Shown here piece after piece: positions 1 through 34,155 of a DNA stretch of 34,155 bases. Positions within the stretch are counted from its first letter, which is position 1, and each line of letters opens with the position of its first letter. The translations under genes and the position numbers were made by a program. The notes beneath the pieces are model-generated. The model saw only the letters and a program-made list of their open reading frames with translations, was not told where the DNA came from and ran no database searches. The DNA lies in assembly GCA_018434355.1 (NCBI GenBank), contig JAHDPL010000018.1, positions 1 through 34,155 on the forward strand, read 5' to 3'. The DNA comes from Sporomusaceae bacterium. GTDB taxonomy: Bacteria > Bacillota > Negativicutes > UBA1444.

Positions 1-125
1 AAAAATTATGAAAGAGCTGATTGCTCATTCTAACTCTGGTCTTCTTTTTTGCGCCATTTCTGGCGCTCTCACGCGTTTTGTGCTGTCTCTTTGTTCAGTT
101 TTCAAGGAACCCCGTCTCACGACGC
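1..125 (-). other. rRNA operon 5' leader (precursor of an off-window 16S rRNA gene)
   Basis: Read on the minus strand this stretch follows a very strong promoter and has the layout of a Bacillota rrn leader. It contains an element reading CCTTGAAAACTGAAC (at 93-110), a hairpin GCGCCA-GAAA-TGGCGC (51-66) that could act as boxB, and a boxA-like GCTCTTTCA (8-16) just before the left edge. Sequences of this type directly precede 16S genes in Bacillota, so I infer the 16S rRNA starts within tens of bases beyond position 1. No mature rRNA sequence is visible inside the window. Confidence 0.7.
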
Positions 126-131
126 TTTTAT

Positions 132-160
132 ATATTAGCACGCACTTTTCAGAGTGTCAA
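132..160 (-). promoter_or_regulatory. rRNA operon promoter
   Basis: On the minus strand a consensus -35 TTGACA (155-160) is followed after exactly 17 bp by TAATAT (132-137), which is preceded by TGC, an extended -10. The start site would be near 125. It lies about 20 bp downstream of the stop codon of the radical SAM gene, with no terminator between them, so read-through into the rRNA operon is possible. Confidence 0.8.
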
Positions 161-179
161 CACCCAAATCGAACATTTT

Positions 180-1127
180 TTACAAAAACTTTTTCACAGC
201 CGGTCCGTTGAGGTAGTCACAGCGCTTTCCTTGCCATGTATCCAGTTCGGTCAGGCGAGTTTCGATCGTCTCGCGGATCTTCCACCAGCCCATGCTCCAG
301 TTGGTAAACAGCGTATTTGCTTCAGGCGCCCGACCAATCAGCCGCTGTACCGCAATGTCCGGCGACAGATACTCAAGAAACGCCATCGCCCGCTCCACGT
401 AATCCTCACAACTGCCGAGTGTCAGCTCACCCCGTTCGTAGAGCTCCGCCAAGCGCGTTCCTTTGACTACATAAAGCGCGTGCAGTTTCACCTGTTGTAC
501 ATTGAGAGCCGAGAGCGTTTTCGCCGCTTCGACCACATCGATCATTTCATCGCCCGGCAGGTTCAGGATGATATGCGCGCAGACATCAAAGCCAAACCGG
601 CGGCTCTGCAGCGTCGCATCGAGAAATTCCGCCAGACCGTGCCCGCGGTTGATCCAGGCCAGTGTGCGGTAGTTGACGGTCTGCAGGCCGAGTTCAATCG
701 TGATATCGATGCCGCGCCGCTCGCGCAACTCGGCCAGAATATCGAGATATTTGTCGTTCACACAATCCGGACGGGTCGCAATCGCTATTGCTACCACATC
801 CGGCTGGCAGGCCTCTTCGACATAGGCAGCGAACTGCTGCGGCGGCAAATAAGTGTTGGAAAAGTTCTGCAGATAGGCGATAAACTTTTCCGCTTTGTAT
901 TTTGCCTGAATATGCCGCCGGTTGATTGCAATCTGCTCGCGCACTGTCATTGATTCCGGCAGGTTCTCGTAGCCAGCGCCAATTTCGCCGCAAAAAATAC
1001 AACCGCCCACACCGCAGGTCCCATCACGGTTCGGACAGGTGACCGGCAGGCCCACCGGCAACTTATAGACTTTTTCGCCATATTGCCGCCGCCAATGCTC
1101 CGATATCATCAAGTACCTTGAGTTCAC
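180..1127 (-). CDS. Radical SAM protein, TIGR01212/YhcC family
   Basis: A 315-aa protein with the N-terminal motif CPNRDGTCGVGGCIFC (CX11CX2C), the [4Fe-4S]-binding signature of the TIGR01212 (YhcC-like) radical SAM family, followed by a radical SAM barrel (ELGLQTVNYRTLAWINRGHG is typical). The substrate of this family is not firmly established; an RNA-modifying or metabolic role is possible. The motif carries an extra cysteine (DGTC) where relatives usually have another residue. The start is GTG at 1127, overlapping the upstream gene's TGA as GTGA, with GAGG about 7 nt upstream, so translation is probably coupled. The stop lies about 20 bp before the rRNA promoter. Length is normal for the family. 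Confidence 0.88.
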   Translation of the reverse strand: MNSRYLMISEHWRRQYGEKVYKLPVGLPVTCPNRDGTCGVGGCIFCGEIGAGYENLPESMTVREQIAINRRHIQAKYKAEKFIAYLQNFSNTYLPPQQFAAYVEEACQPDVVAIAIATRPDCVNDKYLDILAELRERRGIDITIELGLQTVNYRTLAWINRGHGLAEFLDATLQSRRFGFDVCAHIILNLPGDEMIDVVEAAKTLSALNVQQVKLHALYVVKGTRLAELYERGELTLGSCEDYVERAMAFLEYLSPDIAVQRLIGRAPEANTLFTNWSMGWWKIRETIETRLTELDTWQGKRCDYLNGPAVKKFL

Positions 1128-2881
1128 GTTTCATCCTCCAAAGGGAAATCCTCCGCTGCAATAACCCGCCAACGCAGCTTTGCCTGCGTCAGATCAAATG
1201 CGATTGGCGTCGGTCCGCTCAGTTCGGTTCCGCCTGTCTGCAACCACTTTGCAACATCCACCGCAAACACTTCCAACGGAAACTTGCGTTTGATTTCCCG
1301 CCAGTTAGTGAAGCGATAATCGTCAATATAGCATTGCATTATGGTTTCATTTCGCCAAATATTGTTTTTCGTAGTTTCCCAGCGTTGCCGGTTCCAGTCC
1401 AGCGCCTCACCCTTGAGTGATTTTCCCCCGTCGCAGATCGCGTCATATTTCAACAGTTCCACTACCCAGGTTTGTTGTTCCGGCGTGAACCTCCCGGCGA
1501 ACTCGCGGAGACAGTCAAGCACGCGGTCGGGGCTGTGCGAACTGCCAAGCAGACCTTTTTCTTCCCACCAAAGCATCAACTCATGATAAAAAAGAAATGC
1601 ATCGCCGGCGAAAATTTTTACCAGGTAAGCCAGCGTTTGCGGAAACCTCCCGCTATTATAAGTCTGGTTAAAGACCTCTTCCAATTGTTTTAGTTGCCGG
1701 ATCTCGGCATAAGACACAAATCGGTTGGCGAGGATTTCATAGGGCGGATGGTCAAGATAAACCATGCCATAGTCCTCTGCCTGCGAGCGCAGCGGCGTGC
1801 CAGGCAACATCTTGAGAAAACCGAGTTGCAACATCTGCGGTTGCAATTCGTATACAGCGTTAAAAGACTGCCGAAACTCCGTCAGTCCTTCAAATGGCAA
1901 GCCAACGATCAAATCCAGATGCAGGTGGATGTTTTGCGATCGCAGCAGCGACTGCACGTTTTGCCGCAGATGAGCCCAATCGTTTTGACGGCCAATCGCC
2001 CGCAACGTATTTTCACAGGTCGACTGCACACCGATCTCAAACTGGAACAATCCTGCCGGAACGGTTGCCAGCCATTCTATCTCGTCCGGCCGCAAACGGT
2101 CGGCCACGATCTCAAAGTGAAAATTCGTCGAGCCCGACCGCTCGGTCAGAAACCGCCAGATTGACTGATAGTGCGTCGGCATTACATTAAAGGTCCGATC
2201 GACAAACTTGACCTGCTGTACTTGATGATCGATAAAAAACTGCATTTCCCGGCAAACTTTATCGACGCTGCGATGCCTGACTCCCCTGGTCGAAGCCGAA
2301 ATGCAATAGGAGCAGGAATACGGGCAACCGCGCGAGCTTTCATAATATAGAATACGATTGCCAAGCTGCGACAATTCGGCTTCAGTATAAGGAAATGGCA
2401 GCGAATCCAGGTCCTGGACATAGCAGGCGCCGCCGTTTAACTCAATGCCTCCCGCTGATCGGCATGCGATGCCAGGTACAGCGATCATTTTTCGCTGTGC
2501 CAATTGCGTCAAAAGTTCCGGTACGCTTGCCTCACCTTCACCTTGTACGACATAATCAATACACAAATGCTGCGCCAAAATTGTCGCCGCATCTGCTGAA
2601 ACTTCCGGTCCGCCCAAAATGATTACTATGCCAGGCAATGCTTTTTTCAGAGCTGCCGCTAGTTTTAAGGTCAGTTCCCGGTTCCAGATATAACAGGCAA
2701 GACCGACGACATCTGGCGTCTGTCCGGCGATGTTCGCTAAAACCACCAGCAAATCCTGGTTAATCGTGTACTCTTTCACCGCCACGGTTTTTCCCTGAGC
2801 GCGGCAACTGGCCGCGATCGAGTACAGTCCGAGCGCCGTATGGATATATTTCGCATTCAGACTGACCAACAACACTTTCAA
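1124..2881 (-). CDS. B12-binding-domain radical SAM protein (DUF4080 type)
   Basis: A 585-aa protein from a TTG start at 2881, chosen because GGGGGA lies about 7 nt upstream and homologues begin at the KVLLVSLNAKYIHT strand. Residues about 1-135 form a cobalamin-binding-like Rossmann domain (KVLLVSLNAKYIHTALG, IILGGPEVS). Residues about 180-400 are the radical SAM core with CPYSCSYC (CX3CX2C, Cys186/190/193). The remainder matches the DUF4080-type C-terminus of COG1032 proteins. Such proteins are putative methyltransferases or RNA/cofactor modifiers; no substrate can be read from sequence. It overlaps the next radical SAM gene by 4 nt (GTGA), so the two form an operon driven by the promoter at 2939-2967. 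Confidence 0.85.
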   Translation of the reverse strand: MKVLLVSLNAKYIHTALGLYSIAASCRAQGKTVAVKEYTINQDLLVVLANIAGQTPDVVGLACYIWNRELTLKLAAALKKALPGIVIILGGPEVSADAATILAQHLCIDYVVQGEGEASVPELLTQLAQRKMIAVPGIACRSAGGIELNGGACYVQDLDSLPFPYTEAELSQLGNRILYYESSRGCPYSCSYCISASTRGVRHRSVDKVCREMQFFIDHQVQQVKFVDRTFNVMPTHYQSIWRFLTERSGSTNFHFEIVADRLRPDEIEWLATVPAGLFQFEIGVQSTCENTLRAIGRQNDWAHLRQNVQSLLRSQNIHLHLDLIVGLPFEGLTEFRQSFNAVYELQPQMLQLGFLKMLPGTPLRSQAEDYGMVYLDHPPYEILANRFVSYAEIRQLKQLEEVFNQTYNSGRFPQTLAYLVKIFAGDAFLFYHELMLWWEEKGLLGSSHSPDRVLDCLREFAGRFTPEQQTWVVELLKYDAICDGGKSLKGEALDWNRQRWETTKNNIWRNETIMQCYIDDYRFTNWREIKRKFPLEVFAVDVAKWLQTGGTELSGPTPIAFDLTQAKLRWRVIAAEDFPLEDET

Positions 2882-2938
2882 TTCATTTCCCCCAACCGAG
2901 GCGAAGAGTGGCCTTTTTGCCGCGCCTGTATTATGATT

Positions 2939-2967
2939 ATTATAGCTCGCAAACAACAGTAGTACAA
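2939..2967 (-). promoter_or_regulatory. Promoter of the two-gene radical SAM operon
   Basis: On the minus strand TTGTAC (2962-2967) is separated by 17 bp from a perfect TATAAT (2939-2944), giving a predicted start near 2932 and a leader of about 50 nt before the TTG start at 2881. The -35 overlaps the region just ahead of the divergent pepF ribosome binding site. I found no equally convincing promoter for pepF on the plus strand. Confidence 0.65.
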
Positions 2968-2982
2968 AGGAGTGTTCCGTTC

Positions 2983-4863
2983 ATGCAAAAAAAACCATCC
3001 CCCTTGTTCGCTTTGGTCGTCGGCGCAATGTTGTTCTCCTGCTCCGGCGCTGAAACCGCCGCAGCTACCAAGCTGCCTTCCCGCAGTGAGCTTCCTACCG
3101 AATCCAAGTGGAATCTCAGCGATATTTATCCTTCCGACGAAGCTTGGGAAAAGGAATTCGAGCGCCTGAAAAATCTCGGCAGCCAAATCGCGGCTTATCA
3201 AAACAAGCTGGACCAATCGCCCCAAACCCTGCTCGAGTGCCTGCAGGCCCGCGATGAGATCGGCATCGCCAGTGGAAAACTGTTCGCCTACGCCAGAATG
3301 CATCGGGATGAAAACACAGCCGACAGCAAGTATCAGGCCATGACCAGCCGCGCCGAGACTTTGCTCGCTTCAGTCGGCGCCGCCACTGCGTTCATCGAAC
3401 CGAATATTTTGGCAATGCCGATAGAAAAATTAACCGAGTTCAGGCAAGCTGAAGCGGGACTGGCGCCGTACAGTTTTTATTTCGACAACTTGCTGCGGCA
3501 AAAGCAGCATATCCTTTCCCCGGCGGAAGAGGCCCTGTTGTCGAAGATCTCCGAAGTAGGCGACGCGCCGCAGACGATTTTCACCATGCTGGCCAGAGCC
3601 GATATCAAATTTCCGGAAGTCAAAGATGAACAGGGGCGGCTTGTCCAGCTAAGCGAAGGACGCTACCGCAACTTTGTCATGTCAGCCGACCGTAGCGTCC
3701 GGCAGGAAGCCTTCCAAAAACTGTTCGGCACCTATGCCCAGTACCGCAATACGCTGGCAGCCACTTTGGGCGGTAGCGTGAAGAAGAATATCTTTTATGC
3801 CCAGGCCCGCAAATATGATTCGGCAATTGCCGCGGCGCTGGAACCGGACAATGTCCCCGTCTCGGTTTACAACAACCTGGTTGACACTGTCAATGAAAAC
3901 TTGACGCCGCTGCACCGTTATGTCGCTCTGAAGAAAAAAGCCCTGAAACTTGACGAAATGCATATGTACGATCTATATGTGCCGTTAGTACGTGATGTTC
4001 ACATCACGATGCCTTATGACGAAGCGCGCAGCCTAATCAAAAAAGGACTGACGCCACTCGGCGAGGACTACGGCGTAATACTTGACAAAGCGCTATCCTC
4101 ACGCTGGGTCGATGTTTACGAAACCAAGGGAAAACAAAGCGGCGCATACTCCTGGGGAGTTTTTGGCGCCCATCCGTTCATCCTGATGAATTACAACAAC
4201 CGGTTGGAAGATGCGATGACGCTGGCGCACGAACTGGGCCACTCCCTGCATAGCTATTACAGCAACGCAACTCAGCCTTACGCGACACATGACTACACGA
4301 TCTTTTCGGCCGAGGTGGCTTCGACTACCAACGAGACGCTGTTACTCGACCATTTGCTGAAAACGACCAACGACCGCAAAAAGAAAATGTACCTGCTCAA
4401 TGAATATCTGGAGTCAGTCCGCACCACCGTGTTCCGTCAGGCGATGTTCTCCGAATTCGAACGCGATCTTTACGCCCGGGCGGAAGCCGGTGAAGCGATC
4501 ACCGCCGATATGCTGGATGACATGTGGCACAAATTGAACATCAAATACTACGGACCGCAAATGGTCGTCGACAAGGAAATCGTCGGCGAATGGTCTCGCA
4601 TCCCTCATTTCTATTACAACTTCTATGTGTATCAGTATGTCACCGGCTTCTCGGCCGCCAATGCCCTTGCCGCTCAAATCCTCAGCGAAGGCGAGCCGGC
4701 GCGTGACCGTTATCTGGGTTTCCTGAAAAGCGGCGGTTCCGATTACTCGATCGACCTGCTGAAAAAAGCCGGGGTGGACATGTCTTCGCCGGAACCGATC
4801 AAATTGACCATCCATCGCTTTGAGCGCATGCTGGGCGAATTGGAAAAATTGCTGCAGGAATAG
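2983..4863 (+). CDS. pepF: Exported oligoendopeptidase F-like M3 metallopeptidase
   Basis: A 626-aa M3B zinc peptidase that would cleave oligopeptides. The zinc motif HELGH is at residues 416-420 and the third ligand Glu is near 444 (FSAEVASTTNE). The start is ATG at 2983 with AAGGAG upstream. Unlike the usual cytoplasmic PepF, it begins with a signal sequence: MQKK, then a hydrophobic stretch ending LFSC at Cys20, which resembles a lipobox, followed by an Ala-rich linker. I infer export and probable lipid anchoring, which fits peptide scavenging outside the cytoplasm. The mature part (SKWNLSDIYPSD onward) is full length. It stands alone, divergent from the radical SAM operon and convergent with the DUF1848 operon. 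Confidence 0.9.
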   Translation: MQKKPSPLFALVVGAMLFSCSGAETAAATKLPSRSELPTESKWNLSDIYPSDEAWEKEFERLKNLGSQIAAYQNKLDQSPQTLLECLQARDEIGIASGKLFAYARMHRDENTADSKYQAMTSRAETLLASVGAATAFIEPNILAMPIEKLTEFRQAEAGLAPYSFYFDNLLRQKQHILSPAEEALLSKISEVGDAPQTIFTMLARADIKFPEVKDEQGRLVQLSEGRYRNFVMSADRSVRQEAFQKLFGTYAQYRNTLAATLGGSVKKNIFYAQARKYDSAIAAALEPDNVPVSVYNNLVDTVNENLTPLHRYVALKKKALKLDEMHMYDLYVPLVRDVHITMPYDEARSLIKKGLTPLGEDYGVILDKALSSRWVDVYETKGKQSGAYSWGVFGAHPFILMNYNNRLEDAMTLAHELGHSLHSYYSNATQPYATHDYTIFSAEVASTTNETLLLDHLLKTTNDRKKKMYLLNEYLESVRTTVFRQAMFSEFERDLYARAEAGEAITADMLDDMWHKLNIKYYGPQMVVDKEIVGEWSRIPHFYYNFYVYQYVTGFSAANALAAQILSEGEPARDRYLGFLKSGGSDYSIDLLKKAGVDMSSPEPIKLTIHRFERMLGELEKLLQE

Positions 4864-4904
4864 GAAAAGCGACAGTATAAAACCAAATTAACGACGCCAA
4901 ACAA

Positions 4905-4948
4905 AAAGGCTGCCCGGGGCAATTGATATGCTCCCCCGGGCAGCCTTT
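4905..4948 (-). terminator. Rho-independent terminator of the DUF362-thrC-DUF1848 operon
   Basis: A 15-bp perfect stem (AAAGGCTGCCCGGGG at 4905-4919 with its complement at 4934-4948) and a 14-nt loop. On the minus strand it is followed by TTTTTGTTT, so it terminates the operon ending at 4948. The first stem base is part of the DUF1848 stop codon. It could also stop the convergent pepF transcript, but the plus-strand T-run is short. Confidence 0.85.
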
Positions 4949-5835
4949 CATATATTCCCGATCAGCATCGGCGAATCGACTTCATGTTTCAACCGGTTGC
5001 GCAGACCCGACTGCAAAGCCCCCGCGTAACAATAGGCACAGCCATGCAGGCAGCTATCGTAGAATCCGATATCCTTGCTCTGCAGGCAACCACACTCCCG
5101 GCGCTGCGACCGATCCTTGCCCGCTTTCACCTGAATGCCGAACAGCCTGGCAATCAATTCACCATCGACACACTTGCCAGATGTTATGCCAAACGGTATC
5201 AGGTCAATATTTTCCGCGCAACTAAATACCGGAATATTGTACCGTCCGGCCTGTTCACTCATGAACCTGCACAATGTCGACAGTTGTTCTGGCATACACT
5301 CCGGCTTTATCGCAATTCCCTGCGCCTGCAATCGTTTAAAATTCAACGAAGCCTTGCGATAATCATCGACAATACTGACAACAATTCGACGGGTCGCACT
5401 TTGCAGTCGTTCCAATATATAGCCGAAGCGCTGCTGATGATAAGTTCCGTCCGTCTGTGAACTGAAAACCACCGGATCATACCGCCAAATTACCCGGTCT
5501 GGGCCAATTCGCTGCGCAAGCTGCAAAAATGTCTCAATACAGCTCTCAAGTTCCGGCACGCGCGGTTCAAACAAAATTCCGTAACCATTGAGTGTGTACT
5601 GAAAATAATAACGGTAGCCCAACGCATCAAGTTCCGCTAGTCGCGGCAATAGAGGCTTTGCATCCTTAGTCCAGAAAACCAGCGCATCAACGTCCTGCGG
5701 TTGCAGGGAAACCCGCGCCACCTGCCGCCGGTTGTAGGGATTTACGCATAGGCAATACTGCTGATGAACCCGCCGCATAAACCACTCGCTATAGAACGCA
5801 GGAATATCGGTGCGACGACTGGCACTGATGATCAC
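4948..5835 (-). CDS. DUF1848 family protein
   Basis: A 295-aa protein starting at GTG 5835 (VIISASRRTDIPAFYSEW), the characteristic opening of DUF1848. It continues with a barrel-like core and ends in a cysteine-rich segment (CGCLQSKDIGFYDSCLHGC then AYCYA) that could hold an iron-sulfur cluster. The function of the family is unknown; the layout is reminiscent of radical SAM-type proteins with a C-terminal cluster, but no CX3CX2C core is present. The start overlaps the thrC stop as GTGA, so it is translationally coupled and is the last gene of the operon, directly followed by a strong terminator. Confidence 0.85.
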   Translation of the reverse strand: MIISASRRTDIPAFYSEWFMRRVHQQYCLCVNPYNRRQVARVSLQPQDVDALVFWTKDAKPLLPRLAELDALGYRYYFQYTLNGYGILFEPRVPELESCIETFLQLAQRIGPDRVIWRYDPVVFSSQTDGTYHQQRFGYILERLQSATRRIVVSIVDDYRKASLNFKRLQAQGIAIKPECMPEQLSTLCRFMSEQAGRYNIPVFSCAENIDLIPFGITSGKCVDGELIARLFGIQVKAGKDRSQRRECGCLQSKDIGFYDSCLHGCAYCYAGALQSGLRNRLKHEVDSPMLIGNI

Positions 5836-7340
5836 TTTCCTGAAGAATCCAGCCTGTTTTCGACAAAATAAGCCACTACTTCCGGCATCGTATCTACCCG
5901 GCATTTCTGCCGGTGTTTGACTTCTTTTGCGGCTAATCCCGCCAGCCCTGACGGAATCGACCAGCCTGTCAGTTCCGACAATCGAGTCAGCAAGACCAGC
6001 GAGGCATCTACTGAAACCGGTTGGTCTGGCAGCAGCGCCTGCAATACCGTATCGGCAAATTTGAAGGGGCTGGCAGTGCTTAGGACAACGGTCGGCGTTA
6101 CATCCTGCGTTTGCGCCTCATAAACTTCCGCCACATTCCAGGCGACAGCCGTGTGCGGGTCCAAAAGATAGCGTTGCTGCTGCCAGACTTGACGGATTGT
6201 TGCCAAAGACGCATCAGTTGACGCCCAGTCTGCCCAAAATGTTGCCTGAATCTTGGCCAAAGTCTGCGCGTCGATTGCATAACGCCCCGTAGCATTTAGT
6301 TGCCCCATCCAGGAACTGACCTTGCCAGTGTCACCGTCTGTCGCATGATACAATAGGCGTTCCAGATTGCTGGAAATCAAAATATCCATCGAGGGGGAAA
6401 TCGTTTGATGAAACGGCCGGTTTCGGTCATATACGCCGGTCCGCAAAAAGTCAGTCAGCACATTGTTGTCATTGGAAGCACAAATCAGCCGATGAATCGG
6501 CAAACCCATCTGTTTGGCGTAGTAGCCCGCCAGAATGTTGCCAAAATTACCGGTCGGCACGACAAAATTTACCGGAGCACCGCATAGAATCTTCCCTGTT
6601 TTACACAACGACTGATAAGCGCTGAAATAATAGGCAATTTGCGGCGCCAAACGACCCCAGTTGATCGAATTGGCCGAAGATAGCTTAAGATTTTTTTTCG
6701 CCATCAGTTCACGCATCTGCACTGACGAAAAAATTTTCTTCACGCCGGTCTGTGCATCATCAAAGTTACCTTCAACAGCGACAACGCCCACGTTGTTTCC
6801 ATCCTGGGTCACCATCTGGGACCGTTGCACCTCGCTGACCCCTTCCGACGGATAAAAAACCAGAATTCGTGTCCGCGGTACGTCACGGAATCCTTCCAGG
6901 GCAGCTTTTCCGGTATCGCCGGACGTCGCTACCAAAATCAGCATATCCGAGCTCTCGGCCGTTTTTTTCAAAGCCAGGCTCATCAAATGCGGCATGATTT
7001 GCAGCGCCATATCTTTGAATGCACTGGTCGGCCCGTGCCAAAGTTCCAGTACGTGCCGTTTTCCCACCGGAACCAAAGGAACTGTATCCGAAACATCGAA
7101 TTTATCGGCTGCATAAGCAGCGGCTGAACATTGTCGCAGTTCTTCCGGAGTATAATCCGGCAGAACTGCAGCCAAAACCGTTGTTGCAAGTTCAATATAG
7201 CCAACCCCCGTCCCAGTAGGAACAGGTAAAACCGGTAAAGTCGACGGAACATACAATCCGCCATCCACGGCAATCCCACTGCGGATCGCCTCCGCGCCGG
7301 CAACCGTCAAGCCGCCGCCACGCGAACTTTTGTAATTCAC
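5832..7340 (-). CDS. thrC: Threonine synthase
   Basis: A 502-aa PLP enzyme converting O-phosphohomoserine to threonine. It shows the N-terminal SRGGG and DGGLYVP motifs of long-type ThrC, the PLP lysine in GPTSAFKDM (Lys109), the phosphate-binding VATSGDTGKAAL and the PTGNFGNILAGYYAK segment. Length is usual for the bacterial/yeast-type enzyme. The start is GTG at 7340 with GGAG about 10 nt upstream. The gene follows the B3/B4-domain gene by 7 bp and overlaps DUF1848, so it belongs to a four-gene operon. No other threonine biosynthesis gene is in the window. Confidence 0.95.
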   Translation of the reverse strand: MNYKSSRGGGLTVAGAEAIRSGIAVDGGLYVPSTLPVLPVPTGTGVGYIELATTVLAAVLPDYTPEELRQCSAAAYAADKFDVSDTVPLVPVGKRHVLELWHGPTSAFKDMALQIMPHLMSLALKKTAESSDMLILVATSGDTGKAALEGFRDVPRTRILVFYPSEGVSEVQRSQMVTQDGNNVGVVAVEGNFDDAQTGVKKIFSSVQMRELMAKKNLKLSSANSINWGRLAPQIAYYFSAYQSLCKTGKILCGAPVNFVVPTGNFGNILAGYYAKQMGLPIHRLICASNDNNVLTDFLRTGVYDRNRPFHQTISPSMDILISSNLERLLYHATDGDTGKVSSWMGQLNATGRYAIDAQTLAKIQATFWADWASTDASLATIRQVWQQQRYLLDPHTAVAWNVAEVYEAQTQDVTPTVVLSTASPFKFADTVLQALLPDQPVSVDASLVLLTRLSELTGWSIPSGLAGLAAKEVKHRQKCRVDTMPEVVAYFVENRLDSSGK

Positions 7341-7347
7341 TGAACCA

Positions 7348-8031
7348 TTACTCCTTTCCTGCTCCTGCTACCTGAATCGCCTCTACTGCACCGCCATTGT
7401 AACGGGTCAGGATTTCCGCGCAGTATTCGAGGATTTGACACAAATCCGTCTCGGCGGTTCCGCTGCCCGCAAACACGACCGACAGCAGGTTTTTGGTCGC
7501 CAACGATACCGCTGTCCGCCTCGAGTCGGAAGTGGGATTGCCAAACACGCCCAACGAATCAGTCAGAAAGGGCTTGCCATCTGTCGAGACCTGATTGCCG
7601 CCAATATTGACATACATTCCGCCATGTTGACGCTTGTAACGAATATCGCCTTCAATTTTGTCCAGATCATATAATCCGAACGGCATCAGATATTTCAATG
7701 AGCAATAGTTGCTGGCGTCTACTGCGCTATTGACATAATAAACGCCTTTGTGCTGCAAAACACGTCGCACCAAAGACTCAGACGCCGGACGGTAACGTGA
7801 AGGGTCAAAATCAAGCTTCTTATACATCGTACGCACAGCAAGGATTGGCGGCAACTTTGTCAGCGCTTCAATATTGTAGATCTTTGCCACTTCATTCTGC
7901 AGTTTTAAAAACTCCTGGCTCAAAGCCGGTGAAGATCCCACAATATTCACGTCGCGAATCACCACGCAACCAATTCGGCAATCAGGACAGGACGCCAGAA
8001 TACCGTCGTCAATCGTCAGTTTCACACTCAT
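7348..8031 (-). CDS. B3/B4 tRNA-binding-domain protein
   Basis: A 227-aa protein matching the B3/B4 domain found in the phenylalanyl-tRNA synthetase beta subunit, here free-standing (PPILAVRTMYKKLDFDPSRYRPASE, then VNSAVDASNYCSLKYLMPFG, LTDSLGVFGNPTSDSRRT). Stand-alone versions are thought to bind or edit aminoacyl-tRNA or free amino acids; the exact substrate is unknown. I chose the ATG at 8031 (MSVKLTID); an in-frame TTG at 8070 would add 13 residues but has a poor ribosome binding site. Being 7 bp upstream of thrC it may have a role linked to threonine or related amino acids, which is inference. Confidence 0.8.
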   Translation of the reverse strand: MSVKLTIDDGILASCPDCRIGCVVIRDVNIVGSSPALSQEFLKLQNEVAKIYNIEALTKLPPILAVRTMYKKLDFDPSRYRPASESLVRRVLQHKGVYYVNSAVDASNYCSLKYLMPFGLYDLDKIEGDIRYKRQHGGMYVNIGGNQVSTDGKPFLTDSLGVFGNPTSDSRRTAVSLATKNLLSVVFAGSGTAETDLCQILEYCAEILTRYNGGAVEAIQVAGAGKE

Positions 8032-8094
8032 TCGCCAATCACCACATTCCCTGTTTTTCGCGTCGATCAATCTTTAGCTCGATTCAGCACATAA

Positions 8095-9165
8095 TTATAG
8101 CGTAATCAGTTCATAATCCAAAGAGCCCATTCCCACTTTCGCCGCATGACGGATCTGAATCGTCGCATCATTATGGGCATGTGCTAGTTCAGCCAACGTT
8201 TTGCCATGTTGCGCAGCAGTCAGGTCTAGGGAAGCCTGATCGACCGCCACTGGATCGAATGAGGCAACAATGCCGATATCGGGAATGCACTTCTCCTGGT
8301 TTACGCTAAAACAATCGCAGTCGTTTGTCATATCGATCAGCACATTGATAAAGATGCTTTTACCCGCTTTATTCTTTACGATTCCATAGGCGTGCTCCGC
8401 CATGCTTTTCTGCGTAAAACCCGATTCGGCGTTCCAGTCGTATTTTACTGAATCAAACCGGCACACTGCCAGACATTCACCGCAACCGATACATTTTTCC
8501 GTCAGGATGAACGCCTTGCCGTCCTGTTCGATAATCGCATCCTGTGGACACCACTGAATACATTTCTGGCAATAACGGCATTTGCCCGCGTTGATTTCCG
8601 GCTTCATCGCCGAATGTTCACGCATTTTCCCCATCCGGCTGGCCAGTCCCATGCCGATATTTTTGATACAGGCGCCAAAACCGGTCAAGGGATGTCCGGT
8701 AGCATGTGAAACCACGATCAGTGCATCGGCGCCAACAACTTCGCGGGCAACTTTTACACTCTTATGCAATTCTCCATTGATTGGCAATTCATATTCTGTG
8801 TTTCCTGTAAGTCCATCCGCCATAATGAATGGTGCGCCGGTTTGCTCAATGCCAAATCCGTGCTGCTGGGCATGCAGGATATGTTTGACGGCGTTTTCCC
8901 GTTCTCCTTTATACAGCGTCGAGGTCTCTGTTAAAAACGGTTGGCCGCCGGCCGCTTTTGCCAAGTCAACAATCCGCCGGATCAAAGCAGGCTTTACATG
9001 CGTTGTGTTATGCTTTTCACCGACATGAAATTTGATCGCGACAAAGTCCCGCTTGGCAACGATCCGGTTCAAATCTGCCGCATCATACAATTTTTGCAAC
9101 GCCTCAACCTGAGCTTCCACAGAGGCGCCATCTTCGACCTTTGCCAAAAAAACCTGGGATTTCAT
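8095..9165 (-). CDS. DUF362 protein with two [4Fe-4S] ferredoxin motifs
   Basis: A 356-aa protein of the DUF362 family (COG2768). The DUF362 part flanks a ferredoxin insert with two complete 4Fe-4S motifs: Cys196/199/202/206 (CRYCQKCIQWCP) and Cys225/228/231/235 (CIGCGECLAVC). DUF362 signatures include FHVGEKHNTTHVKP and GFGACIKNIGMGLASRMGK. It has no signal peptide. Electron transfer or iron-sulfur-dependent chemistry is likely, but no reaction is assigned to the family. It starts at ATG 9165 behind GGGAGGAA and is the first gene of the thrC operon, after a terminator at 9200-9228. Confidence 0.88.
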   Translation of the reverse strand: MKSQVFLAKVEDGASVEAQVEALQKLYDAADLNRIVAKRDFVAIKFHVGEKHNTTHVKPALIRRIVDLAKAAGGQPFLTETSTLYKGERENAVKHILHAQQHGFGIEQTGAPFIMADGLTGNTEYELPINGELHKSVKVAREVVGADALIVVSHATGHPLTGFGACIKNIGMGLASRMGKMREHSAMKPEINAGKCRYCQKCIQWCPQDAIIEQDGKAFILTEKCIGCGECLAVCRFDSVKYDWNAESGFTQKSMAEHAYGIVKNKAGKSIFINVLIDMTNDCDCFSVNQEKCIPDIGIVASFDPVAVDQASLDLTAAQHGKTLAELAHAHNDATIQIRHAAKVGMGSLDYELITL

Positions 9166-9199
9166 TAATTTATTCCTCCCGTATTATGCATTCTGCTTA

Positions 9200-9228
9200 A
9201 AAAGTGGAGCGCGGGCTGCCGCGCTCCA
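9200..9228 (-). terminator. Terminator after the GntR-PK / ACT-like gene pair
   Basis: A 10-bp perfect stem (TGGAGCGCGG at 9205-9214, complement at 9219-9228) with a GC-rich tetraloop. On the minus strand it is followed by CTTTTT (9204-9199), so it separates the ACT-like gene from the downstream DUF362 gene. Confidence 0.75.
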
Positions 9229-9256
9229 AAGACACTCTACTTGATACTTGCCAGAT

Positions 9257-9520
9257 TCAAAAGTCCAGCGACATCAATTTCGCTTTGACATGCGGCACAG
9301 CTTTTACTTCCGCCAGCAACTTGTCTGCATCTGCTTGACTGCCGCAAATCTGCAACAAAATCATCCCGCTGTTGGAGCATGTTTCTAGGCCCGCGTCATG
9401 TAATCCAAGCCGGAAACGGATATTACAACCATTAGTTGTCAAGATTTCCTGAACCTTCGTAGCCGTTTCCACACGGTTTTCCTGCAAGATCGCCAAAATG
9501 TAGCCACATTGTTCCATCAT
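9257..9520 (-). CDS. Small ACT-like (NikR C-terminal/TM1266-like) domain protein
   Basis: An 87-aa protein whose whole length fits a beta-alpha-beta-beta-alpha-beta ferredoxin-like ACT fold: a strand (GYILAILQENR), a helix (ETATKVQEILTTNG), two central strands and a C-terminal helix and strand. It resembles the small ACT-like proteins known as TM1266-type (named after an iron-only hydrogenase system regulator), but no hydrogenase genes are present here. It has four cysteines (in QCGY, GCNI, ETCS, QICG). The start at 9520 is chosen because GGAGG lies 7 nt upstream; a further ATG 18 nt earlier overlaps that site. It lies 74 bp after the GntR-PK gene and before a terminator, so the two are probably cotranscribed. 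Confidence 0.7.
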   Translation of the reverse strand: MMEQCGYILAILQENRVETATKVQEILTTNGCNIRFRLGLHDAGLETCSNSGMILLQICGSQADADKLLAEVKAVPHVKAKLMSLDF

Positions 9521-9594
9521 TGCAACGCCTCCTGCCATTTTTCTTGACTACTTAATATGTTTCTTTTCTCCATTGCGAAAAAAATTCCTGCCTG

Positions 9595-11283
9595 TCAACC
9601 TAAATTGACCCAGCCACGATAAACAAGCCCTCGCATAACATCCATCGTGATTTGCTCGTCTTCGAGCAGCAACTCCGTCGCGTCCGCCGCCCCGATGATG
9701 ATTGGTTTCCCCAGGCTCATGCAAGCGATCGCAGCATGCGACGACAGACCACCTTCTTCCACGATCAAGCCGGCCGATTCTTCGATCAGTCCGATATGCT
9801 CGGTGTCGGTCCCGGCAACGACAACAATTTTATTACGGGCGCGTTTGTTCATGTCAAACAGGGATTTAACGATAGTGACCCTGCCACTGACAATCCCATT
9901 GCCAATCCCCTGCCCTTTGAGAATGATATCGCCCACAGTGATCAGTTTTATCGAATTATAGGCGTTCGGTAAATCCATATTGCCGAGTACGCCGACAACC
10001 GCATCGCCTTCTCTTAGGTGATTTCCTTTTAATGCAGTATCGACTGCCAGCTGCATCACATCCTCCTGTCTGAGGGTCCGTCGGCTAAGCAAGGGCTTGA
10101 CGCCCCAAGCCAGTCGCAGTTGCCGGATCACATGTGGATGCGGGGAAACGGCAATGACCGGCAAGGGTTGACGGAATTTAGCCAACATTCTTGGCGTAAA
10201 GCCGGTTTCGGTCGGCACCAGAAAAGCCAGGGCCTTCATTACTTGGGATGCGTGCACTGCCGTCGAACAGAGTGCGTCAGCTACCGGGCTGGCCACCACA
10301 TGGCCGATGCGTTTTTCATTGCGGACAGACAATAGCTTTTCTTCTTCCAGTCTCGCCGCACTCTTCAATGCCGCCAGCACATCCAGCGGAAATTTATACG
10401 CAGCGCCGCCGGTCGTCACAGCGACGCCGTCAAACCCTTTGTGTAGGGACTTATTAATCAGTTCCTGTCCTTCTACCCCGGATTCGGCCATTGTTTCTTG
10501 GACAGACCCAGATACGAACAGCGTCTTGCCGTTCTGCGAAGCACGCAGAGCTACCGCCGACAGCGGGCAACCCGGTTCAATACCAACCATCAAGGCGCCG
10601 TCGATAATCAGTCCGTCGGCTATTTGCAAGGCTTCTTCCATATTGGTTGCGTTGTCTGTGATACGGGCAAACAGCATTAGATTTGCCTCAACTGCATCGA
10701 GCACCCGTCGGATTTCAATCAGAGACTGCGAATCAGGCGCGGCTGCCACAATCACGCAATCCATACCCGACTTGATCGCCATTTCGGCCGCCAGCATCCG
10801 CTTCTCCGTTGTCGCCTCAACAATCTCCGCCATAAGCACGGGCAGCATTCCGGTATCGTTGGCCGCCTGGCGAACAGCCCGAACTTTTCTGGCCCATTGC
10901 GCAGCATCTTCTGTGCGAAGCGCCAGACTGGCGCCATCCAGGCCTTTTTCGAATAACGCTTGCAAGGTTCGGATGTTCCACTCGTCTTCCACTTGAAGAA
11001 TGATTTTAGTTGCGCAGCAATCTGCCGCTTCCGGTGAAAGGACCGGTGAACTGCCTGATACATAATAACCGCTGCCGCCGCGCACTTCGATCAGGCCGAC
11101 ATACTCTAGCGCGCTCAATGCTTCCCGAACCGAGGAACGACTAGTGCCAAACTGCTCGCACAATTCCTTTTCACTCGGCAATTTTTGACCGCGGAAAAAG
11201 CGGCCGCCTTCAATCCCCTGTCGCAAAAAATCAATAATCACCCGATATGTTTTGACGTTGGGTTTTTCAACATGGTCTTTCAC
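9595..11283 (-). CDS. GntR-family regulator fused to a degenerate pyruvate kinase and PEP-utilising mobile domain
   Basis: A 562-aa protein, GTG start at 11283 behind AGGAGGAGG. Residues about 10-77 are a GntR/FadR-type winged helix (KLPSEKELCEQFGTSRSSV, VGLIEVRGGSGYYV). Residues about 91-320 resemble the pyruvate kinase A barrel with the B domain missing. Active-site motifs are lost: RLNFSH is replaced by SLALRT, the Lys of AKIENEEG by Arg (LFARITDNAT), ARGDLG by IIDGALM and TATQM by VSGSVQ. Residues about 325-435 match the PK C-terminal domain (KFRQPLPVIAVSPHP). Residues about 445-562 match the extra C-terminal domain of Bacillus-type PKs, with KGQGIG and the swivelling-domain EEGGLSSHAAI (His516). 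I infer a metabolite-sensing repressor or activator, divergent from pckA, not a working kinase. Confidence 0.88.
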   Translation of the reverse strand: MKDHVEKPNVKTYRVIIDFLRQGIEGGRFFRGQKLPSEKELCEQFGTSRSSVREALSALEYVGLIEVRGGSGYYVSGSSPVLSPEAADCCATKIILQVEDEWNIRTLQALFEKGLDGASLALRTEDAAQWARKVRAVRQAANDTGMLPVLMAEIVEATTEKRMLAAEMAIKSGMDCVIVAAAPDSQSLIEIRRVLDAVEANLMLFARITDNATNMEEALQIADGLIIDGALMVGIEPGCPLSAVALRASQNGKTLFVSGSVQETMAESGVEGQELINKSLHKGFDGVAVTTGGAAYKFPLDVLAALKSAARLEEEKLLSVRNEKRIGHVVASPVADALCSTAVHASQVMKALAFLVPTETGFTPRMLAKFRQPLPVIAVSPHPHVIRQLRLAWGVKPLLSRRTLRQEDVMQLAVDTALKGNHLREGDAVVGVLGNMDLPNAYNSIKLITVGDIILKGQGIGNGIVSGRVTIVKSLFDMNKRARNKIVVVAGTDTEHIGLIEESAGLIVEEGGLSSHAAIACMSLGKPIIIGAADATELLLEDEQITMDVMRGLVYRGWVNLG

Positions 11284-11386
11284 AAGCCGGTCCTCCTCCT
11301 AAACGATACGACACTATCATACTTTTTATAATTCATGTTCGATTTGATTTTCCCTGCCAAAACCTGATCAAGTTTTATATTCTCTC

Positions 11387-11415
11387 TTGGTTTCTGTTTC
11401 AGATTAGTGTATAAT
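11387..11415 (+). promoter_or_regulatory. pckA promoter
   Basis: TTGGTT (11387-11392), a 17-bp spacer and a perfect TATAAT (11410-11415) predict a start near 11422, giving a leader of about 90 nt before the pckA ATG at 11514. The weak -35 suggests a promoter open to regulation. The divergent GntR-PK gene starts only 104 bp to the left of the -35; I did not find a convincing promoter for it. Confidence 0.65.
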
Positions 11416-11420
11416 TTAAA

Positions 11421-11438
11421 TATCTGATTAATCAGATA
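11421..11438. promoter_or_regulatory. 18-bp palindromic operator at the pckA start site
   Basis: TATCTGATTAATCAGATA is a perfect 18-bp inverted repeat located on the predicted pckA transcription start, directly downstream of the -10. That is a classic repressor position. The adjacent GntR-PK fusion protein is the obvious candidate binder, which is inference. Confidence 0.65.
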
Positions 11439-11441
11439 AAT

Positions 11442-11493
11442 TGGTCTGACATATCTTTTTTCCCGATTCAATTTCGAAGTATTTGTCTGATGA
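11442..11493. promoter_or_regulatory. Two FadR-like half-matching sites downstream of the pckA operator
   Basis: TGGTCTGACAT (11442-11452) and TTGTCTGATGA (11483-11493) both fit TNGTCTGAY and partly match the FadR-subfamily consensus TNGTNNNACNA. Together with the TCTGAT of the palindrome (11423) the repeats start 22 and 41 bp apart, close to two and four helical turns, so they could be bound on one face of the DNA. Confidence 0.4.
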
Positions 11494-11513
11494 ATTATTT
11501 TCAGGAGGGTTTT

Positions 11514-13112
11514 ATGAAACAAAACATCGCGGAAGTCCTGCTTCAGCAGCATAGCCACCCCGTCCATGTAAACCTGGCGATTCCTCGACTGGTCGAAACA
11601 GCAGTTTGTCGAGGCGAAGGCCTGCTCAGTAGCACCGGCGCATTGCGCGTAACAACCGGCAAATACACCGGCCGTTCGCCCAATGACAAATTCATCGTCG
11701 ATACCGCCGATGTTCGCGATGCAATCTGGTGGGACAACAATTTGAAAATTAGCGAAACCAATTTTGCGAAACTGCTGGAGAAGGCGCTTGCCTATCTTAA
11801 AGACAAAGAGTTATTCGTATTTGAAGGTTTCGCCGGAGCCGATACCGGTCACACGTTACCTGTCCGCGTCATCAACGAATATGCCTGGCAGAATATTTTT
11901 GTCCAGCAGTTATTTTTGCGCAGCAGCGATACCGGCTGGGCCTTTCCAAACGAACCGGGGTTCACCGTACTCTGCGCACCCGGCGTGACCGCCGATCCGG
12001 CGCAGGACGGAACTAATTCGGAAGCTTTCGTCATCATCAATTTTGCCAGCAAAATCGTTTTGATCGGTGGCACACAATACGCCGGCGAAATGAAAAAATC
12101 AATTTTTTCCGTCTTGAACTATCTGTTGCCGGAACAAGGCATTCTCTCGATGCATTGCTCGGCAAACCAAGGTTCGAACAATGAAGTCTCCTTGTTCTTC
12201 GGCCTGTCCGGAACCGGAAAAACTTCTTTGTCCGCCGACCCTGATCGGTTCCTGATTGGCGATGATGAGCATGGCTGGGCCGAACACGGCGTCTTTAACT
12301 TCGAAGGCGGCTGCTACGCCAAGTGTATCAACCTTACCCACGAGAATGAACCGCAAATCTGGGATGCCGTCCGTTTCGGCGCAGTACTGGAAAATGCCGT
12401 CATGGACCATGCAACCCGCGCCGTTGATTTTGCCAGTGAAGAAATTACCGAAAACACCCGCGCCGCCTATCCGGTTCATTTCATTCCCAATTGCATTTAT
12501 CCCGGCGTCGGCGCTCATCCCAGCACAGTCATCTTTCTGACCGCAGATGCTTTCGGAGTTTTGCCGCCGATTGCCAAGTTATCGCCCGAACAGGCAATGT
12601 ATTATTTTCTCTCTGGTTATACCTCAAAACTAGCAGGAACCGAGCGCGGCATCACCGAGCCCCAGGCCACGTTTTCAGCCTGCTTTGGTTCACCATTCCT
12701 GCCACTTCACCCTATGCGCTACGCCAGTTTGCTGAAGGAAAAAATCGCCCAGCACAACACCCGGGTATTTCTGATCAACACGGGCTGGCAAGGCGGCGCC
12801 TACGGCGTCGGCAAACGAATCAGCATCCAGTTGACCCGGCGGATGGTCGCTGCAGCTATGGATGGCTACCTTGATTACGTCGATTACGAGTTGCATCCGA
12901 TATTCAACCTGATGATTCCCGCCTCCTGTCCCGGCGTACCCGACGGAGTTCTGCAACCACAAAGTTCCTGGGCCGATCCGGCGGCATACCACAAAGCTGC
13001 GGTGCATTTGGCCGGCATGTTCGACAAAAATTTCCGCAAGTTTTCCGGTATTCCCAGCGAAGTCATCAATAGCGGCCCCTTTTCACTGGACAAGATCGGC
13101 AACGCAGTCTGA
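11514..13112 (+). CDS. pckA: Phosphoenolpyruvate carboxykinase (ATP)
   Basis: A 532-aa ATP-type PEPCK interconverting oxaloacetate + ATP and PEP + CO2 + ADP. The P-loop GLSGTGKTS is at residues 230-238 (Lys236), followed by [10 protein letters not shown] (kinase-2/metal motif) and [11 protein letters not shown]. The N-terminal [13 protein letters not shown] and the C-terminal [16 protein letters not shown] are family signatures. The start at 11514 is set by AGGAGG about 6 nt upstream; an in-frame ATG at 11490 lacks such a site. In anaerobes the enzyme can run in either direction: making PEP from C4 acids, or fixing CO2 to oxaloacetate with ATP gain. It is single-gene, followed by a strong terminator, and divergent from the GntR-PK regulator. 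Confidence 0.97.
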
Positions 13113-13132
13113 CCAACCGTTTTAGAAATTTA

Positions 13133-13167
13133 AGAAGCCGGCCCGATGGTGGGTCGGCTTCTTTTTT
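13133..13167 (+). terminator. pckA terminator
   Basis: AAGAAGCCG pairs with CGGCTTCTT, extended inward by GCCC/GGGT (one G-T pair), with a 6-nt loop, followed by TTTTTT on the plus strand. The stem is 13 bp. ilvA ends convergently at 13176, and because the stem begins AAGAAG the structure may also work weakly on the minus strand. Confidence 0.88.
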
Positions 13168-13175
13168 CAGTTCGC

Positions 13176-14144
13176 CTATAGATCGGCTACGTCGGCAAAC
13201 AGCTCGCCCGCCTGTCGAACGTCAACATTTCCTCCGCTAAGGATCACGCCGACACGTTTTCCCTTAACCGGCAACAGCCCTTTAAACAAAGGCGCCAATG
13301 CCGTTGCGCCCGATGGTTCGACAACGATTTTCATCCGGGTCCACAGATAGTACATCGTGTCAAGAATATCGGCATCTGAAACTGTAATCATCTCATCCAC
13401 GTTTTTTTGAATCGCCGGAAAGGTAATCGACCCCAATGATTCGGTGCGTAGTCCATCGGCAATCGTTTGTGGATTGCGGATTTTTTGCAAAGTCCCGGTT
13501 TTGAAGGAACGGGTCGCATCATCGGCGGTCGCCGGTTCCACACCGATGATTCGGCAATCCGGCAAAGTATTGCGGGTATATACGGCGCAACCGCTGAGCA
13601 GTCCGCCACCACCGCAGGGAACCAGCAACATGTCCAGGCTGAATACTTCATCGATAAGTTCGCGGGCAGCAGTTCCCTGCCCGGCGATCACATCCGGGTG
13701 GTTGAACGGCGGGATCAGTTCGTAGCCATGTTCCGCCATCAACTTAGCTGCCAGATCTTCCCGGTTCATCGTCGCCCGGTCGTAAGTAACGACTTCAGCG
13801 CCATACTTGCGGGTAGCCGCCAGTTTTACCGCCGGGGCATCCGATGGCATGACCACTGTCGTTTTCACCCCTAGCAAGCGTCCGGCCAAAGCTACCGCCT
13901 GTGCATGGTTGCCTGAAGAATAGGTTATAACACCGCGAGCTGCAGCTGCAGGCGACAAACGACTGATCGCATTATAAGCGCCACGAAATTTGAACGCGCC
14001 CATCCGTTGAAAGTTTTCGCACTTCAAAAAAACCGTATTTCCCGTCACTTCATCGAGCGAACGGGAAGTTAATACCGGCGTACGATGCGCCACCCCCGCC
14101 AGTCGTTCCACCGCAGCCAAAACGCCCTGATACAAAGGATCCAT
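13176..14144 (-). CDS. Threonine/serine dehydratase (catabolic type)
   Basis: A 322-aa fold-type II PLP enzyme. The PLP lysine is Lys52 in AFKFRGAYN, and SSGNHAQAVA and the phosphate-binding CGGGGLLSGC loop are present. It would deaminate threonine to 2-oxobutyrate (and serine to pyruvate). It lacks the C-terminal ACT-like regulatory domains of biosynthetic IlvA, so it resembles TdcB or serine/threonine dehydratase; serine racemase-like activity cannot be excluded. The ATG at 14144 is chosen because GAGGAGG lies just upstream. It converges on pckA and is divergent from nadE. Confidence 0.9.
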   Translation of the reverse strand: MDPLYQGVLAAVERLAGVAHRTPVLTSRSLDEVTGNTVFLKCENFQRMGAFKFRGAYNAISRLSPAAAARGVITYSSGNHAQAVALAGRLLGVKTTVVMPSDAPAVKLAATRKYGAEVVTYDRATMNREDLAAKLMAEHGYELIPPFNHPDVIAGQGTAARELIDEVFSLDMLLVPCGGGGLLSGCAVYTRNTLPDCRIIGVEPATADDATRSFKTGTLQKIRNPQTIADGLRTESLGSITFPAIQKNVDEMITVSDADILDTMYYLWTRMKIVVEPSGATALAPLFKGLLPVKGKRVGVILSGGNVDVRQAGELFADVADL

Positions 14145-14168
14145 TAATTTTCCTCCTCTCAAAATCAA

Positions 14169-14186
14169 ACCATTCTCACTAATGGT
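14169..14186. repeat. Short inverted repeat between ilvA-type gene and nadE
   Basis: ACCATT and AATGGT flank a 6-nt spacer, about 25-40 bp upstream of the dehydratase start in a 166-bp divergent intergenic region. It could be an operator for the dehydratase. I saw no convincing promoter pair in the rest of this gap. Confidence 0.3.
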
Positions 14187-14310
14187 AAAGGACATCAGGA
14201 AACAGACGGCGAATCTTTTCCCAATAGCAACTCAATACCAATCTAGAATAATATTTCCCGCTCACAAGGCGAAATCCCTGTCGATCACAAAATTTTCGAG
14301 GTGTATTTTT

Positions 14311-16200
14311 TTGTTGATAGCGATTGCCCAAATGGAAATCACGCCTGGCCGACCCGATCTGAACGCTGCAAAGATGCTCCGCATCATCGAACAATGCCGC
14401 CATACCAACATCCATCTGTTGCTGTTTCCCGAAATGTCGATCCCAGGCTATCTGTTGGGCGACACCTGGGAACAACCTGCATTTTTACGCGACTGCGAAT
14501 ATTGGGGCAATCAGGTTGTCAAAGCTTCCGGCAATCTTTGCATCATGTTTGGCAATGTCGGCGTAGATTGGCAAAAAACCAACGATGATGGCCGCGTACG
14601 AAAATACAATGCATTCTTTGCCGCACAAAACGGAGTTTTGCTTCGCAGTGACGGGTTCCCTTACCCGTTCCGCATCAAAACCCTGCAGCCCAACTACCGT
14701 GAATTTGATGACGACCGTCATTTCTGCAGTTTACGCAAACTCGCCCAGGAGATGCGATTGCCCGCCGAAAATTTACTGCTGCCACTATCAATCTCCGTTG
14801 ATGGCCGCACATTACAAGTCGGCTGTTTGTTGTGCGAAGACGGTTGGAGCGACGATTATGCGTTGAAACCAGTGCCAATCCTTAGCCAGAATGGCCCAAT
14901 CGATTTGTTTATCAACCTGTCCTGTTCGCCATTCACGTTGGGCAAAAACAACAAGCGCCACCGGGTTTTTTCCCGTATGGCCCGCGACGCAGCCGCTCCG
15001 TTGATCTACGTCAACAACATTGGAATCCAGAACAATGGAAAAACCATCTATACATTCGACGGTTGCAGCACAGCCTATGGCATCAACGGTGAAACGTTGC
15101 TGCATTGCCAGCCGTTTAGCGAACAACTCTGTTCGATAAGCCTGGAAGAACTCATCCACCCTTCGCCATCGTCTCAAGTTGCTGTTCCCAATGACATTGG
15201 CATCGACAGCATCTTCGATTGTCTGGAATTCGGCGTAAGAAGGTTTTTGCAACAAACCGGCCTGACAAAAATCGTGGTCGGGGTTTCCGGCGGTATTGAT
15301 TCCGCAGTTGCGGCAGCATTATACGCACATGTCCTCGGGCCTGAGAACCTGCTACTTATCAACATGCCGAGCCGTTTCAATTCGAGCACCACCATCAATC
15401 TTGCCCATCGATTGGCAACAAACCTCGGCTGTCGTTGCGTCGACATCCCGATCGGAGAATCTGTCGAGTTAACGCTCCGGCAGATGGAGTCGGCCGGATT
15501 GGCGCTGTCGCCGTTCATGCAGGAAAACGTCCAGGCCCGCGACCGCTCATCCCGTATACTGGCGGCGGCTGCGGCAGCCTTTGGCGGCGCCTTCACCTGC
15601 AATGCCAACAAAAGCGAGTTGACAGTGGGGTATTGCACATTATACGGCGATGAATCGGGCTTCTTGGCTGCCCTGGCCGACTTGTGGAAACATCAGGTCT
15701 ATGCGCTGGGGCACTATATGAATCAACGGATTTATGCCGCAGAAATCATTCCGGCTGACGTATTCAGCATTGTGCCCAGCGCCGAACTTTCTGCCGAACA
15801 GGATGTCGATGCCGGAAAAGGCGACCCATTAATCTATCCTTATCACGATTATCTGTTCCGTTCTTTTGTCGAACGCTGGCAACGCGCCACCCCCGAAGAC
15901 CTGCTTCAATGGTACATCAACGGCACTTTGGAGGAAAATATCGGTTGTGAACCCGGTCTGCCGTCTCGACTTTTTCCCTCTGTCAGCGATTTTATCAGCG
16001 ATCTAGAACGTTGGTGGCGGCTTTATACCGGTATGGGCGTCGCAAAACGGATTCAGGCGCCGCCGGTATTGGCAGTGAGTCGACGAGCCTTCGGCTTTGA
16101 TCACCGCGAAGCGCAGAATCCGATCCACTTTACTCAAAATTACCTGCAATTAAAGGAAAAACTTATTTCACAACAGAACGGAGGCGTTCCTCATGTTTGA
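14311..16200 (+). CDS. nadE: Glutamine-dependent NAD+ synthetase
   Basis: About 629 aa in two domains. The N-terminal nitrilase-like glutaminase has Glu41 (LLFPEMSIPGYLLGD) and the nucleophile Cys in VGCLLCEDGW near residue 175. The C-terminal synthetase has the PP-loop SGGIDSAVAAAL near residue 326. It amidates deamido-NAD using ATP and glutamine. No ATG fits the family's opening strand, so I propose the TTG at 14311 (or 14314), giving LLIAIAQMEITPGRPD, with GAGGTG 7-10 nt upstream. The first in-frame ATG (14332) would delete the first beta strand. The 3' end overlaps the next gene by 8 nt. Confidence 0.92.
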   Translation: MLIAIAQMEITPGRPDLNAAKMLRIIEQCRHTNIHLLLFPEMSIPGYLLGDTWEQPAFLRDCEYWGNQVVKASGNLCIMFGNVGVDWQKTNDDGRVRKYNAFFAAQNGVLLRSDGFPYPFRIKTLQPNYREFDDDRHFCSLRKLAQEMRLPAENLLLPLSISVDGRTLQVGCLLCEDGWSDDYALKPVPILSQNGPIDLFINLSCSPFTLGKNNKRHRVFSRMARDAAAPLIYVNNIGIQNNGKTIYTFDGCSTAYGINGETLLHCQPFSEQLCSISLEELIHPSPSSQVAVPNDIGIDSIFDCLEFGVRRFLQQTGLTKIVVGVSGGIDSAVAAALYAHVLGPENLLLINMPSRFNSSTTINLAHRLATNLGCRCVDIPIGESVELTLRQMESAGLALSPFMQENVQARDRSSRILAAAAAAFGGAFTCNANKSELTVGYCTLYGDESGFLAALADLWKHQVYALGHYMNQRIYAAEIIPADVFSIVPSAELSAEQDVDAGKGDPLIYPYHDYLFRSFVERWQRATPEDLLQWYINGTLEENIGCEPGLPSRLFPSVSDFISDLERWWRLYTGMGVAKRIQAPPVLAVSRRAFGFDHREAQNPIHFTQNYLQLKEKLISQQNGGVPHV

Positions 16201-17080
16201 TAATGCCGAGGGAATGGTATTTCGTCCGCCTAGCGAAGCTAACAGTTTTATTCTGCGCGCTACCATCGGCTGTTCACATAACCGTTGCAGCTTCTGTTCG
16301 ATGTATCGCGACGTGCAGTTCCGGGCCCGGCCGATTGCAGAAATCGAAACGATTATCCGCAATACGGCCAGACGTTATCCTGACCTGCGGCGGGTATTTC
16401 TTGCCGATGGCAACGCTCTGGTCTTATCGACAGAAAAACTGCTGGAAATCATTTCACTGCTGAAATTGCATTTCCCCAGGTTATCTAGGGTAACCTGCTA
16501 TGGCGGCCCGCTGGATATCCTGCGCAAATCGCCGGAAGACCTGATCCAGCTAAAGCAATCTGGATTGCAAATGATTTATCTCGGCATCGAAAGCGGCGAT
16601 GACGAGGTCCTGCAATTGGCGCAAAAAGGTGTGGACAGCGAGCAAATGATTGCTGCCGGACAAAAAGTCCTCGCAGCGGGAATGAAACTATCGGCAATGT
16701 TGATCCTCGGATTGGGCGGTCGCGCCTTGTCCCGTCAACACGCCATTAACAGCGCAAGAGTAGCCAGCGCGATCAATCCAACCATGCTGAGTGCACTCAC
16801 CTTGATGTTGCACAGGGGAACCCCATTGCGGGCCGAAGCGGATGCCGGCCGGTTTCAACCGCTTTCGCCATTTGAGTTTGTCATCGAACTCAAAGAGCTG
16901 GTGACTCATCTCAATATGCAGTCCCCCTGTATTTTTCGCAGCAACCATGTGTCCAACATGTTGCCGCTTGCCGGCACCCTGCCTGCCGACAAAGAAAGCC
17001 TGCTTGCGCAGGCTGAGGAAGCAATCCATTTGTTACGGAACCAGACCAGGCCGACCTATAATGATGACGGCCCGTTCTAA
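16193..17080 (+). CDS. Radical SAM protein with CX4CX2C motif
   Basis: A 295-aa protein with GCSHNRCSFC at residues 26-35, so Cys27, Cys32 and Cys35 form CX4CX2C instead of the canonical CX3CX2C. It continues with radical SAM barrel features (VFLADGNALVL, MIYLGIESGDDEVLQLAQKG). COG1032-type proteins with this spacing occur in anaerobes, but I know of no established substrate. The start ATG 16193 has GGAGG upstream and lies inside the last codons of nadE (8-nt overlap), so translation is probably coupled. The stop overlaps by 4 nt the end of the convergent zinc-ribbon gene. Confidence 0.85.
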   Translation: MFDNAEGMVFRPPSEANSFILRATIGCSHNRCSFCSMYRDVQFRARPIAEIETIIRNTARRYPDLRRVFLADGNALVLSTEKLLEIISLLKLHFPRLSRVTCYGGPLDILRKSPEDLIQLKQSGLQMIYLGIESGDDEVLQLAQKGVDSEQMIAAGQKVLAAGMKLSAMLILGLGGRALSRQHAINSARVASAINPTMLSALTLMLHRGTPLRAEADAGRFQPLSPFEFVIELKELVTHLNMQSPCIFRSNHVSNMLPLAGTLPADKESLLAQAEEAIHLLRNQTRPTYNDDGPF

Positions 17081-17454
17081 CGCCGCATCAACCACCATAC
17101 CAAACTAAATACCGCCATTAGTACCAATGCCACCGGCAGGGCGATAAAGACAAAAAACAGAATCAGCGCCAGAACAATCAGTTTCGTCAGAAACCCAAAA
17201 GGTTTTGAACCTACCGATACTTGCCGCACGTACACCCGATGCCCCGGGCCTTCGCTACGATATTCATAATCGCCGGACTGACCAGCGGCATATCCGTTTC
17301 GGCCAGAAACAGCTTCGCCCTGTTGGAGCGTCAGGCCTTGAAAATCATCCCGCTCATCCGGCCGCAATACCTTTACTTCTACCGCCTTGTTGCCGCACCG
17401 GTCACAATCGACGTCTGAACCGGTCAATTCTTCATTGCAGTGTGGACAGCGCAT
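17077..17454 (-). CDS. Zinc-ribbon membrane protein of unknown function
   Basis: A 125-aa protein. Residues 3-21 form a zinc ribbon (CPHC and CDRC). A polar, glycine- and tyrosine-containing middle (about 30-85) follows, then a long hydrophobic C-terminus (about 88-122, LIVLALILFFVFIALPVALVLM...) giving one or two membrane segments ending in Arg-Arg. I do not recognise a specific family. It has AAGGAGG about 13 nt upstream of the ATG and lies 73 bp downstream of the metal transporter in the same direction, so they may be cotranscribed. Confidence 0.72.
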   Translation of the reverse strand: MRCPHCNEELTGSDVDCDRCGNKAVEVKVLRPDERDDFQGLTLQQGEAVSGRNGYAAGQSGDYEYRSEGPGHRVYVRQVSVGSKPFGFLTKLIVLALILFFVFIALPVALVLMAVFSLVWWLMRR

Positions 17455-17527
17455 TCGGTGTCACTAACCTCCTTAATACCCTTTAACATCAATAATGGAT
17501 TCGGCAAAAAATCGGCGCTTCCTGCAT

Positions 17528-18334
17528 TCAGGCAAACATCAGCAAACTAATCGCCATGACCGCCATCCCTGCGATCAGTCCATAAATTGACAAATGATGC
17601 TCACCGTATTTCTGCGCCGTCGGCAACAATTGGTCCAATGAAATAAACACCATGATTCCCGCCACAGCGCCAAAAATCACACCAAACATCCCGTCGTGAA
17701 AAAAGCTGCGCAAAAGAAAATAACCAACAAGAGCGCCGACCGGTTCGGACAAACCCGATAGAAACGAGAAGGCAAAGGCTTTGCGGCGATCGCCAGTCGC
17801 ATAATAAATCGGCACTGACACGGCGATTCCCTCGGGAATATTATGAATCGCCACCGCCACAGCGATACTGATGCCCAAGGTTGGATTTTGCATCGCGCTG
17901 GCAAAGGTCGCCAAACCTTCCGGGAAGTTGTGGATCCCGATTGCCAGAGCCGACATCATCCCCATCCGCAGCAAAGCCGGGTCCTTGGTTCGTCCCGCCC
18001 CCGCTTCCTCTACGTCCCTTAGTTCGTGAGGGTTTTCAAAGCTCGGCACAAATTTGTCAATCAGCGCGATGATTGCAATACCGGCAAAAAACGACAAGGT
18101 TGCCACTCCGTAGCCGACCGTAGACCCATAAACAATTTCCAGCGCCGATCGCGATTTTGCAAAGATTTCTATCATTGACACATAAATCATCACTCCGGCG
18201 GAAAATCCTAGCGCCACCGAAAGAAATTTTTTATTCGTCTGTTTGGTATAAAACGCCAATGCACTGCCGATCCCTGTCGATAGTCCCGCCAACAGCGTAA
18301 GGCTGAAAGCGAAAAGTACATTTTTCAGCTCCAT
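17528..18334 (-). CDS. zupT: ZIP-family divalent metal transporter (ZupT-like)
   Basis: A 268-aa polytopic protein of the ZIP family, ZupT-like, expected to import zinc and other divalent metals across the cytoplasmic membrane. Two hallmark motifs, [10 protein letters not shown] and [12 protein letters not shown], form the metal path in transmembrane helices 4 and 5. A cytosolic loop with Asp/Glu/His (about 95-120) precedes them. The second of two adjacent ATGs (18334) sits better behind AGGAG. No Zur-box-like palindrome was seen upstream, so regulation is unknown. Confidence 0.92.
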
Positions 18335-18373
18335 CATTGTCTCCTATCATTTTTCGATTTAGCCTACCCTTTA

Positions 18374-18402
18374 TCGACAAACGGGGGGTTTTTTGCTATG
18401 AT
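18374..18402 (+). promoter_or_regulatory. Promoter of the carboxynorspermidine genes
   Basis: TCGACA (18374-18379), a 17-bp spacer and TATGAT (18397-18402) preceded by TGC (extended -10). Each hexamer has one mismatch to consensus. The start would be near 18409, giving a leader of about 26 nt with CAGGAG ahead of the nspC ATG. Confidence 0.75.
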
Positions 18403-18434
18403 TAATTCCGTTATAAAAATTCAGGAGTTTTTCG

Positions 18435-19538
18435 ATGCAACTTGCAACCCCTTACTATATTATTGACGAAAAGCGCTTGCTGCGCAACTTGCAGATTATG
18501 CAGCAGATTCGTCAGCAGTCAGGCGCCAAATCCGTGCTGGCGTTAAAGTGTTTTTCCACCTGGTCCGTGTTTGACTTAATGCGGCAATATATGGATGGCA
18601 CGACTTCCAGTTCCCTGTTCGAAGCTAAATTGGGGCACGAAAAATTCGGCGGCGAAACCCACGCCTATTGTGTTGGGTATTCGCCGGAAGATATCCTCGA
18701 TTTGGCCGGTTTTGCCGATAAAATCATCTTTAATTCTGTTTCGCAGCTAGAAACCTATTACACTTTGGTACAGAACAAACCTCTGGGACTGCGGGTCAAT
18801 CCCGGATTCAGTTGTTCGCATTTTGACCTGGCCGATCCGGCACGCCGCTATTCGCGGCTCGGGGTGGTCGATCGCAATTCACTGGAGCAACAGGTTCCGC
18901 GACTCAGCGGACTGATGTTCCACTACAACTGTGAAAACGACGATCTGGCGACTTTTTCTCAGCAACTCGACCAAATTGGCGCCTGTTACGGAGATATCCT
19001 CAAACAGATGAGCTGGGTCAGTTTGGGCGGCGGCCTGTACTTCACCAAAGAAGGTTATCCCGTAGAAGACTTTAGCAAAAAACTTGCCGATTTTGCAGCC
19101 CGCTATAACGTGCAAGTCTATCTGGAGCCGGGGGAAAGCGCCATTACCGGCAGCACCGAATTAGTTACGCGTGTTGTCGATATTGTCCATAACGAAATAG
19201 ACATTGCGATTGTCGATGCGTCAGTTGAGGCGCACATGCTTGATCTGTTGATTTATCGTCTGTCGGCCAAATTGGAAAACGAACCGACCACCGGACACAA
19301 ATATATGATTGCTGGTCGTTCCTGCCTTGCCGGCGATGTTTTCGGCACTTTTCATTTCAAAGAACGATTGAAAATCGGCGATGAGATCCGTTTTGCCGAT
19401 GCCGCAGGTTACACCATGGTCAAAAAGAATTGGTTTAACGGGTTGCAGATGCCGGCCATTGCGGTTCGCAGGCTGGATGACAGGATAGAGGTCGTCAGGA
19501 GTTTCAGCTACAATGATTTTGTGACCAATCTGTCCTGA
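18435..19538 (+). CDS. nspC: Carboxynorspermidine/carboxyspermidine decarboxylase
   Basis: A 367-aa fold-type III (alanine racemase-like) PLP decarboxylase. The PLP lysine is Lys38 in VLALKCFSTW; GLMFHYNCEND, SLGGGLYFT and LEPGESA are family features. It removes CO2 from carboxyspermidine or carboxynorspermidine to give spermidine or norspermidine in the cytoplasm. It is the first gene of a two-gene operon with the dehydrogenase that makes its substrate, 38 bp apart, from a strong promoter. Which polyamine is made depends on the diamine available and cannot be read here. Confidence 0.93.
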   Translation: MQLATPYYIIDEKRLLRNLQIMQQIRQQSGAKSVLALKCFSTWSVFDLMRQYMDGTTSSSLFEAKLGHEKFGGETHAYCVGYSPEDILDLAGFADKIIFNSVSQLETYYTLVQNKPLGLRVNPGFSCSHFDLADPARRYSRLGVVDRNSLEQQVPRLSGLMFHYNCENDDLATFSQQLDQIGACYGDILKQMSWVSLGGGLYFTKEGYPVEDFSKKLADFAARYNVQVYLEPGESAITGSTELVTRVVDIVHNEIDIAIVDASVEAHMLDLLIYRLSAKLENEPTTGHKYMIAGRSCLAGDVFGTFHFKERLKIGDEIRFADAAGYTMVKKNWFNGLQMPAIAVRRLDDRIEVVRSFSYNDFVTNLS

Positions 19539-19576
19539 CAAAACTGCAAAAACCAAACAGACAGAGGAGGAAAATG

Positions 19577-20836
19577 ATGCGTAAAAATGTTCTTATTGTC
19601 GGCGCAGGCGGCGTAGCCAATGTGGTTGCCCATAAGTGTGCGATGAACAACGATATTTTGGGGGATATCTGCATCGCTTCACGAACCCGGAAAAAATGCG
19701 AAGCGATTATTGAAAGCATCAAACGCAAGAAACATCTCAAAGACCCTTCCAAAGATTTATATTCGCGTCAGGTCAATGCGCTGGACATCCCCGCCTTGAT
19801 CGACCTGATCCGTGATACGGAATCTAAAATTGTCATCAATGTCGGCCAATCCTATATCAATATGTCGGTCATGGAAGCCTGCCTGGAAACCGGCGCCGTT
19901 TACATGGATACCGCAATCCATGAAGAGCCTGATAAAGTTTGCGAAGATCCACCCTGGTACGCCAACTATGAATGGAAACGCAAAGATCAGTTCAAGACTA
20001 AAAAAATCACCGCCATTCTCGGTATCGGGTTTGACCCGGGCGTAGTCAACGCCTGGTGCGCTCTGGCCCAAAAAGATTATTTCGACAAACTGGATACGAT
20101 TGACATCCTGGATGTCAATGCCGGTAGCCATGGCAAATATTTCGCCACCAACTTCGATCCGGAAATCAACTTCCGCGAGTTTAAAAAAGTCTGGACCTGG
20201 GTCGACCGCCGCTGGGTTCTGCAAAAGGTCCACTCGATCCGGATGGACTACGATTTCCCAGTCGTCGGTTCACAGCCGGTTTATCTGACTGGACATGACG
20301 AACTGCACTCCCTGTCAAAAAACATGGATGCAAACTCCATCCGTTTCTGGATGGGTTTTGGCGATCATTACCTGAACGTTTTCTCGGTTCTGTCCAACAT
20401 CGGCCTCACCTCCGAAGTTCCGGTCAAAGTTGCCGAAGGCATCGAAATCGCACCGCTCAAGGTCCTAAAAGCCTTGTTGCCTGATCCGTCATCCCTTGCG
20501 CCCGGCTATACCGGCAAGACCTGCATCGGCAACTATTTCCGCGGCACCAAAGGCGGCAAGGAAAAAGACCTGTTCATCTACAACATCTGCGACCACGCGG
20601 AATGCTACAAAGAGGTCGAATCACAGGCTATCAGCTACACAGCCGGCGTGCCGGCTGCAGCGGCGGCAATCCTGGTCGCCCGTGGCGACTGGAATGTCAA
20701 AAAGATGGTCAACGTCGAAGAACTCGACCCGACCCCCTTCATCGAATTGCTGGATAAAATGGGCTTGCCGACACAAGTACTGGAGAATCCCAAACCGTTC
20801 CTGCCGCCAGTTATTGAATCGCTGCAATCTGTATAA
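19577..20836 (+). CDS. Carboxynorspermidine/carboxyspermidine dehydrogenase (saccharopine dehydrogenase family)
   Basis: A 419-aa NAD(P)-dependent enzyme with the N-terminal Rossmann motif VLIVGAGGVANVVAHK. It belongs to the saccharopine dehydrogenase-like family, whose CANSDH/CASDH members reductively condense aspartate semialdehyde with putrescine or diaminopropane. Pairing with nspC, and not with a lysine pathway gene, decides this assignment. Two ATGs (19574, 19577) follow GAGGAGG; the second has better spacing. The operon ends in a strong terminator at 20851. The pathway is the aspartate-semialdehyde alternative to S-adenosylmethionine-dependent spermidine synthesis. Confidence 0.92.
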   Translation: MRKNVLIVGAGGVANVVAHKCAMNNDILGDICIASRTRKKCEAIIESIKRKKHLKDPSKDLYSRQVNALDIPALIDLIRDTESKIVINVGQSYINMSVMEACLETGAVYMDTAIHEEPDKVCEDPPWYANYEWKRKDQFKTKKITAILGIGFDPGVVNAWCALAQKDYFDKLDTIDILDVNAGSHGKYFATNFDPEINFREFKKVWTWVDRRWVLQKVHSIRMDYDFPVVGSQPVYLTGHDELHSLSKNMDANSIRFWMGFGDHYLNVFSVLSNIGLTSEVPVKVAEGIEIAPLKVLKALLPDPSSLAPGYTGKTCIGNYFRGTKGGKEKDLFIYNICDHAECYKEVESQAISYTAGVPAAAAAILVARGDWNVKKMVNVEELDPTPFIELLDKMGLPTQVLENPKPFLPPVIESLQSV

Positions 20837-20850
20837 TCGCCGAAACCGCT

Positions 20851-20888
20851 ACAGGGGCAATCGGAGTTTTCCGAATGCCCCTGTTTTT
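20851..20888 (+). terminator. Terminator of the carboxynorspermidine operon
   Basis: ACAGGGGCA (20851-20859) pairs with TGCCCCTGT (20876-20884), with an inner TCGGA/TCCGA stem closing a GTTT loop across an A/A mismatch, followed by TTTTATTTT. Confidence 0.88.
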
Positions 20889-20910
20889 ATTTTGGCTTGC
20901 GACAACAATT

Positions 20911-22644
20911 TTATTTTTTCTTAGGTTGATAACTGGTGGGGCCGTCTTCAAATCCGACCTGTTTCAACCACCACGTAGGATAAAACACAGGTTGGGCAAT
21001 CTCTTTGTCAGTATTTACATAGCCATCATTGTACTTTACGTAAAGCAGTTCCGACAACTTCCACCAATCTTTCAGAACCGCAGCCGCATTTTGATCGCTG
21101 TAGCGGGTTAAAAATTTTTGAGCGCCATGTTTGTCGCCACTGTTCCAGAGAGTCATCGCCTGAGCCTCCAGTTCAGGTTGTCTCGCCAGGGCCACATTCT
21201 CATAGCGTTCCTGCACGGCGCGAATATCTTGGATCATATAAGAGTATTTCAGCATCGAGTAGTTTGCTACATAGTTGAATGCCGTCCACATGCTTTGCCG
21301 ATCGAGCTTAAGAATATCGGCCCGCTGCACCGATTCCGGCAAATCAAGCGCACCAGCGTAAAACGGCATCAAAACAGATGTCGCCGGCCTGTCCGGCCCA
21401 AACCACACCACTCCGCCAATCGAATTTGGCAACCAGCGGCGCGACTGGTTTACATAGGAATACACACAACGGTAGATATTTAGCGGCCGTTCGAACTCGC
21501 CAACCAATGGTGTCAACCGGCCTTCCTTGTCAGCGACCGACTCGGCGTTGCCTTCAAAACGGTTGGGGTTGCCGAACGGACCAGCCGCCAATCCCTTGGT
21601 TAGATCAAACTCTGTCCCTTCATAATTGTCGCGGTGAATCGCGAACAACTCTTGAACCGTAATTTTTTTGTCTGGTTTCACCGCAAATGCATAATCACGG
21701 GTAAACGGGCCCTCGACCCAAGGTGATAGCTGCAGCGAAGGGGCCAGCATAGACTGGGCGCGCCATACGCGGCGCAAAGAATAATAGGGGTGATGAAACT
21801 CCCCATCGCCATAGACGCTTGTGAAATCGAGCGCTCCGTCAGCTGGTGACCACCAGCCTTTTTGTTGCGCAATGGCAAAAATATTCGCAGAATACATCAT
21901 ATCATCGCTATCGGGGCGAATTTCTCGGATACGGAACTGGTTAGCCGCCACAAACACTTTGTCGTCAGGCACGCGCTGAGCGACCCAGACACCGCCGGTA
22001 CCGTTCATGTCATATCCGGCCATCTCCATGACCCAGCCTTCGTTTGGGTCAGCCACCAACAAGGTTTCGCCTGTACCATAGTAACCGTATTTTTCAATCA
22101 GTTCGCCCATCAGTTTGATCGCCTCGCGGGCGGTTTTTGTCCGTTCCAGGGCAACGCGGGAGAGTTCAGCCGAGTAGAAGATTCGTTTGCCCGGCTCGGG
22201 CTCCGGATGAACTTTGGCCTTATCGGTGCATTCACCGATAGAGAGTTGATGCTCGTTCATCACTCCGTAATTCGCATCGAAATATGCGTAGGTATGCGCC
22301 ACCTGTGGAATAAACCCCAGGGGAACACTGGGCGCAACGCCGGTTTTATTGTATGCTTTGCCACGATCCTTGGTCACGATCCGGTGACTGACCGTGGCGC
22401 CCCACTGGGGCTTGAAATCAAGCGCCGCATGAGAATAATAGACTGCCCGCATCGATCCCGGTTTGTGGTCCATCGCCGGCACATAGACCATACTGCCATC
22501 ATTTAGTCCGTCATCGGAGTGAGAAACCATCACTGATCCGTCCTGCGAAGCATTTTTTCCCACCAGCATCGTGGTGCAGGCCAACACCGGATTCACGATT
22601 CCAAGACACACTACCATCAGAACTGCAAATACAATACGGTTCAT
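20911..22644 (-). CDS. Exported C69-family dipeptidase
   Basis: A 577-aa protein of peptidase family C69 (PepD-like, an N-terminal nucleophile hydrolase). MNRIVFAVLMVVCLGIVNPV forms a signal peptide, and cleavage after Ala22 would expose Cys23 (ACTTMLVGK), the expected catalytic nucleophile. Other family features are SHSDDGL, GVMNEHQLSIGECTD and EGWVMEMAGYD. It probably cleaves dipeptides outside the cytoplasm. The ATG at 22644 follows AAGGGGTG. Because the nucleophile sits where a lipobox Cys would be (VLAC), lipidation would conflict with catalysis. It stands alone, divergent from the four-repeat secreted protein. Confidence 0.9.
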   Translation of the reverse strand: MNRIVFAVLMVVCLGIVNPVLACTTMLVGKNASQDGSVMVSHSDDGLNDGSMVYVPAMDHKPGSMRAVYYSHAALDFKPQWGATVSHRIVTKDRGKAYNKTGVAPSVPLGFIPQVAHTYAYFDANYGVMNEHQLSIGECTDKAKVHPEPEPGKRIFYSAELSRVALERTKTAREAIKLMGELIEKYGYYGTGETLLVADPNEGWVMEMAGYDMNGTGGVWVAQRVPDDKVFVAANQFRIREIRPDSDDMMYSANIFAIAQQKGWWSPADGALDFTSVYGDGEFHHPYYSLRRVWRAQSMLAPSLQLSPWVEGPFTRDYAFAVKPDKKITVQELFAIHRDNYEGTEFDLTKGLAAGPFGNPNRFEGNAESVADKEGRLTPLVGEFERPLNIYRCVYSYVNQSRRWLPNSIGGVVWFGPDRPATSVLMPFYAGALDLPESVQRADILKLDRQSMWTAFNYVANYSMLKYSYMIQDIRAVQERYENVALARQPELEAQAMTLWNSGDKHGAQKFLTRYSDQNAAAVLKDWWKLSELLYVKYNDGYVNTDKEIAQPVFYPTWWLKQVGFEDGPTSYQPKKK

Positions 22645-22702
22645 CGTTTCACCCCTTTGTATTGAATCTTGTTAGAAGCATTTACCTACTTTGGTTCGAG
22701 GA

Positions 22703-22763
22703 ATCCAATTCAAATCCCTGCATTGAAAAACAATTGGATAAAACTTGCAACAAATGCTACAAT
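22703..22763 (+). promoter_or_regulatory. Promoter with 8-bp inverted repeat upstream of the four-repeat secreted protein
   Basis: ATCCAATT (22703-22710) and AATTGGAT (22732-22739) are inverted and 21 bp apart. The second arm overlaps a possible -35 TTGGAT (22734-22739) that is 18 bp from TACAAT (22758-22763), itself preceded by TGC. A regulator bound to the repeat would touch the -35. Confidence 0.4.
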
Positions 22764-22808
22764 TTATTCAACCGAAAATCGACTATTGAGGAAAGAGGTG
22801 CGACTGCC

Positions 22809-23990
22809 ATGCTATTGCGCAATTCACTATTGGTTATTATGATTTCGGCCTTGATCTTACTAACCCCTGCGTTCTCTGCAGCATCCCCCCCTCTGTCTGT
22901 AAGTGTGAGCCCCAACGAAAATGTCGCACTCAATTCCAATGTCAAGGTACAGGCAGTGGGAGGAACCGCACCGTATTGGATTACGATCAGCAATCCGGGC
23001 ATGGTAATGTATACGCCGGGAAAGCTGGATAAAAATGGCCGTCCCAGCGGATTGTGGAGCATGACAGTAATCAAGCCGGGTCAGTGCACTTTTGCGATGC
23101 GGGATGCAACTGGCGCCACAGCCACAGCAACACTCACCGCTATAGTGCAGGCTTCCCCTCCGCCGTCTGCACCGCCGCTGACCGCTACCCTAAGCAATCC
23201 TTCACCCTACATCAATGAAGCATCAACTCTTACAGTAAGCGGTGGCGTAGCACCTTATAAAATCACTTCCCCTTCACCGGGAGTTACAGTCACCGCCATA
23301 ACTTCTACCCAGTGGAGTATTCAGGCTTCTCTTCCAGGCGGTTTCACCCTTAACATCTCCGATTTGAACGTGGTTCACACAAAAAGCATCAGCGGAACTG
23401 CCAAAGATCGTATTTCTGACTTAAGCGCTTTCTTTCGCGATGGCAAATCCGTCATATACACACAATGGCCTGACCGTACCCCGGCGCAAATCGGCTTTTC
23501 CGAAACCTTGACACTGCAGATTACCGGCGGCAAAGGTCCTTGGGCTGTGGAGACCAATCCGGCCTGGCTTAAAGTCAACGGACCTTTGGGCAGTGTCAAC
23601 ACAGCGCCTTATTATCAACTATCCTGGACCGGTACTGCTTTTACCAGTTCTGATGTCGTTGTGCGCGACAGTCGCGGGCAAGTGAAGATTTTCAAAGTAA
23701 CCAGCCCGCCGCAATTGTTGCTCGATTTCTGGCCGAAAACACGCACGATAAAAGCCTCTGAAACTTTTCTCATTATCGTACGAGGCGGGGCAGCGCCATT
23801 TTATATCAATTGGGATCAAAACACAGCACTAAATCCTTACTTGAAAGTTATGCAACACAGCGACCCCACTGTGTTGCAAACATGGGGCATCAGCGGCTTA
23901 AAACCAGGTAGTTATCGGTTTGTCATTTCCGACGAATCATCAAAAAGGACAAAGTTTATTGCAACGATTGGACTTACGGTAACTCCCTAG
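22809..23990 (+). CDS. Secreted protein with four Ig-like repeats
   Basis: A 393-aa protein from ATG 22809, where GAGG lies upstream; 49 in-frame codons further upstream are not membrane- or protein-like. Residues 1-28 form a signal peptide (LLVIMISALILLTPAFSA). The rest is four repeats of about 85-100 aa, each with a GG-x-[AG]-P-[YFW] core: GGTAPYWITI, GGVAPYKITS, GGKGPWAVET and GGAAPFYINW. These look like beta-sandwich (Ig/PKD-like) modules. A Pro/Ser-rich linker separates repeats 1 and 2. There is no LPXTG, SLH domain or catalytic motif. I do not recognise a named family; a surface or adhesion role is possible. Confidence 0.82.
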   Translation: MLLRNSLLVIMISALILLTPAFSAASPPLSVSVSPNENVALNSNVKVQAVGGTAPYWITISNPGMVMYTPGKLDKNGRPSGLWSMTVIKPGQCTFAMRDATGATATATLTAIVQASPPPSAPPLTATLSNPSPYINEASTLTVSGGVAPYKITSPSPGVTVTAITSTQWSIQASLPGGFTLNISDLNVVHTKSISGTAKDRISDLSAFFRDGKSVIYTQWPDRTPAQIGFSETLTLQITGGKGPWAVETNPAWLKVNGPLGSVNTAPYYQLSWTGTAFTSSDVVVRDSRGQVKIFKVTSPPQLLLDFWPKTRTIKASETFLIIVRGGAAPFYINWDQNTALNPYLKVMQHSDPTVLQTWGISGLKPGSYRFVISDESSKRTKFIATIGLTVTP

Positions 23991-24020
23991 CCCGCAGTCA
24001 AAAAATAGAGAGCTATATGG

Positions 24021-24056
24021 AAAAGCCTGGACGCCGATAAATCCGTCCAGGCTTTT
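24021..24056. terminator. Bidirectional terminator between the secreted-protein gene and aspA
   Basis: AAAAGCCTGGACG (24021-24033) pairs perfectly with CGTCCAGGCTTTT (24044-24056) around a 10-nt loop. The A/T-terminated stem supplies short T-runs on both strands, as expected between convergent genes. The rest of 23991-24144 shows nothing else. Confidence 0.75.
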
Positions 24057-24144
24057 CTGCCTTCACTCAATTTTTGCACTCAATTTTCGCATAGAATCCG
24101 ACAGATTTTTAACTGCGCAGCAACCTCCGCAGCAAAAAGCGTAT

Positions 24145-25572
24145 CTAGCCCAGGTCTTTCTTGCACGCGTTATCCAGAAACTGTTTGCCGGCGATGCCCG
24201 GTTGCGTCATTTCGCCCGGCGACAAAATCACATCCAATTGTTCTGCCGTCAGCAACCCTTTCTGAATCACGATCTCCTTCACCGTTTTGCCGCTGCCAAG
24301 CGCTTCCTTGGCAATCAGCGAGGACTGCTCATATCCAATATGCGGCAGCAAAGCGGTCACCACGCCGACACTGGCATCGATCATCGAATGGCAGTGCTCC
24401 ACATTAGCTTTGATATGTTGCACGCACTTGTGGTTCAGTGTATTCACCGCATTGGTCAGAATCGTGAGTGAGTGAAACAGATTGTAGGCAATGACCGGAT
24501 CCATGACATTCAATTCAAACTGGCCGGCTTCCACCGCCAGACTGATTACCATATCATTGCCGCAAACCTGAAAAGCCACCTGATTCATCGTTTCCGGAAT
24601 GACTGGATTCACCTTCCCCGGCATAATCGAAGACCCTGGCTGCATTGCCGGTAACAGCAGTTCATTCAGTCCGCATTTCGGCCCCGAAGCCATCAGCCTC
24701 AAATCATTGGCAATCTTCGACAACGCCAATGCACTCACTTTCAGCGTACCGGAAAACTCGGCCAACTCATCCGTATTTTGCGTCGCATCCACCATATTTT
24801 TTGCCGAGTGAATCGGCTCGCCTGATCGGTTGCTGAGTTCCTCCGTGACAAAAGCGATATACTCCGGTTCAGCATTGAGACCGGTGCCCACGGCAGTCGC
24901 TCCCATGTTCACCGCATGCAGTGATTGCACCATCAGTTCAATCCGCCGCATTGAGCGTTTGATTGCTTCCGCGTAAGCCTGGAACTCCTGTCCCAACGTA
25001 ATCGGCACCGCATCCTGCAAATGAGTGCGACCCATCTTCAACACCTGCGAAAATTCTTCCCCTTTCGCTTCAAACGCCGCAGCCAAAGACCCCATCGCCT
25101 GTAGAAGTTTCTTTGTCTTGCGGATCGTGCAGATGCGAATGGCGGTAGGAATCACGTCATTGGCCGATTGGGCCATATCGACATGATTATTCGGCGATAC
25201 AAGGTCATAGTTTCCTTTCTTGGAACCGAGAATTTCCAATGCCCGGTTAGCAATCACTTCGTTGGCGTTCATATTCATCGAAGTGCCAGCGCCGCCTTGG
25301 ATACAATCAATGACGAACTGCTCCTGCCACTGACCGGCGCTGATTTCTTCGGCCGCTTTTACAATCGCCGCCCCGATTAGTTCCGGCATCCTCCCGGTCC
25401 TGACATTCGCTCTGGCTGCAGCAGCTTTGACTATCCCCAAGGCCACGACAAAATCCTTGTCCAGCTCATAGCCGGTAATATTGAAATTATGCATGGCCCG
25501 CGTTGTCTGTATCCCATAATATAGACGATTCGGAATCTGAATTTCACCCAGAAAATCCTTCTCGATACGCAT
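24145..25572 (-). CDS. aspA: Aspartate ammonia-lyase, second tandem copy
   Basis: A 475-aa member of the aspartase/fumarase superfamily with the signature GSSIMPGKVNP near residue 320, which holds the catalytic serine loop, plus TSMNMNANEVIANRAL and GRTHLQDAVPITLGQEF. It begins MRIEKDFLGE like known aspartases, and the neighbouring asparaginase supports aspartase over fumarase C. It would convert aspartate to fumarate and ammonia. The ATG at 25572 is chosen by alignment with the first copy and an AGAGGGGA site upstream; 14 more in-frame codons precede it. It lies 45 bp after the first copy and is very similar to it, most of all at the C-terminus. Confidence 0.93.
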   Translation of the reverse strand: MRIEKDFLGEIQIPNRLYYGIQTTRAMHNFNITGYELDKDFVVALGIVKAAAARANVRTGRMPELIGAAIVKAAEEISAGQWQEQFVIDCIQGGAGTSMNMNANEVIANRALEILGSKKGNYDLVSPNNHVDMAQSANDVIPTAIRICTIRKTKKLLQAMGSLAAAFEAKGEEFSQVLKMGRTHLQDAVPITLGQEFQAYAEAIKRSMRRIELMVQSLHAVNMGATAVGTGLNAEPEYIAFVTEELSNRSGEPIHSAKNMVDATQNTDELAEFSGTLKVSALALSKIANDLRLMASGPKCGLNELLLPAMQPGSSIMPGKVNPVIPETMNQVAFQVCGNDMVISLAVEAGQFELNVMDPVIAYNLFHSLTILTNAVNTLNHKCVQHIKANVEHCHSMIDASVGVVTALLPHIGYEQSSLIAKEALGSGKTVKEIVIQKGLLTAEQLDVILSPGEMTQPGIAGKQFLDNACKKDLG

Positions 25573-25617
25573 TTGTGCAATCCCCTCTGCTCGTTCTTTG
25601 TGATGTTGCTTCAATCA

Positions 25618-27027
25618 TTATGACTGAGATAAAAACTGTTTGCCGGCGATGCCCGGTTGCGTCATCTCACCCGGCGACAAAATCACATCCAGTTGTTCTG
25701 CCGTCAGCAATCCTTTCTGAATCACGATCTCTTTCACCGTTTTGCCGCTGCCAAGCGCTTCCTTGGCAATCAGCGAAGCCTGTTCGTATCCGATATGCGG
25801 CAGCAGAGCGGTTACCACGCCGACACTGGCATCAATCATCGAATGGCAGTGCTCCACATTGGCCTTGATACCCTGCACGCATTTGCTGTTCATGGCGTTG
25901 ATGGCGTTGGTAAGAATCGTTAGCGAGTTAAACAGATTATAGGCCATAACGGGTTCCATGACATTCAGTTCAAACTGTCCCGCTTCCACCGCCATGCTGA
26001 CGGCAAGATCGTTGCCAATGACCTGAAATGCCACCTGGTTCATCATTTCCGGAATAACGGGATTCACTTTTCCCGGCATAATCGAAGATCCTGCCTGAAT
26101 AGCTGGAAGAAGCAGTTCGTTCAGACCGCATTTCGGTCCCGAGGCCATCAACCGCAAATCGTTGGCAATCTTGGACAACGCCAATGCACTGACTTTCAGC
26201 GTCCCGGAAAACTCGGCTAGTTCATCGGTGTTTTGCGTCGCATCCACCATGTTTTTTGCTGAACGAATCGGCTCGCCAGCAAGTTTGCTGAGTTCCTCCG
26301 TGACAAAAGCGATATACTCCGGCTCAGCGTTAAGTCCGGTGCCCACTGCGGTCGCCCCCATGTTCACCGCATGCAGTGATTGCACCGTCAGTTCAATCCG
26401 CCGCATCGAGCGTTTGATTGCTTCCGCATAAGCCTGGAACTCTTGCCCCAACGTAATCGGCACCGCATCCTGCAAATGAGTGCGACCCATCTTCAGCACT
26501 TGCGAAAATTCCTCACCTTTCGCTTCAAACGCCGCGGCCAAAGACGCCATCGCCGCAATCAGCTTGCGCGCCTTGCGAATCGTACAGATGCGAATCGCGG
26601 TAGGAATTACATCGTTGGTCGACTGCGCCATGTTGACATGATTGTTGGGAGAAATCAAAGCATAGTTGCCTTTTACTTCACCGAGGATTTCCAGCGCCCG
26701 ATTGGCAATGACCTCGTTGGCGTTCATGTTCATCGAAGTACCTGCGCCGCCCTGGATGCAATCAACAACAAACTGATTTTGCCATTGCCCGGCAATGATT
26801 TCTTCCGCCGCTCTCACTATCGCCCCGCCAATCCGCGCCGGCATCCGACCGGTCCGCATATTGGCTCTCGCGGCAGCTGCCTTGACAATAGCCAGCGAGG
26901 CTATGAAATCTTCATTCAGTACGTGACCAGTAATCGAGAAATTGTGCAAGGCTCTTGTCGTCTGCACTCCATAGTACAACTCGTCGGGTATTTCGATCTC
27001 GCCGAGAAAGTCTTTTTCAATTCGCAT
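25618..27027 (-). CDS. aspA: Aspartate ammonia-lyase, first tandem copy
   Basis: A 469-aa aspartase with the same motifs as its neighbour: GSSIMPGKVNP, the TSMNMNANE segment and GRTHLQDAVP. The start at ATG 27027 has GAGGAG 10 nt upstream and aligns with the other copy (MRIEKDFLGEIEIP). With L-asparaginase upstream it completes a route from asparagine through aspartate to fumarate and two ammonia. Comparison with the second copy shows about 75% identity in the first 60 residues and near identity in the last 75, so the pair has been partly homogenised. It may be transcribed from the 195-bp gap upstream or by read-through from ansA. Confidence 0.93.
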   Translation of the reverse strand: MRIEKDFLGEIEIPDELYYGVQTTRALHNFSITGHVLNEDFIASLAIVKAAAARANMRTGRMPARIGGAIVRAAEEIIAGQWQNQFVVDCIQGGAGTSMNMNANEVIANRALEILGEVKGNYALISPNNHVNMAQSTNDVIPTAIRICTIRKARKLIAAMASLAAAFEAKGEEFSQVLKMGRTHLQDAVPITLGQEFQAYAEAIKRSMRRIELTVQSLHAVNMGATAVGTGLNAEPEYIAFVTEELSKLAGEPIRSAKNMVDATQNTDELAEFSGTLKVSALALSKIANDLRLMASGPKCGLNELLLPAIQAGSSIMPGKVNPVIPEMMNQVAFQVIGNDLAVSMAVEAGQFELNVMEPVMAYNLFNSLTILTNAINAMNSKCVQGIKANVEHCHSMIDASVGVVTALLPHIGYEQASLIAKEALGSGKTVKEIVIQKGLLTAEQLDVILSPGEMTQPGIAGKQFLSQS

Positions 27028-27202
27028 GGTACAGTCGCTCCTCACCGTTTGATATCCTGCATCCGAACTTATCTTGTGGCAACACCCATCTGTGCATTTT
27101 TGCACAAAACCCCCATTTAAGCAAAACAAATTGTTCACTTTTTTCGCTATCAACTATTTTCAGCCACGTTTCAGCCCGTTTACCTATATCAGTGTAACGC
27201 AT
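27017..27202 (-). CDS. Possible 61-aa protein between ansA and aspA
   Basis: An open frame of 61 codons (MRYTDIGKRAETWLKIVDSE onward) fills the gap between ansA and aspA. AGGAG lies exactly 8 nt before its ATG, one of the better ribosome binding sites in the window. Its end overlaps the aspA start by 11 nt. The predicted protein is mixed charged and hydrophobic with two cysteines and several Trp; I recognise no family. It could be a real small protein or a leader that couples translation to aspA. It might equally be chance, because the stretch also carries a palindrome. Confidence 0.4.
   Translation of the reverse strand: MRYTDIGKRAETWLKIVDSEKSEQFVLLKWGFCAKMHRWVLPQDKFGCRISNGEERLYHAN
27091..27106. 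promoter_or_regulatory. Palindrome TGTGCA-N4-TGCACA upstream of aspA
   Basis: A perfect 6-bp inverted repeat around TTTT (AAAA on the minus strand). The TGTGC-N6-GCACA geometry resembles Crp/Fnr-family sites. It sits 64-79 bp upstream of the aspA start codon. It has no T-run, so it is not a terminator. Confidence 0.4.
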
Positions 27203-27222
27203 TCTGAATTCTCCTGCAAGTT

Positions 27223-28218
27223 TTACGCCAAAATATCATGGTGAATCCGCTTGTAAAACAAGCGTCTTATTTCGTTGCTGTCCATTGTTTGCGCAGTGAG
27301 CCACATCAATTTGACAAGCGCGGCTTCCGTCGTCATATCATATGCTTGCAGAACTTCATATTGATTCATCGCTCGTGCCCCCACCTCGTACAAACTGGCA
27401 TCACTGCCTTCCAACATAACTTGCGATGCAATCACAACAAGTTTGCCATGTCGATGCAATCGGGCAATGCTATCCAAAAAATTTCTCTTGTCATGGAATG
27501 GAATCCCGCCCACCCCATAAGACTCAATAATTACAACATCATATCGTTCACCGATGTAATCGAGAACGTCCGGTTCCATACCCGGAACCAATTTGAGCAA
27601 AAAGATCCGCGGATTCAGGCGATCAAAAAAAGTTGCCTCCGCCTCTGTCGCTTGGTTTTCACAATAATGAATAATGCGGCTATCATCGATGAAAGCCGCC
27701 ACGGGATAACCAATGCTTTCAAACGCATGAAAGCTCTTTGACCTGACTTTTCTGGCGCGAGTCCCCAAGATAGCCACCCCGTCAAAAACTACAAACACGC
27801 CTTTCACTCGGGAGTCGGCGGCAAAACGCAAACTATCGAGCAGGTTCTTTTTCGCATCTGTGATTGACGCATCAATTGGCTTTTGTGCTCCGGTCATCAC
27901 GATTGGTTTTTGTGCATCCTGAATCAGATATGACAATGCGGCAGCCGTATAGGCCATCGTATCCGTCCCATGCGTTATGACAAATCCGTCATAGTTCTCA
28001 TACTGTTGCTGCACAGCCGCAGCGATGCACAACCAGTCCTCCGGTTGGATGTTGGTGCTGTCCAGATTCAAAATCTGAACTGCATCAACCTCACAGAAAG
28101 TACTATATTCAGGCACATAGGACAGAATCTCTTCCGGGCAGATTTTGGGCGCCAGACCCTCTGTCGTCTTTCTGGAAGCAATAGTCCCGCCAGTTGCAAG
28201 CAATAGTAATTTTTTCAC
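27223..28218 (-). CDS. ansA: L-asparaginase (type I, cytoplasmic)
   Basis: A 331-aa asparaginase hydrolysing asparagine to aspartate and ammonia. The nucleophile Thr12 is in LATGGTIAS, and the second catalytic set is HGTDT (Thr85, Asp86); GVGGIPF and SQVMLEG are also typical. There is no signal peptide, which favours the cytoplasmic type. The GTG start at 28218 overlaps the trmO stop as GTGA, with GAGGTG about 7 nt upstream; a TTG six codons earlier lacks support. Its product feeds the two aspartases downstream. Confidence 0.93.
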   Translation of the reverse strand: MKKLLLLATGGTIASRKTTEGLAPKICPEEILSYVPEYSTFCEVDAVQILNLDSTNIQPEDWLCIAAAVQQQYENYDGFVITHGTDTMAYTAAALSYLIQDAQKPIVMTGAQKPIDASITDAKKNLLDSLRFAADSRVKGVFVVFDGVAILGTRARKVRSKSFHAFESIGYPVAAFIDDSRIIHYCENQATEAEATFFDRLNPRIFLLKLVPGMEPDVLDYIGERYDVVIIESYGVGGIPFHDKRNFLDSIARLHRHGKLVVIASQVMLEGSDASLYEVGARAMNQYEVLQAYDMTTEAALVKLMWLTAQTMDSNEIRRLFYKRIHHDILA

Positions 28219-28898
28219 AGTTTCACCACCTCGCAAACCGACAATATGCCGTCCCTCACTGTAAATCGGATATCATACTGCATAAACTCAAATCCGTATA
28301 TGCGTTCGGCATCATCCTGATATGACGGCCGTGGATCATTTGACAAAACTTCGATCAACGTTTCCCGACGTTCAATCGGGATAAAGTTAATCCATTTTTC
28401 CGGAAACTCCACTTCCAGAGCGTACTCCTTAAACGCGTCGGCAAATCCTCCGATTGCCTCTGGACGGCTGTCAATAAACGGCAGGTATGGTTTGATGTCG
28501 TAGATAGGAGTGGTATCCATCAGATCAACGCCTGAGACATGCAGTACCGGACCAAGCTTGGCATCCAGCTCGATGCTGTCCAGTTTTACCGAGGATAGGC
28601 CAAGTGGATTGGGTCGAAATGGCGACCGTGTGGCAAATACGCCATACCGTGTGTTGCCGCCGAGCCTCGGGGGGCGCACTGTTGCCGACCAGGTTTCGCG
28701 CAAGCTTTCGGAAAACTGCCAAATCAGCCAAATATGCGAAAACCCTTCTAGCCCCCGCACTGCATCCGGATTTCGGTATTCCGGTTCAAATACAATCATG
28801 CCTTTTAGCGACTCGACAAGACCGCTTTGACGCGGAATCCCGAATTTCGTCGGAAAATCAGTCCGAATCCGGGCGACAATTTTTAATGGCAACTCCAT
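28215..28898 (-). CDS. trmO: tRNA (t6A37-N6)-methyltransferase TrmO
   Basis: A 227-aa protein of the TsaA/TrmO (UPF0066) family, which methylates t6A at position 37 of threonine tRNA with S-adenosylmethionine to give m6t6A. Signatures are EGFSHIWLIWQF, RYGVFATRSPFRPNPLGLS and DLMDTTPIYDIKPYLP. The ATG at 28898 follows GAGGTG by 7 nt. It overlaps ansA by 4 nt, so the two are an operon, though the functional link between tRNA modification and asparagine breakdown is not obvious. Confidence 0.92.
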   Translation of the reverse strand: MELPLKIVARIRTDFPTKFGIPRQSGLVESLKGMIVFEPEYRNPDAVRGLEGFSHIWLIWQFSESLRETWSATVRPPRLGGNTRYGVFATRSPFRPNPLGLSSVKLDSIELDAKLGPVLHVSGVDLMDTTPIYDIKPYLPFIDSRPEAIGGFADAFKEYALEVEFPEKWINFIPIERRETLIEVLSNDPRPSYQDDAERIYGFEFMQYDIRFTVRDGILSVCEVVKL

Positions 28899-29024
28899 AT
28901 CCAAACACCTCATCTTATTTCGCAGAAGGGGAAAGGTTCATGATCGAAGAATACTACTCTGTAAGAAATTGAACCGGCAAGAATAATATTTGTATCGCGG
29001 TTTAACTGGAAAGGGGCGTCAATC

Positions 29025-29801
29025 ATGGAATCCTTGCGGTCAAAAAAGGGCTTCTTATGTGATATGGATGGTGTAATCTATAAAGGCAACAACTTGTTGC
29101 CGGGAGTCAAAGAATTTGTCGATTGGTTATATCGCGAAAAGAAAGAGTTCTTGTTTCTCACCAACAGCAGTAGCAAAACCCCCAGAGAATTACAACAAAA
29201 ATTGGCCCGCATGGGTCTCGATGTCGATGAAACGCATTTTTACACCAGTGCATTGGCAACCGCAAAATTTCTCAGCCACCAAAGCCCCGGTTGCAGTGCC
29301 TATGTGATCGGAGAACCAGGACTTTTCAACGCATTGCATGATGTGAACATCACGATCAACGATGTCGACCCCGACTATGTGGTGATCGGTGAGACAATCA
29401 ATTACAACTACAGTTTGATTTGCAAGGCGATGAACCATGTCCTGAACGGCGCCAAGCTGATTGGCACCAATACCGACCTCACCGGCCCCTCGGAGAACGG
29501 CATCCTGCCAGCCTGCCGGGCACTCGTGGCCCCCGTTGAGATCACTACCGGCAAAAGCGCCTACTATATCGGCAAGCCAAATCCGCTGATGATGCGTACC
29601 GGGCTGCAATTGCTGGGGATTCATTCCGGTGAAACGGCCATGATCGGCGATCGCATGGATACAGATATCCTGGCCGGCATTGAAAGCGGCCTCGATCCGA
29701 TTCTGGTTCTCTCCGGAGTCACGACACCCGATGAAATCAAGCAGTATCCGTACCGGCCGCGTTTGGTGCTGGAAGGTGTCGGAGCAATCCCTCCCGCCTA
29801 G
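29025..29801 (+). CDS. HAD-family phosphatase, NagD type (class IIA)
   Basis: A 258-aa HAD hydrolase. Motif I CDMDGVIYKG contains Asp13 (nucleophile) and Asp15. Motif II is FLTNSSSKTP, motif III is the Lys in GKPNPLMM, and motif IV is MIGDRMDTDILAG. The capping arrangement and the LPGVKEFVDWL segment match the NagD/phosphoglycolate-phosphatase-like class IIA. The substrate is not predictable; small phosphorylated metabolites or nucleotides are usual. It starts at ATG 29025 after AAGGGG and is convergent with the aminotransferase gene 21 bp away. Confidence 0.9.
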   Translation: MESLRSKKGFLCDMDGVIYKGNNLLPGVKEFVDWLYREKKEFLFLTNSSSKTPRELQQKLARMGLDVDETHFYTSALATAKFLSHQSPGCSAYVIGEPGLFNALHDVNITINDVDPDYVVIGETINYNYSLICKAMNHVLNGAKLIGTNTDLTGPSENGILPACRALVAPVEITTGKSAYYIGKPNPLMMRTGLQLLGIHSGETAMIGDRMDTDILAGIESGLDPILVLSGVTTPDEIKQYPYRPRLVLEGVGAIPPA

Positions 29802-29822
29802 CGGTTCAACATATTACACATA

Positions 29823-30845
29823 TTATACTTTGATAATCCAGCCGCTGGGAGCTTCCATATCGCCAAATTGAATCGCGCAGAGCGTATCATACAGTTTTTT
29901 GGTGATTGGACCTACTTCCGTTTCACTATGGAAAACATGAAGCTTGCCCTTATATTGGATTCCACCGATTGGCGTGATAACCGCAGCGGTGCCGCAGGCC
30001 CCCGCTTCCTTGAATTCCGCCAGGTTATCAATCAGGACATCCCGTTCCGTTGCTTTCAGACTCAAGTACTCCCGGGACAGATACAGCAAGGAGTATTTGG
30101 TGATGCTGGGTAAAATGGATGGCGAAGCGGGAGTAACAAATTCATTGTCCCGGGTAATCCCAAAGAAGTTGGCAGCACCAACTTCTTCTATTTTTGTGTG
30201 CGTCAATGGGTCCAGATAGATGCAGTCAGCAAAGCCACTGTCTTTTGCCAGCTTATTGGGGTAAAAGCTTGCCGCGTAATTTCCGCCGACTTTTGCCGCC
30301 CCGGTACCATAGGGAGCAGCCCGGTCAAAATCACTGACCATAAAGTTTACCGGCGTCATTCCCCCTTTAAAATACGGACCGACTGGAAAACAAAAAACAG
30401 AGAACAGATACTCCGGCGCTGGTCCAGCGGCAATGTAATTGCCCACTCCCAGCATAAACGGCCTGATATATAACGTCGCACCACTGCCGTAGGGCGGGAC
30501 ATAGGCTGCATTCGCACGCACCACCTGAAGTACGGCATCCAGAAACATTGCTTCCGGTATTTCCGGCATCAATAGACGACTGGCGCTGCGATTGAATCTT
30601 TTGGCATTCTCCGTGGCGCGAAACAGTTGGATGTCACCGGTTTTTGTCCGGTAAGCCTTCAATCCTTCGAAACATTGCTGTCCGTAGTGAAGAGCCGGAG
30701 CACATTCTCCAATACTCAACATATTGTCTTTAACCAGCCGTCCTTCGTCCCAGAGGCCATCTTTCCAAGTAGCCAGATAACGCAGGTCTGTTTGCATGTA
30801 CTTAAACCCGATATTGTCCCAGTCAATGTTCGCCAGTGTGCTCAT
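29823..30845 (-). CDS. ilvE: Branched-chain amino acid aminotransferase
   Basis: A 340-aa fold-type IV PLP aminotransferase of the longer BCAT group (YIRPFMLGVG, GAAKVGGNYAASF, GTAAVITPIGGI). It interconverts valine, leucine and isoleucine with their 2-oxo acids using glutamate. The ATG at 30845 follows AAGGAGAG by about 9 nt; 16 in-frame codons upstream are not conserved-looking. It is the last gene of the AbfD cluster, 44 bp after the six-cysteine protein. Whether it takes part in that pathway or is merely downstream is not shown. Confidence 0.93.
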   Translation of the reverse strand: MSTLANIDWDNIGFKYMQTDLRYLATWKDGLWDEGRLVKDNMLSIGECAPALHYGQQCFEGLKAYRTKTGDIQLFRATENAKRFNRSASRLLMPEIPEAMFLDAVLQVVRANAAYVPPYGSGATLYIRPFMLGVGNYIAAGPAPEYLFSVFCFPVGPYFKGGMTPVNFMVSDFDRAAPYGTGAAKVGGNYAASFYPNKLAKDSGFADCIYLDPLTHTKIEEVGAANFFGITRDNEFVTPASPSILPSITKYSLLYLSREYLSLKATERDVLIDNLAEFKEAGACGTAAVITPIGGIQYKGKLHVFHSETEVGPITKKLYDTLCAIQFGDMEAPSGWIIKV

Positions 30846-30889
30846 TTTCAAATTCTCTCCTTCGATCCGGTTTCTCTGTTTCAACATAT

Positions 30890-31201
30890 TCATGTTGTTC
30901 GCGCCAGTTTATCCAAGTGCTCTTTCACTTTTTCCACAGTCAATCGACTCAGAGCTTCCTCCGCGACAGCAAGTGAATTCAAATTGCACCCGGCAATCCT
31001 CACGCAAGCCTGATGATCCGGAACCTTGCGCGACACGCAGGACACCGGACAGCCACTAAGATACACGATGAAATCTGCCTTTGCATTATTGTAGGTCACT
31101 GATATCCCCAATGGTTCGAGTCGTTCTTTTATCATTGCAGCCAATCTGGCGCGGTCGATAGTGGGATTGCAGCCACCACAAAATGTAATGCTAACCTGCA
31201 T
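30890..31201 (-). CDS. Six-cysteine CGGC-motif small protein
   Basis: A 103-aa protein starting MQVSITFCGGCNPTIDR. It has six cysteines: Cys8 and Cys11 (CGGC), Cys51 and Cys55 (CPVSC), Cys66 and Cys72. The CGGCN...R opening and later GCxxxC segment recall small uncharacterised proteins of anaerobes. The spacing could bind an iron-sulfur cluster or form a redox thiol pair. The start at 31201 has AAGGGT about 8 nt upstream. It overlaps the NifU-like gene by 11 nt, so the two are coupled, and both sit directly downstream of the iron-sulfur enzyme AbfD. A role in cluster delivery or redox is inference. Confidence 0.75.
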   Translation of the reverse strand: MQVSITFCGGCNPTIDRARLAAMIKERLEPLGISVTYNNAKADFIVYLSGCPVSCVSRKVPDHQACVRIAGCNLNSLAVAEEALSRLTVEKVKEHLDKLARTT

Positions 31202-31484
31202 TGTCGCGCGACCCTTTACGCAAAATAGCAAGCGCCTCATCAATCAACCGCTGATTGACTTGTGTTACCGCAACTACGCCGTTCACTTCCGGACATGCTT
31301 CTTTCAGTTCAGCTTCCACCAATTCGCTGAGAGTCTGCTGAGCGCCGGGGCAAGTTGCACATGCCCCGGCCAACCTGACTTTAACCTGGCCGTCGGCGGT
31401 GATTTCCAGCAATTCGATATCTCCACCATGCCTTTGGAGTAACGGCCTAATCTTTGCTTCAATTACTTGCTGCAATTTTTCCAT
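31191..31484 (-). CDS. NifU C-terminal-domain (Nfu-type) iron-sulfur scaffold protein
   Basis: A 97-aa protein consisting only of the Nfu domain: a helix (KLQQVIEAKIRPLLQRHGGDIEL), then the cluster-binding CATCPGAQQT motif with Cys42 and Cys45. Nfu proteins carry or deliver [4Fe-4S] clusters to apo-enzymes. It lies 6 bp after abfD, whose product needs a [4Fe-4S] cluster, so a dedicated or preferred role in AbfD assembly is an attractive inference. Its ribosome binding site is weak (GGGAAA), suggesting dependence on upstream translation. Confidence 0.9.
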   Translation of the reverse strand: MEKLQQVIEAKIRPLLQRHGGDIELLEITADGQVKVRLAGACATCPGAQQTLSELVEAELKEACPEVNGVVAVTQVNQRLIDEALAILRKGSRDNAG

Positions 31485-31490
31485 ACAAGG

Positions 31491-32942
31491 CTATTTTCCC
31501 GCTGGAATCCCGGCAATCGCCTTCGCCAGTTCCTTTTTCTGTTCAATGTTTCCCTGCCGCGAAATCATGATCCGTTGCGCCTGCGGCGAACCGGCGCCAT
31601 GCATTGATTCCGTCAGATAACCAACTGCTGCAGTCCCCAGCGTCAGGTTTTCAATCAGACGCATAATCCGCATGCGATATTCAGTAGGCACGGAAGCAAT
31701 TCCCTTGAAATATTTTTCGACCACCTTGCCGATTTCCGGGTGACGAAAATCCTTTTCCGATGGCATCGTAACCATCAGCCCGCCGGCAATGTCCTGGGCC
31801 AACCGCGCAATTTCATACGGAAACCGAGTCACGTTCTGCTTACAGACATTCGCCAGCAACAAATCAATAATGTAGTTGCCTGACGCCGTCTTTGTCCCTT
31901 CCGCCGAACAGGCTATCCCGCAGGCGTACAAGGTTTCATTCAAATGGACCATCTCAATCAGTTTATCTTTAAGATGCGACGCTTTATTCGCGCCATTATA
32001 ATCGGCAGCCAAAGCCACGGCGCCGATCAGAACATCGCCCACACCGACCTTGCACCCGCCATAGCTTTGCCGATGATAGCCGGCGAATCGTTCGACCAGT
32101 GCGCCGCTGAACTCATACTCGCCGCACATCAGCACGTTTTCCCAGGGAATAAACAGATGATCGAACACCATCAGCGCCTCATGCCCGCCGAACTGCTGAT
32201 TGCCTACGTCGAATGTGCCGCCCTCCAGCTTGCGGGTATCGCAGGATTGTCGTCCATAGATGTAAAGAATCCCTTCCGCATCAGCTGGTGCGACAAAGCT
32301 TACGGCATAGTCGGCATCCTCCTTGGACATCGCAATCGTCGGCATCACCAAGATCCAATGAGAGTTCAACGCCCCCGTCTGATGTGTCTTGGCGCCGCAA
32401 ACGACAATTCCGTCTTCGCGCTTTTCCACCACATGAACATACAAATCAGGATCAGCTTGCTTGCTGGGCGAAAGACCACGATCGCCTTTGGGGTCGGTCA
32501 TTGCCCCGTCAACCGTCCAGTCCTCTTCCTGCATCCTGCGCAGAAAGTTCTCAAACCTTTCATGGTACTTTGTTCCCAACTTCAGATCCATTTCAAAAGT
32601 CACACTATCGACCGCATTTATAGCGTCCATTCCTACACAGCGCTGAAAACAGGCGGATGTCTTTTGTCCAAGCAAACGTTGCATCTTGACTTTTTTGACC
32701 AAATCTTCCGTACTTTGATGAAGGTGACAGAAACGGTTGATCTTTTTCCCGGTCAGATGCGAGTTTGTTGTCATCAGATCTTCATATTCCGGCTTTTCTG
32801 CCAGTTCATAGGTGGCTTTGACCGAATTCATCGACGGGCGGATAATCGGGTGATCCACCGGGTTTGGGACCTGTTCTCCCTGCAAGTAAACCTTGAAATT
32901 GAGCTTGCGCAGGCTTTCTTCGTATTGCTTTCCTGTCATCAT
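31491..32942 (-). CDS. abfD: 4-hydroxybutyryl-CoA dehydratase / vinylacetyl-CoA isomerase
   Basis: A 483-aa FAD- and [4Fe-4S]-dependent enzyme converting 4-hydroxybutyryl-CoA to crotonyl-CoA. It aligns throughout with my recollection of the Clostridium aminobutyricum enzyme. Cluster ligands are conserved: Cys98 and Cys102 (SACFQRCVGMD), His290 and Cys297 (GYHRQSYGGCKVG). DGAMTDPKGDRG and GAGSPQAQRIMI are diagnostic. MM starts at 32942/32939 behind GGGAGGG. In fermenters it leads to crotonyl-CoA and butyrate from 4-aminobutyrate or succinate. The CoA-transferase and dehydrogenase partners usually found next to it are not in this window. Confidence 0.96.
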   Translation of the reverse strand: MMTGKQYEESLRKLNFKVYLQGEQVPNPVDHPIIRPSMNSVKATYELAEKPEYEDLMTTNSHLTGKKINRFCHLHQSTEDLVKKVKMQRLLGQKTSACFQRCVGMDAINAVDSVTFEMDLKLGTKYHERFENFLRRMQEEDWTVDGAMTDPKGDRGLSPSKQADPDLYVHVVEKREDGIVVCGAKTHQTGALNSHWILVMPTIAMSKEDADYAVSFVAPADAEGILYIYGRQSCDTRKLEGGTFDVGNQQFGGHEALMVFDHLFIPWENVLMCGEYEFSGALVERFAGYHRQSYGGCKVGVGDVLIGAVALAADYNGANKASHLKDKLIEMVHLNETLYACGIACSAEGTKTASGNYIIDLLLANVCKQNVTRFPYEIARLAQDIAGGLMVTMPSEKDFRHPEIGKVVEKYFKGIASVPTEYRMRIMRLIENLTLGTAAVGYLTESMHGAGSPQAQRIMISRQGNIEQKKELAKAIAGIPAGK

Positions 32943-32997
32943 TGTCTAATACCCTCCCCATTATTCAGCGGTTCGCCGCGTACTGCATTTCCGTGCC

Positions 32998-33753
32998 TTA
33001 TTCAATATATATCATCTTTTTTGTCATTCCGCCATCGATGACAATGTTCTGGCCGGTAATAAAATCATTCTGCTCATCCGCCAAAAACAGGCACGCTCTG
33101 GCAATATCCTCCGGTTTTCCCACACGTTTCGAAGGATGCTGGGCATGATCCGATGGGCGTAATTGCTCATAGTGATGATTTTCAATCCAGCCGGGACTAA
33201 TTGCATTCACTGTGATCCCTTTGCCACTAAGAGAGAGCGCGAGCGCATGCGTCAGAGACACAATGCCCCCTTTGGATGCCGCATAAGCTTCAGAGTTTGG
33301 CTCCGACATCAAATACCGTGTAGAGGCAATATTGATGATCCTGCCATAACAATTCGGCTCATGGTACTTTGCAAACTGTTGCGAAGTGACAAAAGCAGCT
33401 CGGAGATTGAGCTGAATGACTTCGTCCCATTCCTCAACGGATAATTCCAGCAGCGGCTTGAAGATTCCTTTTCCCGCATTATTCACCAGGACATCGATTT
33501 TCCCATACCTACCTACCAAGTCCTCAAACATTTTTATAATCGCCGCGACATCAACTAAATTGATTTTGCAGAAGACCGCATTCAAATTGTCTTTTTTCCA
33601 TTCTGCGACAACTGTTTCACCGTTCATTGCATCCACATCGGCAACAACAACTGTTGCGCCGGCATTCAGGAATGCCTGGCTGATTGCCTTGCCGATCCCA
33701 TTTGCGCCACCAGTCACCAACACAACTTTTTCTACCCAATCCACCCTGTTCAC
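32998..33753 (-). CDS. Short-chain dehydrogenase/reductase (SDR)
   Basis: A 251-aa classical SDR: cofactor motif TGGANGIGKAI (residues 14-24), NNAGKG, and the catalytic Ser144, Tyr157 and Lys161 (YAASKGG). It would oxidise or reduce an alcohol/carbonyl with NAD(P)H; the substrate is unknown. It is the first intact gene upstream of abfD (55-bp gap), so a role with 4-hydroxybutyrate, succinic semialdehyde or 3-hydroxyacyl compounds is possible. The GTG start at 33753 overlaps the stop of the truncated redoxin gene (GTGA); a second GTG at 33744, with AGGTGA upstream, may be used instead. Confidence 0.88.
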   Translation of the reverse strand: MNRVDWVEKVVLVTGGANGIGKAISQAFLNAGATVVVADVDAMNGETVVAEWKKDNLNAVFCKINLVDVAAIIKMFEDLVGRYGKIDVLVNNAGKGIFKPLLELSVEEWDEVIQLNLRAAFVTSQQFAKYHEPNCYGRIINIASTRYLMSEPNSEAYAASKGGIVSLTHALALSLSGKGITVNAISPGWIENHHYEQLRPSDHAQHPSKRVGKPEDIARACLFLADEQNDFITGQNIVIDGGMTKKMIYIE

Positions 33754-34016
33754 CTACTCTTAGACCGTCGAACAAACTCCACCATGGTAGCGGCATCCTG
33801 CGCCGTAATACGACCGATGGAGCGTGAACTGTACACAGCTGTAAAAACTTTGCCTGCCGAATCCAGCAAAAAACCGGTGGCGTGGAGAAAAGGACGTTCC
33901 CGGGTTGAATCGTCATAGTAAGCGCCAGTAAGACTGGCTACTGATTTCACATCTACTCCGTAACCAACAGGGAAAGTCAGGCGAAGATCCCGAACGATAG
34001 AATCGACGATAGACCT
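33750..34016 (-). pseudogene. 3' fragment of a redoxin-like (AhpC/TSA-type) gene cut by an IS element
   Basis: About 88 C-terminal residues remain, with FPVGYGVDVKSVASLTGAYY and HATGFLLDSAGKVFTAVYSS, resembling the end of thioredoxin-fold peroxiredoxin-like proteins. The reading frame stays open into the IS element, but upstream residues come from IS end sequence, so the true N-terminal half, including the active-site cysteine region, is absent here. The stop overlaps the SDR start (GTGA), which shows the intact gene was once the upstream, coupled gene of this operon. Family assignment rests on pattern recall. Confidence 0.65.
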
Positions 34017-34155
34017 GAGTCTGTAAAATAAACTGTGTAAACTTCCTATGCAATACAATAAAATGAAAGCATAGGAGGGATCACGATGGGACTTCTTACC
34101 GACGAGCAAATCAAGCAACTGATCAAGGAAAAGAACCTCAAGTCGGTAACCGACG
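34017..34155 (+). mobile_element. Left end of an IS256-family-like insertion sequence (partial)
   Basis: From about 34017 the sequence reads GAGTCTGTAAAATAAACTG and then TGTAAACTT, like the terminal repeats of IS256-family elements, followed by a transposase start at 34086. The redoxin gene similarity stops at the same point. The right end and target duplication are outside the window. Confidence 0.7.
34086..34155 (+). CDS. IS256-family-like transposase, N-terminal part only
   Basis: Twenty-three codons are visible (MGLLTDEQIKQLIKEKNLKS...), an opening like that of IS256-family (mutator-type) DDE transposases. AGGAGGG lies about 9 nt before the ATG. The gene continues past the right edge, so the catalytic residues cannot be checked. 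Confidence 0.7.
   Translation, partial: MGLLTDEQIKQLIKEKNLKSVTD

Follow-up and report, generated by a model that had tools for sequence, protein, structure and literature searches.

Introduction

The GntR regulators have been divided into six subfamilies (PMC4494728). In the FadR subfamily, the published operator form is GTM-N-KAC, and divergent regulator-target layouts with double sites are known (PMC4494728). The Escherichia coli FadR operator, AACTGGTCNGACCAGTT, is an odd-length palindrome with a GTC-N-GAC core and T/A-rich flanks. In the MocR subfamily, a GntR winged helix is joined to a large enzyme fold, an aminotransferase, that serves as the sensor (PMC4494728), and the operators are spaced direct repeats. 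In Agrobacterium fabrum, the tetrameric GntR repressor Atu1419 has a sensor of the VanR/FCD type, and one tetramer occupies two palindromes (PMC7797058), which are 190 bp apart.

Controllers of pckA itself offer a second point of comparison. CcpN is composed of an HTH plus CBS domains. In Bacillus subtilis, it controls pckA by the glycolytic or gluconeogenic state (PMC3616900), and it regulates gapB too. The predicted pckA regulator of Rhizobiales, PckR (PMC4052901), is a LacI family protein, predicted to be a pckA activator and to have a large regulon.

Here, we analyzed a stretch of 34,155 nucleotides from a Sporomusaceae bacterium (the window), in which pckA is divergent from a gene for a fusion protein that joins a GntR winged helix to a degenerate pyruvate kinase. 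The sites in the pckA leader are, like the E. coli FadR operator, odd-length palindromes with a GTC-N-GAC core and T/A-rich flanks. In contrast to FadR, the sensor here is a pyruvate kinase fold and not the all-helical FadR domain, and both sites are part of the target gene's leader. The nearest analogue in design is MocR, from which the fusion differs by having pyruvate kinase and PEP-utilizer domains in place of an aminotransferase and FadR-type palindromic operators in place of direct repeats. The two-palindrome tetramer of Atu1419 is the model that we propose for the predicted oligomer of the fusion. The fusion would join CcpN as a controller of pckA in Bacillota, although the two architectures are unrelated. 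No report of a GntR-pyruvate kinase regulator was found in the literature searched, which is no proof that there is none.

Results

Profile searches resolved the fusion protein (Table 1) into a GntR winged helix, a degenerate pyruvate kinase barrel without the lid, a PK_C domain and a PEP-utilizer domain, in that order. The winged helix places the protein in the GntR family (PF00392, residues 12 to 75, 67.8 bits; cut-off, 27), and the match to the barrel was weak. The closest solved structures, by sequence as well as by fold, were 2e28 and 3t05, Bacillota pyruvate kinases with an extra C-terminal PEP-utilizer domain and the same order of barrel, PK_C and PEP-utilizer; unlike these enzymes, the fusion lacks the lid (B) domain, which was skipped in the alignment with 2e28, as well as the catalytic motifs, and carries a DNA-binding domain at its N terminus. 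A partial AlphaFold model built on three sequences displayed eight barrel strands (residues 93 to 290) and gave pyruvate kinase matches in Foldseek; past residue 320, the model was poor and was used for no claim.

Table 1. Features of the fusion gene-pckA region (positions in the window)
Feature	Position	Strand	Basis or remark
Fusion gene, presumed regulator	9595..11283	-	Domain matches; orthologues in five other genomes
Weak -35 TTGGTT, likely pckA promoter	11387-11392		Sequence
-10 element TATAAT, likely pckA promoter	11410..11415	+	Sequence
Perfect 18-bp palindrome TATCTGATTAATCAGATA	11421..11438	.	Two overlapping ATCTGAT elements; specific to the window's genome
O1, TTGGTCTGACATA, predicted FadR-type 13-bp palindrome	11441..11453	+	Centre 11447, near +25 relative to the likely transcription start
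O2, TTTGTCTGATGAA, predicted operator	11482..11494	+	Centre 11488, immediately before the pckA ribosome-binding site
pckA ribosome-binding site AGGAGGG	11503..11509	+	Sequence
pckA, ATP-type phosphoenolpyruvate carboxykinase	11514..13112	+	PF01293, TIGR00224

Compared with ten normal pyruvate kinases, the K-x-E-N, RGD and Thr catalytic motifs were absent or replaced in all six fusions that we found, and the window's protein has none of the marks of a catalytic pyruvate kinase, namely, the Lys and Glu of KIEN, the RGD, the Thr of ATQM and the lid domain. A separate pyruvate kinase is encoded in the window's genome (G000:C33). With the three motifs and the lid gone, binding of PEP by the kinase part, implied in the original prediction, became doubtful, and PEP at the former active site appears unlikely. 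The histidine of the PEP-utilizer domain was retained in all six fusions and might give PEP some role; in the B. subtilis pyruvate kinase, replacing this residue caused no growth defect (PMC11834443).

The effector loop of the PK_C domain, scored as a T-x-T/S-G-x-T phosphate loop, was intact as T-x-T-G-x-T in the window and in genomes G001 and G304 and read S-x-T-G-x-T in G324, while it was altered in G013 (SQTGFL) and G021 (SDTGFI). This loop, kept in most fusions, corresponds to Thr407/409/412, through which the Streptococcus pneumoniae pyruvate kinase holds a phosphate of fructose bisphosphate (PMC10338316). Both AMP and ribose 5-phosphate act on a clostridial pyruvate kinase that has the extra domain (PMC7925390).

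The all-helical FCD/FadR C-terminal domain of the FadR proteins is absent from the fusion, as is any match to the class I aminotransferase-like C-terminal domain of MocR, and the fusion is a GntR family member that fits none of the six subfamilies of PMC4494728. In a by-eye alignment of the winged helix, Lys39 occupies the place of FadR Arg35 (position 28 in PMC4494728). In G021, the winged helix is changed, with Met for Lys39 and Lys for Glu54.

The full fusion was found in 6 of 380 genomes searched of the class, and at the threshold used, no further match containing the winged helix was found among 398 sampled genomes of the phylum. A scan of a second genome collection recovered it only in Negativicutes bacterium UBA1444 (G001) and Lucifera butyrica (G324), and no relatives were found in viral contigs. 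In all six carriers, the fusion gene is divergent from pckA, and the six pckA proteins of the carriers are the six most similar to that of the window, its own copy counted. In the pckA tree, they form one clade with four proteins from fusion-less genomes (100/100 support), and the presence of the fusion requires three changes on this tree, so that a gain with losses, or transfer, is the likely history.

We confirmed the two TNGTCTGAY sites predicted at 11442 and 11483 (TGGTCTGAC, 11442 to 11450, and TTGTCTGAT, 11483 to 11491), which are the only matches to this pattern in the window. Their number in 34 kb is unremarkable (1.5 expected), while their joint presence in the 229-bp intergenic region was reached in 0 of 1,000 shuffles; TCTGAY occurs there four times on both strands, against 0.4 expected. 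The predicted intervals of 22 and 41 bp between TCTGAY units (beginning at 11423, 11445 and 11486) were also correct. Scored by weighted match to TTNGTC-N-GACNAA, O1 was the best site of the pckA leader (15 of 16). Its core, GTCTGAC, fits the palindromic GTM-N(0-1)-KAC exactly, and that of O2, GTCTGAT, differs by one transition. By sequence, O1 and O2 are thus predicted to be ordinary FadR-type GntR sites. They are 41 bp apart, and both lie downstream of a perfect -10 TATAAT.

Strong sites were present in the pckA leaders of five of the six carriers, with best scores of 13 to 16 and the GTC-N-GAC core kept. Four carriers, which represent four lineages at the genus to family level and include two members of a single genus, harbored a pair, the centres lying at -67 and -26 relative to the start codon in the window, -73 and -31 in G001, -62 and -23 in G304, and -72 and -31 in G013. 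The spacing was accordingly 41, 42, 39 and 41 bp, that is, two operators at a fixed distance, as expected of Atu1419-like repressors, and the original prediction of a spacing near whole helical turns stands, at about four turns. G324 had one strong site, centred at -61, with only weak neighbors and no clear second site. Taken singly, the second sites of G001 and G304 and the first site of G013 are weak; MAFFT put both sites of the pair in register, unprompted. Moreover, the observed single and pair scores exceeded those of all 500 to 1,000 leader shuffles for each of three motifs, two of which were chosen after seeing the sites (TTNGTC-N-GACNAA and the bare GTCNGAC core) and one of which, the E. 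coli FadR 17-mer (consensus from PMC3626644), is independent of these data.

A pair was absent from all 24 pckA leaders of fusion-less genomes, and their best scores ranged from 9.5 to 13. The only score of 13, equal to the best of G001, came from a lone site far upstream (L051), and the four fusion-less members of the carriers' own pckA clade (L042, L043, L044 and L045) reached 9.5 to 11.5. The predicted link between an operator array for pckA and the neighboring fusion is thus supported by the recurrence of the sites in relatives that carry the fusion. It could be argued that another FadR-type GntR regulator, encoded elsewhere in the genome, binds these operators and that the fusion is a neighbor with another role, given that the motif is typical of the FadR subfamily as a whole and that these genomes encode several other GntR proteins. 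We consider this unlikely, because the pair was found only beside the fusion and is missing from the four fusion-less leaders of the same clade. In addition, G021, the only carrier to have lost the sites, is the one with the changed winged helix, a single data point in the expected direction.

Between its fusion gene and pckA (L004), G021 has another palindrome, CTAAACTAATTGTTTAG, upstream of the likely -10, which is possibly a changed operator matching the changed winged helix.

The 18-bp palindrome had been placed on the predicted start of pckA. This holds for the likely transcription start, at about 11422, but not for the coding start, which is most likely ATG 11514 rather than ATG 11490, judging from the AGGAGGG at 11503 to 11509 and from an N terminus in register with that of the congener. 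With this start, the site at 11483 falls in the leader, right before the ribosome-binding site. In all five genomes with sites, TATAAT begins 22 to 37 bases before the centre of the first operator. This bears on a second alternative, in which the fusion binds the sites yet activates pckA, or is an antirepressor on both genes. FadR-type GntR proteins can activate, and the promoter is a predicted one with a poor -35. However, operators downstream of TATAAT in all five genomes occupy the position of a repressor, which leaves activation improbable and, in our ranking, behind binding by another GntR protein.

The presence and the coordinates of the perfect palindrome were as predicted, and it is improbable by chance: TATCTGATTAATCAGATA is the only perfect palindrome of at least 14 bp in the window, and shuffling produced a perfect 18-mer in 0.2% of cases for the intergenic region and, for the whole window, 0.07 times per shuffle. 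It could therefore be taken, lying over the likely transcription start, as the principal operator, with PEP in the pyruvate kinase part as the signal. However, the palindrome fails the conservation test that the original prediction had set for it, since no counterpart was found in any relative compared, including the congener. Its halves, furthermore, lack the GTC/GAC core, and the catalytic residues for PEP binding are lost, so that this explanation is quite improbable. The right half scores 13.0, a weak operator, at +12, where three relatives place their first site, and the palindrome is probably an accessory, weaker binding region. An imperfect palindrome further upstream, AACCTGATCAAGTT (11361 to 11374), had also been counted in the array; it matches in six of seven pairs, and with 0.44 such palindromes expected by chance in the region, we gave it no weight. 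Overall, the earlier reading of the array is thus partly supported.

That the palindrome and leader act as RNA (a 5' hairpin, an attenuator or a riboswitch) and not as protein-binding DNA is very improbable: at its 5' end, the transcript would carry a 7-pair hairpin formed by the palindrome, but the leader folded no better than shuffles (z, -0.17) and had no Rfam match and no terminator-like site, and the palindrome is not conserved.

Discussion

Taken together, these data indicate that the operator pair of the pckA leader probably serves the divergent fusion, which would be a local repressor of pckA with a pseudo-enzyme as its sensor. The fusion protein would bind O1 and O2 and repress pckA by blocking initiation or early elongation, as suggested by the first operator lying downstream of TATAAT in all five genomes with sites; we infer the sign of the regulation from a predicted promoter with a poor -35. 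Pyruvate kinases are tetramers. By analogy with these enzymes and with the tetrameric GntR protein that bridges two palindromes, and given that 41 bp is about four helical turns, tetramerization of the fusion is plausible, and the pyruvate kinase fold would assemble into a tetramer holding both operators at once.

DNA binding may be switched by AMP or a phosphorylated sugar bound in the PK_C loop, since this loop, kept in most orthologues, matches the phosphate-holding threonines and the clostridial enzyme responds to AMP and ribose 5-phosphate. The PEP-forming carboxykinase would thereby follow the glycolytic or gluconeogenic state. Some observations speak against this overall reading: only five genomes have the sites, G324 has no clear second site, several of the sites are weak when taken singly, a fusion-less leader has a lone site as good as the best of G001, the winged helix carries Lys in place of FadR Arg35, and the effector loop is degraded in G013 and G021. 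More tentatively, the fusions may constitute a new GntR subfamily, seen here in only a few Negativicutes, in which a whole pyruvate kinase, including the PK_C effector site and the PEP-utilizer domain, has lost catalysis and acts as both the sensor and the tetramerization core of a repressor. This repressor would clamp two operators separated by about 41 bp and place pckA under the control of the metabolites that control pyruvate kinase.

The relatives keep two spaced sites only where the fusion is next door to pckA. This restriction points to a former metabolic enzyme that has taken on the role of a gene switch. If this is true, a glycolytic enzyme now serves as the sensing part of a transcription factor that governs the opposing step of gluconeogenesis, and the fusion is a natural two-site regulator whose allosteric fold is well studied. 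With a short DNA target, given by the conserved operators, and a concrete list of ligands (AMP, ribose 5-phosphate, fructose bisphosphate, glucose 6-phosphate and PEP), sensing by the fusion becomes a simple binding question, and the pyruvate kinase allosteric site could be studied independently of catalysis.

We obtained no support for a wider regulon, and the fusion protein seems to regulate pckA locally. Genome-wide in the carriers, exact single sites were few, mostly in reading frames and not enriched over a reversed-pattern control; the pair pattern occurred five times in the window's genome against none in the control, with no excess in most other genomes. In G001, a 13-bp palindrome with the core of the pckA operators, CCTGTCTGACAGG, lies by the ribosome-binding site of the fusion gene (L002:3202-3214), which suggests autoregulation in that species only.

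Some neighboring genes were also of note. The gene convergent with pckA (window 13176-14195, minus strand) passes the NCBIfam cut-off for threo-3-hydroxyaspartate ammonia-lyase, an enzyme whose product, oxaloacetate, is the substrate of PckA. In two other families, the fusion gene has downstream of it a prephenate-dehydratase-like gene, recognized by eye from its translation (L031:645-1526 and L032:3482-4360), which loosely ties the fusion gene to a PEP-using pathway. In both members of the genus, the fusion gene is followed by a gene for a DUF362/ferredoxin-type protein (window 8095-9165, minus strand, and L033:5880-6905).
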